Shown in pieces: positions 1 to 64,000 of a stretch of 64,000 nucleotides of DNA. The notes beneath the pieces are model-generated. The model did not search any database. It was given only the letters and a program-made list of their open reading frames with translations, and had not been told where the DNA came from. This DNA is from Fibrobacter sp. UWB5. GTDB taxonomy: Bacteria > Fibrobacterota > Fibrobacteria > Fibrobacterales > Fibrobacteraceae. The position numbers and the translations under genes are program-made. How positions within the stretch are numbered: position 1 is the first letter of the stretch; each line of letters opens with the position of its first letter. The stretch spans positions 1 through 64,000 of the forward strand of contig NZ_MWQH01000009.1 of NCBI RefSeq assembly GCF_002210295.1, read 5' to 3'.

Positions 1-20
1 CGCCAGAAGGCTTCTTTAGA

Positions 21-49
21 ACCACCAGCCTAGCTGGTGGTTTTCGTTC
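21..49 (+). terminator. Possible terminator of a gene left of the window
   Basis: A 9-bp perfect inverted repeat (ACCACCAGC / GCTGGTGGT, 21-29 and 33-41) is followed by a T-rich run. It probably ends a plus-strand gene lying left of the window. No coding remnant of that gene is recognisable in the first 20 bases. Confidence 0.5.
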
Positions 50-56
50 TTACAAT

Positions 57-90
57 AAAAAAAGTCTCCGCTTTGGCGGAGGCTTTTTTA
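57..90. terminator. Bidirectional intrinsic terminator
   Basis: The GC-rich stem GTCTCCGC / GCGGAGGC (64-71 and 76-83, one G-T pair) has an A-run on its left and a T-run on its right. It can therefore end transcription from either side, including the minus-strand acyl-CoA synthetase gene that stops at 88. Confidence 0.75.
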
Positions 91-1863
91 TTCTTCGTAC
101 ATTTTTTCGATTTCGTCGGAGTAGCGGGCTTCGGCAATGGCACGCCTTATTTTCAGGGTTGGCGTCAACAGGCCCGACTCAACGGTAAGTTCATCGCCCA
201 CCAAGGTCCACTTGCGGATTTGTTCCCAATGATTCAATTTGCTGTTCACGCGTTCGACATGGCGATTGATCGATTCAAAAATACGCTTGGATTTCAAGGC
301 TTTTTCGACACTGAAATCCTTACCGGTTCGTTGCAAGAATCGTTTTGCGTTCACCGGATTCAAGAAAATGAGAGCCGAAGCAAACTTGCGGTCATTCGCA
401 ATCACGAGCGCCTGTTCCACCAGAATGTGGCGGCCCAGTTCCAGCTCAATCGGGTTCGGACTCACGTACTTGCCCGTACTCGTTTTCAAAAGTTCCTTCA
501 AGCGTCCCGTCAAATACAAGTAGCCGTCACGGTCAAAATAGCCTTGGTCCCCCGTTTTAAAGAAGCCGTCATCGGTAAAGATATCCGAGTTCAAATCAGG
601 CCTGTTGCGGTATCCCTTGAACACGCTTTCGCCTTTGACAAGGACCTCGCTATGCTCGCCAATTTTCACCTGCAAATGCGTCAGCGGAAGCCCGACACTT
701 CCCGGTCGCGCCATTCCGAACTTATTCACGCTCACCACCGGCGAACATTCCGTAAGCCCGTAACCTTCGGTCACGTTAATGCCCACGTTCAGCAAGAACC
801 TGCAAATTGACTTGTTCAAGGCTCCCCCGCCCGAAATCACCGTGCGGAATTTACCGCCCATGGCCTCGCGCATTCTACGGTAAACAAGCTTGTCGTAGAA
901 ACTCGCAAAAATCCCGCGCTTTTCAAGAGGGTTATGCCTTTTGGCGTAAGCAATCGCATGCTCGTATACAAACTTCTGAATGCCGTGAATCTTCTCGCCG
1001 GCCACGGTCATGCTTTCGTAAAGTCGTTCCAGAACGCGCGGCACCACCGTCATGACCGTCGGACGAATTTCGCGAATAATTTCGGCGGTATGGCGCGGCG
1101 AGTCGGCAAAGTAGACCTTGATTCCGCACAAAGTATAAAAATAAACCGTCATGCGTTCAAAGGCATGCGCCACAGGCAGTATGACCAAGCCGCGGTCCGA
1201 CTCCCGGTTCAAGCGCAAAAAATCGCGCTTGATGACCTGGATTTGCGAAAGCATGTTGCGGTGCGTCAGTTCAACGCCCTTCGGGATTCCCGTAGAACCG
1301 CTCGTATACAGGATCGAGAACACATCGTCCGGATTCAGGGAATGCATCTGCTGGTTCAGCCAATGCGAAGATTCCGGATCGCGCGACAGCATCTCGCCTT
1401 CTTTGACAAGGTCTTCCCAGTACACCCCGTTTGCCGGCAGTTCCGAATGCTTATCAATACAGATGACCACATTAAATCGCGGCATCAAGGCGCCAATGGC
1501 AGGTTCCAAGTCCGAAAGCTTGTTCAGCACGAGCACCTGCACCGAAGCGTCATCGCACTGGTAGTTAAAATTCTCGGCCGAAATATTCGGGAAAAGGGGC
1601 ACCACCTTCGCCTGGTTCAACTGCGTTGCCACATCGGCCATAATCCATTCGGGGCAGCTTTCGGCCACAATGCCTATACTTTTACCCGCCACAAGTCCAC
1701 GGGCCCTAAAGGCAAGCGCCAGGTATTGGGTTTCTCGGCGAAGGCGTCGGCCGGTAAAATTGATCCATTTCCCGTGTTTACGATGGGACCACCCTGCGAA
1801 ATTTTCTCTATCGCAGTTTGCAAAAAACAGATGCGCAAGCGATGTGTATTGCAGCGGTTCCAT
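88..1863 (-). CDS. AMP-forming long-chain acyl-CoA synthetase
   Basis: This 591-residue ANL-superfamily enzyme activates a fatty acid to acyl-AMP and then acyl-CoA, probably at the inner face of the membrane. The AMP-binding P-loop YTSGSTG is at residues 186-192, GYGLTE at 367-372, the TGD motif at 437-439, and the hinge LTGRLKEL follows at about 451. Length and motif order fit the FadD/FAA1-type long-chain synthetases. The true substrate, for example an exogenous or recycled fatty acid, cannot be read from the sequence. The gene stands alone on the minus strand, diverging from the SstT gene. The ATG has no good Shine-Dalgarno; a TATTTTAG box lies about 24 nt upstream. Confidence 0.85.
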   Translation of the reverse strand: MEPLQYTSLAHLFFANCDRENFAGWSHRKHGKWINFTGRRLRRETQYLALAFRARGLVAGKSIGIVAESCPEWIMADVATQLNQAKVVPLFPNISAENFNYQCDDASVQVLVLNKLSDLEPAIGALMPRFNVVICIDKHSELPANGVYWEDLVKEGEMLSRDPESSHWLNQQMHSLNPDDVFSILYTSGSTGIPKGVELTHRNMLSQIQVIKRDFLRLNRESDRGLVILPVAHAFERMTVYFYTLCGIKVYFADSPRHTAEIIREIRPTVMTVVPRVLERLYESMTVAGEKIHGIQKFVYEHAIAYAKRHNPLEKRGIFASFYDKLVYRRMREAMGGKFRTVISGGGALNKSICRFLLNVGINVTEGYGLTECSPVVSVNKFGMARPGSVGLPLTHLQVKIGEHSEVLVKGESVFKGYRNRPDLNSDIFTDDGFFKTGDQGYFDRDGYLYLTGRLKELLKTSTGKYVSPNPIELELGRHILVEQALVIANDRKFASALIFLNPVNAKRFLQRTGKDFSVEKALKSKRIFESINRHVERVNSKLNHWEQIRKWTLVGDELTVESGLLTPTLKIRRAIAEARYSDEIEKMYEE

Positions 1864-1886
1864 ACAAAATACCCTGTCCCTATCGA

Positions 1887-1894
1887 CTAAAATA
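1887..1894 (-). promoter_or_regulatory. Candidate -10/-7 box for the acyl-CoA synthetase gene
   Basis: Minus-strand TATTTTAG lies 23 nt before the ATG at 1863. It is a variant of the TATATTT box that recurs upstream of genes in this window. No -35 is obvious. Confidence 0.3.
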
Positions 1895-1949
1895 CATTTA
1901 TTACACGGATTTTTTCTGTTATTTTTATCACAAATCCGCTTTTTTTCTT

Positions 1950-1957
1950 TATATTTG
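1950..1957 (+). promoter_or_regulatory. Candidate TATATTTG promoter box for sstT
   Basis: TATATTTG matches the Bacteroidetes -7 consensus TAnnTTTG and lies 41 nt before the chosen ATG, inside the divergent intergenic region. TATAAG at 1961-1966 is a competing -10 candidate. Confidence 0.45.
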
Positions 1958-1998
1958 TGCTATAAGGTTAGTTTATCTGTTTGAATCAAAGGAATGAT

Positions 1999-3240
1999 AT
2001 GTTCAAAAAGATTCTTGATAAATACAACGGCGTTAAGCTGAACTACCGAATCTGTATTGCCATCGTCATTGGCACACTCCTCGGAATCCTACTCCCCGGA
2101 CAAAAATGGATCGGCGAACTGGGCGTCCTGTTCGTAGGCGCCATGAAGGGTATCGCCCCGATTCTCGTGTTCGTATTGATTGTGAACTCGCTTTCTGCAG
2201 GCAAGACCTCCCTTGACCGACGCTTCGGAAAGGCGTTCGCCTATTACATGGTCAGTACCGTATTAGCCGCCATTGTCGCTGTCGGAGCAAGCTTCTTGTT
2301 CCCGCAGAATCTGCAACTGGCACAAGAAGCAACCACCTCCGCCACCTTGCCCAAAGGCATCGGCGAAATCCTGAACAACTTGCTCGTCCGTGCGGTTTCG
2401 AACCCCTTCGAAGCCATTACCGAAGCCAATTACATCGGTATTCTCGTATGGTCCATCATCTTCGGTTTCGCCATCAAGATTCACGCCAGCGATTCTACCA
2501 AGGAACTTCTGCAAGACATTACCAAGTCCGTCACGGCCATTGTCCACTGGCTCATTAATTTGGCTCCTCTCGGTATCATCGGCCTAATTCATTCTTCCAT
2601 TGCCACCAACGGTATCGGGATTTTCAAGACCTACGGCATGCTGATAGCCCTCCTTGCCGGCGCCATGATCTTCACCACCTTCATTATCGCACCGCTGGTC
2701 GTCAGTTTCGCCATCAAGCAAGACCCCTACCCGCTCGTGATTTACTGCTTAAAGGAAAGCGGCATTACCGCCCTCTTTACGCGAAGCTCGGCAGCCAACA
2801 TTCCCGTGAACATGGATGTCTGCGAAAAGCTCAAGCTCGACCGTGAATTCTATTCAGTTTCGATTCCGCTGGGGGCGACCATCAACATGAACGGAGCCGC
2901 CATCACGATTGCCATTATGACCTTGGCCGCCGCCAATACGCTCGGCATTTCGGTCAGTTTCCCGACCGCCCTGATGCTTTGCATCATCGCCAGTATCGGT
3001 GCTTGCGGTGCAAGCGGTATTGCAGGCGGTTCCCTGTTCCTGATTCCTATGGCCTGCTCCTTCCTCGGCATTTCAAACGATGTCGCCATGCAGGTCGTTG
3101 CAGTCGGATTTATCATTGGTGCTGTCCAGGATAGCCTTGAAACCGCCCTCAACTCTTCGACCGACGTGATGTACACCGCCGCGGCCGAATACAGCGGATG
3201 GGTCGCCGAAGGCAAACACCTGCCCCGCCGTTTCCGCTAA
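1999..3240 (+). CDS. sstT: Serine/threonine:Na+ symporter SstT
   Basis: This is an inner-membrane dicarboxylate/amino-acid:cation symporter (DAACS family) that imports serine and threonine with sodium. The 413 residues match the family length of about 414. Family signatures are visible: the SSAANIPVNM stretch in the first re-entrant hairpin region and NMNGAAITIAI in TM7. Multiple hydrophobic segments run throughout. A start at TTG 1981 is also open, but ATG 1999 has AAAGGA at 1988-1993 with 5-nt spacing, so I use it. The gene is monocistronic, with an AT-rich terminator-like hairpin just downstream. Confidence 0.9.
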   Translation: MFKKILDKYNGVKLNYRICIAIVIGTLLGILLPGQKWIGELGVLFVGAMKGIAPILVFVLIVNSLSAGKTSLDRRFGKAFAYYMVSTVLAAIVAVGASFLFPQNLQLAQEATTSATLPKGIGEILNNLLVRAVSNPFEAITEANYIGILVWSIIFGFAIKIHASDSTKELLQDITKSVTAIVHWLINLAPLGIIGLIHSSIATNGIGIFKTYGMLIALLAGAMIFTTFIIAPLVVSFAIKQDPYPLVIYCLKESGITALFTRSSAANIPVNMDVCEKLKLDREFYSVSIPLGATINMNGAAITIAIMTLAAANTLGISVSFPTALMLCIIASIGACGASGIAGGSLFLIPMACSFLGISNDVAMQVVAVGFIIGAVQDSLETALNSSTDVMYTAAAEYSGWVAEGKHLPRRFR

Positions 3241-3249
3241 AAAGGGCTG

Positions 3250-3275
3250 TTATTCCAAATTGGAATAAATTTTTC
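3250..3275 (+). terminator. AT-rich terminator-like hairpin after sstT
   Basis: TTATTCCAA / TTGGAATAA (3250-3258 and 3260-3268) forms a tight inverted repeat followed by TTTTT. The stem is AT-rich, so efficiency is uncertain. Confidence 0.45.
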
Positions 3276-3343
3276 TGTTACAATTAGAATTAGGACGTTC
3301 GCTTTTTGAAAAAATAGGTTATCTTCTTTTCTAGGTGAAAACA

Positions 3344-4741
3344 ATGTCAGCGTACAAAAGACCTATCCATAGAAGCCTTGTTCTTGGAAGCGCGGTATTT
3401 ATCGCGTTCATGTGTTTTTTGCTTTCGATTCAGGCTTACCTCACCTATTCGAAGTCGATGTTCGAGCGCTACGACGACAAGCTTGACGACATTCTGAACT
3501 ACGTCACAAAACAGACAGACTTAGACGATCTCTACGAATGTGTCATCAAGGGCGAAAAGAGCGAAAAATACAATCAACTTCAAGAATTGCTCAATGGCAT
3601 GGTAGACGATTTCCAGTTGTTCTACCTTTACTCCGTTTTTGTCCGCGACAAGCTGATGGTCAACATCTGCTCGGCGACTAGTGCCAAAGAACGAGCCAAA
3701 GGCGAAGTGGACATGCCCCTGCTCGAAACGAGCGATGCCTACCCGGAAGAAGAGCTCCATAAATTTTCCGAAGCAATCGCCAAAGATGAAATCTCGTATT
3801 TCGAAGAGAATTCCGAATGGGGTTACGCCTACACGGCCTGTAAGCCGCTCGTCAGTTCTACAGGCGTCCACTATGGTCTTCTCTGTGCCGACCTTTCTAT
3901 CAACGAGCTCCACAAAACCGTTCACGATTACGTTCTTTACAACGTGATCCTGTCTTTGTGCCTAGGTCTGTTATTCGCCCTTATCTTGATTATCTGGCTA
4001 CGCCATAACGTAACGGGCCCGATTCTCGCACTTGAAAAAAGCGCCCGCCGGTTCGCCGAAAAGAGTCGCGGCAAAAAGAAAGATCCCAAGAACCTCGTTT
4101 TCGACGCACCCGACATTAATACCCATAACGAAGTCGAATCGCTCTCGATTGCTATCGCCCAGATGTCCAAGGACTTGAAGACTTATGTCGAAGACATCCT
4201 GGAAGCCGAAGAAACGGTAAAGACGGCCCAAGAAGAAGCGGCCACCATGACCATGCTCGCCTACAAGGATGCGCTGACGCATGTGGGTTCAAGGATCGCC
4301 TACGACAATGCGGCTAGGACGCTTGAAAAAGACTTGAAGGAAAGGCTCGTCTCTGAATTTGGCATTCTCATGATCGACTTGAACGATCTGAAGGTAATCA
4401 ACGACAGCTATGGTCACGCAAACGGCAACCTCTACATTGCAGGGGCATGCCATATCATCTGTACTATCTTCAGACACTCTCCGGTGTTCCGCATCGGCGG
4501 TGACGAATTCATCGTCATCCTCAAGAACAGCGACTACGAACAACGCCACGAACTCATTGAAGCCGCCAACCAGAAATTCTATGAAACCGAAAACGATGTA
4601 TCCAGGGAACCCTGGGATCGTTACTCGGTCGCAATCGGCTTGGGTGAATACAAGAGCGGCGACACCGTAGATTCCGTGAGCAAGCGCGCCGACGAAGACA
4701 TGTACCAGAACAAGCAGAAGATGAAGAAAGCTAGAACCTAG
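3344..4741 (+). CDS. Membrane-bound diguanylate cyclase with periplasmic sensor region
   Basis: The enzyme condenses two GTP to cyclic di-GMP. A first TM helix spans roughly residues 10-31, an extracytoplasmic sensor region of about 160 residues follows, and a second TM lies near 195-220. A short linker then leads to a C-terminal GGDEF domain with intact GGDEF at 385-389. The RxxD inhibitory site is absent: RHSP stands eight residues before GGDEF, so classical product inhibition is unlikely. GTG 3335 is also open, but AGGTGA at 3332-3337 is well placed for ATG 3344. The ligand of the sensor region is unknown. It stands between sstT and an unknown membrane protein with no clear operon. Confidence 0.85.
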   Translation: MSAYKRPIHRSLVLGSAVFIAFMCFLLSIQAYLTYSKSMFERYDDKLDDILNYVTKQTDLDDLYECVIKGEKSEKYNQLQELLNGMVDDFQLFYLYSVFVRDKLMVNICSATSAKERAKGEVDMPLLETSDAYPEEELHKFSEAIAKDEISYFEENSEWGYAYTACKPLVSSTGVHYGLLCADLSINELHKTVHDYVLYNVILSLCLGLLFALILIIWLRHNVTGPILALEKSARRFAEKSRGKKKDPKNLVFDAPDINTHNEVESLSIAIAQMSKDLKTYVEDILEAEETVKTAQEEAATMTMLAYKDALTHVGSRIAYDNAARTLEKDLKERLVSEFGILMIDLNDLKVINDSYGHANGNLYIAGACHIICTIFRHSPVFRIGGDEFIVILKNSDYEQRHELIEAANQKFYETENDVSREPWDRYSVAIGLGEYKSGDTVDSVSKRADEDMYQNKQKMKKART

Positions 4742-4751
4742 TTCGGATTTC

Positions 4752-4759
4752 TATATTTA
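4752..4759 (+). promoter_or_regulatory. Candidate TATATTTA promoter box abutting the next start codon
   Basis: TATATTTA ends 5 nt before the GTG at 4765. Either the mRNA is leaderless or the true start lies further downstream. Confidence 0.4.
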
Positions 4760-4764
4760 CATCT

Positions 4765-5544
4765 GTGCTTGATGTATTGAATCTCAATTTTTCCTTCTAC
4801 GACTGGCTGTTGATTTTCATGGTCACGGCGCTCGGAACCCTGAGTGCCTATTTGAAGGATCCGCAACTTAAAGCGGTCACGGCCACCATTCCCATTCCTT
4901 GCGGTTTTGCCTACATTGCGGTTGGGCTCCCGATGGGGACGGCGAACGCGATTTCGGGATTCATGTGCTTTCTGTATGTGCATATCGTGCGCATTCTCCA
5001 CTACAAGGTCAAGATTCCGATTGTCCCAAGCATTATCGCGGGGCTCGCCTTCTTTGTAGCGCTCGGCACATTCCTGATGCCGCGCATTCCCGATAACGAC
5101 GCCTGGTTCTTGGGCGCTTGCGCTTTTGACTTTGTCGTAGGCGTAGTCATGTTCCAGAAGCAGAGCTACAAATCCGGCGTGCGCTACAAGACTCCGCTCC
5201 CCATCTACATCAAGGCGCCCGCCATTGCGGGCGTTGTTTCGGGACTCATGCTCATCAAGCGCCTGATGGGCGGATTCTGCACGAGTTTCCCGATGATGAA
5301 TTCCATCGTGAGCTACGAGAGCCGCTATTCGCTGGGCGACCAGTGCAGGCAACTTCCGCTGTTCCTGATTGCGGGGCCGCTCATGTTCATCGAAATGCGC
5401 TATATCGAAATCGGTCTCGGACTCAACCACTGGATTGTGCTGTTGTGCGGCTACATCCTGTTTGCCTCCATCTACTGGCCACTGAACAAGGAACTCAAGC
5501 GCCGTAACGAGCGCGCCGAAAAGGCGTATAGTAGTAGAGGTTAG
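4765..5544 (+). CDS. Unknown multi-pass membrane protein
   Basis: This 259-residue protein shows about seven hydrophobic segments, near residues 13-30, 40-75, 85-108, 113-130, 150-170, 195-212 and 222-242, with a basic C-terminal tail. I recognise no family. The GTG start at 4765 has no Shine-Dalgarno and follows a TATATTTA box by 5 nt. Internal starts such as the Met near residue 19 are possible, though that would cut into the first TM segment. The stop codon TAG is also the first three bases of the downstream TAGTTGGTAG repeat. A transport or envelope role is all that can be inferred. Confidence 0.65.
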   Translation: MLDVLNLNFSFYDWLLIFMVTALGTLSAYLKDPQLKAVTATIPIPCGFAYIAVGLPMGTANAISGFMCFLYVHIVRILHYKVKIPIVPSIIAGLAFFVALGTFLMPRIPDNDAWFLGACAFDFVVGVVMFQKQSYKSGVRYKTPLPIYIKAPAIAGVVSGLMLIKRLMGGFCTSFPMMNSIVSYESRYSLGDQCRQLPLFLIAGPLMFIEMRYIEIGLGLNHWIVLLCGYILFASIYWPLNKELKRRNERAEKAYSSRG

Positions 5545-5573
5545 TTGGTAGAACTTAGTTGGTAGAGCTTAGA
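5542..5573. repeat. TAGTTGGTAG direct repeat, two units
   Basis: Two near-identical 15-16-bp units (TAGTTGGTAGAACT, then TAGTTGGTAGAGCT) begin exactly at the stop codon. The AGAACTTAG arm is complementary to the downstream heptamer array. The same arrangement recurs at 23006-23072. Confidence 0.8.
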
Positions 5574-5584
5574 GAGAAGAGAGT

Positions 5585-5640
<56 letters not shown>

Positions 5641-5669
5641 AATTTACATTCTGCATAGCATAATTATTG

Positions 5670-5677
5670 TATATTAA
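5670..5677 (+). promoter_or_regulatory. Candidate TATATTAA box 4 nt before a start codon
   Basis: TATATTAA ends 4 nt before ATG 5682. No Shine-Dalgarno exists, which fits a leaderless transcript. Confidence 0.4.
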
Positions 5678-5681
5678 TGGC

Positions 5682-6752
5682 ATGAAAAGACAATTTTTAT
5701 TCGCCTTAGCAACGGCGGCAGCCCTTTCTGCCGTTTCGTTTACAGCATGTTCTTCTGATTCTTCCAGCTCGCCCGCGACTCCGGAAATTTCCCCGACGGA
5801 TCCGACGCAGACGACTGACCCGGCCCAGACGCCGACAGATCCGACCCAAAATCCTACGGATCCTGCAGTCCAACAGAATCCTGCTGACACGAGTTCCGCC
5901 GTCACGCCTCAGCCCACGGACCCGGCCGACACGACTGCTACGCCCACCGATACTACCACGAGCCAGGCTCCCGGAATCCAGGATACCTCGGCAACGGCCC
6001 CGGTGAAAGACGAATGCGAAGGAGTTTCCCCGCAGCCGATCGTATTCCCGATGAACGAGTTCACGGATGTGGGCGAAGTCTACCAGAATATCCAGTGCAA
6101 CGAAAAGGTCGTGTTCCTGGTACGTCACGGTGAACGCGAAGCCGGTATCGGTTCCGAATCCCCGTTGACCGAAGACGGCGCCATCGAAGCCCAAGAAATG
6201 GGCGCCAAACTGGTGGGACCCACCGAATTTAAGTTTATCCATTCCGGATTCGTGCGCACTTACCAGACCGCATTGAACATTGCAATCGGTCGCGGTCAGT
6301 CACAGATGCTGCCGGATTCCTCCGTGGTGAATTTCGCAGCCGATACCATCAAGCAACTGGCCGATGGCTGGTACATGAAGGACAAGGAATTGCGCGATAC
6401 CGTCATGAAGAGGGATTCTATCAAGAACGTGAACGTCATTTACGCGGCCTGGGTCTACGAAGGTCAATACGCCGACGTGTTCTACGACTTGGAAGAACGC
6501 AGCAACGAACTCTTGAACACCTACGTGATCAAGGATTACGCCGAAATGCCCAAGTACACGGTAATAGCCTCCCACGACCAGGTTCTGATGCCTCTGACCG
6601 TATTTGCCACGCAAAAGCAGATCGACCTCAAGCTGCACGAACCGACCTCCCGTAAGTGGCTCAGCTACCTCGCCGGTGTCGCAGTCATTATCAACGACAA
6701 GAACGAGGTGCGCTACGTACCTATCAAGGGTGGTTCTTCGGGCACAATTTAA
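5682..6752 (+). CDS. Histidine-phosphatase-superfamily lipoprotein
   Basis: The 356-residue protein starts with a signal peptide ending at a probable lipidated Cys23 (SFTAC). A Pro/Thr/Asp-rich linker of about 80 residues follows (PTDPTQ-like repeats, 30-105), then a phosphoglycerate-mutase-like histidine phosphatase domain. The phosphohistidine motif RHG is at 148-150, with the second conserved His in ASHDQ near 285. It should hydrolyse phosphate esters outside the cytoplasm; the substrate is unknown. TTG 5667 is in frame, but the signal peptide clearly begins at ATG 5682. The linker probably extends the domain away from the membrane. Confidence 0.8.
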   Translation: MKRQFLFALATAAALSAVSFTACSSDSSSSPATPEISPTDPTQTTDPAQTPTDPTQNPTDPAVQQNPADTSSAVTPQPTDPADTTATPTDTTTSQAPGIQDTSATAPVKDECEGVSPQPIVFPMNEFTDVGEVYQNIQCNEKVVFLVRHGEREAGIGSESPLTEDGAIEAQEMGAKLVGPTEFKFIHSGFVRTYQTALNIAIGRGQSQMLPDSSVVNFAADTIKQLADGWYMKDKELRDTVMKRDSIKNVNVIYAAWVYEGQYADVFYDLEERSNELLNTYVIKDYAEMPKYTVIASHDQVLMPLTVFATQKQIDLKLHEPTSRKWLSYLAGVAVIINDKNEVRYVPIKGGSSGTI

Positions 6753-6807
6753 GGCTTTTCAGGCCCTCCGGACCTGTTGAGAAGTCATAAACATATTTAT
6801 GGATACA

Positions 6808-6833
6808 AAGCGGCTTTTTAAGCCGCTTTTTTC
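6808..6833 (+). terminator. Intrinsic terminator after the phosphatase lipoprotein
   Basis: AAAGCGGCTT / AAGCCGCTTT forms a strong stem followed by a T-run. It separates this gene from the GH74 gene. Confidence 0.85.
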
Positions 6834-6878
6834 GTTATTTAGGTATTTTCAATAGCGAAATAAAAAAATGGAGATGGT

Positions 6879-9431
6879 ATGCTTGGTAAAATAAAGGTTT
6901 TGACAGTCGCTTTGGGCGTGGGAATGCTCGCGACTGCGGCAAATGCCGAAAAATACAACTGGGGAAACGTCCGTTTTGACGGCGGTGGATTCGTTTCTGC
7001 CGTGATTTTCCACCCCAAGGCCGAAAATCTGCTTTACGCCCGCACTGACGTGGGCGGCATTTATCGTTTTGACTTTGAAAAGAAGACCTGGATCCCGTTG
7101 ATGGACTGGATAGACCAGAATGACGTGGGTCTCTACGGAACCGAAGCCTTCGCTCTCGACCCGAACGACCCCATGCGCATTTATGTGCTTGCAGGAACGG
7201 GCTACTTTAGCAAGGGCCGCACCGCCGTGCTCCGTAGCGAAAACTACGGCGAATCCTGGGACACGACCTATGTGGAAATGCTCGCCCACGGTAACGGCAT
7301 GGGCCGCCAGACCGGCGAAAAGCTGGCCGTAGACCCGAACATGGGCAATATCGTTCTTTGCGGCAGCCGCACCAAGGGCGTGTACAAGAGTACCGACTAC
7401 GGTAAGACCTGGACCAGCCTTTACAAGGTCGCCCTTTCGAGCGCCACCGAATCTAGCCTGAACGGCGTGAACGGCGTCAGCTTCGTAATGTTTGACCCGG
7501 CTCAGGGCAAACTTGCCGACGGAAGCACCGCCACAATCTACATCGGCACTTCTGAAACCAAGGACAACCTGCAGGTGAGCCACGACGGCGGCGCCACTTG
7601 GGAAGTCGTCAAGGGAGTCCCCACCGGACTCATGCCCCACCGCGCCAAGATTGTCGATGGCGACATGTACGTGACCTTTGCTGACGGCCCCGGCCCCTAC
7701 AACATTGCCAGTGGCGGATTCTACAAGTATAATATTGCCGGCGGCACTTGGACCGACCTGACCCCCAGCGATTCCGTGGAACACGAAGGCAGCACCACCA
7801 AGAGCTATGAAAAAGACAAGAGCTCATACGGCGGCGTGGCCATCGACCCTAAGGACAAGAACCACATCGTGATTTCGACCCTCGGCAAGTACACTGGACG
7901 CCATGTAACGATCGACGAAAAGGACAACTACGGCGACCGCATTTACACCACGACCGACGGCGGCAAGACCTGGATTCACGGCCAGCATTACAACGACATT
8001 CCGAACATCGATGCCAACGGTACCGCCTGGATTCCGGGCAACGCCATCCACTGGGCAGGATCTCTTGAAATCAACCCGTTCAACAACAAGCAGGCATGGG
8101 TCACCAGCGGTAACGGCATCTTTATGACCGAAGACATTTCGGCCAAGGTTCCCGTATGGAAGTTCATGTCGAAGGGTATCGAAGAAACGGTTCCGCTCGA
8201 CATCGTGAGCATTCCGGGCGGTCCGCTCGTCACCGCCATCGGTGACTACGACGGCGCCGCTTATTCCAACATCAATTCCAGCACCAAGCGCCATACCCCG
8301 ATTATCGGCACCACCGAAAGCATGGGCTACGCCCCGCTGACTGGAAGCCTTTTGCGTACGGGCGTGATTACCGTATATGGCCAGTACGACTCCCAGAACT
8401 TCAATGTGATGTACCGCTCCGACGACATGGGCGCCACCTGGGACAGCGTGAAGACGACTCTCAAGGGTCCCAAGGGCTTGGTCGTGCTCTCTGCCGACGG
8501 CAAGGTGATGCTACACCGCCCCGACCAGGGCGCCACCGTTTACCGCTCTGCCGACAATGGCGCCACTTGGACCGCTGTTGAAACCGGCACCCAGACGAAC
8601 TATTCCCGCATTGTCGCTGACCCCGTGAACCCAGACGTGTTCTACGTGATGGGCGGCATGGGCTCGCTTTACAAGTCGACCGACGGCGGCAAGACCTTTG
8701 CTGAATCCGAAGCACGCCTGCAGAACGAACAGGAAGGAGTTTACTACAACGGTGGCGGACTCATCCGTACCGTTCCGGGCAAAGAAGGCCACCTGTGGGT
8801 TCCTGTGGACCAGGCCCAAGTCTGGCTCCCCAAGGGCTTTAGCGAAAACGGCCTCGCCTACTCCGAAAACGGCGGCAAGAGCTGGAACCACTGCGAAGGT
8901 GCATCTACCGCCATCGCCGTCGGTATCGGCAAGGCCAAGGAAGGCAGCGACTACGAAACCATCTTTATCTGGGGTGCAGCCAAGTCCGGCGACCCGATCG
9001 GCATTTACCGCAGCACCGACAAGTGCAAGACCTTTGAACGCGTGAATGATGACATGCACCAGTTCGGCGGCCCGGGCAACGGCAACTTCGTGCAGGGCGA
9101 CATGAACACCTTCGGTGTCGTGTACATGAGCACAGTCGGCCGCGGCACCATCGTAGGCGCCCCCGAAGGCACCGAATTCATTACCAAGCTTAACCGCGTG
9201 AACATTACGGCTAGCACCTTCATGCAGCTCGAAAAGCGCAACCTGCACGTGAGCGCCCCGGCCGGCAGCAAGATCGAAATCTATGCCGCCAACGGCAAGC
9301 TCGCCTTGAGCTCCAGCCTCGAAAGCGAAAACGTGGTCAGCCTGAACAAGCTGCCCGTGGGCAAGTACATGGCTCGCCTGAAGGGCGCTAACGGCAAAGT
9401 TCTCAACCAGAAGACGATCACGCTTCGATAA
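6879..9431 (+). CDS. Secreted GH74 xyloglucanase with C-terminal sorting-like domain
   Basis: This 850-residue secreted beta-glucanase should cleave the glucan backbone of xyloglucan. Residues 1-23 form a signal peptide (ANA cleavage). Two seven-bladed propellers follow, seen as repeated SxDGGxTW (BNR/Asp-box) motifs. Candidate catalytic aspartates are D57 in RTDVGG and the GDYDG block at about 455-458, both typical of GH74. The last 75 residues, including the SKIEIYAANGKLAL region, resemble type IX secretion C-terminal domains, so export and surface anchoring by that route is inferred. GGAG lies 5 nt before the ATG. No carbohydrate-binding module is evident. Confidence 0.9.
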   Translation: MLGKIKVLTVALGVGMLATAANAEKYNWGNVRFDGGGFVSAVIFHPKAENLLYARTDVGGIYRFDFEKKTWIPLMDWIDQNDVGLYGTEAFALDPNDPMRIYVLAGTGYFSKGRTAVLRSENYGESWDTTYVEMLAHGNGMGRQTGEKLAVDPNMGNIVLCGSRTKGVYKSTDYGKTWTSLYKVALSSATESSLNGVNGVSFVMFDPAQGKLADGSTATIYIGTSETKDNLQVSHDGGATWEVVKGVPTGLMPHRAKIVDGDMYVTFADGPGPYNIASGGFYKYNIAGGTWTDLTPSDSVEHEGSTTKSYEKDKSSYGGVAIDPKDKNHIVISTLGKYTGRHVTIDEKDNYGDRIYTTTDGGKTWIHGQHYNDIPNIDANGTAWIPGNAIHWAGSLEINPFNNKQAWVTSGNGIFMTEDISAKVPVWKFMSKGIEETVPLDIVSIPGGPLVTAIGDYDGAAYSNINSSTKRHTPIIGTTESMGYAPLTGSLLRTGVITVYGQYDSQNFNVMYRSDDMGATWDSVKTTLKGPKGLVVLSADGKVMLHRPDQGATVYRSADNGATWTAVETGTQTNYSRIVADPVNPDVFYVMGGMGSLYKSTDGGKTFAESEARLQNEQEGVYYNGGGLIRTVPGKEGHLWVPVDQAQVWLPKGFSENGLAYSENGGKSWNHCEGASTAIAVGIGKAKEGSDYETIFIWGAAKSGDPIGIYRSTDKCKTFERVNDDMHQFGGPGNGNFVQGDMNTFGVVYMSTVGRGTIVGAPEGTEFITKLNRVNITASTFMQLEKRNLHVSAPAGSKIEIYAANGKLALSSSLESENVVSLNKLPVGKYMARLKGANGKVLNQKTITLR

Positions 9432-9460
9432 AAAGATTCTCCATAAATCCAAATACACAC

Positions 9461-9494
9461 AAAAATCCCCGGCAATTTATTGTCGGGGATTTTT
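9461..9494. terminator. Bidirectional terminator between convergent genes
   Basis: AAAAATCCCCGGCA / TGTCGGGGATTTTT is a near-perfect inverted repeat with A- and T-runs on either side. It serves both the GH74 gene and the convergent lipoprotein gene. Confidence 0.9.
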
Positions 9495-9534
9495 GCATTT
9501 CAATTCGTTTTACAGGCTAAAACCTGCAAAAAAA

Positions 9535-10071
9535 CTACTGTGCGCTAATGGTATAGACTTCCGTTGCGTTAGTCTTGATACTCACTTCGTCGGTCGCATT
9601 TTCCATAAGCCAGAGAGAGCCCGCACCAAAAGTCATTTTGACCGTGGCGGCATCCATAGTGATAACCGGAGCGACTTCAGTACGGGTCTTGAACAAGGCC
9701 GTGCTCATGGAATGGAGCTTGACGACATTGCCCTCAACCTTCCAATCGCCATAAACCGGATAATCAAGCGGATTCAGGAGGGGGCTGTTGCCGAGATTTG
9801 CCGTGGGCAGGTCAAATTCGAACTTGCCGTCATCGGTAAAGATCAACTTGCCGGGACCTGCGGCATAATCAAAATTAGGGATAATTTCGTTGTTGTTAGC
9901 CGCATTGGCAATGCCTACCAAGGACCAGGAACCCACCAGGCATTCGGGGGTCAAGCCCTTGGAGCATTCTTCAGCCTTGGACGGCTTAGGGTCGCTGGAA
10001 GAATCACCGCAAGCAGCAAGAGTTGCCAAAGCAAAGGCGGCAGCAAACGGAACCAAATACATCTTTTTCAT
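9535..10071 (-). CDS. Small lipoprotein of unknown function (lipocalin-like fold possible)
   Basis: This 178-residue protein has a lipoprotein signal peptide (LAAC, Cys21) and a short SSSDPKPS spacer. The body begins with CLVGSWSLVG and continues through strands such as KLIFTDDGKFEFDLP and VYGDWKVEGNVVKLHS. The pattern resembles the small lipocalin-like lipoproteins common in Bacteroidetes and Fibrobacter, which are mostly uncharacterised. GAGGAA precedes the ATG. It converges on the GH74 gene and may be envelope-located, but no substrate can be named. Confidence 0.75.
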   Translation of the reverse strand: MKKMYLVPFAAAFALATLAACGDSSSDPKPSKAEECSKGLTPECLVGSWSLVGIANAANNNEIIPNFDYAAGPGKLIFTDDGKFEFDLPTANLGNSPLLNPLDYPVYGDWKVEGNVVKLHSMSTALFKTRTEVAPVITMDAATVKMTFGAGSLWLMENATDEVSIKTNATEVYTISAQ

Positions 10072-10092
10072 AGAATTTCCTCGTTTTTCCTT

Positions 10093-10100
10093 GAATATAA
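10093..10100 (-). promoter_or_regulatory. Candidate TTATATTC promoter box
   Basis: Minus-strand TTATATTC lies 21 nt before the lipoprotein ATG at 10071. It is close to the window's recurrent TATATTT box. Confidence 0.35.
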
Positions 10101-10215
10101 GTAATTCTTGTTGTAAAAATCAACAACATATTAAAGTTTACAATTATTATGGATCCATAATAATGGGTTATTTTTAGGTTGAGGGAAATTTTTCCCCCGT
10201 TGTTTGGAGTATATT

Positions 10216-11454
10216 ATGAAAAAAATTCTTCTCGGAGCAGCATTCGCAATGGCTCTTTCTCAAGTAAACGCCGCACCGGACCCGAATTTCCATATTTACT
10301 TGGCCTTTGGCCAGTCCAATATGGAAGGCCAGGGCGATATCGGACAACAAGACAAGTCTGTCGACGACCGATTCCAGGTTCTCTGGGCTTCCGATAATGG
10401 TTCTTGCTCGGGCAAGAGCAAGGGCAAATGGTCGACTGCCGTGCCTCCACTGGCGCACTGTCAAGGAGCGAAGCTTGGCCCCACGGACTACTTCGGCCGT
10501 ACCATGGTCGAAAAAACGGATCCCCAGATTAAGGTGGGCGTCATCGTGGTGGCTGTTGCAGGATGCAGCATCAAGCTGTTCGACAAGGACCAATACAGAA
10601 GCTACGCCCAGGGTCAGCAGAGCTGGATGACCCAGCGTATTAACGATTATGGTGGAAACCCCTACGGCCGCTTGATCGAAATGGCCAAGAAGGCTCAGGA
10701 AGACGGCGTTATCAAGGGCATTATCTTCCACCAAGGTGAAACGGACGCCGGTGACGGTAGCTGGCCTTCCAAAGTCAAGGGTGTCTACGACAACATCATC
10801 AAGGACCTGGGTCTCGGCAATGACATTCCGTTCCTTGCGGGCGAAGTGCTGCGCAGCGGTAGCAGTGCCGGCGCGAACAACAACATCGCGAAGCTCCCGC
10901 AGCAGTCCAAGAACTTCTACGTGGTGTCTTCCGAAGGCTTCAACCAGGCTTTGGGCGACGGCCAGAACGTGCACTTCACCTCGCAGGAATACCGCGACTT
11001 CGGTAAGCGTTACGCCGAAAAGATGATCGAGGTCCTGGGCGACAAGCTCAAACCCGCCGCAACCGCCGAATCCAGCAGCAGCGAAGTCGCCTCCAGCTCT
11101 AGCGAAGCAAAGTCAAGTTCCAGCCATAGCCATCACGGAGTTTCTTCTTCGTCAGAGGCAGGCTCGTCGCCGGAATCGTCGTCGGATGCTGGCGTGGGAA
11201 TTGCGCAGGTAAACCACTTTGCAGGCGGGGCGCTTACGGTGAACAAAGCCGGCAATGTGCAGTTGAGCCTTGCCAAGGCAACGCAGCTGACCGTCAAGAT
11301 TTACTCTAGCCTCGGCAAGGAAGTGCTGGATTTGAGCGGCAACTACGCCGGAACCAACACTTTGATGCTTGAGGGCAGACTCCCGGCCGGGCGCTACGTA
11401 GTAAGTGCCCAGGGCGAGGGGTTCAAGGCCACTAAGGCTGTAATGGTAAAATAG
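10216..11454 (+). CDS. Secreted CE6-type acetylxylan esterase with C-terminal sorting-like domain
   Basis: The 412-residue enzyme should remove O-acetyl groups from xylan, assisting xylanases. After a signal peptide (about 1-19) comes an SGNH/SASA-type esterase domain. It carries FGQSNMEG (nucleophile S34), the HQGETDAGDGSW block near 172, and a candidate catalytic His in NVHFTSQEY near 253, all as in carbohydrate esterase family 6. A Ser-rich linker (about 285-325) leads to a beta-rich tail with VKIYSSLGKEVLDLSG, like type IX secretion sorting domains. The better start is ATG 10216, with TTGGAG 6 nt upstream. Its 3' end overlaps the convergent trmO by 23 bp. Confidence 0.88.
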   Translation: MKKILLGAAFAMALSQVNAAPDPNFHIYLAFGQSNMEGQGDIGQQDKSVDDRFQVLWASDNGSCSGKSKGKWSTAVPPLAHCQGAKLGPTDYFGRTMVEKTDPQIKVGVIVVAVAGCSIKLFDKDQYRSYAQGQQSWMTQRINDYGGNPYGRLIEMAKKAQEDGVIKGIIFHQGETDAGDGSWPSKVKGVYDNIIKDLGLGNDIPFLAGEVLRSGSSAGANNNIAKLPQQSKNFYVVSSEGFNQALGDGQNVHFTSQEYRDFGKRYAEKMIEVLGDKLKPAATAESSSSEVASSSSEAKSSSSHSHHGVSSSSEAGSSPESSSDAGVGIAQVNHFAGGALTVNKAGNVQLSLAKATQLTVKIYSSLGKEVLDLSGNYAGTNTLMLEGRLPAGRYVVSAQGEGFKATKAVMVK

Positions 11455-12145
11455 CGACGACCGTCAGGTGGTCGCCCTGCACTTGAAACTTGATTTCGAA
11501 GTCGGCAAACCGGAAGCCGTAAACCCGGTCGGCGGACCTCTGGTACGCGGGCCGCGGGTCTTCGGAAAGCAGCTCTACTAGAGCTGCTTTTTTTTCTGCA
11601 GGGAATTGTTCGTCAAGCGCAGCTTGCACTTCGGGCGCGAAACTGACCTCAAGCTTGTTGAAGCGCACGGCCTCGGCAAAGCCGCCGGCCGCCTCGGGCA
11701 CGGAATCCGCATAAGGCAAATAGGGCTTGATGTCTACGATAGGCGTGCCGTCCATCAGGTCAGCGCCGCTCACCTCGATGGAGGGAGCATTCTCCCCCGT
11801 CAGGTTGATTTTCTCGATTTTCACGCAACTCATGGCGATCGGATTCGGCCTAAAGCTGCTGCGGGTCGCAAACACGCCGAGCCTCGTATTGCCTCCAAGA
11901 CGGGGCGGGCGAACGGTCGGCTTCCAGGTGTCGCGCACGTTTTCCGAGAAAATCCACAGGAGCCACAAGTGACTAAAGCCTTCCAGCCCACGCAAAGCGT
12001 CGGCAATCCGAAATTCCGGCTCAAAGACAATTGTAGAGCGCAAATTCTTCAAAAGCCCGCTCTGCCGCGGGATCCCGAACTTATCCGGAAAATCGCTCTG
12101 AATCCTCGCAATCACTTTTATGTTCAATTCATTTATTTCTTTCAC
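11432..12145 (-). CDS. trmO: tRNA (N6-threonylcarbamoyladenosine(37)-N6)-methyltransferase TrmO
   Basis: This 237-residue protein belongs to the TrmO/TsaA/YaeB family, which uses S-adenosylmethionine to methylate t6A37 in threonine tRNA. Landmarks are the early RIQSDFPDKFGIPRQSG segment, the GFSHLWLLWIF block, and TRSSFRPNPIAMS, followed by the LMDGTPIVDIKPYLPYADS signature. The start is GTG 12145, with no Shine-Dalgarno and a TATATATTC box 4 nt upstream, suggesting a leaderless mRNA. Its 3' end overlaps the convergent CE6 esterase gene. Confidence 0.92.
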   Translation of the reverse strand: MKEINELNIKVIARIQSDFPDKFGIPRQSGLLKNLRSTIVFEPEFRIADALRGLEGFSHLWLLWIFSENVRDTWKPTVRPPRLGGNTRLGVFATRSSFRPNPIAMSCVKIEKINLTGENAPSIEVSGADLMDGTPIVDIKPYLPYADSVPEAAGGFAEAVRFNKLEVSFAPEVQAALDEQFPAEKKAALVELLSEDPRPAYQRSADRVYGFRFADFEIKFQVQGDHLTVVAILPLQP

Positions 12146-12149
12146 AAGA

Positions 12150-12158
12150 GAATATATA
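12150..12158 (-). promoter_or_regulatory. Candidate TATATATTC box 4 nt before the trmO GTG
   Basis: Minus-strand TATATATTC ends 4 nt before the GTG at 12145. The geometry matches that of other genes here lacking a Shine-Dalgarno. Confidence 0.4.
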
Positions 12159-12205
12159 GCAATAATATAAAACTTAGATTGTCACTCGGATTGTCACACG
12201 AATTC

Positions 12206-12225
12206 GAAATGCCTAACGGCATTTC
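12206..12225. repeat. Hairpin with TAAC loop (unit 1)
   Basis: GAAATGCC-TAAC-GGCATTTC is a perfect 8-bp stem. It shares stem length, a GC-closed loop end and the loop sequence (on opposite strands) with the two hairpins at 12250 and 12313. Confidence 0.8.
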
Positions 12226-12248
12226 AAAAAATAATAGATCAAAAAAAC

Positions 12249-12290
12249 AGATTTTGCGTTAGCAAAATCGAATCAGTGGGACAAATTAAC
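12249..12290. repeat. GTTA-loop hairpin repeat, copy A
   Basis: GATTTTGC-GTTA-GCAAAATC (12250-12269) is embedded in a repeat of about 40 bp that recurs at 12309-12350. Together they occupy most of the space between trmO and putP. Confidence 0.8.
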
Positions 12291-12308
12291 GTGATTCCTG
12301 AATAATAA

Positions 12309-12350
12309 ACAAATTTTGCGTTAGCAAAATCAAATCTGTGTGGCACTATT
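12309..12350. repeat. GTTA-loop hairpin repeat, copy B
   Basis: ATTTTGC-GTTA-GCAAAAT (12313-12330), with a flanking AAATCTGTG similar to copy A. The copy lies in the presumed 5' region of putP, 75 nt before its ATG. Confidence 0.8.
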
Positions 12351-12405
12351 TTGAAAGCTACAATATTTTAGCTATCTTTTTTGCATATAAAAAAGGAGTT
12401 AAAAA

Positions 12406-13947
12406 ATGGTCTTAACCGTTTTCATTTTATACCTCTTAATGATGCTTGGCATCGGCTTTTACTTCTCTAAAAAAGCAAACAGCCTGAATGCCTACTACCT
12501 CGGTAACCGCGGCATGAACAAGTGGGTCGTGGCCATGTCCGCACAGGCCTCCGACATGAGCGGCTGGCTTTTGATGGGCCTCCCGGGCGCTATCTTCGTG
12601 AGCGGGTTTTCCGAAGCGTGGATCGGTATCGGTCTCGTGATCGGCACCTACTTCAACTGGAAAATCGTGGGCCGCAGGCTCCGCAAGTACAGCCACTTCT
12701 GCGGAGACTCCATCACACTCCCCGACTTCTTTGCGAACCGTTTCCGCGACAACAAGGGAATCATCCGCGTTATCGCCTCCATCTTCATTCTCGCGTTCTT
12801 CCTGTTCTACACGGTTTCGGGCTTTGTGGCTAGCGCAAAACTCTTCGGCACCATCTTCGGCATGAACTACACCACCGGCCTTATCATCGGTGCGGTTGTC
12901 GTGGTGAGCTACACCTTCATGGGCGGCTTCTTTGCCGTGTGCTGGACAGACTTTATCCAGGCGACCATGATGCTCATCGCCGTCATCGCGATTCCCTCGA
13001 TTATCATGACCGGTTCGGGCGGTTTTGCTGCGACCATAGACGCCGTGAACGCACAGAACCCCTACCTGTTGAGCCTGTTCACTAACGCCACCACCGGCAA
13101 GTCCATCGGGCTTATCGCCTTGATTTCTAGCCTCGCGTGGGGACTCGGTTATTTTGGCATGCCGCACATCCTGGTGCGCTTCATGAGCATCAAGAACGCC
13201 GAAGACATCAAGTTCTCCCGCCGCGTCGCCATGACCTGGGTGACCATCTGCCTCGGTGCCGCCATCATGATTGCCATCCTCGGACGCTACTACGTAGAAG
13301 CGAACGGCATTACCGTCGCCGACCCGGAACGCATCTTCATGATTTTGTGCCAGACGCTCTGCCATCCGGCTGTCGCCGCTATCCTCATGGCAGCCATCCT
13401 CGCCGCCATCATGAGTACGGCCGACTCCCAGCTGCTGGTTTCGGCTTCTGCCTTCAGTAACGACCTCTACAAGCACCTGTTCCGCAAGAATGCGAGCAAC
13501 AAGGAAGTCATGTGGGTGAGCCGCGGCGTCGTGGTGCTCATTACGGTTATCGCGGTCATCGTCGCCATGCAGGGGGCGCCCAGCGCCGACGGCGCTAAAC
13601 AGGGCAAGAGCTTCCTCGATGTCGTGATGAGCCTCGTGAGCTTTGCCTGGGGCGGATTTGGCGCCACCTTCGGTCCGATTATGCTCCTCGCCCTGTTCTG
13701 GAAGCGTACCACGCTTCCGGGCGCCATCGCGGGTATGCTGGTGGGCGGCATCACCACCTTCGTGTGGAAGTTCTACCTCTCCGGATTCTCCGCCGAAATC
13801 TTCCAGATTTACGAGCTCGTGCCCGGCTTTGTGCTTAGCTTCGCCACCATCGTGATCGTAAGCCTCTGCACCAAAGCCCCCAGCAAGGAGATTCAGGAAG
13901 AGTTTGATGCTGTGGAACACACTCGCCTGAGCGATATGAAGCTGTAA
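12406..13947 (+). CDS. putP: Sodium/proline symporter PutP
   Basis: This 513-residue inner-membrane SSS-family transporter probably imports proline with Na+. About 13 hydrophobic segments are visible. The N-terminal sequence NAYYLGNRGMNKWVVAMSAQASDMSGWLLMG fits PutP, as do the GLGYFGMPHILVRFMSIKNA and IMSTADSQLLVSASAFSND blocks. AAGGAG sits about 10 nt before the ATG. The 260-bp upstream region holds three hairpins with GTTA/TAAC loops that could affect expression. An intrinsic terminator follows. Pantothenate or another small solute is a less likely substrate. Confidence 0.92.
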   Translation: MVLTVFILYLLMMLGIGFYFSKKANSLNAYYLGNRGMNKWVVAMSAQASDMSGWLLMGLPGAIFVSGFSEAWIGIGLVIGTYFNWKIVGRRLRKYSHFCGDSITLPDFFANRFRDNKGIIRVIASIFILAFFLFYTVSGFVASAKLFGTIFGMNYTTGLIIGAVVVVSYTFMGGFFAVCWTDFIQATMMLIAVIAIPSIIMTGSGGFAATIDAVNAQNPYLLSLFTNATTGKSIGLIALISSLAWGLGYFGMPHILVRFMSIKNAEDIKFSRRVAMTWVTICLGAAIMIAILGRYYVEANGITVADPERIFMILCQTLCHPAVAAILMAAILAAIMSTADSQLLVSASAFSNDLYKHLFRKNASNKEVMWVSRGVVVLITVIAVIVAMQGAPSADGAKQGKSFLDVVMSLVSFAWGGFGATFGPIMLLALFWKRTTLPGAIAGMLVGGITTFVWKFYLSGFSAEIFQIYELVPGFVLSFATIVIVSLCTKAPSKEIQEEFDAVEHTRLSDMKL

Positions 13948-13989
13948 TCTAGAACGGGGCTTGCGCCCAACAGACGAAATTACAAAAGA

Positions 13990-14018
13990 GGCCCGCAGAT
14001 GCGGGCCTTCTTTTTTTT
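13990..14018 (+). terminator. Intrinsic terminator after putP
   Basis: GGCCCGC-AGAT-GCGGGCC followed by an eight-T run is a textbook intrinsic terminator. On the minus strand it may also insulate the neighbouring lipoprotein gene. Confidence 0.9.
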
Positions 14019-14036
14019 CCAGGGGTTCTTCCCAAT

Positions 14037-15404
14037 TTAGTCGTCGAATTCCGGAGCGTCAAACGAGGTCGGAATATGCGGCGTATCCGTGTCATTATGG
14101 ATGAACGAGAATCCACTAATCTTGCCGGTTTTGGGGTCAATCGGTCCGGTCTGTAACTGTCCGTACATGCTTGTCGTACTCCCCGCACGCAAGAACGTAT
14201 GGTTGTTAATCATCATGTAGTAGCCGTAAATTTCCCAGGTGCCTGCCTTGTATTCCACTTTCTTGGCGCCTTCGACAGCTTCTAGCTTGGATGTTCCGTC
14301 AGCCTTCAAGGTAAACGTCCAATCGACACCATCTTTAGACGCGACCCATTCGCCGACAAAATCCTCGGCCTTTTCGTAATCGTACTCGAGATTGTTTGCC
14401 GTGCAACTCACAGTCACATCCGAGCCCATCGAGATGGTGTTGTCGGTGCCCACAGAATGAATGAACAACGTACGAATCTCCCCTACGTAATGTAACGGAA
14501 GCATCAACAGAGTGCTACGCTGTACATCGTAGCGGCCGGCATGCCAGTTCACCACCTTGTCATTGACAGAATTTTCATAGATATACGAGCCATCGAAGAA
14601 CCTGAAGACCCTCGTAGTATCGCCATCGGCACATTCATAAATTTTGTTCTTGATTGAATCCGCCTTAGAGACCTTGCCCTTCTGAACAGCAACGCTGGCC
14701 TTTACCGCTTCGCTGTAATCTTCGGAGCCGTCCACGGAGTACATGACCGTGCCTTCATCATCGACCACAAACGAAATTTTGAAGCCCTGATTTACTTTTT
14801 CCACAATCTTAGTGGCTGCATCGGTTTTGGAATACTGCATGCCAGTATTGTTCGATTTAAAGTTCACCACGCCATTAGCAAAATCCGTATAAGTAACGGC
14901 CCATAATTCGTCAGGAATGCGGAGAGACACAACCCCCAGTTTGCTACCGGTCGACAGGTAAACCGTCTGGTCAAACAGCTTGAGTTCCACATTCTTCTCC
15001 AAGTCTGCCAGCTTTGCGGCGCGCGTCCCTTCCGGAGTTACTACAGAAGAAGACGAAACTTCAGAAGACGAGGATTCCGTCGCTTCGCTAGACGAAGACT
15101 TCGGAGATTCACTCGAAGAGGACTTGGAATCGTCCTTGGTAGAAGACGAAGATTTGTCAGAAGACTTTTCAGAAGAAGAGGACTTCTCTGAAGCTTTTTC
15201 GCTAGACGAGGACTTTTCGCCCTTCTTGGAAGACGAAGACTTTGCATCGCCCTTTTCAGAAGAGGAAGAGGAGTCATCGCCATCTTCAAGCGAAGAAGAA
15301 GACTCTTCGCCGGAAGCGTTCGCAGACGTCGAGGAGGAATCGTCACCGCATGCTGCGAACAGGAATGCCGACGAAATCAAAAGAGCTAGGAATTTATTTT
15401 TCAT
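14037..15404 (-). CDS. Ser-rich-linker lipoprotein of unknown function
   Basis: The 455-residue protein has a lipoprotein signal peptide (LFAAC, Cys19). About 110 residues of low-complexity linker follow, built from SSSS blocks separated by charged EK/DD stretches. The C-terminal body of about 320 residues is beta-rich. One recognisable feature is an EFVGEWVASKDGVDWTFTLKADGTS-like strand pattern near 360, reminiscent of lipocalin-like domains. Such serine linkers are typical of Fibrobacter surface proteins. The body matches no family I know. The ATG has no Shine-Dalgarno, and TATATTTTG ends 4 nt upstream. Confidence 0.75.
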   Translation of the reverse strand: MKNKFLALLISSAFLFAACGDDSSSTSANASGEESSSSLEDGDDSSSSSEKGDAKSSSSKKGEKSSSSEKASEKSSSSEKSSDKSSSSTKDDSKSSSSESPKSSSSEATESSSSEVSSSSVVTPEGTRAAKLADLEKNVELKLFDQTVYLSTGSKLGVVSLRIPDELWAVTYTDFANGVVNFKSNNTGMQYSKTDAATKIVEKVNQGFKISFVVDDEGTVMYSVDGSEDYSEAVKASVAVQKGKVSKADSIKNKIYECADGDTTRVFRFFDGSYIYENSVNDKVVNWHAGRYDVQRSTLLMLPLHYVGEIRTLFIHSVGTDNTISMGSDVTVSCTANNLEYDYEKAEDFVGEWVASKDGVDWTFTLKADGTSKLEAVEGAKKVEYKAGTWEIYGYYMMINNHTFLRAGSTTSMYGQLQTGPIDPKTGKISGFSFIHNDTDTPHIPTSFDAPEFDD

Positions 15405-15408
15405 GCCA

Positions 15409-15417
15409 CAAAATATA
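15409..15417 (-). promoter_or_regulatory. Candidate TATATTTTG box 4 nt before a start codon
   Basis: Minus-strand TATATTTTG ends 4 nt before the ATG at 15404. It is a good match to TAnnTTTG with no room for a ribosome binding site. Confidence 0.45.
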
Positions 15418-15441
15418 GTTTATCCAAAACACGATTTCAAT

Positions 15442-15463
15442 AAAAAAGAACCCCGCCGGGGTT
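15442..15463 (-). terminator. Terminator downstream of gapA
   Basis: Read on the minus strand, AACCCC / GGGGTT closes a tight stem followed by CTTTTTTA. It lies about 85 nt past the gapA stop codon. Confidence 0.75.
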
Positions 15464-15546
15464 ACCGACAGGGGTCTTTGAAAGGTTTCTTAGCGGAAGT
15501 GCGGAAAACTAAGTGGCGTCCGCACGACTAACGCCATCTAGAAATC

Positions 15547-16626
<1,080 letters not shown>

Positions 16627-16738
16627 TTACCTAAACGGACTAGGTCTTTTCAGCATTTTTTTTCAATTTTGGGGGTCAAACCGCCGCTAGAGGTCACCGG
16701 CATAGATGGCTCCGCCCCCTAAAACCCCCGGATTGTAA

Positions 16739-16766
16739 TGTGGAGTGTGGAATGTGAAGTGTGAAA
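16739..16766. repeat. Imperfect heptamer array (TGTGRAR)x4
   Basis: Four consecutive 7-bp units are present: TGTGGAG, TGTGGAA, TGTGAAG, TGTGAAA. It is the second distinct heptamer array in the window. Confidence 0.75.
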
Positions 16767-16799
16767 TGGATTTGCGTCATTCAAGGTCAAATCAATGAC

Positions 16800-16905
16800 C
16801 TAATCAGCGTCCATCACTACCCGTAAGGCGAGCGATGCGAAAACAGGCTCACCTGTTTTCATATTCGAGCCGCAGCGGGAAGCGCTTTAGCGCAAACATG
16901 GTTCC
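16800..16905. other. Gene-free stretch with a two-hairpin element
   Basis: The 495 bases between gapA and the FISUMP gene hold no credible gene. This part contains GAAAACAGG-CTCA-CCTGTTTTC (16839-16860), an ATAT..CGA..GCAGC..GG linker, and GCGC-TTTA-GCGC (16884-16895). The same order of parts, with different stem sequences, occurs at 51645-51715. Confidence 0.5.
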
Positions 16906-17043
16906 TAAGCCTCAATTTTACATTTGCCACGAACGGACTTTTTCTTATTACTCTTGTTGTTCTTCTTGGACATAATAACTCCCAATGGGCAAGTTCAGCC
17001 AGCCCGACTATTGTTTAATTTTTTGATGGACAATGGTTTAGGA

Positions 17044-18237
17044 CTAGTAGTCCTTGACGCAGCGAACGGAAAGCCCTTCGTTTTTAGGGTGATGATCCTT
17101 GTAAGTTATACCAATACTTCTAGTCATTCCTACTGATCTATTCCTGCCGGCTTCATACTCAAACGGCAAATGATAGACACCCAATTCTCCCATACGTTCG
17201 TATTGCGTCGGGAGTTTTGTCATACCACCATATACAGCAGAAAAGCCCGTACCATTCCGACCTCTGCTCACGGCCGAAATAAGTTGCGTACCACTCTCAC
17301 TCCCATCCAAACCCTTTATTAACGCTTGCCATTCTGTGCCATTCATCACGTGCCACCCATCCGGACACACTCCTTGAATAATCAAATCGTCCCATTGCCA
17401 TTCATATTCCCTTCCAGGAAATATGGAATCCGGGCATGCGGGGGGCGTACCCGTCCAGACGCTATCGCAGGCCTTGGGGAGCCCCATCGCCTCGCTCCAG
17501 CTATACAAGCCGCCGAAGCCATTGTCACAATACCACGGGTCATCGTCATAACAGTATTTTTCAACTTTTCCGTCATCAAATTCGGTCACGTCAAGCTTTA
17601 TCTGAACGCCATAATTCAAGTTTTGTGCGAAAGCATCAAACTCGGGGAGCGCCAACCATGATGTCGTTATGTGGAGAGTCCTGTACTTTTGCCCGTCACG
17701 CGAGTCTACAAATTCCCCATACGATATCTTGCTGTTGTAAAGGCTGTCCATATTGAAATAGCTACTGCTAGACGTTGCGGAAGAACTGGAGCGAATATAC
17801 GACACATAGTAACCGTCCTGGCAGATATACATCACATCTTCTCCAGTTTGCCTATCTCTTATGCGAACAATTTCCCCTTCGTCTAAACAATCCATTAGAG
17901 AAGCAGAACTACTACCTAAGGATACACTTGAACTCACTGAAAACATTGATCCGATAGACGAACTACTCTTGGTATCAGTAGAGGAACTAGGCTTTTCCGA
18001 CGACACCGAACTGCCACCGGAAGATGTTCCTTTGTCCGTAACGGAACTCGAGGAGAAAACTTCATCATCATCGCTACTGCTCGAAACTTCCGCAATCGGG
18101 TCAGGGTCAGTACTGCTGGAACTGCTGTCGCATGCAGTGAACGCCGCAAAGACAAGAGCCATGGCAAGAAGTATGGATTCCCTACGCTTCGCTTCGAGAA
18201 TGACAGGCCAAGAATGACGCAATGTAAAAATCTTCAC
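17044..18237 (-). CDS. FISUMP-domain lipoprotein (TIGR02145 family)
   Basis: This 398-residue secreted lipoprotein has a C-terminal 'Fibrobacter succinogenes major paralogous' domain. Its marks are the AQNLNYGVQ motif, the YCYDDD...GGLYSWSEAMGLP block, CPDGWHVMNGTEWQAL, and the terminal SVRCVKDY. Function is unknown for the family. Probable lipidation is at Cys36 (FTAC), followed by a Ser-rich linker to about residue 130. The best start is GTG 18237, because GGAGGT lies 5-6 nt upstream; no later in-frame start leaves a usable signal peptide. The first about 20 codons coincide with a GTCAT-type intergenic repeat, giving an unusually long N-region. Confidence 0.82.
   Translation of the reverse strand: MKIFTLRHSWPVILEAKRRESILLAMALVFAAFTACDSSSSSTDPDPIAEVSSSSDDDEVFSSSSVTDKGTSSGGSSVSSEKPSSSTDTKSSSSIGSMFSVSSSVSLGSSSASLMDCLDEGEIVRIRDRQTGEDVMYICQDGYYVSYIRSSSSATSSSSYFNMDSLYNSKISYGEFVDSRDGQKYRTLHITTSWLALPEFDAFAQNLNYGVQIKLDVTEFDDGKVEKYCYDDDPWYCDNGFGGLYSWSEAMGLPKACDSVWTGTPPACPDSIFPGREYEWQWDDLIIQGVCPDGWHVMNGTEWQALIKGLDGSESGTQLISAVSRGRNGTGFSAVYGGMTKLPTQYERMGELGVYHLPFEYEAGRNRSVGMTRSIGITYKDHHPKNEGLSVRCVKDY
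18175..18207 (-). repeat. GTCAT-palindrome repeat inside a signal-peptide coding region
   Basis: On the minus strand it reads TGTCATTCTCGAAGCGAAG and continues to GGAATCC, the classical form of this repeat family. Here it encodes residues about 10-21 (around PVILEAKRRES) of the FISUMP lipoprotein. Confidence 0.65.
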
Positions 18238-18269
18238 AGAAGACCTCCGAACCTCAAATAAATTCACGA

Positions 18270-18277
18270 GAAATATA
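18270..18277 (-). promoter_or_regulatory. Candidate TATATTTC promoter box
   Basis: Minus-strand TATATTTC lies 32 nt before the GTG at 18237, leaving room for the GGAGGT ribosome binding site. Confidence 0.4.
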
Positions 18278-18299
18278 GAAATAAGCTGTGTATGAAATC

Positions 18300-18317
18300 G
18301 GCGGCCTTTCGACCGCC
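18300..18317 (-). terminator. Hairpin downstream of the Rpn-like gene
   Basis: GGCGGTC-GAAA-GGCCGCC on the minus strand is a stable stem with a GNRA-type loop. It lacks a U-run, so termination is uncertain. Confidence 0.4.
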
Positions 18318-18334
18318 ACATTTTATTAAAAGGT

Positions 18335-19054
18335 TTATTTCAAGTCACGAATTTTTGCTTCCGGAAGCCCCGTAACTGCAGAAATTTCTGTCACAGAGAG
18401 TTTTCCCTGTTCAAGCATTTTCTTCGCAATATCCATTTTCGTTGAATACTCGGCTACGGCTCGATCAAAATCGCTCATGTCCACAGTCATAAGATACCTC
18501 GAACTGAAATTACATAATTTCACCTCGTTTTGCAAGACCTTGAACACGGGATCATTTGCAAATTCACTGAAATCGGCTTCGCGATTCAACGTGTCGATGG
18601 CGCGGAGCCACTGAGCCAAGCGGCAGTTGTCGCCGACATAGTCCTTCGCGTTCTTGAGAAACTTCGCCACTTCAACCAACGTCACTGTCTGCCGGTCAAA
18701 ATAGACTTCCTGCTCCTGATTCCTCAACTGTACCGTATGGCGGTAATTTGGCGATTTCGCGAACGCGTCAAAGAACTGGAAACTGACCACATGCAAGTTT
18801 TCAAGTTGCGGAACTTCGCCCTGCTTTACCATATTGTTCGTAAGGCGAGCCACATAAAGGACCAAGCGGTCCTTGAACAAGGAGTTATTGTCTTCATGCT
18901 GCACTTCAATAGAAATGCGGTCTTTCGGGGAGTTTTCGCCACGGTCATTCGTCAAAAGAATATCGGGCTCAACGCTGCGGTATCCCAGCTCACCGGGAAT
19001 GAACGGGTTCACGAGTTTCGGACGTAAAAAAATCTTCACGTTTATAAAAAACAA
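18335..19054 (-). CDS. Rpn-family PD-(D/E)XK nuclease/transposase-like protein, probably N-terminally shortened
   Basis: The 239-residue protein carries the nuclease core PDILLTNDRG...ISIEVQH with the PD and E-x-Q residues of the PD-(D/E)XK fold. It continues with FKDRLVLYVARL and the FFDAF segment seen in Rpn/YhgA-like recombination-promoting nucleases. The C-terminus has a KMLEQGKLSVTEISAVTGLP helix-turn-helix-like tail, also common in that family. Typical members have a longer N-terminal region before the PD motif; here only about 27 residues precede it and the start codon is TTG without a Shine-Dalgarno. I infer a shortened, possibly decayed copy. Confidence 0.7.
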   Translation of the reverse strand: MFFINVKIFLRPKLVNPFIPGELGYRSVEPDILLTNDRGENSPKDRISIEVQHEDNNSLFKDRLVLYVARLTNNMVKQGEVPQLENLHVVSFQFFDAFAKSPNYRHTVQLRNQEQEVYFDRQTVTLVEVAKFLKNAKDYVGDNCRLAQWLRAIDTLNREADFSEFANDPVFKVLQNEVKLCNFSSRYLMTVDMSDFDRAVAEYSTKMDIAKKMLEQGKLSVTEISAVTGLPEAKIRDLK

Positions 19055-19134
19055 TCATAAACCCTACTTGTCTCGGGTACAGTCATATTCCACCTTGGAC
19101 TATGGAATTTCGGGGCTTGCGCGCTCCGTTTTTT

Positions 19135-19142
19135 TATTTTTG
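19135..19142 (+). promoter_or_regulatory. Candidate TATTTTTG box 5 nt before a start codon
   Basis: TATTTTTG ends 5 nt before ATG 19148, which lacks a Shine-Dalgarno. The geometry matches the other leaderless candidates. Confidence 0.35.
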
Positions 19143-19147
19143 TTGTC

Positions 19148-22100
19148 ATGAGCAATTCTTTGTTTGAAAAATTTGGTCGTATCCCCAGTTTTTGCGCCCC
19201 GCTGTTTGGGCTGTTGTTTGTTGCATCTTTAATTTCTTGCGCCGGTAACGGAAAGCCGCTGACCGAATCGGACCCGAAAACGTCCGAAGTGGCTGGGAAC
19301 GGGGGTTCCGGGAGCTACACGGACGACTATTTTGATGAAGGTTCGGCTGTAAATTCGGACGCGAGCACCAAATCGGCCCGCAGAAACACCGCCAACAGTT
19401 TCAGCTCCGACGGTTTCAGCTTCATCCTGCCGCAGGGCGGCGCAGGCGACTGGGCGCTCGTGGGCGATGACGACGGAAGCGCCCACGAGAGCGGCGTCCC
19501 CTATGAATTTTACAACGCCAGCACGGGACGCCGCGCGGTCCTGGTCGAAATCGAACTCCCCAAGGGCGAACCCATGCGACTCATGGACCGCGCCCAGATG
19601 GAAATGCAGGCTTTTGAATCGAGCGGCAAGAAGGCGACTCTCGCCGAGACCTACCCCGAAGAAAATTTCGGCGGTACAGGCGTATTCTTTGACGTTGCGG
19701 GCAAGCGCTACGACAGCCCCTATGAAGCAGTGGGCTTTGTAACAGGTGCAGGAAGCCGCGTGTACACGCTCACGCTTTCTGCCACCGACACGGCGCTCCA
19801 GCCGGGCGAACTCAAGAACGAGTGGAAAGAGTTCTTCGCGAACTTCAGCATGCGCGAAACTGCTGCAAGCGAAGGCCCGGAACTCTCGCCGAACAACGTG
19901 CAAAGCTTCAACTCCCCCGCTCTCGGCTACACTTGGGCCGTGAAGGATACTCTCTGGCATCACTGGACAGGAATCGCCCGCCAGAATGACGACCCCGACC
20001 TGGTGCTTTCAAACAAGGCCGAAGACGTTTCACTGTTCGTTTACGGCGCAACCGTTGAAAGCGACGCCGTGAATTCGCAGGATTTGTTCAAGGTGCTGCT
20101 CGTGCGCCTGGGCGTTGACCCGAATAATCCGACCATCGAAAGCTACCGCCAAAAGGTCGGCGACCGCTACGCGCAAGACTTTAGCCTGACTCACGTGGTC
20201 AACAAGTTTGACTTCTACTACACAGGTCGCTATTTCTACGATGACGGCCGCGGAATCTTGATTGTCAGCTGGACCCAGGGCGTGAACAAGAAGAAATACG
20301 CCAAGGTCATGCAGCACGGTATCGAAGGCCTGACCGTGGGCGAAAAGCCCGCCACCGCAAGCGATGCCGAATCCGCCAAAAAGCAGGCAAAATTCAACGC
20401 CGCCATCATGAGCCAGGTGGGCATTTTGCGCCTGCTCGAAAACCAGCCGCTGGTGGCGCTCAGCTACTTTGAACGCGCGAACCGCATGGACCCCGAAGAG
20501 CCTCTCTACCTGATCAACTGCGGATTCGTGTACCAGATGAAGGAACTTTACGGTCCGGGCATCAGCCACTTTGAAAGCCAGCGCGAACTGGTGCAAAAGA
20601 ACGGCAAACTGCTCTCGATTCTCGGCGAAATGTACGAAGCCTTGTTCGACTACGGCCGCGCCCGCGAATGCGCCGAAGCTGCCCTCCGCTACACGCCGAA
20701 CAATCCGGAATACGTGATCAACTTGAGCGACGCCCTCTGGGGACTCGGTCAGCGCAACCAGTCGCTGGTAGTCGTGCAACGCCTTTACGACACGCAGCCG
20801 AGCAGCCGTTTGGGTGTTTACCTCGCCAAAACTTACATGGGCCTCGACCAGTACGCCGAAGCCGTCGATATTCTTTACCAGGTGCGCCGCCGCTTTGGCA
20901 TGAGCGTGGAACTCGGAAGCACCTTGATGGACGCCCTCATGTTCCTCGGTCGCTACGAAGAAGCCCGCGCCATCAGCGAAGAAACACTCGCCAAGGACCG
21001 CAACGACTACAAGATTTGGACCACGCAGGGCAAGATTCTCTTCTACAGCCGCAACTACCGCGACGCCGAAAAGTCGCTCACCAAGGCGCTCGCCCTCAAG
21101 CCCGATAACGAAGACGCCAAGAGCTTCCTCAGCGCCACGAAGGCATTCCTCGGCAAGGCAGACAACCGCACGCTGCAAAAGCCGATTACGCCGGTGGAAG
21201 AACGCACCAAGAACCTGAAGGGACTCCTCAGCGAAAGCGCCAAGAAGCAGGGCACCGAAGGCGATTTCCCTGCTGTGGTGCATTACAACAAGCAGACCTT
21301 GAAAGCCGAAAAGGGCGCAAACTGGGTCCGCACCGACGAAATGCTCATGGAAATCCTCGACATTCGCGGCGCCGCCATCTATCGCGAATTCACCTTCGAT
21401 TTCTTGCCCGGATTTGACCGCATTTACCTAAACGCCCTCGAAGTCTACGACAGCAACTGGAACCTGAAGCAGAAGGCGAACCTGAACGGCGCCTACATTA
21501 CCTACGCCACCGAAATCGGCGGCCAGAACGAATCGCAGACGGCGCACTTCCCGCTGCAGGAACTGGAGCCGGGCGACTTTATTTACCTGCAGTTCAGCCG
21601 CACGAACATCGAAAACAAGGGCATGATTCCCTACACCGACTTCGTGAGCAGCAAGGACGTTCCTGTGGGCCAGTCCAGCTTCCGCATTTACGCCGACACC
21701 GCCCGTTTTGTGACCGAAGAATACGGCCCGCTCGAAAAGAAGACCATCAAGGGCGGCATTGAATGGAAGATCGAAAACCCTGTCATTATCCGCAAAGAGC
21801 TTTACATGCCCGTGTACCGCGACTTTGGCGCAGGCCTGATGCTTACCGGCAAGCAGGAATGGAAGAACGTGGGCGAAGATTACCAGAACCTGATCAAGCA
21901 CCAGTTCAAGCAGGCCGTGAGCGTGCGTGAAAAGGCCCGCGAAGTCCGCGGCAGCAAGGCAAACGACAACGCCGTCAAGGCCATCGTGAACTTTGTGCGC
22001 CACGATATTCGCTACCGCGACGTGCGATTCGGCGGACACAGCCTGATTCCGCAAACCGCCGAAGTCACGCTCAAAAAGCACCAGGGCGACTGCAAGGACA

Positions 22101-23008
22101 TGGCACTCTTGCTCAAGGAAATGCTTGAATCTATCGGCATCAAGAGCTACCTCACCGCCATTCACCTGACCGAAGAAGGCTTTGCCGGCCTCCCGACGAT
22201 TCAGCAGTTCAACCACATGATTCTCTACATTCCGGCGCAGGGTCAAGTCACCGAGCGCTGGGTCGACGCCACCGACAAGACCGGCAACGATCGCCCCGTC
22301 CCGCTCGACATGGAAGGCAAGGTCGCGCTCGTGATCAACGATGACAGCAGCCATGTGGTCACCACGCCGATTCTCGAAGACAATCAGGAACATCAGATTG
22401 GCATTGAACACCGTCTGTTTATCGGAAACGACGGCGCTTGCGAATTCCGCGACTCGATTTCGCTGCAGGGCAAGTTCGCCAGTGTGATGCGTAACCGCTT
22501 CTTTGGCCGCGACGCCAAGGAACAGGAAAAGCTGATGGAAGACTTCCTCGCTTCGGGTATCCCCGACGTGAGCATCGGCAACATTCGCATCGAAAACCTC
22601 GCCGAATTCAACAAGCCGCTGGCCCTGATTGTGACTTACGCCTCCAAGGGTTACTTTGGCCAGGGCGGTTCCGAACTCAAGGGCCGATTCCCGAACGTGT
22701 GGGAACGCAGCCTGTTCAAGCTCCCGAAGGTTTCCAAGCGTCACCACCCGATTCGCATGCCCCACGAAACGCAGTTTGCATACAAATTAAGCGTTACCGC
22801 CCCGAGCGGCAAAAAAGTCAAAATTACCGGTCCCAAGAAGCTGAACCGCGAACCGGATTACGTGAGCTTCGAGAAGAATTATGACGGCAAAAACAGCATC
22901 AAGTGGACCACCTTCGCACTTTACGCCGACCCGGCGGAATACAACAAGATTCGCGAGGAATGGACCTACTTGCTCAGCGAAACCAGCCCGATGATCGAGA
23001 TAAAGTAG
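19148..23008 (+). CDS. Large lipoprotein with TPR repeats, DUF3857 and transglutaminase-like domain
   Basis: The 1286-residue protein begins with a signal peptide ending at LISC (Cys31). An N-terminal beta-rich region (about 85-390) precedes TPR-type helical repeats (about 404-640), visible as ALSYFERANRMDPEEPLYLINCG and KSLTKALALKPDNEDAK. A DUF3857-like region (about 720-930) leads to a transglutaminase-like domain with an intact Cys-His-Asp triad: C982 in GDCKDM, H1023 in FNHMILY, D1040 in WVDATD. The C-terminal about 200 residues are beta-rich. Proteins of this architecture in Bacteroidetes are envelope-located and mostly uncharacterised. The enzymatic target is unknown; protein or peptidoglycan amide bonds are candidates. 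Confidence 0.82.
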   Translation: MSNSLFEKFGRIPSFCAPLFGLLFVASLISCAGNGKPLTESDPKTSEVAGNGGSGSYTDDYFDEGSAVNSDASTKSARRNTANSFSSDGFSFILPQGGAGDWALVGDDDGSAHESGVPYEFYNASTGRRAVLVEIELPKGEPMRLMDRAQMEMQAFESSGKKATLAETYPEENFGGTGVFFDVAGKRYDSPYEAVGFVTGAGSRVYTLTLSATDTALQPGELKNEWKEFFANFSMRETAASEGPELSPNNVQSFNSPALGYTWAVKDTLWHHWTGIARQNDDPDLVLSNKAEDVSLFVYGATVESDAVNSQDLFKVLLVRLGVDPNNPTIESYRQKVGDRYAQDFSLTHVVNKFDFYYTGRYFYDDGRGILIVSWTQGVNKKKYAKVMQHGIEGLTVGEKPATASDAESAKKQAKFNAAIMSQVGILRLLENQPLVALSYFERANRMDPEEPLYLINCGFVYQMKELYGPGISHFESQRELVQKNGKLLSILGEMYEALFDYGRARECAEAALRYTPNNPEYVINLSDALWGLGQRNQSLVVVQRLYDTQPSSRLGVYLAKTYMGLDQYAEAVDILYQVRRRFGMSVELGSTLMDALMFLGRYEEARAISEETLAKDRNDYKIWTTQGKILFYSRNYRDAEKSLTKALALKPDNEDAKSFLSATKAFLGKADNRTLQKPITPVEERTKNLKGLLSESAKKQGTEGDFPAVVHYNKQTLKAEKGANWVRTDEMLMEILDIRGAAIYREFTFDFLPGFDRIYLNALEVYDSNWNLKQKANLNGAYITYATEIGGQNESQTAHFPLQELEPGDFIYLQFSRTNIENKGMIPYTDFVSSKDVPVGQSSFRIYADTARFVTEEYGPLEKKTIKGGIEWKIENPVIIRKELYMPVYRDFGAGLMLTGKQEWKNVGEDYQNLIKHQFKQAVSVREKAREVRGSKANDNAVKAIVNFVRHDIRYRDVRFGGHSLIPQTAEVTLKKHQGDCKDMALLLKEMLESIGIKSYLTAIHLTEEGFAGLPTIQQFNHMILYIPAQGQVTERWVDATDKTGNDRPVPLDMEGKVALVINDDSSHVVTTPILEDNQEHQIGIEHRLFIGNDGACEFRDSISLQGKFASVMRNRFFGRDAKEQEKLMEDFLASGIPDVSIGNIRIENLAEFNKPLALIVTYASKGYFGQGGSELKGRFPNVWERSLFKLPKVSKRHHPIRMPHETQFAYKLSVTAPSGKKVKITGPKKLNREPDYVSFEKNYDGKNSIKWTTFALYADPAEYNKIREEWTYLLSETSPMIEIK

Positions 23009-23080
23009 TTGGTAGAGCTTAGTTGGTAGAACTTAGAATGACCGCGATTTCTAAGTTCTAAGTTCTAAGCTCTACATTCT
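23006..23080. repeat. TAGTTGGTAG units plus TTCTAAG heptamers
   Basis: Two TAGTTGGTAG units again begin exactly at the stop codon of the upstream gene. They are followed by TTCTAAG heptamers (about 23048-23070). The arms AGAACTTAG and CTAAGTTCT are complementary. This is the same composite element as at 5542-5640 with a shorter array. Confidence 0.85.
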
Positions 23081-23086
23081 AATTGC

Positions 23087-23094
23087 TATATTTC
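23087..23094 (+). promoter_or_regulatory. Candidate TATATTTC box for hisS
   Basis: TATATTTC ends 8 nt before the hisS ATG, which has no Shine-Dalgarno. A very short or absent leader is predicted. Confidence 0.4.
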
Positions 23095-23102
23095 CGCTCA
23101 CT

Positions 23103-24410
23103 ATGAGCATTTCTATCCCCCAGTTGCCTAAGGGCACACGCGATTTTTACCCGGAAGCCGAGCGCATCCAGAATTACATTTTTGACACCTGGCGCAGCGT
23201 CGCCGAATCTTTTGCCTACGAAGAATACGAAGGCCCGATGTTTGAACATTTGGAGCTTTATACGGGCAAGTCCGGCGAAGAAATCGTCAGCCAGCTTTAC
23301 AACTTTAAAGACAAGGGCGACCGCGAAATCGCACTCCGCCCCGAAATGACTCCGACGCTCGCCCGCCTCGTAATCCAGAAGGCCCGCGAACTCAAGAAGC
23401 CTTTCAAGTGGTTCAGCATGCCGCGCCTGTTCCGTTACGAAAAGGCGCAGAAGGGCCGCCTCCGCGAATTCTTCCAGCTAAACATGGACATCATCGGCAC
23501 CGAAAGCATTTACGCCGAAGCCGACCTGATGGCAGCCATCGCAACAATGCTCCGCAAGTTCGGCCTCAAAGATGGCGAATTTGCCATTGGCGTTTCAAGC
23601 CGCAAGCTCCTGGCCACCTACCTCGAAGAAATCGGTGCCCCGAATCCGGCTCTCGTTTACCCGGTACTTGACCGCCGCTTAAAAATCGGCCCCGAAGCAT
23701 TTGCCAAGGCTCTGGCCGACGCAGGCCTCTCCGAAGACCAAGTGAAAAAGCTCGACGACTTCATGAGTTGTAAGTCCATCGAAGAAGTCAAGACCAAGGT
23801 TCACAGCGAAAACGCAACTGCAGCCCTCGCCGAAATCGAAGACCTGTTCGCCACCCTTACCGCCGCTGGTTACGGCGAATGCGTGAACATGGATCTCTCC
23901 ATTGTTCGCGGCCTCGCCTACTACACCGGCATCGTATTCGAAGTTTTTGACAAGGGCAAATCCATGCGCGCCATCGCTGGCGGTGGACGTTACGACAGTC
24001 TCACCGAAAAACTCGGTGGCGAACGCATCCCGGGCGTGGGCTTTGGCATGGGCGACGTAGTGCTCGCCGACTTGCTCGCCGAACACAACCTGCTCCCGAG
24101 CCCCAAGCAGAGCGTCGATTTCTACATCGCAAGCTTTACCAACGACATGAAGAAGGTGTTCGAAACCGCACAGGTATTCCGCTGCGCAAGCTCTAGCAAA
24201 GAAGGGGGCAAACCCTTCTCGGTCGCTCACCCGCTCGCCGCCATGAAAATGGGCAAGCAGCTCGACCAAGCCAACTACCAGGGCGCCAAAATCGTCGTGT
24301 ACGTCGACGGATCCAAGGCTGCCGCAGGTGAATTCGAATACAAGGACATGCGCACCGGCGAAATGTTCGTCGGAAATACAGAAGCCATCGTGGAGCGCTT
24401 GAAGGCATAA
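23103..24410 (+). CDS. hisS: Histidyl-tRNA synthetase
   Basis: This 435-residue class II synthetase charges tRNA-His in the cytoplasm. The N-terminal LPKGTRDFYPEAE segment contains the family's early motif. Motif 2 appears as FRYEKAQKGRLREFFQLN with R111, and the histidine-specific RGLAYYTG lies near 269. GGGRYDSL and the GFGMG motif follow. A short anticodon-binding domain ends the protein. No Shine-Dalgarno precedes the ATG. Only 14 nt separate it from the SGNH gene downstream, so it probably heads the four-gene unit to 29783. Confidence 0.96.
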   Translation: MSISIPQLPKGTRDFYPEAERIQNYIFDTWRSVAESFAYEEYEGPMFEHLELYTGKSGEEIVSQLYNFKDKGDREIALRPEMTPTLARLVIQKARELKKPFKWFSMPRLFRYEKAQKGRLREFFQLNMDIIGTESIYAEADLMAAIATMLRKFGLKDGEFAIGVSSRKLLATYLEEIGAPNPALVYPVLDRRLKIGPEAFAKALADAGLSEDQVKKLDDFMSCKSIEEVKTKVHSENATAALAEIEDLFATLTAAGYGECVNMDLSIVRGLAYYTGIVFEVFDKGKSMRAIAGGGRYDSLTEKLGGERIPGVGFGMGDVVLADLLAEHNLLPSPKQSVDFYIASFTNDMKKVFETAQVFRCASSSKEGGKPFSVAHPLAAMKMGKQLDQANYQGAKIVVYVDGSKAAAGEFEYKDMRTGEMFVGNTEAIVERLKA

Positions 24411-24424
24411 ATAGTTAAACGCTT

Positions 24425-26239
24425 ATGATGTCCCCCTTAAAAGTTCTCTTATCTATTATCAGCCTGTTCGCCCTTCTTGGCTTTATCGCCATCATCTACC
24501 CCGATGACGGAATCCATATCGGCGACTCCACGCTCCGCTACCCGAAGCTCACCGAAATCTTCGTAAAGCAGTCCTCCGGCGATTCGCTCAGCGATTCTAC
24601 CCAGGGCGACCCTGAAGAAGCCATCCGTGAAATGATGGAAGCGACCAAGCGCAAAGAGTTTTCCGCCTTCAGCGACTCGCTCAAGTTCTACGAGGACTTT
24701 TTTGAAAAGGGCAAAACGCGTTTCGATTTGCCGAACAACGACGCCACGTGGTTTGACCGATTCTTCTTGCACCTGGAACTCGCCTCCCTCGATTCGAACG
24801 TTGTACACGTCGTGCATTACGGCGACTCACAGCTTGAAGAAGACCGAATCTCGGCCACCATTCGCGAAGACTTGCAAGATGAATTCGGTGGCGCAGGCCC
24901 CGGCATGATGCCCGCCATTATGACCGTGCCGTCCATGACCACAAGCCATGCCGGTGTGGGCGCGCTTTCGCGCTACATTCTGTTTGGCCCCAAAGAAGAC
25001 GAGGCCGAACACACGCGCTATGGACCTCTGGCCCAGCTCGCCAAGCTTGAAGGCGAAGCCTCCATTACCATTCAACGCCGCAAAGAACGCAAGAAACAGT
25101 TCAGCCACGTGGGCGGTTACAGCACCATCCGCCTTCTCACCAACAAGAATGCTCGCCTCAAGGTCAGACTCAACGTCAACCAGACCGTTGTAGACACCGT
25201 AGGCCAAGAAGCCGACGGCACGCCGAAAGAAAAGCATTCCACCAAGGTGGTTGACGCTGGCGAACCGATTATCGACACTTACAATAAACTCAAAGTGTAC
25301 ACCTGGAAGCTGAAGGATACCACGTCCATTGCGAAGATGTACCTTTCGGGCAATGCCGAAGTCTACGCCATTTCTGCAGACGGCGCTTACGGTGTCGCAG
25401 TCGACAACGTGGCCATGCGCGGCTCTTCGGGCACAATCTTCCACCGCATCGATTCTGAACTTTTGGCAGAATCTTACAAGGCCATGAACGTCCGCCTGAT
25501 TATTATGGAATACGGCGGCAACCTGGTGCCGAGCATCAATTCGGGCAACATCGACTGGACCAAGAAAATCATTACGCGCCAAATTCAGGCCGTACAAAAG
25601 GCAAACCCCGATGCGGACATCTTGTTCATTGGCCCGGCTGACATGGCCCGTCAAAAAGATGGCCAGTGGCAGACCTACGCCGGCTTGAACATGACAATCA
25701 AGGCTCTACGCGAAGTCGCTCTTGAAAACGGAGCCGCCTATTGGGACATGCACCGCGTGATGGGCGGAAACGGAGCGATGATCAAGTGGGTGAACAAGGA
25801 ACCCGCCCTCGGCTTTACCGACCACATTCACTTTACCCGCCGCGGCGCCGCCTACATGGGCGATCTGTTCTGCTCAGCCCTGCGCATGCATTACGACTAC
25901 TTCAAGTTCCGCGACCGTCACAACATCAGTGACGAAAAGTTGAAAGAACTGCACCAGTGGAGCGCCGAGAACAAGCCCGCACCCAAGCCTGTCACCAAAC
26001 CCAAGCCCGCTGCCAAACCAGTCAAGAAGGCTGCCCCCGCACCGAAGCCTGCGGCAAAGCCGGCACCGGTCGCAAAACCTGTAGCAAAGCCTGCTCCGGC
26101 ACCGGCTGCAAAACCTGCCGCCAAGCCAGCTGCAAAACCTGTAGCAAAGCAAGCCCCGCTTCCTGCTAAGATCCAGGCAACCAAAACCATTGTCCCGGCG
26201 GCAAAGAAAAATGATATGAAAGGAGCGAAAAAGAAATGA
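24425..26239 (+). CDS. SGNH-hydrolase-like envelope protein with Lys/Pro/Ala tail
   Basis: The 604-residue protein has an N-terminal membrane anchor or uncleaved signal (about 5-25). An SGNH/GDSL-type domain follows, with block I HYGDSQ (nucleophile S135), a Gly/Asn block in EYGGN, and the terminal catalytic pair D466-x-x-H469 in TDHIHF. Residues about 516-590 are a low-complexity KPA-rich tail that may cross the periplasm or bind an acidic polymer. With the next two genes it forms an SGNH-SGNH-MBOAT set, so O-acyl transfer to, or removal from, an exported glycan is the likely job. Two Met codons are adjacent at the start; no Shine-Dalgarno is seen. Confidence 0.78.
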   Translation: MMSPLKVLLSIISLFALLGFIAIIYPDDGIHIGDSTLRYPKLTEIFVKQSSGDSLSDSTQGDPEEAIREMMEATKRKEFSAFSDSLKFYEDFFEKGKTRFDLPNNDATWFDRFFLHLELASLDSNVVHVVHYGDSQLEEDRISATIREDLQDEFGGAGPGMMPAIMTVPSMTTSHAGVGALSRYILFGPKEDEAEHTRYGPLAQLAKLEGEASITIQRRKERKKQFSHVGGYSTIRLLTNKNARLKVRLNVNQTVVDTVGQEADGTPKEKHSTKVVDAGEPIIDTYNKLKVYTWKLKDTTSIAKMYLSGNAEVYAISADGAYGVAVDNVAMRGSSGTIFHRIDSELLAESYKAMNVRLIIMEYGGNLVPSINSGNIDWTKKIITRQIQAVQKANPDADILFIGPADMARQKDGQWQTYAGLNMTIKALREVALENGAAYWDMHRVMGGNGAMIKWVNKEPALGFTDHIHFTRRGAAYMGDLFCSALRMHYDYFKFRDRHNISDEKLKELHQWSAENKPAPKPVTKPKPAAKPVKKAAPAPKPAAKPAPVAKPVAKPAPAPAAKPAAKPAAKPVAKQAPLPAKIQATKTIVPAAKKNDMKGAKKK

Positions 26240-27921
26240 CACGCGTACTCCGGACCTTTGCGTTCATCGCACTTTCTGTTTTTGCACAAAACGTTTTGGC
26301 TAAAGACGCCTCGACGGCGCCGGGCAGCTATAACATAGACCTTTCGCGCTACGACTTTATCGACACCACGCAGAACGTGATCCAGTTTCCCAAGGGCAAC
26401 GCCTCGTTCAACGCTTTCTTTAACAAGATGGATACGCTCGTGTTCGAAAACCGTGGGCAGGTTCGCATTCTGCACGTGGGCGGCTCGCACCTGCAGGCCG
26501 ACGTGATTTCGGGCCGCATTCGCGAGCACCTCATTAAAGAATACCCGGGAGCCTCTGCCGGTCGCGGATTCGTATTCCCTTATTCTGCCGCCCGCACCAA
26601 TACGCCCGCGAGCTACGCCAGCGCTTACAAGGGCATTTGGGACATGAACAAGAACGTGCAGCGTGAAATCAAGAAACCGCTTGGTTTGCTTGGTATTGCC
26701 GTGAGCACCAGCGACCCGCGTTCCGAAATCACATTGCTCCTTGACAGGTACAACTCTACCCCGATTTGGGGCGAAACCAAACTCAGACTTTTTGGCTACA
26801 GCGACAACAACGATGTCGTACCCGTGTTGCGCGTCGATTCGACCGATATCTACGGCATTCTCGATTCCGCAAGCCAGAGCTACGTGTTTACAAGTCCGCG
26901 CCCGATTGACACGATTCAAATCGCCTTCCGCTGGATTGATTCCTTGAAGCAGGCCGAAATTGCAAAGTTCATTACCGACTCGCTTTTCCAGGATTCTATC
27001 GCACGCGCCAAGGAAGATTCGGTCAAGAAAGCGAACGGCGATACCGCCCAGAACAAGAAAGATTCCAACGTGATTCCGGCTAAGATTCCGAACAACGTTG
27101 CCCTGCCTGAAGTCGCCCGCGATTCCATGTTCCAAGGTGAATGCGACGTTCTTGATACGGCATGCCTGCGTCGCGAAGAAGCGAAGAGCAAATCTCGCGC
27201 CTGCGCCGAAAAGTTGAACAAGCCTGCCGTCAATTACGCCGAGGGTGAAATCGATTCGACCAACTACGCCAACGAACATTGCATTGAACAGGTCGCTGTA
27301 CCCGATTCCGTCAAGAAAAACGCTCGCCCGCGCTTTACGCTCACCGGCATTCTCACCGAGACCGATGCTCCGGGCATCACCTACACCGGCGTTGGCATTA
27401 ACGGTGCTAAGGTGCACGACTATTTCGAAGAAGTCTGCCCGCAGTTCGAAAAGGAACTGTCCTTCTACAAGCCCGACCTCGTGATTTTTGCCATCGGCAT
27501 TAACGATGCGAACGTGGAAAAATTCAACGACAAGCAGTTTAAAGACGACTACGACAAGCTTATCGCCCGCATCAAGAAGGTCAACCCGAACGTAGCGATT
27601 ATCTTCGAGACCAACAACGACATGTATCGCAAAGTCAAGAAGAAACGCTTCGTGCAGCACCCGAACGGCGATGTTGCCCGCAAGGCATTCTTTGCCCTGG
27701 CTGAAAAGCACAAGGCCGGCGTTTGGGACAAGTTCGGCATTATGGGCGGCCTCGGCTCCATGTCCAAGTGGGAACGTGCCGACCTCGCCAAAGCCGACAA
27801 AGTGCATTTCAAACTTTCCGGCTACAACCTCCTTGGCGATCTGTTCTACAAGGCTATCATCAACAGCTATCAAGAACACATCGCAAATCTCCCCGCACAA
27901 ACCAAGTCTGAAGTGAAATAA
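26236..27921 (+). CDS. Second SGNH-hydrolase-like exported protein
   Basis: This 561-residue protein overlaps the previous gene by ATGA, implying translational coupling. It has a signal peptide (about 1-22, VLA cleavage). Block I is unusual: HVGGSH has Gly where most family members have Asp, but the nucleophile is kept as S84. Block III GINDAN and the terminal D521-x-x-H524 in ADKVHF are also kept, so an active triad is likely. A charged stretch of about 90 residues (about 250-340) interrupts the domain. It is paralogous in layout to the upstream protein. A complementary role in acyl transfer or esterase activity in the same pathway is inferred. Confidence 0.76.
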   Translation: MTRVLRTFAFIALSVFAQNVLAKDASTAPGSYNIDLSRYDFIDTTQNVIQFPKGNASFNAFFNKMDTLVFENRGQVRILHVGGSHLQADVISGRIREHLIKEYPGASAGRGFVFPYSAARTNTPASYASAYKGIWDMNKNVQREIKKPLGLLGIAVSTSDPRSEITLLLDRYNSTPIWGETKLRLFGYSDNNDVVPVLRVDSTDIYGILDSASQSYVFTSPRPIDTIQIAFRWIDSLKQAEIAKFITDSLFQDSIARAKEDSVKKANGDTAQNKKDSNVIPAKIPNNVALPEVARDSMFQGECDVLDTACLRREEAKSKSRACAEKLNKPAVNYAEGEIDSTNYANEHCIEQVAVPDSVKKNARPRFTLTGILTETDAPGITYTGVGINGAKVHDYFEEVCPQFEKELSFYKPDLVIFAIGINDANVEKFNDKQFKDDYDKLIARIKKVNPNVAIIFETNNDMYRKVKKKRFVQHPNGDVARKAFFALAEKHKAGVWDKFGIMGGLGSMSKWERADLAKADKVHFKLSGYNLLGDLFYKAIINSYQEHIANLPAQTKSEVK

Positions 27922-27932
27922 CCGACCCCCTT

Positions 27933-29783
27933 ATGCTCGACTACGTCATTCCATTCCTCACTCGAACCTTTGCGTTTGACCCGAACAGTCCGCTGCTGTT
28001 TACGCAGTTCTATTTCTGGGGATTTTTCGCCTTTGTATTTGCGGCCCTCACCCTGATCAAGAATCGCATTCTGTTGCGCAACGCCTTCCTGTTTGCGACC
28101 AGCATGTTCTTCTACTACAAGACGAGCGGCAGCTACGTTTGCATTCTCATTTTCTGCGTGGTAGCGAACTTCTTTATCGGCAAGTGGATTGAAAAAGCCG
28201 AGGAGCAGTGGAAAAAGAAGCTTTGGATGATCATCGTGGTCATCATCGACCTGCTAGTGCTTTGCTACTATAAATACTCTTACTTCTTCTTGGATGCCCT
28301 CTACGACTTTACCGGTATCGAACTGCACGTGTACAACTTCTTCGCCGCCGCAAGCAACAAGATGTTCGGCACGCATTCGCTGGTAGACACCATCATTTTG
28401 CCGGTGGGTATTTCGTTCTTCACCTTCCAGGCAATGAGTTACTGCATCGATATTTACCGCGGTAAAATCAAGGCTGTCGACAACATCCTGAATTTTGGCT
28501 TTTACCTCACGTTCTTCCCGCAGCTTGTGGCTGGCCCGATTGTGCGCGCCGACAAGTTCGTGCCGCAACTTTACCGCAAGTATTTCTTGCCGCGCCGTAC
28601 CTTTGGCATTGCCGTGTTCTGGATTCTGAATGGCCTCGCCAAGAAGATCATTCTGAGTGACTACCTGGCCACCAACTTCGTGGACCGCGTTTTCGACACT
28701 CCCCTGCTGTTTACCGGCCTCGAAAACCTGATTGCGCTCTTTGCTTACTCGCTGCAGGTGTACGCCGACTTCTCGGGCTATACCGACATTGCCATTGGCG
28801 TTGCCCTCCTCATGGGATTCCGCCTGCCGCAGAACTTTAACAGCCCTTACAAGGCCCTCAGTCCCACCGAATTCTGGCGCCGCTGGCACATCAGTCTTTC
28901 TAGCTGGTGGCGCGACTACCTGTACATTCCCTTGGGCGGTAACCGTAACGCGACCATCGGCACCTATTTCTGGATGGCATTTTTGAGCCTTGTGGCAATC
29001 ATGCTTTCGGGCAGCGTGCTCGTGGGTGTCATGCTTGCCCTGTTATTCATCTACATTTCCGTTGTCGCCTACTTTAGGCCCGAATCGCGCAAGTTCATTA
29101 CCACCAACATGAACGCCATGGCCACCCAGATCGTGGGCGGTTGGTGGCACGGTGCCAGCTGGAACTTTATCATTTGGGGTGGCCTGAACGGCTTTGGCCA
29201 GGTATTCAACAAAATCTGGTGCAAGCGCAGCCTCAAGTTCCGCGCCATCGCCTCGTTCATCCTGTTCGCTGCAAGCGCCATAATCTTCAAGCAGACGCAC
29301 ACCGCCATCTTCGCGATTACTGCAGTCTACTTCGGCGTGCTCTTCACCGGCATTTACGCCGTATGGGTGTTCCGCCTGTTCAGCGACAAGACCTTCCACT
29401 GGATTTATGTTGCCTGGAACGTGTCGCTCACCTTCGTTTTCATCACGTTTACGCGACTCTTCTTCCGCGCAGGTTCGAACCTAGACCCTGCCGAAGCCAA
29501 CGAAGTCGCCTGGAATACCGCCAAGAACATGGTACAGCAAATGGGTTGCGCCTGGAAATGGGGCACTCTTGGCACTATAGCCTGGGAACACATCAACATC
29601 ATTCTCGTGTTCATCGCGGGCATGCTTATCCACTGGATTCCCAAGAAGGTCAAGAGCCGCTACCGCATCGCATTCGCCTCGCAGCCGCTCCCCCTCATGG
29701 TTGCAAGCACCGCGTTCATCATCTTCGTAATCTACCAGTTCATGAGCGCAGACTCCTGCCCGTTCATCTACTTCCAGTTCTAG
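27933..29783 (+). CDS. MBOAT-family O-acyltransferase (AlgI/DltB-like)
   Basis: The 616-residue inner-membrane protein has about 12 hydrophobic segments. It carries the MBOAT core NFNSPYKALSPTEFWRRWHISLSSWWRDYLYIPLGGN-type region and the catalytic His406 in WWHGASWNF. Such proteins move acyl groups, usually acetyl, across the membrane to a partner that modifies an exported polysaccharide or teichoic-acid-like polymer. The two SGNH proteins immediately upstream (11 nt from the second) are natural partners, as AlgJ/AlgX are for AlgI. Which glycan is modified is unknown. A structured element and GTCAT repeats follow the gene. Confidence 0.9.
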   Translation: MLDYVIPFLTRTFAFDPNSPLLFTQFYFWGFFAFVFAALTLIKNRILLRNAFLFATSMFFYYKTSGSYVCILIFCVVANFFIGKWIEKAEEQWKKKLWMIIVVIIDLLVLCYYKYSYFFLDALYDFTGIELHVYNFFAAASNKMFGTHSLVDTIILPVGISFFTFQAMSYCIDIYRGKIKAVDNILNFGFYLTFFPQLVAGPIVRADKFVPQLYRKYFLPRRTFGIAVFWILNGLAKKIILSDYLATNFVDRVFDTPLLFTGLENLIALFAYSLQVYADFSGYTDIAIGVALLMGFRLPQNFNSPYKALSPTEFWRRWHISLSSWWRDYLYIPLGGNRNATIGTYFWMAFLSLVAIMLSGSVLVGVMLALLFIYISVVAYFRPESRKFITTNMNAMATQIVGGWWHGASWNFIIWGGLNGFGQVFNKIWCKRSLKFRAIASFILFAASAIIFKQTHTAIFAITAVYFGVLFTGIYAVWVFRLFSDKTFHWIYVAWNVSLTFVFITFTRLFFRAGSNLDPAEANEVAWNTAKNMVQQMGCAWKWGTLGTIAWEHINIILVFIAGMLIHWIPKKVKSRYRIAFASQPLPLMVASTAFIIFVIYQFMSADSCPFIYFQF

Positions 29784-29800
29784 CAGGCTTGCTATCTGGA

Positions 29801-29851
29801 GACAAGAGCCGCCCCTGACCTACGTCAGGGAGACGGATGCAGGCTCTCGTC
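29801..29851 (+). other. Nested stem-loop downstream of the MBOAT gene
   Basis: An inner hairpin CCCTGAC-CTAC-GTCAGGG (29813-29830) is enclosed by AGAGCC / GGCTCT (29805-29810 and 29842-29847) and GAC / GTC. It may end the hisS operon or protect its mRNA. A T-run occurs only about 20 nt further on, at 29871-29877. Confidence 0.5.
29812..29835 (-). repeat. Degenerate GTCAT-palindrome repeat
   Basis: On the minus strand GTCTCCCTGACGTAGGTCAG resembles the GTCAT-palindrome-GATC family with two or more changes. It overlaps the nested stem-loop. Confidence 0.4.
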
Positions 29852-29897
29852 AGGAAACAATGCGTGCCATTTTTTTAGGAGTATTTTCCACCCACAT

Positions 29898-29929
29898 GTC
29901 ATGCTGACGAAGGTCAGCATCGGCATCTC
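29898..29929 (+). repeat. GTCAT-palindrome repeat
   Basis: GTCATGCTGACGAAGGTCAG continues to GCATCGGCATCTC. The palindrome arms are ATGCTGAC and GTCAGCAT. It lies in the 268-bp gene-free gap between the MBOAT and dehydratase genes. Confidence 0.8.
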
Positions 29930-30016
29930 ACTAACGCATGCAGGATAAAACTGGGTCGCGACAACAGGGCGCGAGCAGACAGCACTCTGCAAACGCTTTT
30001 TAGCAGGCATCAAAGG

Positions 30017-30043
30017 AGATTCCGGGACAAAGCCCGGAATGAC
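30017..30043 (-). repeat. GTCAT-palindrome repeat
   Basis: On the minus strand GTCATTCCGGGCTTTGTCCC continues to GGAATCT. It lies 9 nt after the minus-strand dehydratase gene and could act as its 3' hairpin. Confidence 0.8.
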
Positions 30044-30051
30044 AAGCGGGA

Positions 30052-32013
30052 TTACACCGCAGGCATTTTCACGGTGCGGTTGAATTCTTCCGGCGTGGTG
30101 AAGGTCGGCACAATCTTATGCAATGCCTTGATGGCCTTTTCGTCATCATTGGCGCTTGCAGCGTTCTTCAAATCCCACAGTTGGTTGATGAACTTGTCCA
30201 TGTCGATTTCAATCTGCTTACCGATGTAAATCAACTTATTCTTGGTCTTTTGCAGGCCTTCTTCGCTCATCAACAATTCTTCAAGCAGCTTTTCGCCCGG
30301 ACGCAGGCCCGTAAACTTGATTTCCACATCCTTGTACGGAACCTTGCCGTACATACGAATCAAGTTTTCTGCCAAGGTCACAATCTTTACCGGGTGGCCC
30401 ATATCAAGCACAAAGATTTCGCCACCATGAGCAATCGAGGCCGCTTCAAGCACCAGGCTCACGGCTTCAGGAATCGTCATGAAATAACGGATAATATCGG
30501 GGTGCGTCACCGTCACCGGCTTGCCCTGTTCAATCTGACGCTTGAACAGCGGAATCACGGAACCGTTCGAGCCCAGCACGTTACCAAAACGAGTCGTCAC
30601 GAATTCCGTTTCGCCACTCTTCTGCTGAGCCAGGAACTGCACAATCATTTCGCAGCAGCGCTTAGAGGCACCCATCACGTTCGTGGGGTTCACCGCCTTG
30701 TCCGTACTGATCATCACGAACTTCTTCACGCCGTTCAGCACCGCCAAGGTTCCCATGTTAAAGGTACCAATCACATTGTTCTTGATGGCTTCCATGGGGT
30801 TGTTTTCCATGAGCGGCACATGCTTGTGGGCTGCCGCATGGAACACCACCTGGGGTTTGTACTTCTTGAAAATCTGGTTCATGCGGAAGTAGTCGCGCAC
30901 CGAGGCAATCAACGTCACCAAGTTCAGCTTGTCGCCGTATTCCATGCGCAATTCCTGCTGGATATCGTAGGCATTGTTTTCGTAAATGTCCACGATAATC
31001 ACCTGGGCCGGGTTGTACTTGGCGATTTGGCGCACCAGTTCCGAACCGATACTGCCACCACCACCCGACACCATGCAGACCTTGCCTTCGATAAAGGCAC
31101 GGATATCCTTATTGTCAAAGCGAATGGGATCACGACCCAACAAGTCTTCTACGTTGATATCACGAATCTGGTTCACGTAACTGGTGGAACCATCACCGAT
31201 GCTAGAGGTATCCAAAAGACTGCCGATAAAGGGCAACACCTTTACAGGGACACCCGTTTTACCGCAAATATCCAAAATCGTCTGGCGGTCCTTGGGCGGG
31301 CAACTCGGAATGGCGAGAATGATCTGTTCAATGCGTTCTTCCTTGACGATTTTCGGGATATCGGTCGTAGAGCCGGCCACCAACACGCCTTCAAACATCT
31401 TGCCAATCTTGTAGCGGTCATCGTCTACCAGGCATACCGGATTCAAGTGCGTCGCCACGCTGGACTTGAGGCCTTCTTCTTCGTCGGCCTGGTTGTTGCG
31501 GATTTCCTTGATCAACATCTGGGCGGCAGAACCAGCCCCCACAATCATGGTGCGGGTCTTGTTGGCCAAGGCTGCTTCTTTATAACCCGTACGCACCAGA
31601 GACACAAACGTGCCGCGGAACATGTAACGGAAGGCACACACACCAAAAAGGGCAACCAAGGTATGGAGTACTGCGAATTCCACAAAAATCTGACGCTGGA
31701 AGAGGTACACAAAACCATACGCCACCGCCATACCACACACCACACCCTTGATGCAGCTCAGGTAGTCTCGCTTGCTAAAATAACGCCACAGCTTGTTGTA
31801 AGCTCCGAAAAAGAGCAAGCCCGCAAAGCATCCGAAAACGCACGTAACAGAAATAATCAAGAGTTCAGGGCGATCGATTCGTTCAGCGACCACAGGCAAA
31901 GGCCAGTTTGCAAAAAGCGCTGCAGCTACAACGATAAATGCATCTGTTGCAGCAAGCACGCGCTTACGCAGTCTAAAGCTGTTGAATAGATTTTTTACTT
32001 TTTCATTTAACAT
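30052..32013 (-). CDS. CapD/WbpM/PglF-type nucleoside-diphosphate-sugar 4,6-dehydratase
   Basis: This 653-residue inner-membrane enzyme has an N-terminal membrane region (about 15-125) with several TM helices. A first Rossmann-like domain (VGAGSAAQMLIKEI, about 150-270) precedes a C-terminal SDR domain, with the cofactor motif GGGGSIGSE near 313. The catalytic region is ISTDKAVNPTNVMGASKR, with Met in place of the usual Tyr as in WbpM-like enzymes. It should make a UDP-4-keto-6-deoxy amino sugar for capsule, O-antigen or protein glycosylation. It sits at the 3' end of the minus-strand wzc-ompA-wzi-like cluster. GGGG precedes the ATG. Confidence 0.9.
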   Translation of the reverse strand: MLNEKVKNLFNSFRLRKRVLAATDAFIVVAAALFANWPLPVVAERIDRPELLIISVTCVFGCFAGLLFFGAYNKLWRYFSKRDYLSCIKGVVCGMAVAYGFVYLFQRQIFVEFAVLHTLVALFGVCAFRYMFRGTFVSLVRTGYKEAALANKTRTMIVGAGSAAQMLIKEIRNNQADEEEGLKSSVATHLNPVCLVDDDRYKIGKMFEGVLVAGSTTDIPKIVKEERIEQIILAIPSCPPKDRQTILDICGKTGVPVKVLPFIGSLLDTSSIGDGSTSYVNQIRDINVEDLLGRDPIRFDNKDIRAFIEGKVCMVSGGGGSIGSELVRQIAKYNPAQVIIVDIYENNAYDIQQELRMEYGDKLNLVTLIASVRDYFRMNQIFKKYKPQVVFHAAAHKHVPLMENNPMEAIKNNVIGTFNMGTLAVLNGVKKFVMISTDKAVNPTNVMGASKRCCEMIVQFLAQQKSGETEFVTTRFGNVLGSNGSVIPLFKRQIEQGKPVTVTHPDIIRYFMTIPEAVSLVLEAASIAHGGEIFVLDMGHPVKIVTLAENLIRMYGKVPYKDVEIKFTGLRPGEKLLEELLMSEEGLQKTKNKLIYIGKQIEIDMDKFINQLWDLKNAASANDDEKAIKALHKIVPTFTTPEEFNRTVKMPAV

Positions 32014-32034
32014 CTAATGCCCCTTTGAATGCCG

Positions 32035-32042
32035 CAAATATA
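32035..32042 (-). promoter_or_regulatory. Candidate TATATTTG promoter box for the dehydratase gene
   Basis: Minus-strand TATATTTG lies 21 nt before the ATG at 32013. It overlaps the short gap after the Wzi-like gene, so the dehydratase may have its own promoter. Confidence 0.45.
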
Positions 32043-32054
32043 ATTTTTTTTACC

Positions 32055-33542
32055 TTACAGCATGAACACGATTCGCACATTCACGTACTTATCGTCAAAA
32101 AATCCGTATTCACCCATAAATGCCACATGGTTCCCCCTATAGCTCAAGGAAGGAGTCAAGGTGTAATGGAGCGGCGCATTGTGTACAAAGTGTTTTTCCA
32201 ACGTTTTGTACGGATCATCGATACTGCTACCGGAATCGGTCCCCTTCCACAACCACTTGTGATGGATGCCTACAAACAAGCTAGAAAGTCCGCTTAGGCC
32301 TAGATTGCCATAGAGTGTCCAGTCAATCGCCAAGCTATTGGGGCCGTTCGGATTTCCCAATGGCTTTCCCAAATGCGCCATCTGAGCCATTGCCGTATCG
32401 TAATGGCAGTAGGTGTAGGGTTCTACACGGGCAATTTCAGCAATCGTTCCGAGTTCAAGCGCATGGCCGCCTACATTAAAGTCATGTCCGGCCTGCATAC
32501 CCAGCATACCGGCCCAGCGGTTATTGCTGTACTTGTTTTCGTACACAGCCATCGGCGATTCCATGTCGTCCAAGAAAAATTCACCATACACACGCACCGC
32601 ATTAAACAAGCGGTAATTGATGTCGAAAGCGAGCGCCCCGTTATTCACGCGTTCCGTGTAATTACCCTTCTCGATAAACAGCGGAACCACAGGTACAAAC
32701 AGCCAGGGTTTATTTTCGTTATAAAGCACCTGCAGTTCGCTCATGCCCACAGTCAGGTTCCCTAAGGCAAGTTCATAGCGATGCGCATACAGGTTACGAT
32801 CATTCAAGTTGTCTTTGCTATAGCTCCAGCTGTTCACGCGCAAGTCGGCATACACGCTGAACACGCGCAACGGACCAAAAGTAAAGTCCAAATTGAACAT
32901 ATTGTACGGGAGAGCAAACTGGTTAAAAGCCAAGTTATTGTAATAGCCCGGGCCCCAGTGCAATACGTCTCGAGCCAAAGAGATTCGCGCCCAAGCGTAG
33001 TTCAAGCCCAAGTGCGCACGGTAGCGTGCATAGCTTACGTAATCGGCACCGGCGTTACCGTCTTCGGTTTGCACATCAAAGACTTCGCCATCAAAGCTCT
33101 TGGGCTTTTTTGCCGAATGGCTTTCGGAATAAATGCGAGCATCCAAATCAAAATCAAGCGAGTCTGCATAACCACGCAAATACAGGCCGCCATCAATGCC
33201 CGGCCAAATCGTATCACCCAAAGCTTCGCCACCACGGTAGTCCAAGCCCAAAATAGGCGAAGCGGCAATTGCAAAATGATGAGCGCCTTCGCCAGAGCCT
33301 AAAGAGTCGGCATAGTATACCAGCGCATTGCTTTCTTTATCTGCAAAATTTTTGACAAAATCATAATTACGGCGAGGATAAGTAAAGAACTGACGAGACT
33401 CGCCCACCGTCTGGCGATGGTAGTCCATGAGCATCGGGAGGTAGTCGAGCGTGCGCAGGTTGCGATTATGTTCGGAGCCCACTACAGACTGAGCCGAGGC
33501 AAACGTTGCAAGAACTAGCAAGCAGACAATCAGATGTTTCAT
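32055..33542 (-). CDS. Outer-membrane beta-barrel protein, capsule-assembly Wzi-like
   Basis: The 495-residue protein has a signal peptide (about 1-17, ASA cleavage) and then alternating amphipathic strands ending in Leu, as in an outer-membrane barrel. The block SLARDVLHWGPGYYNNLAFNQF resembles the WGPG-containing core of the Wzi family, which anchors capsule at the surface. Its position between an OmpA protein and a sugar dehydratase, downstream of a Wzc-like kinase, supports a surface-polysaccharide role. The overall similarity is modest, so 'Wzi-like' is an inference. GGAT provides only a weak ribosome binding site. Confidence 0.72.
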   Translation of the reverse strand: MKHLIVCLLVLATFASAQSVVGSEHNRNLRTLDYLPMLMDYHRQTVGESRQFFTYPRRNYDFVKNFADKESNALVYYADSLGSGEGAHHFAIAASPILGLDYRGGEALGDTIWPGIDGGLYLRGYADSLDFDLDARIYSESHSAKKPKSFDGEVFDVQTEDGNAGADYVSYARYRAHLGLNYAWARISLARDVLHWGPGYYNNLAFNQFALPYNMFNLDFTFGPLRVFSVYADLRVNSWSYSKDNLNDRNLYAHRYELALGNLTVGMSELQVLYNENKPWLFVPVVPLFIEKGNYTERVNNGALAFDINYRLFNAVRVYGEFFLDDMESPMAVYENKYSNNRWAGMLGMQAGHDFNVGGHALELGTIAEIARVEPYTYCHYDTAMAQMAHLGKPLGNPNGPNSLAIDWTLYGNLGLSGLSSLFVGIHHKWLWKGTDSGSSIDDPYKTLEKHFVHNAPLHYTLTPSLSYRGNHVAFMGEYGFFDDKYVNVRIVFML

Positions 33543-33563
33543 ATTCGGGATCCAATAGGCAAG

Positions 33564-33597
33564 CTAAAAAAAAGGGTCGGCCTTAATGGCCGACCCC
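33564..33597 (-). terminator. Intrinsic terminator after the OmpA/TSP3 gene
   Basis: On the minus strand GGGTCGGCC / GGCCGACCC (stem 33574-33596) is followed by a run of eight T. It separates the OmpA gene from the Wzi-like gene. Confidence 0.9.
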
Positions 33598-33613
33598 TGT
33601 ATAATTCAACGAA

Positions 33614-35731
33614 TTACTTTTCAAACGGAACGAGTTCCACGCGGCGGTTCTGTTCGCGGCCTTCCTTCGTTTCGTTATCGGCGATCGGCATTTCAGAGCC
33701 GTAACCGATAGCACGCAGGCGGTCACCTTCGATACCCTTCTTCTTCAAGTGGTCCACCACGGCCTGGGCACGCTTTTCAGAGAGCTTCTGGTTGGTGGCT
33801 TCGGAACCGGTATTGTCGGTATGGCCCTGCACTTCGAGGTTGGCAGACTTCACCTTGCGCATCAGGTTAGCAATGTCGTTCAAGGTGGTGAAGCTCTTCT
33901 TGGTGAGCTTGGCAGAACCGGTCTGGAATTGGATACCCTTCTTGAGTTCGTCCAGGTTTTCCTTCTTGTTCACGGCGCAACCCACAGTGTCAACGGCAAT
34001 GCCTTCGAGGGTGTTCGGGCACTTGTCCTTGGGGTCAGGAACGCCGTCCTTGTCGCCATCGAGCACGCAACCCACAGAATCAACCGGCATGCCGGCCATG
34101 GTACCCGGGCACTTGTCCTGACCATCGGCAACGCCATCGTTGTCGCTATCGGCAGCACAACCGGTAGAATCAACCGTCACGCCCATAGCGGTGTTCGGGC
34201 ACTTGTCCTTGTTGTCAGGCACGCCGTCGTGGTCGAAGTCCATCGGGCAACCGGTGCTATCGACACTGATGCCTTCCGGAGTATTCGGGCACTTGTCCTT
34301 GTTGTCGGGCACGCCGTCGACGTCGAAGTCGAGCATGCAACCCACAGAGTCAACCACAATGCCTTCCGGAGTGTTCGGGCACTTGTCGTTGATGTCGGCG
34401 ATGCCATCCTTGTCGCTATCGATGCGGTTCAGAGAATCGAGACGGGCGCGTTCAGCAGCGTTCAATGCAGCGGAATCCACCTGGTCATTGTCGCCGTTCA
34501 TAATCACAGAATCCTTGTCGGCGCAACCGTCAGTATTCACAGAGACGCCTTCCGGAGTGTTCGGGCACTTGTCGTAAGAATCAACCACGCCGTCCTTGTC
34601 GGTATCGAGCGGGCAACCTTCGGCGTCGACCTTAATACCCTTCTTGGTGTGCGGGCACTTGTCGGCATTGTTCTTCACGCCATCGCCATCGGTATCACGC
34701 CACATGTCGGCACCGAAGTACCAAGTAAGGAGTGCTGCACCGGCAACGAGCGGGGTCGGAGCGTAGCAGTATTCGATATGAGAGCCGTCTTCGCCCTGGT
34801 ACTTGATGACGCGATCTTCGCAGCCCTTCATTTCGTCTTCGCCATCGTAGAACGGGTTCTTGAAGGCGCGGACTGCCACTTCAAGTCCCATTGCGAAGTC
34901 GATGTTGTACGGCAGGTGGAAACGGAGACCCGGAGTGATGATCATAGGATCTTCAGACGGTTCAAACTTGTACATGCCCTTGGTCTGCAGGCGCATTTCG
35001 CCGGAGTATTCCAAGAACACATCCATCCAGGACTTCGGGAGCCAGTTCACGCCAGCGCTGTAAACGAGCACCTGGGTTTCGTCCAAGTCCAGCGGGTAAA
35101 CGTACTGGGCAAACATGTTGAAGCGCCAGGGCTTCGGGTTGCTGAGCTTGGTGAGGTCAGCAGTACCAACCAAACCGAGACCGAAGGCCCAGTCGTCAGC
35201 AGTGTAAGGCTGAGTATAGCCATTGCTATTCAGGTACCAAGCGTGGCGAGGACGCACACCGGCGTTCGATTCACCCGTCGGGATATACATGTTGAGCATG
35301 GCGGCAAATCCGTACCACTTGTTGGTATCGAGCGGGAGACGGATCTTGGACCAGACGTTCAAGTCGCCGCGGCTCGTGCCCCACTGGTTAGTTGAACCGG
35401 AAGGTCCATTAGAATTGGCGTGTTCGTAGTAAACCGGCAGGCTCACGCCCACGTCCATCCAGTTGGTCAAACCGGCATTCACGAAGAAGTTACCAGCCTG
35501 AGTATAGTCCCAATAGTTGAAGGCGTAATCTTTACCATTATGATTGTACTTACCGCCACGAGCAAGTGCCCAACCGTCAATGGCAATGTTACCACCCGTA
35601 CCAACGGCAAAATGCCACTGGCCAAGCGTCTTGGCATTGGTCTGATGGAGACCGTCAGTGCCGCCCTCCATGCCTATCTGGGCAAAGCTGATTCCAGCTG
35701 CCAGAAGTGCTGTCCCAAGTATTTTTTTCAT
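33614..35731 (-). CDS. OmpA-family outer-membrane protein with thrombospondin type 3 repeats
   Basis: The 705-residue protein has a signal peptide (about 1-17) and an N-terminal beta-barrel of about 320 residues. About eight calcium-binding TSP3-like repeats follow (346-585), each close to DxDxDGVPDxxDKCPNT. A C-terminal OmpA peptidoglycan-binding domain (600-705) carries VQGHTDNTGS and NRRVELV. It should tie the outer membrane to the cell wall, with the repeats as a rigid Ca-dependent spacer. Such proteins are abundant in the Fibrobacter outer membrane. AAGGA precedes the ATG, and a TATATTTT box lies 34 nt upstream. The tandem repeats also create long spurious frames on the other strand. Confidence 0.92.
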   Translation of the reverse strand: MKKILGTALLAAGISFAQIGMEGGTDGLHQTNAKTLGQWHFAVGTGGNIAIDGWALARGGKYNHNGKDYAFNYWDYTQAGNFFVNAGLTNWMDVGVSLPVYYEHANSNGPSGSTNQWGTSRGDLNVWSKIRLPLDTNKWYGFAAMLNMYIPTGESNAGVRPRHAWYLNSNGYTQPYTADDWAFGLGLVGTADLTKLSNPKPWRFNMFAQYVYPLDLDETQVLVYSAGVNWLPKSWMDVFLEYSGEMRLQTKGMYKFEPSEDPMIITPGLRFHLPYNIDFAMGLEVAVRAFKNPFYDGEDEMKGCEDRVIKYQGEDGSHIEYCYAPTPLVAGAALLTWYFGADMWRDTDGDGVKNNADKCPHTKKGIKVDAEGCPLDTDKDGVVDSYDKCPNTPEGVSVNTDGCADKDSVIMNGDNDQVDSAALNAAERARLDSLNRIDSDKDGIADINDKCPNTPEGIVVDSVGCMLDFDVDGVPDNKDKCPNTPEGISVDSTGCPMDFDHDGVPDNKDKCPNTAMGVTVDSTGCAADSDNDGVADGQDKCPGTMAGMPVDSVGCVLDGDKDGVPDPKDKCPNTLEGIAVDTVGCAVNKKENLDELKKGIQFQTGSAKLTKKSFTTLNDIANLMRKVKSANLEVQGHTDNTGSEATNQKLSEKRAQAVVDHLKKKGIEGDRLRAIGYGSEMPIADNETKEGREQNRRVELVPFEK

Positions 35732-35765
35732 GTTTTGTTTCCTTCTTCGGTAACGAGTTTGTTGT

Positions 35766-35773
35766 TAAAATAT
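35766..35773 (-). promoter_or_regulatory. Candidate TATATTTT promoter box for the OmpA gene
   Basis: Minus-strand TATATTTT lies 34 nt before the ATG at 35731, in the 51-bp gap behind the Wzc-like gene. Confidence 0.4.
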
Positions 35774-35782
35774 AATAAATTC

Positions 35783-37927
35783 TTACGATTTGCTGAAATA
35801 TCCCTTACCGTAGTACCCTTTTCCGTAGTATCCATAGCCATTATAGTGGCCAGGTTCGTATTCGCAGTGGTTCATCACGAATGCGCAGGGCTTGTCGGCA
35901 TAGCGACGCAGGTTAGCAAGGTTTTCCTTAATTTGGGCAAGGGAGTCCGTTCCGTAATGCACCACCATCAAGGCAAAGTCCACCAACGGGAAAATCAATT
36001 CGGCATCGGTCACCATGCTTACGGGCGGGGTATCCACCAAAATCATGTCATATTCTGACTTCATTTCTTCAAGCAGGTTCTTGAACAAATCATGGCGCAA
36101 TAGTTCGCTCGGAGACATCAAGCGCTTGCCGCAACCCATTACGAACAGGTTCTGGCAGCGGGATTCCGCCACAGTCTCACGCCAAGGAATCTTACCCGAA
36201 AGCACTTCGGTCAGTCCCAAATACTTGGAGCTGCGGATCACGCCCTTGCGCATGTCGGCATCGACCAGCAGCACTCGTCTGCCGTTCATGGCGTATACAG
36301 CAGCCAAGTTCTTGGACACAAAGGACTTACCCACACCCGGCACCAAGCCGCAAACCATGACCACCTTCTGGCCTTCGGAAAGCGAGAAATCCACCGCCGT
36401 CTGCAGGGTGCGGAACGCTTCGCTCGCCTGGTCGTTCGGAGCAGCCTCGACCAGGGTCAACTTGTGACGCTTGTCACGCAGGAGCCTGTTCTTGGATTCC
36501 GGGATCTTTGCAAACACGCTGACTTCGGTAGCATGTTCAAGTTCCTGGGAGCTACGGATGCCGTTACGCATCATGCGGAGCATGAATACCCAGAGCACGC
36601 CAAGCATAAAGGCGGCGGCCATCGAGCAAACCAAGATGTTGAACTTCTTGGGCTTGCTCTGGATCGGTTCAATCTGGGCAAAGTCCACAATGCGCACGTT
36701 ACCGACTTCACCGGCGCGCACCACGCGGAGCTGCTGGATGTTGTTGAGCATTGCCGTATACTGGGCATTGTTCACCGACACTTCTTCTTGCAAGCGGATT
36801 ATTTCTTGCTGCGTCACCGGCATGGATTCAGCCGTTTTCTTGAGGCGAGCGAGTTCACCACGCAAGCGATTCTGCTGCTTTACAATTGTCTGAACAGAGG
36901 GATGTTCTTCTTTAAACAGACGCGTCGCCTGCTGGCGTTCCTGTTCCAACTGAAGCAACTGGCGTTGCAGGTCCACTTCCTTATTCAAGTGAGCCTGGGT
37001 TTCTCCGGTCATGTCCACCGAACCAATGCTATGGCGATAATCGGCCAAAATCTTTTCGGAGCTGTCGAGTTTCGCCTTCACGCCAGGCAACTGCGATTCC
37101 AGGAATTCCAAGGTCTTTTCGGCCTCGGCGCTGCGCATTTCCACATTCTGGCGCACATACGTGTTGGCAATGGTATTGAGAATCGAGGCAGCGCGGTCTG
37201 CGTAACGGTGCGAGAAAGACACGCCAATCACGCCGGTCTGCTTCCCCTTTTCGGCCACCTTGAGGCCAGCGGCAAGACTGCGGACCGCAATCAACGGATT
37301 GGACATATTGATTCGGAACTCTTCGCCGATGGTGGCACGCATACGGCTCACGCGAATCTGCAAGGTATCGCCCGCATACAAGACCTTGAGCATCTGGCCC
37401 ACTTTGCCTTCAATCAACTTGGTTTCATCTTCATTATAAATCGCGTAAGTATCATCACCCGTAACCACGGCCATCCACTTTTCGGTGCGGGCCATATCCG
37501 GAATAAAGAGGTAATCGAGATCCATGCGGCCTTCGCGATGGAGAAGGCGGTTCAAGGCGCTCGTCGGGGTTGCCGAGTAGTTCAAGTGTTCTTCGGAGAC
37601 CACGTAGTTCAACACCAAACGGCTCTTGATCAGTTCGATTTCAGCATCGGCCGGGCTAGCGACATCCAAAATGGCACCCATTTCGCCCATGGCTCGGTTT
37701 GCCGCCTTATTGCCCTTCACGTCGATCTGCAACAGGGCGTCACTTGTGAACTGAGGACGGATCCACTGACCAATCACAAGTCCAATTAAGGCACCCGCAG
37801 CGAGGAACAAGCATAGCGTAAAGCGCTTTTTCCACAGAATAAACAAGGCTTCGAGCAGGGTAATAGTATTGTTAGCCGATTGGGCTTGTGCCCCGACCAC
37901 GATCGTCTGCTGTTCGTTTTCAGCCAT
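35783..37927 (-). CDS. Wzc-type polysaccharide co-polymerase with BY-kinase domain
   Basis: The 714-residue inner-membrane protein combines a Wzz domain with a cytoplasmic bacterial tyrosine kinase. TM1 is near 32-52 and TM2 near 440. A long periplasmic coiled-coil lies at about 260-400. The kinase carries Walker A GLVPGVGKS near 525, Walker A' VLLVDADMRKG near 555 and Walker B ILVDTPPV near 625. The last 20 residues form a Tyr cluster (YNGYGYYGKGYYGKGY), the usual autophosphorylation site. It should control chain length and export of a surface polysaccharide. TTG 37939 is open, but GGAG 7 nt before ATG 37927 fixes the start. Confidence 0.92.
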   Translation of the reverse strand: MAENEQQTIVVGAQAQSANNTITLLEALFILWKKRFTLCLFLAAGALIGLVIGQWIRPQFTSDALLQIDVKGNKAANRAMGEMGAILDVASPADAEIELIKSRLVLNYVVSEEHLNYSATPTSALNRLLHREGRMDLDYLFIPDMARTEKWMAVVTGDDTYAIYNEDETKLIEGKVGQMLKVLYAGDTLQIRVSRMRATIGEEFRINMSNPLIAVRSLAAGLKVAEKGKQTGVIGVSFSHRYADRAASILNTIANTYVRQNVEMRSAEAEKTLEFLESQLPGVKAKLDSSEKILADYRHSIGSVDMTGETQAHLNKEVDLQRQLLQLEQERQQATRLFKEEHPSVQTIVKQQNRLRGELARLKKTAESMPVTQQEIIRLQEEVSVNNAQYTAMLNNIQQLRVVRAGEVGNVRIVDFAQIEPIQSKPKKFNILVCSMAAAFMLGVLWVFMLRMMRNGIRSSQELEHATEVSVFAKIPESKNRLLRDKRHKLTLVEAAPNDQASEAFRTLQTAVDFSLSEGQKVVMVCGLVPGVGKSFVSKNLAAVYAMNGRRVLLVDADMRKGVIRSSKYLGLTEVLSGKIPWRETVAESRCQNLFVMGCGKRLMSPSELLRHDLFKNLLEEMKSEYDMILVDTPPVSMVTDAELIFPLVDFALMVVHYGTDSLAQIKENLANLRRYADKPCAFVMNHCEYEPGHYNGYGYYGKGYYGKGYFSKS

Positions 37928-37964
37928 CCGAGTCTCCAAAAATTTGCAAAAATTCAGATTTGAA

Positions 37965-37973
37965 CAAAATATA
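37965..37973 (-). promoter_or_regulatory. Candidate TATATTTTG promoter box for the wzc-like gene
   Basis: Minus-strand TATATTTTG lies 37 nt before the ATG at 37927 in the AT-rich divergent region shared with sufC. Confidence 0.45.
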
Positions 37974-38042
37974 GGAAAAATTTTTTAAACCTTACAGAAA
38001 ACAGAGTATTTTCTTTCATTTTTTTAATTATGGAGATTTTTC

Positions 38043-38050
38043 TATATTTG
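38043..38050 (+). promoter_or_regulatory. Candidate TATATTTG promoter box for sufCD
   Basis: TATATTTG lies 22 nt before the sufC ATG, with GAGGA between them as ribosome binding site. It is an exact match to TAnnTTTG. Confidence 0.5.
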
Positions 38051-38072
38051 CCTACCAATTAAGTGAGGAATT

Positions 38073-38819
38073 ATGCTGTCGATCAAGAACCTGAAAGCAA
38101 GTATCGAAGACGGGACCCAGATTTTGAAGGGGATCAACCTGGAGGTCAAACCGGGCGAGGTCCATGCCATCATGGGTCCGAACGGTTCGGGCAAGAGTAC
38201 GCTTTCGAAGGTGATTGCAGGCCACCCCGCCTACACGGTGAACGACGGCTCGGTGACGCTGGACGGCAAGGACCTGCTTTCGATGGAAATTTGCGATCGC
38301 GCCAATTCCGGCCTGTTCATCAGCACGCAGTACCCGACCGAGATTCCGGGTGTGAACAACGTAGAATTCCTGCAGATGGCACTCAATTCCAAGCGCGCCT
38401 ACCTCGGACTCGAACCGCTCGCCGATGCCGACTTCAAGAAGCTTTGCGAAGAAAAGATGGCCATGCTCGAAATGGATGACCGTTACCGCGACCGCGGCGT
38501 AAACGACGGCTTTAGCGGTGGCGAAAAGAAGCGCAACGAAATTCTGCAGATGGCTATTTTGGACCCGATGGTATCGTTCCTCGACGAAACGGACTCGGGT
38601 CTCGACATTGACGCTCTCCGCATTGTGGCTCACGGCATCAACCAGATTATGTCGCCCGAAAAGGCCGTGATTCTGGTGACGCACTACCAGAGACTTCTGG
38701 ACTACATCAAGCCGACTTACGTGCATGTGCTGCGCCACGGCAAGATTATTCTTTCGGGCGGTCCGGAACTCGCCCTCAAGCTCGAAGAACAAGGTTACGA
38801 CTGGATTGAGGAAAACTAA
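38073..38819 (+). CDS. sufC: SufC, ATPase of the Suf iron-sulphur cluster scaffold
   Basis: This 248-residue ABC-type ATPase powers the SufBCD scaffold that assembles Fe-S clusters in the cytoplasm. Walker A GPNGSGKST is at 35-43. The SufC-type signature FSGGEKKRNE lies near 148, and Walker B VSFLDETDSGLD near 170. A GAGGA motif precedes the ATG, and the gene overlaps sufD by one base (TAATG). Unusually, no sufB precedes it: the gene upstream is the divergent wzc-like gene. SufB, SufS and SufU must be encoded elsewhere if the system is complete. Confidence 0.95.
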   Translation: MLSIKNLKASIEDGTQILKGINLEVKPGEVHAIMGPNGSGKSTLSKVIAGHPAYTVNDGSVTLDGKDLLSMEICDRANSGLFISTQYPTEIPGVNNVEFLQMALNSKRAYLGLEPLADADFKKLCEEKMAMLEMDDRYRDRGVNDGFSGGEKKRNEILQMAILDPMVSFLDETDSGLDIDALRIVAHGINQIMSPEKAVILVTHYQRLLDYIKPTYVHVLRHGKIILSGGPELALKLEEQGYDWIEEN

Positions 38820-39793
38820 TGGACGCCATTACCCGCATTAAACAATTGGGAATGCCGCGTCGCAATAACGAATTGTGGACGTTTTTCCCGGTCAACAAGA
38901 TTCAGGCTCCTGAATTCCCGAGCGAATGCACTTGCGACGAAGACTTCGCAAACGAAGACGACTTTGCCGCCCTTTTGCCGATTGCCTGCAACGCCCGCCA
39001 GTTGGTGAAGACAATTGATGACGGCGAAAACGAAATGGCGATGCTCAAGTGCAACAACGACTTCGGTCGCACGGTTTTGAACATCGGCAAGAACGCAAAG
39101 GCTAGCATCGAAATCCTTGACAACAAGGTAATGCATGAAATTTGCGCCGAACGTTTCGATATCAATGTCGCTGAAGGCGCCGAACTCGAAATCTTTTTTG
39201 CGAACCCTGCTAACGACTTGCCGTTGACCTTTAGGCATTTCGACATCAAGCAGGCCGCGAACTCTACAGTGCATTTTGCGAACGTTTTGCAAGACAGCGG
39301 CATTGGCCGCATCAGCGCCCGCGTGGAACTGAACGGCGAGGGCGCAAACTTCGATTACCGCAGTTTGAATATTCTGAAGGGAAACGCCTCTAAGCACCAG
39401 CGCCTGACGATTTTGCACAACGCTCCCAGTACGGTGAGCACGCAGTTCGTGCGCAACATTCTGGACGAAAACGCTTACGCCAGCTACGACGGCCAGGTGG
39501 TCGTGGGCTATAACTGCAGCCAGGTGAATTCGAGCCAGTTGGTGAATACGATTCTCTTGGACGACGGTCCGAGTGTTTCGGTGAAGCCGGTGCTCAAGAT
39601 TTACCACGACGATGTGGAATGTACGCACGGCAATACCGTGGGCGAACTCGACAAGGATCAGATGTTCTATTTAACGAGCCGCGGAATTCCGGCCGACAAG
39701 GCCCGCGAAATGCTCACTAAGGCATTCGCGAAGGAATTGTTCCTGGAATTGCCGGAAGGCGCTGCTAAGAAACGCTTGATGCAGGCGCTTTAA
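38819..39793 (+). CDS. sufD: SufD/SufB-family Fe-S cluster assembly protein
   Basis: The 324-residue protein shows the right-handed beta-helix core of the SufB/SufD family and its C-terminal signature KPVLKIYHDDVECTHGNTVGELDKDQMFYLTSRGI. It forms the scaffold with SufC and SufB. The N-terminal helical part is short compared with typical SufD proteins of 400 or more residues. It starts within the sufC stop codon. I favour SufD because of length and the sufC-sufD order, but a reduced SufB is not fully excluded. Confidence 0.88.
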   Translation: MDAITRIKQLGMPRRNNELWTFFPVNKIQAPEFPSECTCDEDFANEDDFAALLPIACNARQLVKTIDDGENEMAMLKCNNDFGRTVLNIGKNAKASIEILDNKVMHEICAERFDINVAEGAELEIFFANPANDLPLTFRHFDIKQAANSTVHFANVLQDSGIGRISARVELNGEGANFDYRSLNILKGNASKHQRLTILHNAPSTVSTQFVRNILDENAYASYDGQVVVGYNCSQVNSSQLVNTILLDDGPSVSVKPVLKIYHDDVECTHGNTVGELDKDQMFYLTSRGIPADKAREMLTKAFAKELFLELPEGAAKKRLMQAL

Positions 39794-41083
39794 TTACTTT
39801 TCGTACACGGTCAACACGTCGGGCCCGAGCATGAAGGACTCGCGGGCGACGAGGGCTGTGGGAAGTTCCGGATAAGTCAAGCCGTCGGCGCCGCTGGATT
39901 CAAGCGCACGGTCGACCGCGGGGTCGGAAGATTGCCATAAATCAAGGCGGTTCCAAAGACCGCATTTAAAGATTTCATCAGCGAGACGAGCGCCAGGTTC
40001 CACCATCAGGCGGTGCATGCCGCGGGCGGAGAGATTCGCATGCATTTCGTGCCAGTTGGCAACGAAAGAGGCGTTACTTAAAGCGACCACTTCAACTGCG
40101 AGATTTTCAGCAGCCGGCGCCTCCCCCGCATTCTTTAACTTCTCAAGATTTTTTTCAAGCGCGGGCTGCGGCACGCATGTAAAGACAATGGGAGCCTTGC
40201 CCTCTTCTACAGGCGCCTGGAACACGCGAAGGCTCGCAACTTCATCAACACTAAATTCATGATGGCCCGCCCAAATGATTTTCACGGGATTGTTCCCTTG
40301 GGCAAAGCGGACGTCTAGCGAGGGGTTGTCGGCAAGCACGGTGCCAGCGCCTACGAGAATCGCGTCACTCATGGCGCGAAGTTCATGGTTCCAGCAGTTG
40401 GCACCTTGCGCGGTGATTTTGAGCGGCGCATTACACGCCGCACCCTTTGCGTCGCCACCTACAATCGCACCCATGTTGCCTTCTTGCGAAATGGCCGACT
40501 TGATTTCGACAAAGGTTGTCTTGTTGCGGACATAGAAATCGTAGGCTTCAAAGAATCGCTCGATTTCGTGAAAGAGCATGCGGGCTTCGGCAAGCGCCTC
40601 GGCGCGAGTTTCCGGCTCCCCCATGGCAGCCGGATTGCCAGAAAGCACCTTGCAGCCGTCATGGGAGCAAGAATCATCCCAGCCACTTTCAACAATCGCA
40701 CGCTCGCAAGCATCCTGACCTTCAAAAACCTTGATTCCGGCTTCTTCGAGAATGGCACGGCTCTTGCCGCGCACAACCGGATTCGGGTCGGCATGCGCGA
40801 AGTAGACTTCCTTGATGCCGGCATCGATGATTGCCTTGGTGCAGGGGGGCGTGCGGCCATAATGGCAGCAAGGTTCCAGCGTTACATAGATGGCCGCCCC
40901 GCGGGCGAGTTCGCCCGCGTCACGCAGCGCCATCACCTCGGCATGAGCATTCCCCGGGCGCTGTGTACGCCCCTTGCCGACGACGATTCCGTCTTTAACG
41001 ACGACGGCGCCCACGGCAGGATTCGGCCGACTGATGCCGACCGAAAACAGAGAGGTCTCAAACGCTAGATTTAAATAATTCAT
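39794..41083 (-). CDS. ribD: RibD, bifunctional pyrimidine deaminase/reductase of riboflavin synthesis
   Basis: The 429-residue protein catalyses two steps after GTP cyclohydrolase II. The N-terminal deaminase has the zinc ligands H47 (HAE) and C72/C81 (PCCHYGRTPPC). The C-terminal reductase includes AMSDAILVGAGTVLADNPSLDVR. Between them is a linker of roughly 60 residues rich in Glu/Ala (about 135-200), longer than the usual junction, and the expected KLAxSLDG motif reads EIKSAISQEG. The frame is open to 41122, but those extra 13 codons are translated GTCAT repeat, so ATG 41083 is chosen. It converges on sufD, with no bases between the stop codons. Confidence 0.9.
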   Translation of the reverse strand: MNYLNLAFETSLFSVGISRPNPAVGAVVVKDGIVVGKGRTQRPGNAHAEVMALRDAGELARGAAIYVTLEPCCHYGRTPPCTKAIIDAGIKEVYFAHADPNPVVRGKSRAILEEAGIKVFEGQDACERAIVESGWDDSCSHDGCKVLSGNPAAMGEPETRAEALAEARMLFHEIERFFEAYDFYVRNKTTFVEIKSAISQEGNMGAIVGGDAKGAACNAPLKITAQGANCWNHELRAMSDAILVGAGTVLADNPSLDVRFAQGNNPVKIIWAGHHEFSVDEVASLRVFQAPVEEGKAPIVFTCVPQPALEKNLEKLKNAGEAPAAENLAVEVVALSNASFVANWHEMHANLSARGMHRLMVEPGARLADEIFKCGLWNRLDLWQSSDPAVDRALESSGADGLTYPELPTALVARESFMLGPDVLTVYEK

Positions 41084-41087
41084 ACAC

Positions 41088-41120
41088 GAGATTGCTGATC
41101 CCGGCCTTCGCCGGGATGAC
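41088..41120 (-). repeat. GTCAT-palindrome repeat
   Basis: On the minus strand GTCATCCCGGCGAAGGCCGG continues to GATCAGCAATCTC. It lies directly upstream of ribD and extends its open frame spuriously. Confidence 0.85.
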
Positions 41121-41136
41121 ACTGGAGGCAGGAGCC

Positions 41137-41160
41137 GATACCGGCCTTCGCCGGGATGAC
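41137..41160 (-). repeat. GTCAT-palindrome repeat
   Basis: On the minus strand GTCATCCCGGCGAAGGCCGG continues to TATC. It lies 14 nt past the rhodanese gene and is a near-identical neighbour of the copy at 41088. Confidence 0.85.
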
Positions 41161-41173
41161 GAGGGCAACAGGC

Positions 41174-41626
41174 TTACTTCTTCGGGAAAGCGAGGAAGCC
41201 ACCAATCACGTTGTACACGCGGGTGTAGCCCTGATCCATCAGGTACTTGGTAGCGGCTTCGCTGCGACGGCCGGAACGGCAGTAAATCAGCAAGTCCTTG
41301 TCCTTCGGAAGTTCGCCAATACGTTCCTTGAGCTCATTCAGCGGAATGTTCAAGGCATGCGGTGCAAAACCTTCGTTCAATTCCGGAGCATTACGCACAT
41401 CCACGTAAATAGCACCATTGGCATTCATTTCGATTGCCTTGTCCCAATCAACCGACTGCACACCGGCACGTACGGCCACTTCAGACGGAGCCGGAGCCTT
41501 CTTGGCTTCGGGCTGGGCCGGCTGTTCCACAGGCTTGGCCTGTTCAACGGCAGCTTCGGCCTTCTTTTCTTCACAGCCTGCGAAAATGAACATCGAGGCC
41601 ACGGCAATCATCATTAACTTTTTCAT
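41174..41626 (-). CDS. Rhodanese-domain lipoprotein
   Basis: The 150-residue protein has a lipoprotein signal (FAGC, Cys18). A Lys/Pro/Ala-rich spacer (20-47) leads to a single rhodanese domain with the active-site loop YCRSGRRS, catalytic C116. It should bind a persulfide sulphur outside the cytoplasm; the acceptor is unknown. Its ATG overlaps the stop of the PAS-protein gene (ATGA), so the two are translationally coupled. It is the last gene of a four-gene minus-strand operon. Confidence 0.88.
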   Translation of the reverse strand: MKKLMMIAVASMFIFAGCEEKKAEAAVEQAKPVEQPAQPEAKKAPAPSEVAVRAGVQSVDWDKAIEMNANGAIYVDVRNAPELNEGFAPHALNIPLNELKERIGELPKDKDLLIYCRSGRRSEAATKYLMDQGYTRVYNVIGGFLAFPKK

Positions 41627-42888
41627 TTCTTCTCCATAGTTGAATTATTAGCGATATTAAAATCGTTTTCATCGAGTTGCATATACACGCCAAGCACACA
41701 ATGGGTAAAGCCATCTTCACGCTTGAGGGGTACCGCATTAAACCAAAGCAGGCGTTTGCCTACACCGAAGGCGCCCTTCCAGGATTTAGAAAGCCCCTTT
41801 TCAAAAACTTCTGAGACCACGCCGTGGAACAGCGAGAAATACCGCGGGCGCACCACCTCGAGCAATCGCTTGCCTTCAATTTCTTCGGGATTCGGGCTAC
41901 CGAACGCCAGCGAAAAAGCCTGGTTGCAACCGCGGACCTTGTAATCTCTATCAATCCAGAACATGCGAATATCAGGAAACGCCAAAGCCGACATTTGCAG
42001 GGATTCACTCATATCAGCCCCTTCGACCACCGGATTTTCAAGCTGCAAGTCTAGGCGGCGAGCCGATCCGCGGAATACGATTTTCGCATTTTCTTCGGTG
42101 TAGAGGCGTCCACAAAAAGCATACCAGTCCAGTTTGCCGTTTTCACTCTGCAAGCGCAACCGTACGCCACGATTTTCGCTAGAATTCTGTCCCGTAGCAC
42201 GGAATTCCACAATGCGGGCATTCAAATGCTTGTCAAAGAAGGCGTAATCGTCTTCGGGCATCATCGCACGAATATCCTGAACGCCCTGGGTTCTCGGAAT
42301 GGCTCGTCCTTCGTCATCGACTAGCGGAGTCAAGAACGTAAATGTACGGGTATCGACATCCATGGACCACAAAAAGTCGCCTGTATTCTGCAAAAGCATA
42401 TCGACTTTTTCTTTCAATTCATCGCGCTGGGTTCTGGATTCCACGTCCAGCGTCACATTCTTGAGCAAAAGCACCATATGGACATCGACCCCCTGCTTTT
42501 GCATGCTGGCGCGGATTTCGTACCAGTTCAAGCCGTCACCGGAATCCTGCGAAAAGACGAACGGAATATCGGGGTAAGCGTCCAGGCCTTTGACGTATTC
42601 CAGGAATCGCTTGTATTCGGCCGCCGAAAAAATTTTCTTGAAGGATTTCTGGCGCAAAATGGAATTGTAAAGCGGATCCGAAATATAGGTCGGCGTGGCA
42701 TCGATCAGGCGGCCTTCTTTAGAGACAATCACCAAGAAATCGCCCAGGTAGCCCGAAAAAACGGAATAGATCTTTTGCTTGTTCAATAAGTCCCTAATCA
42801 AAAGGACGACAATCACAAACGCCGTGATTACCAAGAAACAGACAAACGATACCGCAATTAAAAGACCTACAGAAACCTGCATATTCAT
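41623..42888 (-). CDS. Membrane-anchored PAS-domain protein without output domain
   Basis: The 421-residue protein has one N-terminal TM helix (about 7-30). Three PAS-like segments follow, near 45-135, 165-275 and 300-405, separated by short helical linkers; examples are GDFLVIVSKEGRLIDATPTY and RMFWIDRDYKVRGCNQAFS. No kinase, GGDEF, EAL, phosphatase or DNA-binding domain follows, so signal output must go through a partner. It overlaps its neighbours on both sides by ATGA. Ligand and partner are unknown. Confidence 0.72.
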   Translation of the reverse strand: MNMQVSVGLLIAVSFVCFLVITAFVIVVLLIRDLLNKQKIYSVFSGYLGDFLVIVSKEGRLIDATPTYISDPLYNSILRQKSFKKIFSAAEYKRFLEYVKGLDAYPDIPFVFSQDSGDGLNWYEIRASMQKQGVDVHMVLLLKNVTLDVESRTQRDELKEKVDMLLQNTGDFLWSMDVDTRTFTFLTPLVDDEGRAIPRTQGVQDIRAMMPEDDYAFFDKHLNARIVEFRATGQNSSENRGVRLRLQSENGKLDWYAFCGRLYTEENAKIVFRGSARRLDLQLENPVVEGADMSESLQMSALAFPDIRMFWIDRDYKVRGCNQAFSLAFGSPNPEEIEGKRLLEVVRPRYFSLFHGVVSEVFEKGLSKSWKGAFGVGKRLLWFNAVPLKREDGFTHCVLGVYMQLDENDFNIANNSTMEKK

Positions 42889-43652
42889 AATATAGTCTTT
42901 TTTCGAACCGATTTAGTCGCCGTAAAGCCAAACCAATCCCATATCGAGCGGGCGTTGCCGTACGCCCCCGAAAAAGTCCATGTTCCCAAAGTAAACCCGA
43001 GCGAAACGGACACTGCAAATTCCGGGAAACGGTAAGCCGAAAGGATAACCGCATGCGCAAAGGTTAGAGAATGGCCGATATCGATAGAGTTTCCGTCGTA
43101 CTCGACAAAGGCCCCGAATCGTTCGCCCTGAAACCGGAACGCGACCGCATAATCCAAGTCGAAAAACGAGCAGTGATTGACAAGGGCTGCCATTGCCGAT
43201 AGCGACAACGGGCTTTGCCTCAAAGCGAACCCCGCCTTGTAACGGTTTATCGTCCAGTTTTCTTTGGTCAATCGGTCCCCCGGGATCCAGTCGACGGATA
43301 GCCCATAGCCCACTCCCCCGACAAGCCAGGATTTTGCCACCGAGAAATTCCATTCGGAATAAACTTGCCTGTACAGGGAATCCATTTCTAGATACGAACT
43401 GAAAAACGCCAATCGATAATCCCGCCAGAGGCCGAGTTCGCCAGCAGCACCTGCCACCTGCAAGGAAGCCTCGTCCACTTGCGCATAGGCAAGCCCGAAA
43501 CCGGGTTCTGCAATTCTTGCCGGGCTCGATTTATACCCGGGAAGCCCCGAAAGGGCGAGCGAGCCGCCCGGATTTTGGACAAATTCTCCGGGAAAGTCCA
43601 TGGCGCAGGCTAGGCTCGCGAGCCATATTATTAATAGTATAACCCCTCGCAT
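42885..43652 (-). CDS. Predicted outer-membrane or periplasmic beta-rich protein
   Basis: The 255-residue protein has a signal peptide (about 1-17, ACA cleavage). Amphipathic strands then alternate through the rest, for example YRLAFFSSYLEMDS, RYKAGFALRQSPLSLSAMA and AVSVSLGFTLGTWTFSGAYG. This suggests a small barrel or PorV-like outer-membrane protein, but no family is recognised. It starts one base after the lamin-tail gene and overlaps the PAS gene by ATGA. Confidence 0.7.
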   Translation of the reverse strand: MRGVILLIIWLASLACAMDFPGEFVQNPGGSLALSGLPGYKSSPARIAEPGFGLAYAQVDEASLQVAGAAGELGLWRDYRLAFFSSYLEMDSLYRQVYSEWNFSVAKSWLVGGVGYGLSVDWIPGDRLTKENWTINRYKAGFALRQSPLSLSAMAALVNHCSFFDLDYAVAFRFQGERFGAFVEYDGNSIDIGHSLTFAHAVILSAYRFPEFAVSVSLGFTLGTWTFSGAYGNARSIWDWFGFTATKSVRKKTIL

Positions 43653-43653
43653 A

Positions 43654-44481
43654 TTACGGCCTCAGCAGGAATCCGACCATCTTTTCGTAGCTGCCCGAAG
43701 CGAGGGCGATATAGGCAACGCCTATACCCGAAAGGTGATTCAGCGGGATATTCAGCCAGGTATTCGAATGCGGCGGCACCTCCGTTTTCCATTGCTCGCG
43801 ACCTGCCGAATCCAGCAGCCGAAGCGTCACCGGCAAGTCGCTTTCAATCAGGACCCGCAAGGGAGTCTTGTTCACCCGCACCACGCGCGTCGATAGCCGG
43901 AATGTAAATGGAGCCTGGTTGCCCGTTTGCGTTTTCTCGCCTTTGTCTGCAGACCGGCCTCTGTACAAGTCCACCCGCCCCTGGTAGCCCGGCGTATTCT
44001 CGGCCCGGCCCGTCTGCGGGTTAAACCCCGAAGGGCACGTGACCGTCCCTTTATCCCAGGCCACACTGTCTATGACGGTATCGCCCTTGCAAATGGCAAG
44101 CGAGCCCGCGGTATTGTTCAGGTAACCCATGGCGTACTGGATGAGGCGCACATCCTTGAACCCGAGGTATTCGCGCAAAAGGAGCGTATCGCGGGTGAAG
44201 ATGACGGTCTCGTAAGCGGCCAGGGTGTCGCGCTTGGTCCGGGTCTTGCCCTGAGAGGCGCTCCAGTTCTTGGTACGGTTGCAAAAGCGGTAGTCCTCGA
44301 AGGCGAGCGGCCCGCCCGAAGCGTTGTAGACTTCGACCCATTCCGGTTCGGGTTCTGCAGGGCAATGGTGAACCTCGGTAAAGTAGAGATCCGGAGTTTC
44401 GGCTGCCCGGGCCAAGCCGAAAAAGAAAAACACCACGCCCCAAAGAAGCGTGTACAAACGCAAAACTGCATTCTGATTCAT
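43654..44481 (-). CDS. Lamin-tail-domain secreted protein
   Basis: The 275-residue protein has a signal peptide (about 1-26). A lamin-tail (LTD) domain lies near 30-150: LYFTEVHHCPAEPEPEWVEVYNAS, then the FEDYRFCN strand and NNTAGSLAICKGD. A C-terminal beta-rich region contains PVTLRLLDSAGREQWKTEV, like a type IX sorting domain. LTD proteins are extracellular and of varied role. The frame opens at 44517, but ATG 44481 follows a G-rich AGGGGG and gives a normal signal peptide. It heads the four-gene coupled operon. Confidence 0.78.
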   Translation of the reverse strand: MNQNAVLRLYTLLWGVVFFFFGLARAAETPDLYFTEVHHCPAEPEPEWVEVYNASGGPLAFEDYRFCNRTKNWSASQGKTRTKRDTLAAYETVIFTRDTLLLREYLGFKDVRLIQYAMGYLNNTAGSLAICKGDTVIDSVAWDKGTVTCPSGFNPQTGRAENTPGYQGRVDLYRGRSADKGEKTQTGNQAPFTFRLSTRVVRVNKTPLRVLIESDLPVTLRLLDSAGREQWKTEVPPHSNTWLNIPLNHLSGIGVAYIALASGSYEKMVGFLLRP

Positions 44482-44485
44482 GAGA

Positions 44486-44501
44486 CCCCCTAGGGGGTTG
44501 C
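44486..44501. repeat. Short palindrome before the lamin-tail gene
   Basis: GACCCCCTAGGGGGTT is a 14-bp near-perfect palindrome just upstream of the ATG. On the minus strand its right half supplies the G-rich ribosome binding site, so folding would hide it. Confidence 0.5.
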
Positions 44502-44557
44502 TGCTCTTAGCCGACAAGCGGCGCCATATTCTAGGAGCAGGGTGTTACCCGGGACCG

Positions 44558-45430
44558 TCAGTCAACGGTATATTCGTTGGGCAACATATAGGCAAGCGGG
44601 TTCACCGGGCTATTGCGGACCCAGACCTCGTAATGGAGGTGCGGACCCACGGAGCGGCCGGTATTACCCATATAACCAATCACCTGGTAGCGGTGCAAGT
44701 ACTGGCCCGGATGCACAATAGACAGCTGCATGTGACCGTAGCGTGTCTTGATGCCGTTTCCGTGGTCAATCGTTACATAGTTACCGAAGGTCGAACTCAA
44801 CTGGGCGACTTCCACCACGCCATCGGCAGGGGCGTAAATCGGGGTCCAGCGTTCGTTTGCGATATCCACACCCTGGTGCATCTTGCCGACTTCACCCGTC
44901 ACCGGATGGATACGGGGGCCGAAAGCCGAAGCGTAGCGGCCGTTAGTCGGAGAAATGGACGGAATAAAGCGCCACATGTAGTGCTTCTGGTCCATGAACT
45001 TGTTCAGGGTACGGAAAGACGAGTCATTGTTCGCAAGCTTGCCCTGAATACGCTGGGCGGTTTCGCCGAGCATGGACATGCGTTCGTAGACCGGGGACGT
45101 CTTGCGGAGCAAAAGGGAATTGGGGCTCACAGAACCACCGGTACCGAGTTCACGGGAACCCTTGTCCTGGGTCGGCAGTCCAAAGCTTGCATAAAGGCGG
45201 TTTTCGTCGGAGAAGAAAGAAGCCGTGGTGTTCGACAGGTAGTCGAGGGTCCCCTGAATCTGGGACATTTCCTTGTCGAGCTTCTGGCGTTCGTTCAACT
45301 GATGGTTCAAGATGCCGTCGTAAATCGTGGTCGAAACCATCTGGACGACAAACAACAATACACCGATCGCAACAAAGATCCGAAGCACGGGCCATGCCTT
45401 GAAAAGGAACACCGGCATGTGGACGGTCAT
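44558..45430 (-). CDS. Membrane-anchored M23 (LytM-type) metallopeptidase
   Basis: The 290-residue protein has one N-terminal TM helix (about 12-34) and a helical, partly coiled-coil region (about 40-140). The C-terminal peptidase M23 domain has zinc ligands in MHQGVDIA (near 182) and HLHYEVW (near 262). It should cut peptidoglycan cross-bridges or regulate an amidase in the periplasm. The frame is open upstream to 45538, but the added 36 residues look non-coding. ATG 45430 starts a normal short cytoplasmic tail and the TM helix; the start is nevertheless uncertain. Confidence 0.85.
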   Translation of the reverse strand: MTVHMPVFLFKAWPVLRIFVAIGVLLFVVQMVSTTIYDGILNHQLNERQKLDKEMSQIQGTLDYLSNTTASFFSDENRLYASFGLPTQDKGSRELGTGGSVSPNSLLLRKTSPVYERMSMLGETAQRIQGKLANNDSSFRTLNKFMDQKHYMWRFIPSISPTNGRYASAFGPRIHPVTGEVGKMHQGVDIANERWTPIYAPADGVVEVAQLSSTFGNYVTIDHGNGIKTRYGHMQLSIVHPGQYLHRYQVIGYMGNTGRSVGPHLHYEVWVRNSPVNPLAYMLPNEYTVD

Positions 45431-45619
45431 CGACTTCGAGGAGTTCTGGAAGTGTATGGTTGTCTTATAAAAATTCACGGGCGAAAAGATAGCAAAAAGG
45501 TTTTGTGTGGCAATGTAAAATAGTGTGATGCGAAGCACTCAACGGCCAAACCGCTCCAAAAACGCCATTTTCGGGCTAAAAACGGCAAAAGAGTGACTTT
45601 TCCGGAATAAAAAAGTAAC

Positions 45620-45653
45620 TTTACACAGGGTGTAAAAACAGGGATTTTTACAC
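45620..45653 (-). terminator. Two mutually exclusive hairpins at the end of the Nif3-like gene
   Basis: GTGTAAAAA (45630-45638) can pair with TTTTTACAC (45645-45653), a perfect 9-bp stem containing the stop codon, or with TTTACAC (45620-45626). A minus-strand T-run follows. It is probably a terminator, with an alternative fold. Confidence 0.5.
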
Positions 45654-46412
45654 TTCATTATCGATATCGATAAAGGTAGCCGGGATACCCAGTTCGGCCT
45701 GGATTTTGGCAGCCAGGGCTCGCACGCCGAATATTTCGGTACGGTGGTGGCCGCAGCTGAACAAGTTGAAGCCCAGTTCTTCGCAGGCGATGGGGACCGC
45801 CTCCTTGATTTCGCCGGTCACGAAGGCGTCGCAACCGAGGGCGATAGCCTCTTCGATGGCGGGAGCGCCGGCAGAGCCGCTGCAGACGGCGAGTTTTTTA
45901 ATGGCGGGCTTGCCGTAACGGAGGGCGTGCTGCACACCATGTTCGAACACCTTGCCGCTGAGGGCCTGGAATTCGTCGAGGGCGACGGGGACCGCAAACT
46001 CCCCCACGACTCCGATGGTCCGTTCGCCTTCGCGGAGGAACCCTTCCACATTTTGGAGTCCGAAAGCGTTGGCTATCAAGATGTTATTCCCCACTTCCAT
46101 GTGGCCGTCGAGCGGCAGGTGGAAGCCGTAAAGCGAAATCCCGTTCTGCATCAGGCGGCGCATGCGCTCGCCGAACTTGCCCACGAGCACGCGGTTTTCG
46201 CCCTGCCAGAATCCGTTCGGATGATGGACGATAATGCAGTCGGCCTTATTTTCGATGGCGGCATCAATCAGGCGGTCGCGGAAAGAGACGCCCGTGACGA
46301 TTCGGCTGACCTTGTCGGAGGCTTCGACGCAAAGGCCGTCGACACAGTAATCCTTAAAAAGCTTGGGTTCAAGCAGGTTGTCTAGCCATGTCGAGAATTC
46401 GGAAATTTGCAT
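45648..46412 (-). CDS. Nif3/YbgI-family dinuclear metal protein
   Basis: The 254-residue protein belongs to the Nif3-like family (GTP cyclohydrolase I type 2 homologue by old naming). Metal ligands are visible in IIVHHPNGFW (H63/H64), HLPLDGHMEVGNN and the C-terminal SCGHHRTE. The family forms hexamers with a two-metal centre; the physiological reaction is unsettled. The frame opens at 46475, but ATG 46412 has GAGG 7 nt upstream. A TATATTTT box lies 21 nt upstream. Confidence 0.9.
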   Translation of the reverse strand: MQISEFSTWLDNLLEPKLFKDYCVDGLCVEASDKVSRIVTGVSFRDRLIDAAIENKADCIIVHHPNGFWQGENRVLVGKFGERMRRLMQNGISLYGFHLPLDGHMEVGNNILIANAFGLQNVEGFLREGERTIGVVGEFAVPVALDEFQALSGKVFEHGVQHALRYGKPAIKKLAVCSGSAGAPAIEEAIALGCDAFVTGEIKEAVPIACEELGFNLFSCGHHRTEIFGVRALAAKIQAELGIPATFIDIDNEV

Positions 46413-46433
46413 CGGGGACCTCTTTTTTTGCCT

Positions 46434-46441
46434 AAAATATA
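46434..46441 (-). promoter_or_regulatory. Candidate TATATTTT promoter box for the Nif3-like gene
   Basis: Minus-strand TATATTTT lies 21 nt before the ATG at 46412, leaving space for GAGG. Confidence 0.45.
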
Positions 46442-46489
46442 AATATCGGGCGCGGGAGTCGCGGGACCTTATCACAAGAGTCGCGGGAA

Positions 46490-49400
46490 CTAGAGTCGTC
46501 CGAAACGGCCCTTGAGTTTGGCGAGGGCATCGACTTCGATTACGTCTTCGGAATCGTCGCCCTTGCGCTTGAACTTGAGCACTTCGAAACCTTCGAGCAT
46601 GGCACAGGCCTGCAGGTAGAGTTCCGGGTATTCGGGCTCGTCTTGCGAAAGGCGTTCCATCTTGGAAAGCAGGTCGCGGGCGTTTTTGAGCTCGTGGTCC
46701 TTCATGAAGCGGGCCTTGAGGAAGGGCCGGAACTTTTCGCGGAGGGCCTTGACCGAAAGGTCTGGGCGGTCCGCGGACTGAGGCGTGACGACGGAAATAC
46801 GGCTGTTCTGGCCTTCTGGAGCACCGATTTGCGAGGCAAGCGCACTAATTTGCGAGGCAAGTGCGCCGGCGAGGACGGAAATTCGCTCGAAAAGCGTGTT
46901 TTCGGGGCCATCAGGCGAATAAAGCTCGATGATTTTGACGATGAACTTATGACCAGCGGTCAATGCGGCGATGGCGTCGCGGGCGTGGTCACCGCCCTGG
47001 CGCATGGCAACCGAGAATTCGCGAAGGATGTCCCAATACTTTACGAACACCTCGGCACCGAGAAGCGCCGACTCGTACGTGGCACGCACCAGGGCGAGGC
47101 GAACTTCGTCATCTTCGCTGCGCGAGGTCGCCGCGAGATTCTTGAAATCGTTGATTTTCTTGCCGCGGGAAAATTCCAGGCCGGTAAAGCGTACGCAGCG
47201 GTTCGCATCCAGATGGTCGGCGACGAGTGATTTGAGAGCCCAAGCTTTGAGCGCCGTCTTGAATCCGTCGGAATAGAGGCCGCCGGTTTCGAGCAGATTC
47301 AGGCGGTCGGCAATGAGGGCCTGCGCGGCAGCTTCGGACGTTTCGGGCGCGGTTGCGTCGACCGAGGAATTTGCGCGACCTTCTACCCGCTTGCGGAAGT
47401 TCTGCCAGAAGGCGGATTCTGCCGGAGTCATGAGGGCCGATTCGCCGAGGCGCCAGCCAAAGCGCATGTCGCCCAGCGCAAAATCGATGCCAAAGGTCAC
47501 CACAATCGGGCGGACCGCAGCAAACAAATTGAAACTCCCCCATTCGGGGTTGATTTCGCAGGCAAACTTTTCCGGGAAGCCGGTCTTGAAAATCTTGGCA
47601 TGCAGGCGCAGGTGGTTTTCCTTTTCGGGCGTCACGGTCGGAATGTCGCAATCCAGCTGCTTGATTCCGGCAAAGACTTCGTACAGCGAGACCATGGGCG
47701 ACTTGTGCGGGGTCGCTTTAAGGCGATCACAGAAAGCGTCATCAATGAAAGTCCGGCGATTTTCGAGCTGCTTTTTGGCGGCCTTGGGCATTTCGCGCAC
47801 GATAGATTCAATCATCCATTCGCGCCACTGGTGAATGGAAAGCGCGAGTTTTGCAGGCGTCACCTGCGGAATCAAGTCATAAGGCAAGTCCAGCGTAATG
47901 CCATCGTATTCCTTGGTAGCATCAAAAACCATCTCGCCCACGACCATGCGGCTGGACCCGTCGAGACATTCGATTCGGAACTGTTCGAGGGAACCGCCGA
48001 GCTGCGGTTCCTGCGGCTTGGGACCCTTTTTCTTGTCGCCCTTCGCCAAGGCATCAAAGGCGCGATTGCTGAAGCCCGAATCTGTATAGCTGACACCCGA
48101 TTCGTTCTGATCTAGCCAGAATTTGGCGTCGAATTTCAGGAACTGGTCGGTATGTTCGCGGATGTAGTCCTTGAGCGTCTTGATGGAATTGACCCGCGGG
48201 GCAATGCGCACGTAGTAATCGACCAAGGCGTCTTCGCTGGGGGCGAGCCCGAATTGGCGTTTGCGGGCTTCGAGCCCGTGCAAGTCTTCGACCACGCGCT
48301 CGTTGTGGGTCATGAAGGCAAACGGGCGTGCCATTTGCCCGAGCACCACAGCCTCGCGCCAGAATATTTCGGCACATTCGTCCGGATTTACGCGGGCGTA
48401 ATCCACTCGGTGGCCGCGACTGATCACGAGGCCCCTGAAACTTACTTCTTCGACGGCTTCCACGAATCCGCGTTCCTGATTCCAGGTCGGCATGAACCAG
48501 CGGCGGGTGCAGAACGGTTCTGCCACCTGCATGATCCATTCGGGCTTGATTTCGGCGCCCTTGTTCAGGAATATGCGACTCGTTTCGCGAACTTCAGCGC
48601 TAAAGAGCCATTCTACGCTCTTGCCGTAAAGGTCACTGCCCGGGAACACATGAGTCTCTCGCCCGCTTACCAGACGGTAGCAACCGTTTTCGATGTCGCG
48701 GCGGGCAACGCCCCCCAGGAATCCGGAAAGGAGTGCGATGTGCAAGTTGTCGGCATGGAAACTTTCAAGCGGGCATTCGCGCTTGTCGAACTTGACATCG
48801 AGGATGCGACCGAATTGCTCATACAAATCAATCCATTCGCGGCAACGCAAGAAATGCATGCTGAACTTGTCGCAGAATTTGCGGAGCTTGTTCCAGGATT
48901 TGCCATCCCATTCGGCGCAGAAGGCATTCCACATGCTTATAAAAGTCAAAAAATCGCTCTTGTGCCCCGCAAACTTGCGGTGCAGCTGGCGGATTCGGGT
49001 GCGTTCCGGCTCTTCGCCAGGGACAACGCGTGGGTCCTGAATGCTTAAGGCCGAGCAGACGATGAGCGCCGGCTGCAAGACGCCCGCTTCTCGGGCCCGC
49101 AAAAGCACAGCCGAAAGCGCCACGTCCATGGGGAGCCGCGTCATTTCGCGGCCAAGCTTAGTCACATGACCGCTGGAATTGTCCGCAGTCAACGCGCCGA
49201 GTTCGAAAAGCGTCTTGTACGCGCCGCGGAATGCCGAATGCGGCGGCGATTGCAAGAACGGGAAGTTTTCCAGTTCAAGCCCGAGGCTTCTGAGTTGCAA
49301 AACGACGTTCGCGAGATTACTGCGCCGGATTTCCGGCTCCGTAAACTCGTCACGCTTCTCGAATTCTTCAGGCGAATAAAGTCGAATACAGACGCCAGGC

Positions 49401-50446
49401 TTGACGCGCCCCGCGCGCCCTGTGCGCTGCCGGGCACTCGCCTTCGAAATTTCTTCGACCGGGAGCCCCTGGATTCTCGACTGGGCATTGTATCGCGAGA
49501 TGCGGGCCATGCCCGTATCGACCACGTAGGCAATTCCCGGAATCGTGAGTGAAGTTTCGGCAATGTTCGTGGCAAGCACCACGCGAGTCTTGCCCGAATT
49601 CTTGAAAATGCGGCGTTGTTCTTCGGGACTCATGCGCCCGAAAAGCGGGAGCACGTCGAAAGTCGCGCTGTCCAGTTCGTGGGCCAACTCCCCCGCTAAA
49701 TCCTGAATGTCGCGCTCGGTCGGCAAAAAGCAAAGCAAATGGTCGCGGTGGCGGGATTCCAAATCGAGAATTGCGTCGCGGGCTTCGTCCAGCAAGCCGG
49801 AATCACCCTTTCCGCTAATATCGAGCGCCGCCCGCTCTGCCGCACTGCCGTCAAAGAAATACTCAATGTCGACCGGGTACATGCGGCCCTCGGCTTCGAG
49901 CACGCAACTGTTGTCATAAAATTCTTCGAAGAGCTTGGCATCCAGCGTTGCCGAGGCCACAATCAGCTTGAACTCGGGGCGGGCCTGCAAAACCGTCTTG
50001 AAAATGCCAAGCAAGATATCGATATTCAGCGAGCGTTCGTGGGCTTCGTCAATCACGACCGCCGAATACTGGCGAAAAAGCCTGTCGCGGCGGAATTCCT
50101 GCAGCAGGATACCATCGGTCATGACCTTGATGGGGGCATCGCTCTGGCCTTGTTCCCAGAAACGAATCTTGGTGCTGACGAGCGTTTCGTCTTTCAGTTC
50201 TTCACGCAGGCGGTCCGCAATGGAGATTGCGGCCAAGCGCCTCGGCTCCGTGACGCCGATTTTGAATGATTGCGTCTTCTCACTCGAGTTTGCGAACCAC
50301 TCTAAAAGAAATTTCGGGAGCTGCGTCGACTTTCCGGAACCGGTGTCTGCCTTGACAATCACCACCTGATGCTTTTCGAGCATCTCAAAAAATTCTTCCC
50401 GATGTTCAACGACGGGAAGCTCTGGGTAGTCGATTTTTAGACTCAT
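46490..50446 (-). CDS. hrpA: ATP-dependent RNA helicase HrpA
   Basis: This 1318-residue DEAH-box helicase matches the usual HrpA length of about 1300. Walker A ADTGSGKST is at 33-41, DEAH at 133-136, the SAT motif near 165 and QRTGRAGR near 350. The helicase-associated domain and the long HrpA-specific C-terminal region (about 600-1300) follow. In E. coli HrpA rescues stalled or collided ribosomes; the same role is inferred. Its ATG overlaps the stop codon of a 46-residue zinc-ribbon gene (ATGA), so the two are translationally coupled downstream of rfbD. Confidence 0.93.
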   Translation of the reverse strand: MSLKIDYPELPVVEHREEFFEMLEKHQVVIVKADTGSGKSTQLPKFLLEWFANSSEKTQSFKIGVTEPRRLAAISIADRLREELKDETLVSTKIRFWEQGQSDAPIKVMTDGILLQEFRRDRLFRQYSAVVIDEAHERSLNIDILLGIFKTVLQARPEFKLIVASATLDAKLFEEFYDNSCVLEAEGRMYPVDIEYFFDGSAAERAALDISGKGDSGLLDEARDAILDLESRHRDHLLCFLPTERDIQDLAGELAHELDSATFDVLPLFGRMSPEEQRRIFKNSGKTRVVLATNIAETSLTIPGIAYVVDTGMARISRYNAQSRIQGLPVEEISKASARQRTGRAGRVKPGVCIRLYSPEEFEKRDEFTEPEIRRSNLANVVLQLRSLGLELENFPFLQSPPHSAFRGAYKTLFELGALTADNSSGHVTKLGREMTRLPMDVALSAVLLRAREAGVLQPALIVCSALSIQDPRVVPGEEPERTRIRQLHRKFAGHKSDFLTFISMWNAFCAEWDGKSWNKLRKFCDKFSMHFLRCREWIDLYEQFGRILDVKFDKRECPLESFHADNLHIALLSGFLGGVARRDIENGCYRLVSGRETHVFPGSDLYGKSVEWLFSAEVRETSRIFLNKGAEIKPEWIMQVAEPFCTRRWFMPTWNQERGFVEAVEEVSFRGLVISRGHRVDYARVNPDECAEIFWREAVVLGQMARPFAFMTHNERVVEDLHGLEARKRQFGLAPSEDALVDYYVRIAPRVNSIKTLKDYIREHTDQFLKFDAKFWLDQNESGVSYTDSGFSNRAFDALAKGDKKKGPKPQEPQLGGSLEQFRIECLDGSSRMVVGEMVFDATKEYDGITLDLPYDLIPQVTPAKLALSIHQWREWMIESIVREMPKAAKKQLENRRTFIDDAFCDRLKATPHKSPMVSLYEVFAGIKQLDCDIPTVTPEKENHLRLHAKIFKTGFPEKFACEINPEWGSFNLFAAVRPIVVTFGIDFALGDMRFGWRLGESALMTPAESAFWQNFRKRVEGRANSSVDATAPETSEAAAQALIADRLNLLETGGLYSDGFKTALKAWALKSLVADHLDANRCVRFTGLEFSRGKKINDFKNLAATSRSEDDEVRLALVRATYESALLGAEVFVKYWDILREFSVAMRQGGDHARDAIAALTAGHKFIVKIIELYSPDGPENTLFERISVLAGALASQISALASQIGAPEGQNSRISVVTPQSADRPDLSVKALREKFRPFLKARFMKDHELKNARDLLSKMERLSQDEPEYPELYLQACAMLEGFEVLKFKRKGDDSEDVIEVDALAKLKGRFGRL

Positions 50447-50583
50447 TCCTTAATATGACCGCACTTGTCGCAGGTCAGCTTGTAGCTGTTATCGGGGTCG
50501 ACGACCATCACGCCATCGCATTCCGGAACTTCGCACGGGAGTTCGCCAGGCATGACTTCGCGGTACGTTTCTTTTTCAGCCAT
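50443..50583 (-). CDS. 46-residue zinc-ribbon-like small protein
   Basis: This short frame starts at ATG 50583, three bases after the rfbD stop, and ends in an ATGA overlap with hrpA. The protein has two cysteine pairs, C17-x4-C22 and C38-x2-C41, separated by a VMVVDPDNSYKLT strand. That is the pattern of a single zinc ribbon. Acidic residues dominate the N-terminus. Tight packing on both sides argues strongly that it is translated. Function is unknown; a small nucleic-acid- or protein-binding module is possible. It is easily missed because of its length. Confidence 0.8.
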   Translation of the reverse strand: MAEKETYREVMPGELPCEVPECDGVMVVDPDNSYKLTCDKCGHIKE

Positions 50584-50586
50584 CGT

Positions 50587-51501
50587 TTATTCTCCGATTT
50601 CCTTGAGGTAGCGAGCGAGGGCGTCTTGCCAGGTCGGGAGCGGCTTGAAACCGTTTGCGACGAGCTTGCTCTTGTCGAGGCGGCTGTTGAAGGGGCGCGC
50701 GGCCTTGCTCAGGCCATATTCGGCGGTGGTTACCGGCAGCACCTTGGTAGAAAGGCCTGCCTGCTTGTAAATTTCGCAGGTAAAGTCGTACCAGCTGATG
50801 AATCCGCCTTCGTTGGTGGCGTGGTAGTAGCCGTACTTTTCGGTTTCGTTCATGTCCACGAGCAGGCGCGAAAGGTCCAGCGTGTAGGTGGGCGTGCCGA
50901 TCTGGTCGTTCACCACGCGCACGGTATCGTGAGTCTTGCCCACGTTCAGCATGGTCTTGATAAAATTCTTGCCGTTCAGGCCGAACACCCAAGCGATTCG
51001 CACAATGAAGTACTTGTCAAGCGTATTGGCGACGGCGAGTTCGCCTTCGAGCTTGGTCTGGCCGTAAACGTTGAGAGGTTTGTAATCTTTGCAGTCGGGC
51101 TGCCAGGGTTCCGTGCCCTGACCGTCGAACACGTAGTCGGTGCTAATATAGGTCATCTTGCAGCCGAGCTTTTTGCAGGCGTTGGCGATGTTCTGGGTAC
51201 CGCCGGCGTTTACCGCGCGGACTTTTGCCACATTCGCATCGTCTTCGGCCATGTCGACTGCAGTCCATGCGGCGCAGTGAATCACGGCATCGGGCTTGAT
51301 TTCAGAAAGAGCCTTGTCAACCGCGGCAGAGTCTGTAATGTCGAGCTGCACGTAAGGCATGGTCGTGACGGCAGAACCGTCAGCCACACCGCTATAGGCA
51401 GGCGCCATATCGGAACCGACACCCGTATGACCGCGCTTTGCAAGTTCATTCATTACATCATGGCCCAGCTGGCCACCAACACCTGTCACAAAGAATTTCA
51501 T
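50587..51501 (-). CDS. rfbD: dTDP-4-dehydrorhamnose reductase RfbD
   Basis: This 304-residue SDR enzyme makes dTDP-L-rhamnose for surface polysaccharides. The cofactor motif GVGGQLG is at 7-13. STDYVFDG and catalytic YGQTK follow in the expected order, then the C-terminal SRLDKSKL segment. GAGG lies before the ATG, and a TATATTTC box lies 16 nt upstream. rfbA, rfbB and rfbC are not in the window; instead the gene heads a unit with the zinc-ribbon protein and hrpA. Confidence 0.93.
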   Translation of the reverse strand: MKFFVTGVGGQLGHDVMNELAKRGHTGVGSDMAPAYSGVADGSAVTTMPYVQLDITDSAAVDKALSEIKPDAVIHCAAWTAVDMAEDDANVAKVRAVNAGGTQNIANACKKLGCKMTYISTDYVFDGQGTEPWQPDCKDYKPLNVYGQTKLEGELAVANTLDKYFIVRIAWVFGLNGKNFIKTMLNVGKTHDTVRVVNDQIGTPTYTLDLSRLLVDMNETEKYGYYHATNEGGFISWYDFTCEIYKQAGLSTKVLPVTTAEYGLSKAARPFNSRLDKSKLVANGFKPLPTWQDALARYLKEIGE

Positions 51502-51517
51502 AGTAAAACCTCAGAGA

Positions 51518-51525
51518 GAAATATA
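51518..51525 (-). promoter_or_regulatory. Candidate TATATTTC promoter box for rfbD
   Basis: Minus-strand TATATTTC lies 16 nt before the ATG at 51501. Confidence 0.4.
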
Positions 51526-51541
51526 GTATTTACGAGAAGCT

Positions 51542-51565
51542 GATGCTGACTTTCGTCAGCATGAC
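51542..51565 (-). repeat. GTCAT-palindrome repeat
   Basis: On the minus strand GTCATGCTGACGAAAGTCAG continues to CATC. The arms ATGCTGAC and GTCAGCAT are perfect. Confidence 0.8.
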
Positions 51566-51639
51566 AGTAGGCAAACAATGCTGATGCAGACCGAAGCCTG
51601 TCCTGAAAAATGTCGGCCAAGAAAGCCTTCGCAAGAGTG

Positions 51640-51735
51640 CGCAAATGAGTGTCGCAGCGGCAAGTTTACTTGCCGATATGACCGAATGCAGCCACGGACG
51701 CCGCAGGCGTCAACTCCGAGCTGGGGTCTCTCCTT
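51640..51735. other. Gene-free stretch with second copy of the two-hairpin element
   Basis: The 385 bases between rfbD and the GH11 gene hold no credible gene. Here CGGCAAG-TTTA-CTTGCCG (first hairpin), ATATGACCGA..GCAGC..CGG (linker) and GACGCC-GCAG-GGCGTC-like arms (second hairpin) follow in the same order as at 16830-16900. Confidence 0.5.
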
Positions 51736-51748
51736 ACGAAGACCATGC

Positions 51749-51776
51749 GCACTAAGCACTAAAAGTGCTAAGTGCT
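51749..51776. repeat. GTGCTAA heptamer inverted repeat
   Basis: GCACTAAGCACT and AGTGCTAAGTGCT form an inverted repeat with one mismatch. The unit GTGCTAA differs by one base from the GTTCTAA heptamer at 5585. Confidence 0.75.
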
Positions 51777-51822
51777 GTCCGCCCTCCCGCATATAAAAAA
51801 GATTGTTTTGCCTACATAAAGA

Positions 51823-51846
51823 AACGTCTCGCTTTCGCGAGACGTT
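51823..51846 (-). terminator. Intrinsic terminator after the GH11-CBM6 gene
   Basis: AACGTCTCGC / GCGAGACGTT is a perfect 10-bp stem. On the minus strand it is followed by TCTTT. Confidence 0.8.
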
Positions 51847-51886
51847 CCTCATCATCCACAATATAGGAGCATTTGGATGTTAAGTA

Positions 51887-53377
51887 TTAGCGAGTCACAC
51901 GCACCTGGGTGAGCTTGCCACCCTGCTTGACCATGTAGACACCGGTCTGCTGGAACTTGGCAAAGAGAGCGTCAGAGATGGATGCGCCGGCGACAACTTC
52001 AACCTTGCCGAGAGCGCGACCCTGCATATCGAACACCTGGTAGGTCTTGCCCGTAGCGTTCAGGCGGAGGTCGGCTGCGATAGCCTGCGGTTCGCCACCA
52101 TCCTTGCTGAACTTGACGTAGTCCACGTTGGTGTTTGCAGAAGCAATCGTAATGCGGAGTACATGTTCACCCTTGGTAAGGGTTGCCTTGCCCGTTGCCT
52201 TTTCATAGGTATCCCAGTCGTTTTCAGTACCAGTGAAGGAAAGCGAAGCGAGAGACTTACCGTCCAAGGAAAGGTTCAACTTACCGGCGCCGGAACCATT
52301 GGAGACGTTTGCTTCGACATCGTATTCGCCATCGGCTTCGACATCGATCGTGTATTCGTACCATTCTTCGGCATTGGTATAACCGATAGCCTTACCGGTA
52401 CCGCCATCCACGACAGCAGCCTGGTAATCCGTTCCACGATAGGTATAGACTTCATCCGTGGCTTCTCCGTTACCCAGATCTTCATAGGAAACACCGCTGT
52501 TGCCTTCGTCGAAGTTTTCGGCTTCAACAGTACCCGGAACCTTAGCCTTTACACCCTTGTACGGCTGACGCTCAATCTTTTTCGGCGGTTCAGGCGGAAC
52601 ATATTCGCCTACATAAACGCGAGCATGGGGGAAGTCCATACGGCCATTGCGAACTTCGCCATTGACGTTGCCCGCTTCACCAAGCACCTTGGCTTCATAG
52701 AGCACGCCCATTTCCAAGCCCATCTTTTCCCACTGTCTCATGTGTTCGGAAATATTGATGGAGCCGCAGTCACGCGGAGAAGTACGGACACTGAAGTACT
52801 GGTAGAACTGCACGTTGCCGCTGTTCTTAATAGCCGGACCCGTACGGGTATTGCGGTAAACCGTATAAGTACCGCCATCAACTGTAATGGTACCCTTTCT
52901 TTCGTTACCGATCCAGCTACCCGGCATATCGTTAGCGAGGGTGTTATCGATCACGTAGTATTCGACCAATCTGCTGGCCGTTCCAGAAACGCCTTCCATC
53001 CAGCCGTACACACCAATGTAGGAGTAACCCACATTTTGTGCCGGAGACTTCACGAGCTTGAATTCGGCAATCATGTCGCCATCAAGCTGCTTATAAGTTT
53101 TGTTACTACCAAGGGAAAGACCGGCGCGGCAGAGATAGTCCTTGGCTCCCGTAATGGAACAATCCATGGAACCATCGCTATAGAACGTAGCACTGCCACC
53201 ATGGCCGTTTTCGTCCCAGAGTTCGTAACCGATATCGCCGATTTTACCAGTCTGGTTCGAAGTAATCGTCACTTTCTGGCCGGAATGAGATGCATTGCTG
53301 CAGAAATCCTGAGCAAACGCTCCGGACATACCAAGGGCTAGAACAAGCCCTGTTTTAACAAAAAGATTGGATTTCAT
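51887..53377 (-). CDS. Secreted GH11 endo-1,4-beta-xylanase with CBM6
   Basis: The 496-residue enzyme hydrolyses xylan. A signal peptide (1-22) precedes a GH11 jelly roll (24-256), with nucleophile E139 in LVEYYVID and acid/base E234 in LGEAGN. A CBM6 (about 279-408; EAENFDEG and VDYVKFS) probably binds xylan or cellulose. A C-terminal tail (about 420-496; YQVFDMQGRALGKVEV and YMVKQGGKLTQVRV) matches that of XynC next door and resembles sorting domains. The catalytic domain is nearly the same as domain A of XynC: I count about 20 differences over about 235 residues. AAGGAG precedes the ATG. Confidence 0.93.
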   Translation of the reverse strand: MKSNLFVKTGLVLALGMSGAFAQDFCSNASHSGQKVTITSNQTGKIGDIGYELWDENGHGGSATFYSDGSMDCSITGAKDYLCRAGLSLGSNKTYKQLDGDMIAEFKLVKSPAQNVGYSYIGVYGWMEGVSGTASRLVEYYVIDNTLANDMPGSWIGNERKGTITVDGGTYTVYRNTRTGPAIKNSGNVQFYQYFSVRTSPRDCGSINISEHMRQWEKMGLEMGVLYEAKVLGEAGNVNGEVRNGRMDFPHARVYVGEYVPPEPPKKIERQPYKGVKAKVPGTVEAENFDEGNSGVSYEDLGNGEATDEVYTYRGTDYQAAVVDGGTGKAIGYTNAEEWYEYTIDVEADGEYDVEANVSNGSGAGKLNLSLDGKSLASLSFTGTENDWDTYEKATGKATLTKGEHVLRITIASANTNVDYVKFSKDGGEPQAIAADLRLNATGKTYQVFDMQGRALGKVEVVAGASISDALFAKFQQTGVYMVKQGGKLTQVRVTR

Positions 53378-53553
53378 GGTATACTCCTTAAGAAAAATCC
53401 CGTTTTAACCTCTAATCCAAAATTATATCCATTTAGTCTAATTTGGAATAGCATCCATATAAATGGCGTTGTTGTAAAAAACAACACCGAATTGGCTTTT
53501 TCTTACACAAAAAGGCCAATTTTAGGACTTAAAGCCGAGTTTTTCTCCGCACA

Positions 53554-53594
53554 TAAAAAAACGCCCCACAACATCGTGTGAGGCGCCTTTTTCC
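53554..53594 (-). terminator. Terminator after xynC
   Basis: On the minus strand GGCGCCTCACA and TGTGGGGCG form an imperfect stem around a CGATGT loop, followed by seven T. It lies about 60 nt past the xynC stop codon. Confidence 0.8.
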
Positions 53595-53647
53595 ACAAAA
53601 TTTGGAGTATTGTTTTTCGGGATTTTCCTGAAAATTGTGGAAACTTT

Positions 53648-55534
53648 TTAGCGGTTGACCCTAACCGTGTTCAAGTAGTTACCCTGCTTGACCATGTAGA
53701 CACCCGGCTTGTGGAACTTGGCGAACAGCACATCCTTCATGTCGCTGCCGGCCTGCATTTCCACAGTACCCAGGTAACGGCCCTGCATGTCGAGCACCTG
53801 GAAGGTTCCACTCATATCCTGGAGCTTGATCGTCTGAGCAAACAGTGCGGTAGTAGAGCTGCTCGGGACATTCGCTTCGCTGGAGCTGGACTTCTTATCT
53901 TCCTTGCTGGAGCTGGACTTGGGTTCTTCGCTAGAGCTGGATTCCGGTTCCGGCTGAGCAAGCGGATGAGCCTTGTCCGTCATCTTGAAGTAAGAGACAT
54001 CGAAGGAACCCGAGCCACCACCGGCTTCGACAAGCACCTTGGCTTCGTACATCTTACCCATCTTCATACCGAGTTCTTCCCACTTCTTGAAGTGAGCGGT
54101 AACATCGATATGACCGCAGGAACGAGCTCCACCCTTACGCTTGCTGAAGTACTGCGGGAAGGTCTGGTTACCCTTGATAGAGGGGGCGTTATTACGCTGG
54201 TTCTGATAAATTTCATAAGTTGCACCATCAACCGTGAACTCACCCTTCTTGGAACCCAGAAGATTTGCACCCGGTTCGCTGAACCAGTCATCCACGATGT
54301 AGTATTCTACGAGCGGGTCGACAGTCCAACCATAGATACCGATATAGTTGTAACCACCGGCATTACCCTGCTTGCTCCACTTGAAGTAAGCATCGATAGG
54401 ACCAAGTTCTTGGTAAGTCTTGTCTTCGTTGTACTTGAAGCCCACACGGGCAAGGAAGTCGTTGGTGCCGTTCCAGCTGGCCTTATAAGTACCATTATCA
54501 TAGAACGTCATGTTGTTGTTGCCGCCCTGGTACCAGATTTCGTAATGGTACGGAGAGCTGCCGACGTTACCCGTCACGCTCTGGTTGTTCTGGCCCTGAG
54601 TTGTCTTGCTTTCACCCTGGTGGCCCATTTCGTCCTTACAGGCGTCGATAGTCGTAGAGGTAGAACCACCGTTACCCTTAGAGGAGCTGGACTTAACTGC
54701 AGCGCTCGAAGAGCTGGACTTGGCGCCAGAAGCACTGGACTTCGGAGTGTCACCGTTAGAAACATACACCTTGGCATGCGGGAAGTCCATATGGCCACCA
54801 TTAACTTGACCATTGACGTTACCAGCTTCACCAAGCACCTTGGCTTCGTAAAGCTTACCCATGGTGAGGCCCATCTTTTCCCACTGTCTCATGTGTTCGG
54901 AAATATTGATGGTACCGCAATCGCGCGGCGAGGTACGCACGCTGAAATACTGATAGAACGTGACGTTACCGGAGTTCTTAATGGCCGGACCGGTACGGGT
55001 GTTACGATAAACGGTATAGGTACCGCCGTCAACCGTAATGGTACCCTTTCTTTCGTTACCGATCCAGCTACCCGGCATGTCGTTGGCGAGGGTATTGTCA
55101 ATCACGTAGTATTCAACAAGGTTACTTGCTGTTCCGGGAACGCCTTCCATCCAGCCGTAGATACCGATATAGGAGTAACCCACATTACTTGCGCCACTTT
55201 TCACAAGTTTGAACTCGGCAATCATGTCACCGCCAAGTTCCTTGTAAGTCTTGTTACTGCCAAGAGAAAGGCCCGCACGGCAAAGATAGTCCTTGGCACC
55301 TGTGATAGTGCAGTCCATGGAACCGTCGCTATAGAAGGTAGCACTACCGCCATGACCGTTTTCGTCCCAGAGTTCGTAACCGATATCGCCGATTTTACCT
55401 GTCTGGTTCGAAGTAATCGTTACTTTTTGGCCAGAATGCTGTGCATTGCTACAGAAATCCTGTGCATATGCCCCAGCTACACCCAAAGTCAAAGCCAAAC
55501 CAACTTTGACGCCAGATTTGAATAGAGTTTTCAT
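53648..55534 (-). CDS. xynC: Two-domain GH11 xylanase XynC
   Basis: The 628-residue enzyme carries two complete GH11 domains, as in XynC of F. succinogenes. Domain A (26-258) has E141 (LVEYYVID) and E236 (LGEAGN). A Ser-rich linker (264-295) leads to domain B (298-518), with E410 (LVEYYIVDD) and E503 (LVEAGG). A second Ser linker (about 530-565) precedes a C-terminal tail (566-628) with FQVLDMQGRYLGTVEM. Domains A and B are clearly divergent. Both catalytic pairs are intact, so both should be active on xylan. AGGAG precedes the ATG, and a TATATTTT box lies 33 nt upstream. Confidence 0.95.
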   Translation of the reverse strand: MKTLFKSGVKVGLALTLGVAGAYAQDFCSNAQHSGQKVTITSNQTGKIGDIGYELWDENGHGGSATFYSDGSMDCTITGAKDYLCRAGLSLGSNKTYKELGGDMIAEFKLVKSGASNVGYSYIGIYGWMEGVPGTASNLVEYYVIDNTLANDMPGSWIGNERKGTITVDGGTYTVYRNTRTGPAIKNSGNVTFYQYFSVRTSPRDCGTINISEHMRQWEKMGLTMGKLYEAKVLGEAGNVNGQVNGGHMDFPHAKVYVSNGDTPKSSASGAKSSSSSAAVKSSSSKGNGGSTSTTIDACKDEMGHQGESKTTQGQNNQSVTGNVGSSPYHYEIWYQGGNNNMTFYDNGTYKASWNGTNDFLARVGFKYNEDKTYQELGPIDAYFKWSKQGNAGGYNYIGIYGWTVDPLVEYYIVDDWFSEPGANLLGSKKGEFTVDGATYEIYQNQRNNAPSIKGNQTFPQYFSKRKGGARSCGHIDVTAHFKKWEELGMKMGKMYEAKVLVEAGGGSGSFDVSYFKMTDKAHPLAQPEPESSSSEEPKSSSSKEDKKSSSSEANVPSSSTTALFAQTIKLQDMSGTFQVLDMQGRYLGTVEMQAGSDMKDVLFAKFHKPGVYMVKQGNYLNTVRVNR

Positions 55535-55567
55535 TTCAGTCTCCTATCAAAAGATCCTCTAGCTTCA

Positions 55568-55575
55568 AAAATATA
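55568..55575 (-). promoter_or_regulatory. Candidate TATATTTT promoter box for xynC
   Basis: Minus-strand TATATTTT lies 33 nt before the ATG at 55534. Confidence 0.4.
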
Positions 55576-55685
55576 TCCAGCCTCAACAAATCATTCTTTA
55601 TATATAAGAAATGCCGTTGTTCCGAGAAACAACGGCAAAAGATTTACAAAGTGCCGAAAACGGCTTTATTTAGCGGAATTTGGAG

Positions 55686-58388
55686 CTATTCTTCGTCAGA
55701 AGAAGGAACTCCAATCTGCTGTTCCGGCTTGTCTTCGATCTTTTCGACAGAATCGTCATCAACTTCGACGCCTTCCACCTTGTCGAAGGTTTCCTTCGCC
55801 TCGGCGCTATCCTGTTCAATATCTTCGACGCTCGGGAGTGCGGTAGCATCTTGCACCACATCGCCTTCGCGCAGGCTAATAGCCTTGACGCCCTGGGCGT
55901 TACGGCCCGTGAGGCGGATATCGGCAGCCTTGATACGAATCACCTGGCCTTCGCGGCTGGTAATGATCAAGTCGTAGTCGTCAGCGACGCTTTCCACGAA
56001 CACGGCGGCGCCCACCTTATCGGTCACGTTCAGGTTGCGCACGCCCTTGCTACCGCGACGGGTAATGCGGTAAGTCGAAGGCTCGCTACGCTTGCCGTAG
56101 CCGTTTTCGGTAATGGTCACGATCTTGTTGCCGGCCTTGAGCCACAACAGAGAAATCACTTCGTCGCCTTCGGCCAAGGTAATACCCTTCACGCCGTGCG
56201 TGCCGCGGCCCATGGCGCGGAAGCAGCTGATTGGGAAGGTCACGGCCTGACCGTTCTTGGTCGCAAGCATCAGCAAGTCCTTCGGAATCGGACGACCTTC
56301 GATATCTTCGGCGTCTTCGGATTCCTCGGCGATGGCGGCTTCGGCAGCCTGTGTTTCGGCTTCGGCATCCACTTCGTCGCCTTCGGCGGCTTCGCTAGCC
56401 TTGAAGTCTTCGGCAGACATACCCACGAGCTGGACCTTCACCAATTCATCGTCTTCGTCGAGGCTGATGGCGTTCACGCCGGCCTTACGCGGGCGGCTGA
56501 ACAGCGTGAGGTCCATCTTGTTGATGACACCCTTCTTGGTTGCAAATACGAGGCAGAAGTAGCCACCGAACTTACGCACCGGCACAATCGCCTGCACCTT
56601 TTCGCCTTCGGTAAGACCGATGAAGTTGATAATCGGGCGGCCCTTGCCGTTGCGAGTGCCTTCGGGCAAGCGGTAAACCTTGGTCCAGTAAGCACGACCC
56701 TTGTTCGTGAACACCAGCAAGTAGCTGTGCGTGCTTGCGGTAAAGATCTGTTCGACGTTGTCTTCTTCCTTGAGAGTTGCGCCGATAATGCCCTTGCCGC
56801 CACGGTTCTGAGCCTTGAAGGTATCGATCGGCAAGCGCTTGATGTAGCCTTCGCGGCTGAGCGTAATCACCTGTTCTTCTTCGGCAATCAGGTCTTCGTA
56901 ATCGTAGTCGTCGACAGCGTCTTCGATAGAAGTACGGCGGTCATCGCCACACTTGTCCACGATGGCGTCGAGACGGTCGAGCATAATCTTCACGCGGCGT
57001 TCGCGTTTTTCCAGAATATCCTTCAAGTCGGCAACGGTAGCAACGAGTTCGTTGTATTCGTTTTCCAACTTTTCCAAGTTCAGGCCCGTGAGCTGGGCAA
57101 GACGCATGTCCACGATAGCCTGGGACTGAATGTCGTCCAGGTTGAAGCGGTCCTGCAAAGCAGTCTTTGCGGCTTCGGTCGTCGGGCTCGACTTGATAAT
57201 CTGCACCACTTCGTCAATGTTCTGCGTTGCAATGCGCAGGCCTTCGATAATGTGCAAGCGGGCTTCGGCCTTGTTCAAGTCAAACTGCGTGGAACGCGTA
57301 ATCACTTCCAAGCGGTGATCCACATAAACCTGGATGAGGTCCTTGAGAGTCAGGAGCTTCGGCAGGTTATTGACGAGAGCCAAATTGTAAATGCTGAACG
57401 TCGTCTGCAACTGCGTGTTTTTGAACAAATTATTCAAAACGACTTCGGCGACCACGTCCTTGCGCATTTCAATCACGATGCGCATACCTTCGCGGCTAGA
57501 TTCATCGCGGATGTCGGTAATGCCGTCGACACGTTTGTCCTTCACCAATTCTGCAATCTTCTTACAGAGTTCGGCCTTGTTGACCATGTAAGGAATTTCG
57601 CTCACGACAATGCGCGGCTTACCGCGGCTATCGACATCGATTTCGGTACGGGCACGCACACGCACGCGGCCATGCCCCGTCAAATAAGCATCGCGAATGC
57701 CAGCGCGGCCACAAATCACGCCGCCGGTCGGGAAGTCCGGACCAGACACGTACTGCAGCAAGTCTTCGCCGGCAATATCCGGATTTTCGGCCACCGCATG
57801 GATTGCGTTTGCAATTTCGCGTAAATTGTGCGGAGCCATGGATGTTGCCATACCCACGGCGATACCGGTGGTACCGTTCACCAGCATGTTCGGGAGAGCA
57901 GACGGCAAAACCTTCGGTTCTTCCAAAGATTCGTCGAAGTTCGGGCCCATGTCCACGGTGTCTTTTTCAAGGTCTTCCAACATGAGCGCGCCCATGTTGT
58001 TCATCTTGGCTTCGGTGTAACGCATTGCAGCAGCACCATCGCCGTCGATAGAACCGAAGTTACCCTGACCGAACACCAGCGGGTAACGCAGCGAGAAGTC
58101 CTGCGCCATACGCACCAAGGTTTCGTACACGGCGGAGTCGCCATGCGGGTGGTACTTACCGATCACATCACCCACGATACGGGCACTCTTGACCGTCGGC
58201 TTGTTGGGCACCACGCCCAACTTGTGCATACTGTACATCACGCGGCGGTGCACCGGCTTAAAGCCGTCACGCGCATCAGGGAGCGCACGTGCCACAATCA
58301 CGCTCATGGAATAGCGCAAGTAGCAATCCTGCATGTCCTTTTCAATCAGGGACCTGATTTGCGAACCTGGTACCAATTCTTCTGACAT
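55686..58388 (-). CDS. gyrA: DNA gyrase subunit A
   Basis: The 900-residue type II topoisomerase subunit cuts and rejoins DNA during negative supercoiling. The catalytic Tyr is Y124 in AMRYTEAK. The quinolone-determining segment HPHGDSAVYET (80-90) keeps Ser85 and the acidic residue at 89, the sensitive-type pattern. The C-terminal pinwheel begins near 510, and the GyrA box QNRGGKG lies near 530. An acidic insert of about 50 residues (about 665-710, Glu/Ala-rich) interrupts the pinwheel, and the tail is acidic. AGAGGA precedes the ATG, 10 nt after surE, so the two form an operon. Confidence 0.97.
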   Translation of the reverse strand: MSEELVPGSQIRSLIEKDMQDCYLRYSMSVIVARALPDARDGFKPVHRRVMYSMHKLGVVPNKPTVKSARIVGDVIGKYHPHGDSAVYETLVRMAQDFSLRYPLVFGQGNFGSIDGDGAAAMRYTEAKMNNMGALMLEDLEKDTVDMGPNFDESLEEPKVLPSALPNMLVNGTTGIAVGMATSMAPHNLREIANAIHAVAENPDIAGEDLLQYVSGPDFPTGGVICGRAGIRDAYLTGHGRVRVRARTEIDVDSRGKPRIVVSEIPYMVNKAELCKKIAELVKDKRVDGITDIRDESSREGMRIVIEMRKDVVAEVVLNNLFKNTQLQTTFSIYNLALVNNLPKLLTLKDLIQVYVDHRLEVITRSTQFDLNKAEARLHIIEGLRIATQNIDEVVQIIKSSPTTEAAKTALQDRFNLDDIQSQAIVDMRLAQLTGLNLEKLENEYNELVATVADLKDILEKRERRVKIMLDRLDAIVDKCGDDRRTSIEDAVDDYDYEDLIAEEEQVITLSREGYIKRLPIDTFKAQNRGGKGIIGATLKEEDNVEQIFTASTHSYLLVFTNKGRAYWTKVYRLPEGTRNGKGRPIINFIGLTEGEKVQAIVPVRKFGGYFCLVFATKKGVINKMDLTLFSRPRKAGVNAISLDEDDELVKVQLVGMSAEDFKASEAAEGDEVDAEAETQAAEAAIAEESEDAEDIEGRPIPKDLLMLATKNGQAVTFPISCFRAMGRGTHGVKGITLAEGDEVISLLWLKAGNKIVTITENGYGKRSEPSTYRITRRGSKGVRNLNVTDKVGAAVFVESVADDYDLIITSREGQVIRIKAADIRLTGRNAQGVKAISLREGDVVQDATALPSVEDIEQDSAEAKETFDKVEGVEVDDDSVEKIEDKPEQQIGVPSSDEE

Positions 58389-58398
58389 TCGTTTTCCT

Positions 58399-59208
58399 CT
58401 AATTATTCACCGGCGTTTCCGCCAGCATTTCACTTATTACTTCTAAACTTTCTTCGTCGGTCTGGTCGATACGGTGAGGCGTTATCGTCGCGTAGCCCTG
58501 ATTCAGCAGATAGTCGTCACTATCCTTGGGCTGTTCGTCCCACAGTTTATCGCCATCCAGTTGCCACAGTCCATTTTCGTGGGAATAGTGGTCCGTAAAC
58601 ATTCCAAGAGCCATCCTGGTTGCCTTGAACCCCTTGAAGGTTTCGGCGGTAGCCTTTGGAAAATTCACGTTCCAGAATACACCTACGGGAATCCGCTCGA
58701 ACAGGCGATCCTTGACCACCTTCACGGCAAATTCTTTTGCGGTTTCGAGCATGTTCGCGGTTGTACCGCGGAGCGAAAGCGCAATCCCCGGTACCCCCCA
58801 GAGGGCAGCTTCGCGGGCGCCAGCAACCGTGCCCGAATAGAGCGACGACACGCCGGAATTTTCGCCGAGATTCACCCCCGAAAAACACACGTCAAAATTA
58901 CCCGGACCGACCCCCTCGGTGGTAAGCCCGTGAGAAGCCAAATGGCCTATCGCAAACTTCACACAATCGGCAGGAGTCCCCGACATGGAATACGCCTCAA
59001 TAGCCGTATTCTCCGCAATTTCCACTTTTTTGACCGAAAGCCCACGCCGAACTGTAAAGGCGTGCCCTACCCCGCTCTGCTCCACTTCGGGCGCAAAAAC
59101 GCACACGTCCGCATAAGGGACAAGCGCACACGCCAAAGCGAGCATATAGCCACTCTGGATTCCATCATCGTTCGAGATGAGGACACGTGTCTTCGGGTAG
59201 TCTTGCAT
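58399..59208 (-). CDS. surE: 5'/3'-nucleotidase SurE
   Basis: This 269-residue metal-dependent phosphatase removes phosphate from nucleoside monophosphates. The metal-binding NDDG motif is at 13-16. APEVEQSGVGHAFT, GTPADCV and the SGVNLGEN block follow in family order. It lies 10 nt upstream of gyrA on the same strand. No Shine-Dalgarno is seen; TATCTTTT-like sequences lie close upstream. Confidence 0.94.
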   Translation of the reverse strand: MQDYPKTRVLISNDDGIQSGYMLALACALVPYADVCVFAPEVEQSGVGHAFTVRRGLSVKKVEIAENTAIEAYSMSGTPADCVKFAIGHLASHGLTTEGVGPGNFDVCFSGVNLGENSGVSSLYSGTVAGAREAALWGVPGIALSLRGTTANMLETAKEFAVKVVKDRLFERIPVGVFWNVNFPKATAETFKGFKATRMALGMFTDHYSHENGLWQLDGDKLWDEQPKDSDDYLLNQGYATITPHRIDQTDEESLEVISEMLAETPVNN

Positions 59209-59243
59209 GTAAGATAAAAGATAGAAAATAGTGCGCAGAATTC

Positions 59244-59260
59244 AGAGCTTAGAACTTAGA
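59244..59260. repeat. Heptamer-like CTTAGAA units
   Basis: AGAGCTTAGAACTTAGA is the reverse-complement form of the TTCTAAG heptamer units at 5585 and 23048. It lies in the 114-bp gap between surE and the TIGR02171 gene. Confidence 0.6.
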
Positions 59261-59322
59261 TTTTATGGCGTTTACAAGCCCATTCAAATCAATTAAGCCA
59301 ACTGCCGACGAAGTTCTAAAAT

Positions 59323-62007
59323 CTACTTTTGGAGGTCTACAAACAGCGAATCAAGGCGTTCTGACAACTGTTTTGCACCCTCCCTACTCAGATGGTCTGT
59401 ATTGTACGCCATCGACGAAGTATAGTCGTGTTTGCCCATCTTATTTTCGTCCATCATGACCGCATTCAGCTTCGCTGCGCGCTTCAATAATTCCTCTGCA
59501 TGCGACCGTCTTCCGGCATATATGCCGAACGCCCCCGTCTTGGCATAACCCGGATTTTGAGGGGGCACAACCAATATCACTTGGACTCCTTTTTCAACCA
59601 AGGAATTGACGACAAATTTGTACAAAGCCATGTTGTAATCCACATCGTCGTCATCCAGCTCATACTTCATCGTATCGTGCACAACCGTTGCCTTTCCCCA
59701 CCCATTCGAGGGCATCAGGAATTCGTCGTAATCGTAAGGTTGAGTCTGTTCTGCAATCGGCTTGTACGATTCTTCTACAAGTTCTACAAATCCTTTCGGA
59801 ATGGAATCCTTCCAGAACTTATGCGTCTTGTCATATTTAAAACCAGGCGATTTTTTATAGACAGGCGACCAGAAGAGAGCTTCCTTGTCCCACATGAAAT
59901 CAGGCGAGAACTCCAGCACCGCATACTTCAACTTCGGCATATGAGTCAAGACATAGTTGAGAGTCAAGAATGAAATCGCATGAATATCGCCCGAAGGGAA
60001 TCCCATATTCAAAACGCTTTCGGAATGGATAAACGAAGAATTGATTCCGAACATCACTCTCGAAGAGCCGAGAACCACCGCAGTCACGGTGTCGTGGGAT
60101 TTCCAGAACCATTCCATCTTGACACGCAAATCGAGCGCATACGATTCCATTTGATCGGTATAGTAAACGCCTGCGCTATCGATATCCAAAAGCGGCGGTA
60201 CAAAGACGCGTTCATCGACATCGAGCCATAACGCCGGATGCCATAGTTCTGTACCCTGAGCCAGTTCAACCCAACGCTCTGTATACACATTTGCAAGAAT
60301 CAGTTTGCGATGCGCGCCTTCGCTATTCACGAGTGTCGCCACAATCAAGGAATCCACGAGAGGAACCCATTCCGGATGATCAAACGTATAACCTTCAGGA
60401 GCCTCGAGCGAATGTACCAGATTGCCGGTGCTATCGGCAAAGAAAATCCTCTTGTGCGTTTCGTAATTGCTACGGACAAACTGGCGACCCGTCTTGCCGC
60501 CAAAATCAAGGAACAGGGTCATCTTGTTATTGTTCCTGTTCAGCGAGGCATTGCAAGCCTGCTCCCCATTGTACCAGATTTCGGAACGTCCATCGCGATT
60601 GGCCCGAAGGAGTCGCGCCCCTGTGACAGCCAGGCGGTTGTCATCGGAAACGCCACCATGGTACGCGCCATCAAACAATTTCTTGGGCGTTCCAAATTTC
60701 CCGTTCGAGAACTTGACCTGCCATGTCGACGTCTGCGCAAAAGATTCGTCATTCTTGTTATTCGCCGCACTTGTCACATAGACAATCACGGTGTCGCCAT
60801 TGGCAAGCACACGCCAGCGCGGAATCACCGCCGATTTCACATTCAGCTTGATTAAAGATTTATCGGACGCATCTATCTTGCGCACGTAAAGTTCAGAATT
60901 ATCGGCAACGCCTTCAATACCCGTACAGAAGGCGACCCACTTGCCGTCGGGCGATATATCCGGATGATACGCCGAAACGTCTGCGCTCAATTCCTTCGCG
61001 ACCAGATCGTTTTTACTGAAATCCACATAGTACAAGTTACCGCTTTTATCTTCGCGGAATACAAGTTTTCCCTTATTGGTCGCCGCAAGCGACTTGAACT
61101 TTTTACTGCTTACCGACACCGAAACATCAGAATCTGATTCACGCTCCACATTTCCGATTTGCGAAGCATGGGGAATCGCGCCCAAGGCAAGACGGAAACC
61201 GATATATTCCGCCTTCGTCGATGCGGTCACCAGATAGATATCGCCGCGAGTGTAAGGTTTAATGGTTTCAGGCGCGTTACGGAAACTGCCACCCTTCACG
61301 ACTCGTTCATCGGGGCCGTAATCCCTTGCGCCACCGACAAAGTCAACCCATTCCTCTTCTGTAAACGTAACCAGGTAATCCCCCACCCATTCCATGGCAT
61401 TGCCCGCCATGTCGCAAATGCTATCGAGCGTATAATACGACGTGCAGACATCATGCAACTCGTAGTCGGAATTGGCGCTCGTCCACGATTCTTTCGGCTC
61501 CCAGCCGCGAGTCGTCACAAACACCCATTCCGCTTCGGTCGGCAAGCGGTACCCGAGTACATCCCAATGGGGCTTAAACGATTCTAGCCCGACACAAGAG
61601 CTGTCATCGTCAAATATGGCTTTTGAATAGGAATAAACCGTATCAAAGCCTTCTTCCTTACTGCGCTTGTTGGCATAAAGCACCGCATCAAAGAAGGTCA
61701 CATCGGTTACAGGCAAATCACCGCAATCGAGTCCCATTTCATTGCAGGTGACTTCATGCCGCCCCATCATAAAATCGTAATCGAACGAAACTTTCATCGC
61801 CGGGCCATCCTTAATCGATGCCGAGGATTCGTCCGTTCCCAGAATCACGATTTTTCCGTTCGCACGCATGAGCGCAAAATCTTTCAAATCCAACGAGTCC
61901 AAGGCACTAGGGTCATCATGCGGAATCGAAACGTATTCCGAATTAGAACACCCCTCAAAACTGAACAAGGCCAGCAATGCGATTATGCAGTAAAAAAACT
62001 TCATCAT
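59323..62007 (-). CDS. TIGR02171-type lipoprotein: FGE-sulfatase-like, beta-propeller and SGNH-like domains
   Basis: The 894-residue lipoprotein (Cys20, FEGC) starts with a formylglycine-generating-enzyme-like domain (about 45-280): YRLPTEAEWVF, CDMAGNAMEWVGDY, VVKGGSF, GFRLALG. A TolB/WD-like propeller follows (about 305-600; HPDISPDGKWVAF). The C-terminal about 260 residues look like an SGNH hydrolase, with nucleophile block VVLGSSRVMFG near 645 and the terminal pair in TDHLSREG near 872. The family is known as a Fibrobacter paralogous family of unknown function; the SGNH assignment is my inference. It overlaps the next TIGR02171 gene by ATGA. Confidence 0.82.
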   Translation of the reverse strand: MMKFFYCIIALLALFSFEGCSNSEYVSIPHDDPSALDSLDLKDFALMRANGKIVILGTDESSASIKDGPAMKVSFDYDFMMGRHEVTCNEMGLDCGDLPVTDVTFFDAVLYANKRSKEEGFDTVYSYSKAIFDDDSSCVGLESFKPHWDVLGYRLPTEAEWVFVTTRGWEPKESWTSANSDYELHDVCTSYYTLDSICDMAGNAMEWVGDYLVTFTEEEWVDFVGGARDYGPDERVVKGGSFRNAPETIKPYTRGDIYLVTASTKAEYIGFRLALGAIPHASQIGNVERESDSDVSVSVSSKKFKSLAATNKGKLVFREDKSGNLYYVDFSKNDLVAKELSADVSAYHPDISPDGKWVAFCTGIEGVADNSELYVRKIDASDKSLIKLNVKSAVIPRWRVLANGDTVIVYVTSAANNKNDESFAQTSTWQVKFSNGKFGTPKKLFDGAYHGGVSDDNRLAVTGARLLRANRDGRSEIWYNGEQACNASLNRNNNKMTLFLDFGGKTGRQFVRSNYETHKRIFFADSTGNLVHSLEAPEGYTFDHPEWVPLVDSLIVATLVNSEGAHRKLILANVYTERWVELAQGTELWHPALWLDVDERVFVPPLLDIDSAGVYYTDQMESYALDLRVKMEWFWKSHDTVTAVVLGSSRVMFGINSSFIHSESVLNMGFPSGDIHAISFLTLNYVLTHMPKLKYAVLEFSPDFMWDKEALFWSPVYKKSPGFKYDKTHKFWKDSIPKGFVELVEESYKPIAEQTQPYDYDEFLMPSNGWGKATVVHDTMKYELDDDDVDYNMALYKFVVNSLVEKGVQVILVVPPQNPGYAKTGAFGIYAGRRSHAEELLKRAAKLNAVMMDENKMGKHDYTSSMAYNTDHLSREGAKQLSERLDSLFVDLQK

Positions 62008-64000
62008 CTAGACTCTAGAGTAATCAACAAAGAATCAAGGCGTGCTGTCAGCTTTTCTGCACCGGTCCAGCACAAATGATCGTAGTCATAAGCGACATCG
62101 CCCAAATAATCATGGTCACCCATTTTATTTTCATCCATCAAAACGAAATTCTTCGTTTCCGATTCAACTTTTCTCAATCGTTCAATCAAGTTTTCTGCCA
62201 CAGAGCGGCGCATTCCATGGCGGCCATAGCTGCCCGTCTTTTTGTAATATGGACTAATCGGAGTAATCAAGCCGACAACCATCACGTCGTGCTGTTCGGC
62301 CATCTTGAGGATTTTATCCAGCTGCGCATAGTTCAATTCATAGCGGCGGCTATCGTCGCTCCAGGTGCTATCGACAACCACGTCTGCAAATTCCTTGCCG
62401 CCGCTCCCCCAGTCAGAAATACATTCCGTACGCATCCAGCCATGCGGATCGATAATGTCGGACTGCATCTTATAGGCCTCAGCCACTTCGACAGCCCTTT
62501 CTACAAACGCGCTATCGATTTCACCACGCCAGTAATCATGATTGCGGTCATACTTGAATCCAGGAGCATCACCAAAATTAAGCGCCATGCTTTCGCCCGG
62601 TTCGTATTCGCCCCACAAGTCAAAATCAATGCCGATCACAAGATATTTCAAATGCGAGAAATGCGTCGAAATGTAGGTTTCATAAAGACTATCAATACAA
62701 TGCATATCGCAAGGGATTGTCGAGAGGTTAATAGCCTTCATGCTCAAGAAATCCGGAGCAACTGCCGCCTGCATGTGCGAATTTCCCAAAGTCACGACCT
62801 CGGCCGAATCGCGGTATGTCCACAGCACAGGCATCTTTTGCGTCAGGTAATGCGTCGACTGGCCATTTTCAGAATAGTAAAGTCCAAGGCTATCATAATC
62901 CCAGCGCGAATTCTTATCACGATGGTGAGCCCAAAGCACAGGGTGCCAAAGTTCTTCGCCTTCAACAAGAGACAGCATTTCGCCCGTATAGGAATTAACC
63001 AGCACTACTTTTTTATGGCTTCCATTCATGTCGGCGAGCGTCGCCACAAAGAACGAGTCGGAGCCAAGAATCCATTCCGTATGGTCAAAGCTATAACCTT
63101 CGGGAGCCGCGACCGAGCCAATCAATTTACCAGTGCTATCGGCAATCAGCGCCCGTTCATGCGTACCGTAAGATTCTCCCACGAACTTGCGACCAGTCTT
63201 GCCGCCAAAATCAAGGAACAGCGTCTTGTTTTCGCCTCCCTGACTGAGCGATACGTTACAGGCCTGATTTTGATTGTACCAGACTTCCGGTTGGCCATTC
63301 ACATTGGCACGCAAAAGGCGTGCGCCCGAAACCGCCAGGCGATCGTTCTTGGATACGCCGCCATGATACCCGCCGTCAAAAAGCTTTTCGGGCTTTCCGA
63401 ACTTGCCTTTCGAAAAACGGACTTGCCAAGTTTCTTGTTTGGCAAAGGCATCCTCTTCTTTATTGCTGCCGGCATCGTTCACATAGACAATCACCGTATC
63501 ACCATTTTCCAGAATTCGCCAACGCGGAATCGCTGCCGATTCAGCCGGAAGTTCAATCAAGGTGGAATCGCCTTCGTCCAAGCGGGACACATAGACCTTC
63601 GACATGCCCGAAATTCCTTCAACTCCTGTGCAGAAGGCGACAAATTTTCCATCGGGAGAAATATCCGGATGGTACGCCGTCACGCCCGTATTCAATTCGA
63701 GAACAGGCGCAGAAGCATCGTTGAAATCCACATACACCAAGACATCACGGGAATCGTCCCTAAAGACCATTTTGGAAAGCGGCTTGTCAATAAACTGCTT
63801 GACCGTATTCGTCCTGACCATCACGGTATACTTCTGCAGGACTTCCTTGCCCTGTTTATCGAGGTAAAGCGGGTTTGGAATGGCACCGAACGCCAAGCGG
63901 AATCCCACATAATTCGCCTTTGTCGAAGAAGCCACCATGTAGACATCGCCACGGTTATACAAATGGAGCGACGCCGGGTCGTTATTGTAGCTACCGCCCT
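62004..64000 (-). CDS. Second TIGR02171-type protein, N-terminus beyond the window
   Basis: The frame stays open to the window edge, so only about 665 C-terminal residues are seen. The first visible residues, GGSYNNDPA then YNRGDVYMV and GFRLAFG, are the end of an FGE-like domain aligned to its neighbour. A propeller follows (HPDISPDGKFVAFCTG). The C-terminal SGNH-like domain has a more classical nucleophile block, VVTLGNSHMQAAV, and the terminal pair in YDHLCWTG. It is transcribed before, and translationally coupled to, the paralogue at 59323-62007: a tandem duplication that has diverged. Confidence 0.8.
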   Translation of the reverse strand, partial: GGSYNNDPASLHLYNRGDVYMVASSTKANYVGFRLAFGAIPNPLYLDKQGKEVLQKYTVMVRTNTVKQFIDKPLSKMVFRDDSRDVLVYVDFNDASAPVLELNTGVTAYHPDISPDGKFVAFCTGVEGISGMSKVYVSRLDEGDSTLIELPAESAAIPRWRILENGDTVIVYVNDAGSNKEEDAFAKQETWQVRFSKGKFGKPEKLFDGGYHGGVSKNDRLAVSGARLLRANVNGQPEVWYNQNQACNVSLSQGGENKTLFLDFGGKTGRKFVGESYGTHERALIADSTGKLIGSVAAPEGYSFDHTEWILGSDSFFVATLADMNGSHKKVVLVNSYTGEMLSLVEGEELWHPVLWAHHRDKNSRWDYDSLGLYYSENGQSTHYLTQKMPVLWTYRDSAEVVTLGNSHMQAAVAPDFLSMKAINLSTIPCDMHCIDSLYETYISTHFSHLKYLVIGIDFDLWGEYEPGESMALNFGDAPGFKYDRNHDYWRGEIDSAFVERAVEVAEAYKMQSDIIDPHGWMRTECISDWGSGGKEFADVVVDSTWSDDSRRYELNYAQLDKILKMAEQHDVMVVGLITPISPYYKKTGSYGRHGMRRSVAENLIERLRKVESETKNFVLMDENKMGDHDYLGDVAYDYDHLCWTGAEKLTARLDSLLITLESR

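Follow-up and report, generated by a model that had tools for sequence, protein, structure and literature searches.

MBOAT-SGNH systems, such as DltBD, PatAB, and AlgIJX, are the closest described counterparts of the genes analyzed here. MBOATs hand an acyl group to the serine of an SGNH protein through FxYxxF, the acyl-shuttle motif (PMC12148441). Not every SGNH enzyme carries the canonical blocks: the block II Gly is replaced in PatB (PMC12148441), the block III Asn is not conserved among PatB1 homologues, and catalytic Ser-His dyads lacking Asp are known from the CE2 esterases, which belong to SGNH (PMC9487903). The best reading of the TIGR02171 proteins is that they work like the SGNH partner in such systems. 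The new observation is that TIGR02171 co-occurs with one specific AlgI-like MBOAT and with AlgX-like SGNH genes across Fibrobacterota.

The window is a stretch of 64,000 nucleotides from Fibrobacter sp. UWB5 (contig NZ_MWQH01000009.1, positions 1 to 64,000). At its end, two TIGR02171 genes are arranged in tandem on the minus strand.

59323..62007, minus strand, TIGR02171 lipoprotein gene 1, 894 aa, complete, assigned by its TIGR02171 match
62004..64000, minus strand, TIGR02171 lipoprotein gene 2, 664 of about 901 aa inside the window, the rest extending to contig position 64709
61948..61950, minus strand, lipobox Cys20 of gene 1, invariant in 72 of 72 sequences of a Fibrobacter-centred alignment

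Both proteins match the NCBIfam model TIGR02171 from end to end, with 1074.2 bits for gene 1 and 804.2 bits for the partial gene 2 against a curated whole-protein cut-off of 544.35 bits. Given the lipobox, membrane-anchored lipoproteins are the best explanation of these sequences. Seven full copies are present in the UWB5 genome, four of them inside 18 kb at the cluster at the window end, and the isolated copies elsewhere are surrounded by housekeeping genes. A locus 96% identical to this one was found in the F. succinogenes MAG RUG10152. The family had been described as Fibrobacter-specific and of unknown function; the restriction to the genus does not hold, as members are distributed over the whole phylum Fibrobacterota. 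In three genomes (G095, G097, and G119) tandem copies are fused into one open frame of about 1840 aa, with six domains per predicted protein. Within the open-licence literature, neither a paper naming TIGR02171 nor a description of the FGE-propeller-SGNH combination was found, and TIGR02171 is not named in those parts of two Fibrobacter envelope proteome papers that a term search covered.

Pfam recognizes an FGE-like domain and one weak propeller repeat, and nothing else. The C-terminal part was analyzed through structure prediction and alignment, which located the following features.

59326..60189, minus strand, SGNH-fold domain of gene 1 (residues 607-894), from the AlphaFold model and structure comparison
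62007..62903, minus strand, SGNH-fold domain of gene 2, from alignment with gene 1
60061..60063, minus strand, predicted nucleophile Ser649 of gene 1 (GSSR), from alignment
59392..59394, minus strand, predicted catalytic His872 of gene 1, from alignment
59401..59403, minus strand, Asn869 of gene 1 at the canonical SGNH acid position (Asp in gene 2), from alignment
62778..62780, minus strand, predicted nucleophile Ser of gene 2 (GNSH), from alignment
62076..62078, minus strand, predicted catalytic His of gene 2 (DYDHL), from alignment

The AlphaFold2 model of this domain, built on 54 aligned sequences, reached pLDDT 94.8 and pTM 0.93, and the SGNH fold of the TIGR02171 C-terminus is thus predicted with high confidence. 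In a Foldseek comparison with the PDB, DltD ranked first (E 1.4e-4), ahead of rhamnogalacturonan acetylesterase and numerous GDSL enzymes. VIA-align gave Z 13.7 for PAF-acetylhydrolase (184 residues), 13.0 for DltD (234 residues), and 12.2 for PatB; among its best 50 rows, all are SGNH-fold chains with Z 11.4-14.0, including designed scaffolds that align like them, and DltD has the longest structural alignment (234-239 residues). Many acetylxylan or rhamnogalacturonan esterases are among the fold relatives. The initial annotation had proposed an SGNH/DltD-like C-terminus, and the predicted fold bears this out, with both DltD and PatB among the matching chains.

Sequence searches detect much less. 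No SGNH domain scored above the Pfam cut-offs in either TIGR02171 protein, and the domain is therefore invisible to routine annotation. DltD (PF04914) was absent from the Pfam matches with E values as high as 10 and from the 25 families listed with E no higher than 5, and AlgX (PF16822) matched weakly in one of 49 members (E 0.033, below the gathering score). A single-sequence search of the domain against the PDB found no match, and a profile search of PDB sequences placed blocks I and V in register with those of PAF-AH in a weak match (E 0.45).

In an alignment of 83 TIGR02171 copies, sampled at the level of the genus, the family, the class, and the phylum, the C-terminal region of about 290 residues keeps Gly-x-Ser and a late His in every copy, as does the Fibrobacter-centred alignment (72/72), so that the motifs are no coincidence. 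The Ser-block motifs quoted in the initial annotation are present in both paralogues. Its estimate of about 220 residues between Ser and DHL also fits: the distance from Ser to His is 223 residues in gene 1 (VVLGSSRVMFG to TDHLSREG) and 234 in gene 2 (VVTLGNSHMQ to YDHLCWTG). One point has to be revised: the Asp of DHL directly adjoins the His, and the canonical acid of block V lies three residues before the His. At that position, D is observed in 46 copies, N in 36, and S in one, so that of Ser and the DxxH pair, Ser and His are kept in every copy and Asp in roughly half of them. Gene 1 has Asn and gene 2 has Asp. Because distant TIGR02171 members carry mostly D, Asn is probably the derived state. 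N and D each occur in both main block III subtypes, which rules out the exchange as a marker of one of them.

The residues invariant in all 83 copies are, in the numbering of gene 1, G647, S649, H860, H872, W770, P816, G722, D726, Y615, and G877. H860 (59428-59430) is a second invariant His, in an HDY motif 12 residues before His872; to our knowledge, such a His has no counterpart in SGNH block V. Blocks II and III are not canonical. For block II, the stretch that follows N667 varies among N, G, A, and S in the alignment and has no fixed Gly; for block III, SLDxD or EFSPD stands instead of the GxND Asn, a placement made by alignment and strand position. Owing to these two blocks and to its position outside the DltD and AlgX families by sequence, the domain is here called a divergent SGNH-fold domain and is not given the name of any SGNH family.

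The remainder of the protein consists of two further domains.

61177..61902, minus strand, FGE/SUMF1-fold domain of gene 1 (residues 36-277), from Pfam, the model, and PDB comparison
60217..61122, minus strand, TolB-like beta-propeller of gene 1 (residues 296-597), from the full-length model and PDB comparison

The model of the whole protein (pLDDT 89.9) has a pTM of 0.66, which leaves the placement of the domains relative to each other uncertain. The model and the PDB comparison confirm the three-part architecture suggested earlier, in which an FGE-like domain and a TolB-like propeller precede the SGNH domain. The FGE-like domain scores 69.1 bits with PF03781, and residues 36-277 align with Treponema denticola TvpA at Z 26.6 and with FGE at about 21 (Z range 20-26). 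FGE activity needs a pair of active-site cysteines. In the TIGR02171 proteins, no Cys is conserved in the segment that follows the conserved KGGS (columns 238-258 of the Fibrobacter-centred alignment). With these cysteines lost, the FGE-like domain should not be an FGE enzyme. It is likely that it binds a ligand rather than oxidizes one, as in TvpA-like proteins. Residues 296-597 align with TolB at Z 22.8, while NCBIfam TolB models score 11.9 and 15.5 bits against cut-offs of 343 and 405, so the match is one of propeller fold alone. A separate PD40 protein encoded beside the cluster was considered as the source of the internal propeller and rejected, as the resemblance is limited to a single stretch of about 50 residues.

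In Fibrobacteraceae, TIGR02171 genes usually lie inside a recurrent operon. It begins with an AlgX-like SGNH lipoprotein (PF16822, 69.7 bits), continues with a transglutaminase-like protein (PF13369) and then TIGR02171 in one to four copies, and closes with a polytopic membrane protein. The UWB5 copy occupies 69885-79586 of the contig, about 6 kb past the window edge, and is separated from the two window genes by a PD40 propeller gene (65496-66701). In more remote families, these partners are found without TIGR02171 between them, next to an MBOAT of the AlgI type and another AlgX-like gene. In distant classes, TIGR02171 stands alone, not adjoining the module, and the link is there one of co-occurrence alone. 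The UWB5 orthologue of the module MBOAT was recognized at 86517-87935 of the contig, with 47-53% identity versus 31-42% for the other two MBOATs. Its C-terminus is FLYFQF, and FxYxxF is seen in every module MBOAT displayed.

The polytopic membrane protein (contig 69885-71408, L151:11886-13409, minus strand) carries TDTDIWWHL near its start and regularly accompanies the module throughout the phylum. Searches of Pfam, NCBIfam, and the PDB gave no meaningful relative, and a GT-C-like glycosyltransferase is only a guess from its sequence. GH11, GH8, and GH5 genes are situated near the TIGR02171 cluster in UWB5; a xylanase with two GH11 matches (53648-55534, minus strand) is found a short distance from the TIGR02171 pair, with a gyrA-like gene upstream of it. 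The window also includes a second MBOAT-SGNH O-acylation locus (24425-29783, plus strand), in which two GDSL/SGNH genes (604 and 561 aa) are followed by an MBOAT of 616 aa. This MBOAT ends in FIYFQF and does not co-vary with TIGR02171, either within or outside the genus.

The distribution of TIGR02171 and the module MBOAT was compared in 168 Fibrobacterota genomes, with TIGR02171 called from a full-length or clear C-terminal match and the module MBOAT at E up to 1e-90. Both were present in 96 genomes and neither in 60, while five had TIGR02171 only and seven the MBOAT only. Within the genus, the counts were 65 with both, two with TIGR02171 only, none with the MBOAT only, and 13 with neither. 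The AlgX-like, transglutaminase-like, and membrane-protein partners behave in the same way as the module MBOAT. As a control, the MBOAT at 27933-29783 of the window gave 65/2/13/0 within the genus in the same order. P values serve only as a guide, since the genomes are not independent and the presence lists were transcribed by hand; with this limit, they were 1 for the control within the genus, 0.82 outside it, 4e-5 for the control pooled over all genomes, which is a between-genus effect, and 1e-7 for the AlgX-like gene against TIGR02171 counted by genus (18/1/3/19).

On the tree of the control MBOAT, the genomes without TIGR02171 do not cluster together but form separate groups. The genus contains at least two of these groups, a large one and the pair G085/G087. 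The gene set has therefore been lost jointly more than once, at least twice within the genus. The Fibrobacter lineages without the TIGR02171, MBOAT, AlgX-like, transglutaminase-like, and membrane-protein genes are G085, G087, and those grouped around G064, G072, G073, G106-G109, G114, G115, G124, and G127. Their surface chemistry could usefully be compared with that of lineages that have the genes. In G065, G132, and G150, TIGR02171 was seen where the module is missing, two of them in the large loss group and one in another genus; partial loss or a binning error could account for these.

The association with the MBOAT/AlgX-like gene set provides independent support for a putative esterase or acyltransferase. 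A probable function of the TIGR02171 proteins is the acylation or deacylation of the cell envelope. It is somewhat probable that they are part of an envelope O-acylation system of Fibrobacterota in which the C-terminal SGNH domain acts as an acyl enzyme through Ser and His. The analysis shows sequence conservation, predicted folds, operon membership in Fibrobacteraceae, co-occurrence over the phylum, and joint loss, whereas catalysis, transfer as opposed to hydrolysis, the acyl group and its acceptor, and a binding function of the FGE-fold domain and the propeller are inferred. The AlgI/DltB-like MBOAT with its C-terminal FxYxxF would move an acyl group across the inner membrane, and the AlgX-like SGNH lipoproteins and the SGNH domains of TIGR02171 would then hand it, by way of an acyl-serine, to a glycan of the envelope or the surface, with Ser649 as the residue that takes the acyl group. 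The FGE-fold domain, devoid of the FGE cysteines, and the propeller would serve as binding and positioning modules, and the paralogues, seven full copies in UWB5, would differ in their acceptors. Within this reading, acceptor-side O-acyl transfer is mildly favored over hydrolysis, and some members may be editing esterases instead. A bolder version is tentative and on the doubtful side: a phylum-specific O-acylation machine, in which the paralogous three-domain lipoproteins would form a third, acceptor-specific stage after the MBOAT and the AlgX-like SGNH proteins, and the pseudo-FGE domain and propeller would choose the surface acceptor.

The abundance of acetylxylan and rhamnogalacturonan esterases among the fold relatives, together with the GH11, GH8, and GH5 genes near this cluster, would suit surface esterases that deacetylate dietary xylan or mannan beside the secreted glycoside hydrolases. 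The phylum-wide tie, however, is to the MBOAT/AlgX-like envelope module and not to CAZyme loci, and the isolated copies in UWB5 are found among housekeeping genes. As the link is to the envelope module and not to CAZyme genes, a role directed at the diet is less likely, and we consider it quite improbable.

The same co-occurrence and operon evidence would be expected if the TIGR02171 proteins were editing esterases of this module, removing the acyl groups added by the MBOAT and AlgX-like proteins, and the SGNH fold is common to esterases and transferases. The non-canonical blocks II and III, and the fact that DltD aligns over the longest stretch, tilt the balance to transferases, neither of them decisively (compare PMC9487903 and PMC12148441), and a general editing function appears unlikely. 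The same blocks, the Asn in place of the acid in 36 of 83 copies, and the neighboring FGE-fold domain without FGE cysteines could also indicate that the SGNH domain is a pseudo-enzyme scaffold whose sole function is to bind acylated glycans or partner proteins, as seems to be the case for the FGE-fold domain. Against such a scaffold stand the strict invariance of Ser and His throughout the phylum and the catalytic Ser-His dyads of CE2 SGNH enzymes (PMC9487903), and we regard it as very improbable.

If the TIGR02171 proteins are indeed acyl enzymes of the envelope, an enzymatic role that can be tested is assigned to a large family of lipoproteins so far annotated as unknown, and Fibrobacterota, which include major cellulose degraders, gain a candidate envelope O-acylation system. 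This would offer a concrete way to study how Fibrobacter modifies its own surface, which may bear on the adhesion to plant fibre. The MBOAT-SGNH systems would be extended by an unusual multi-domain SGNH component.

The Fibrobacterota module shares with DltBD, PatAB, and AlgIJX an AlgI/DltB-like MBOAT with FxYxxF, AlgX-like SGNH lipoproteins, and extra SGNH proteins that are co-inherited. In contrast to those systems, the extra SGNH proteins here occur as several paralogues, each of them a lipoprotein in which a pseudo-FGE domain and a propeller accompany the SGNH domain, and the operon adds a transglutaminase-like protein and an unnamed polytopic membrane protein. DltD resembles the TIGR02171 domain in fold and in the length of the structural alignment, while the TIGR02171 proteins gave no Pfam DltD match in the searches made, are lipoproteins with two extra domains, and come from a Gram-negative phylum. 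AlgX and AlgJ belong to the same SGNH superfamily, and a genuine AlgX-like gene is located in the same operon, whereas the TIGR02171 SGNH domain itself matches PF16822 weakly and in a single member. Residues 36-277 have the fold of FGE and of T. denticola TvpA; unlike FGE, they have no conserved cysteine at the active-site segment. The propeller of residues 296-597 resembles that of TolB, but no TolB N-terminal domain was seen in TIGR02171 and the TolB models remain far below their cut-offs.
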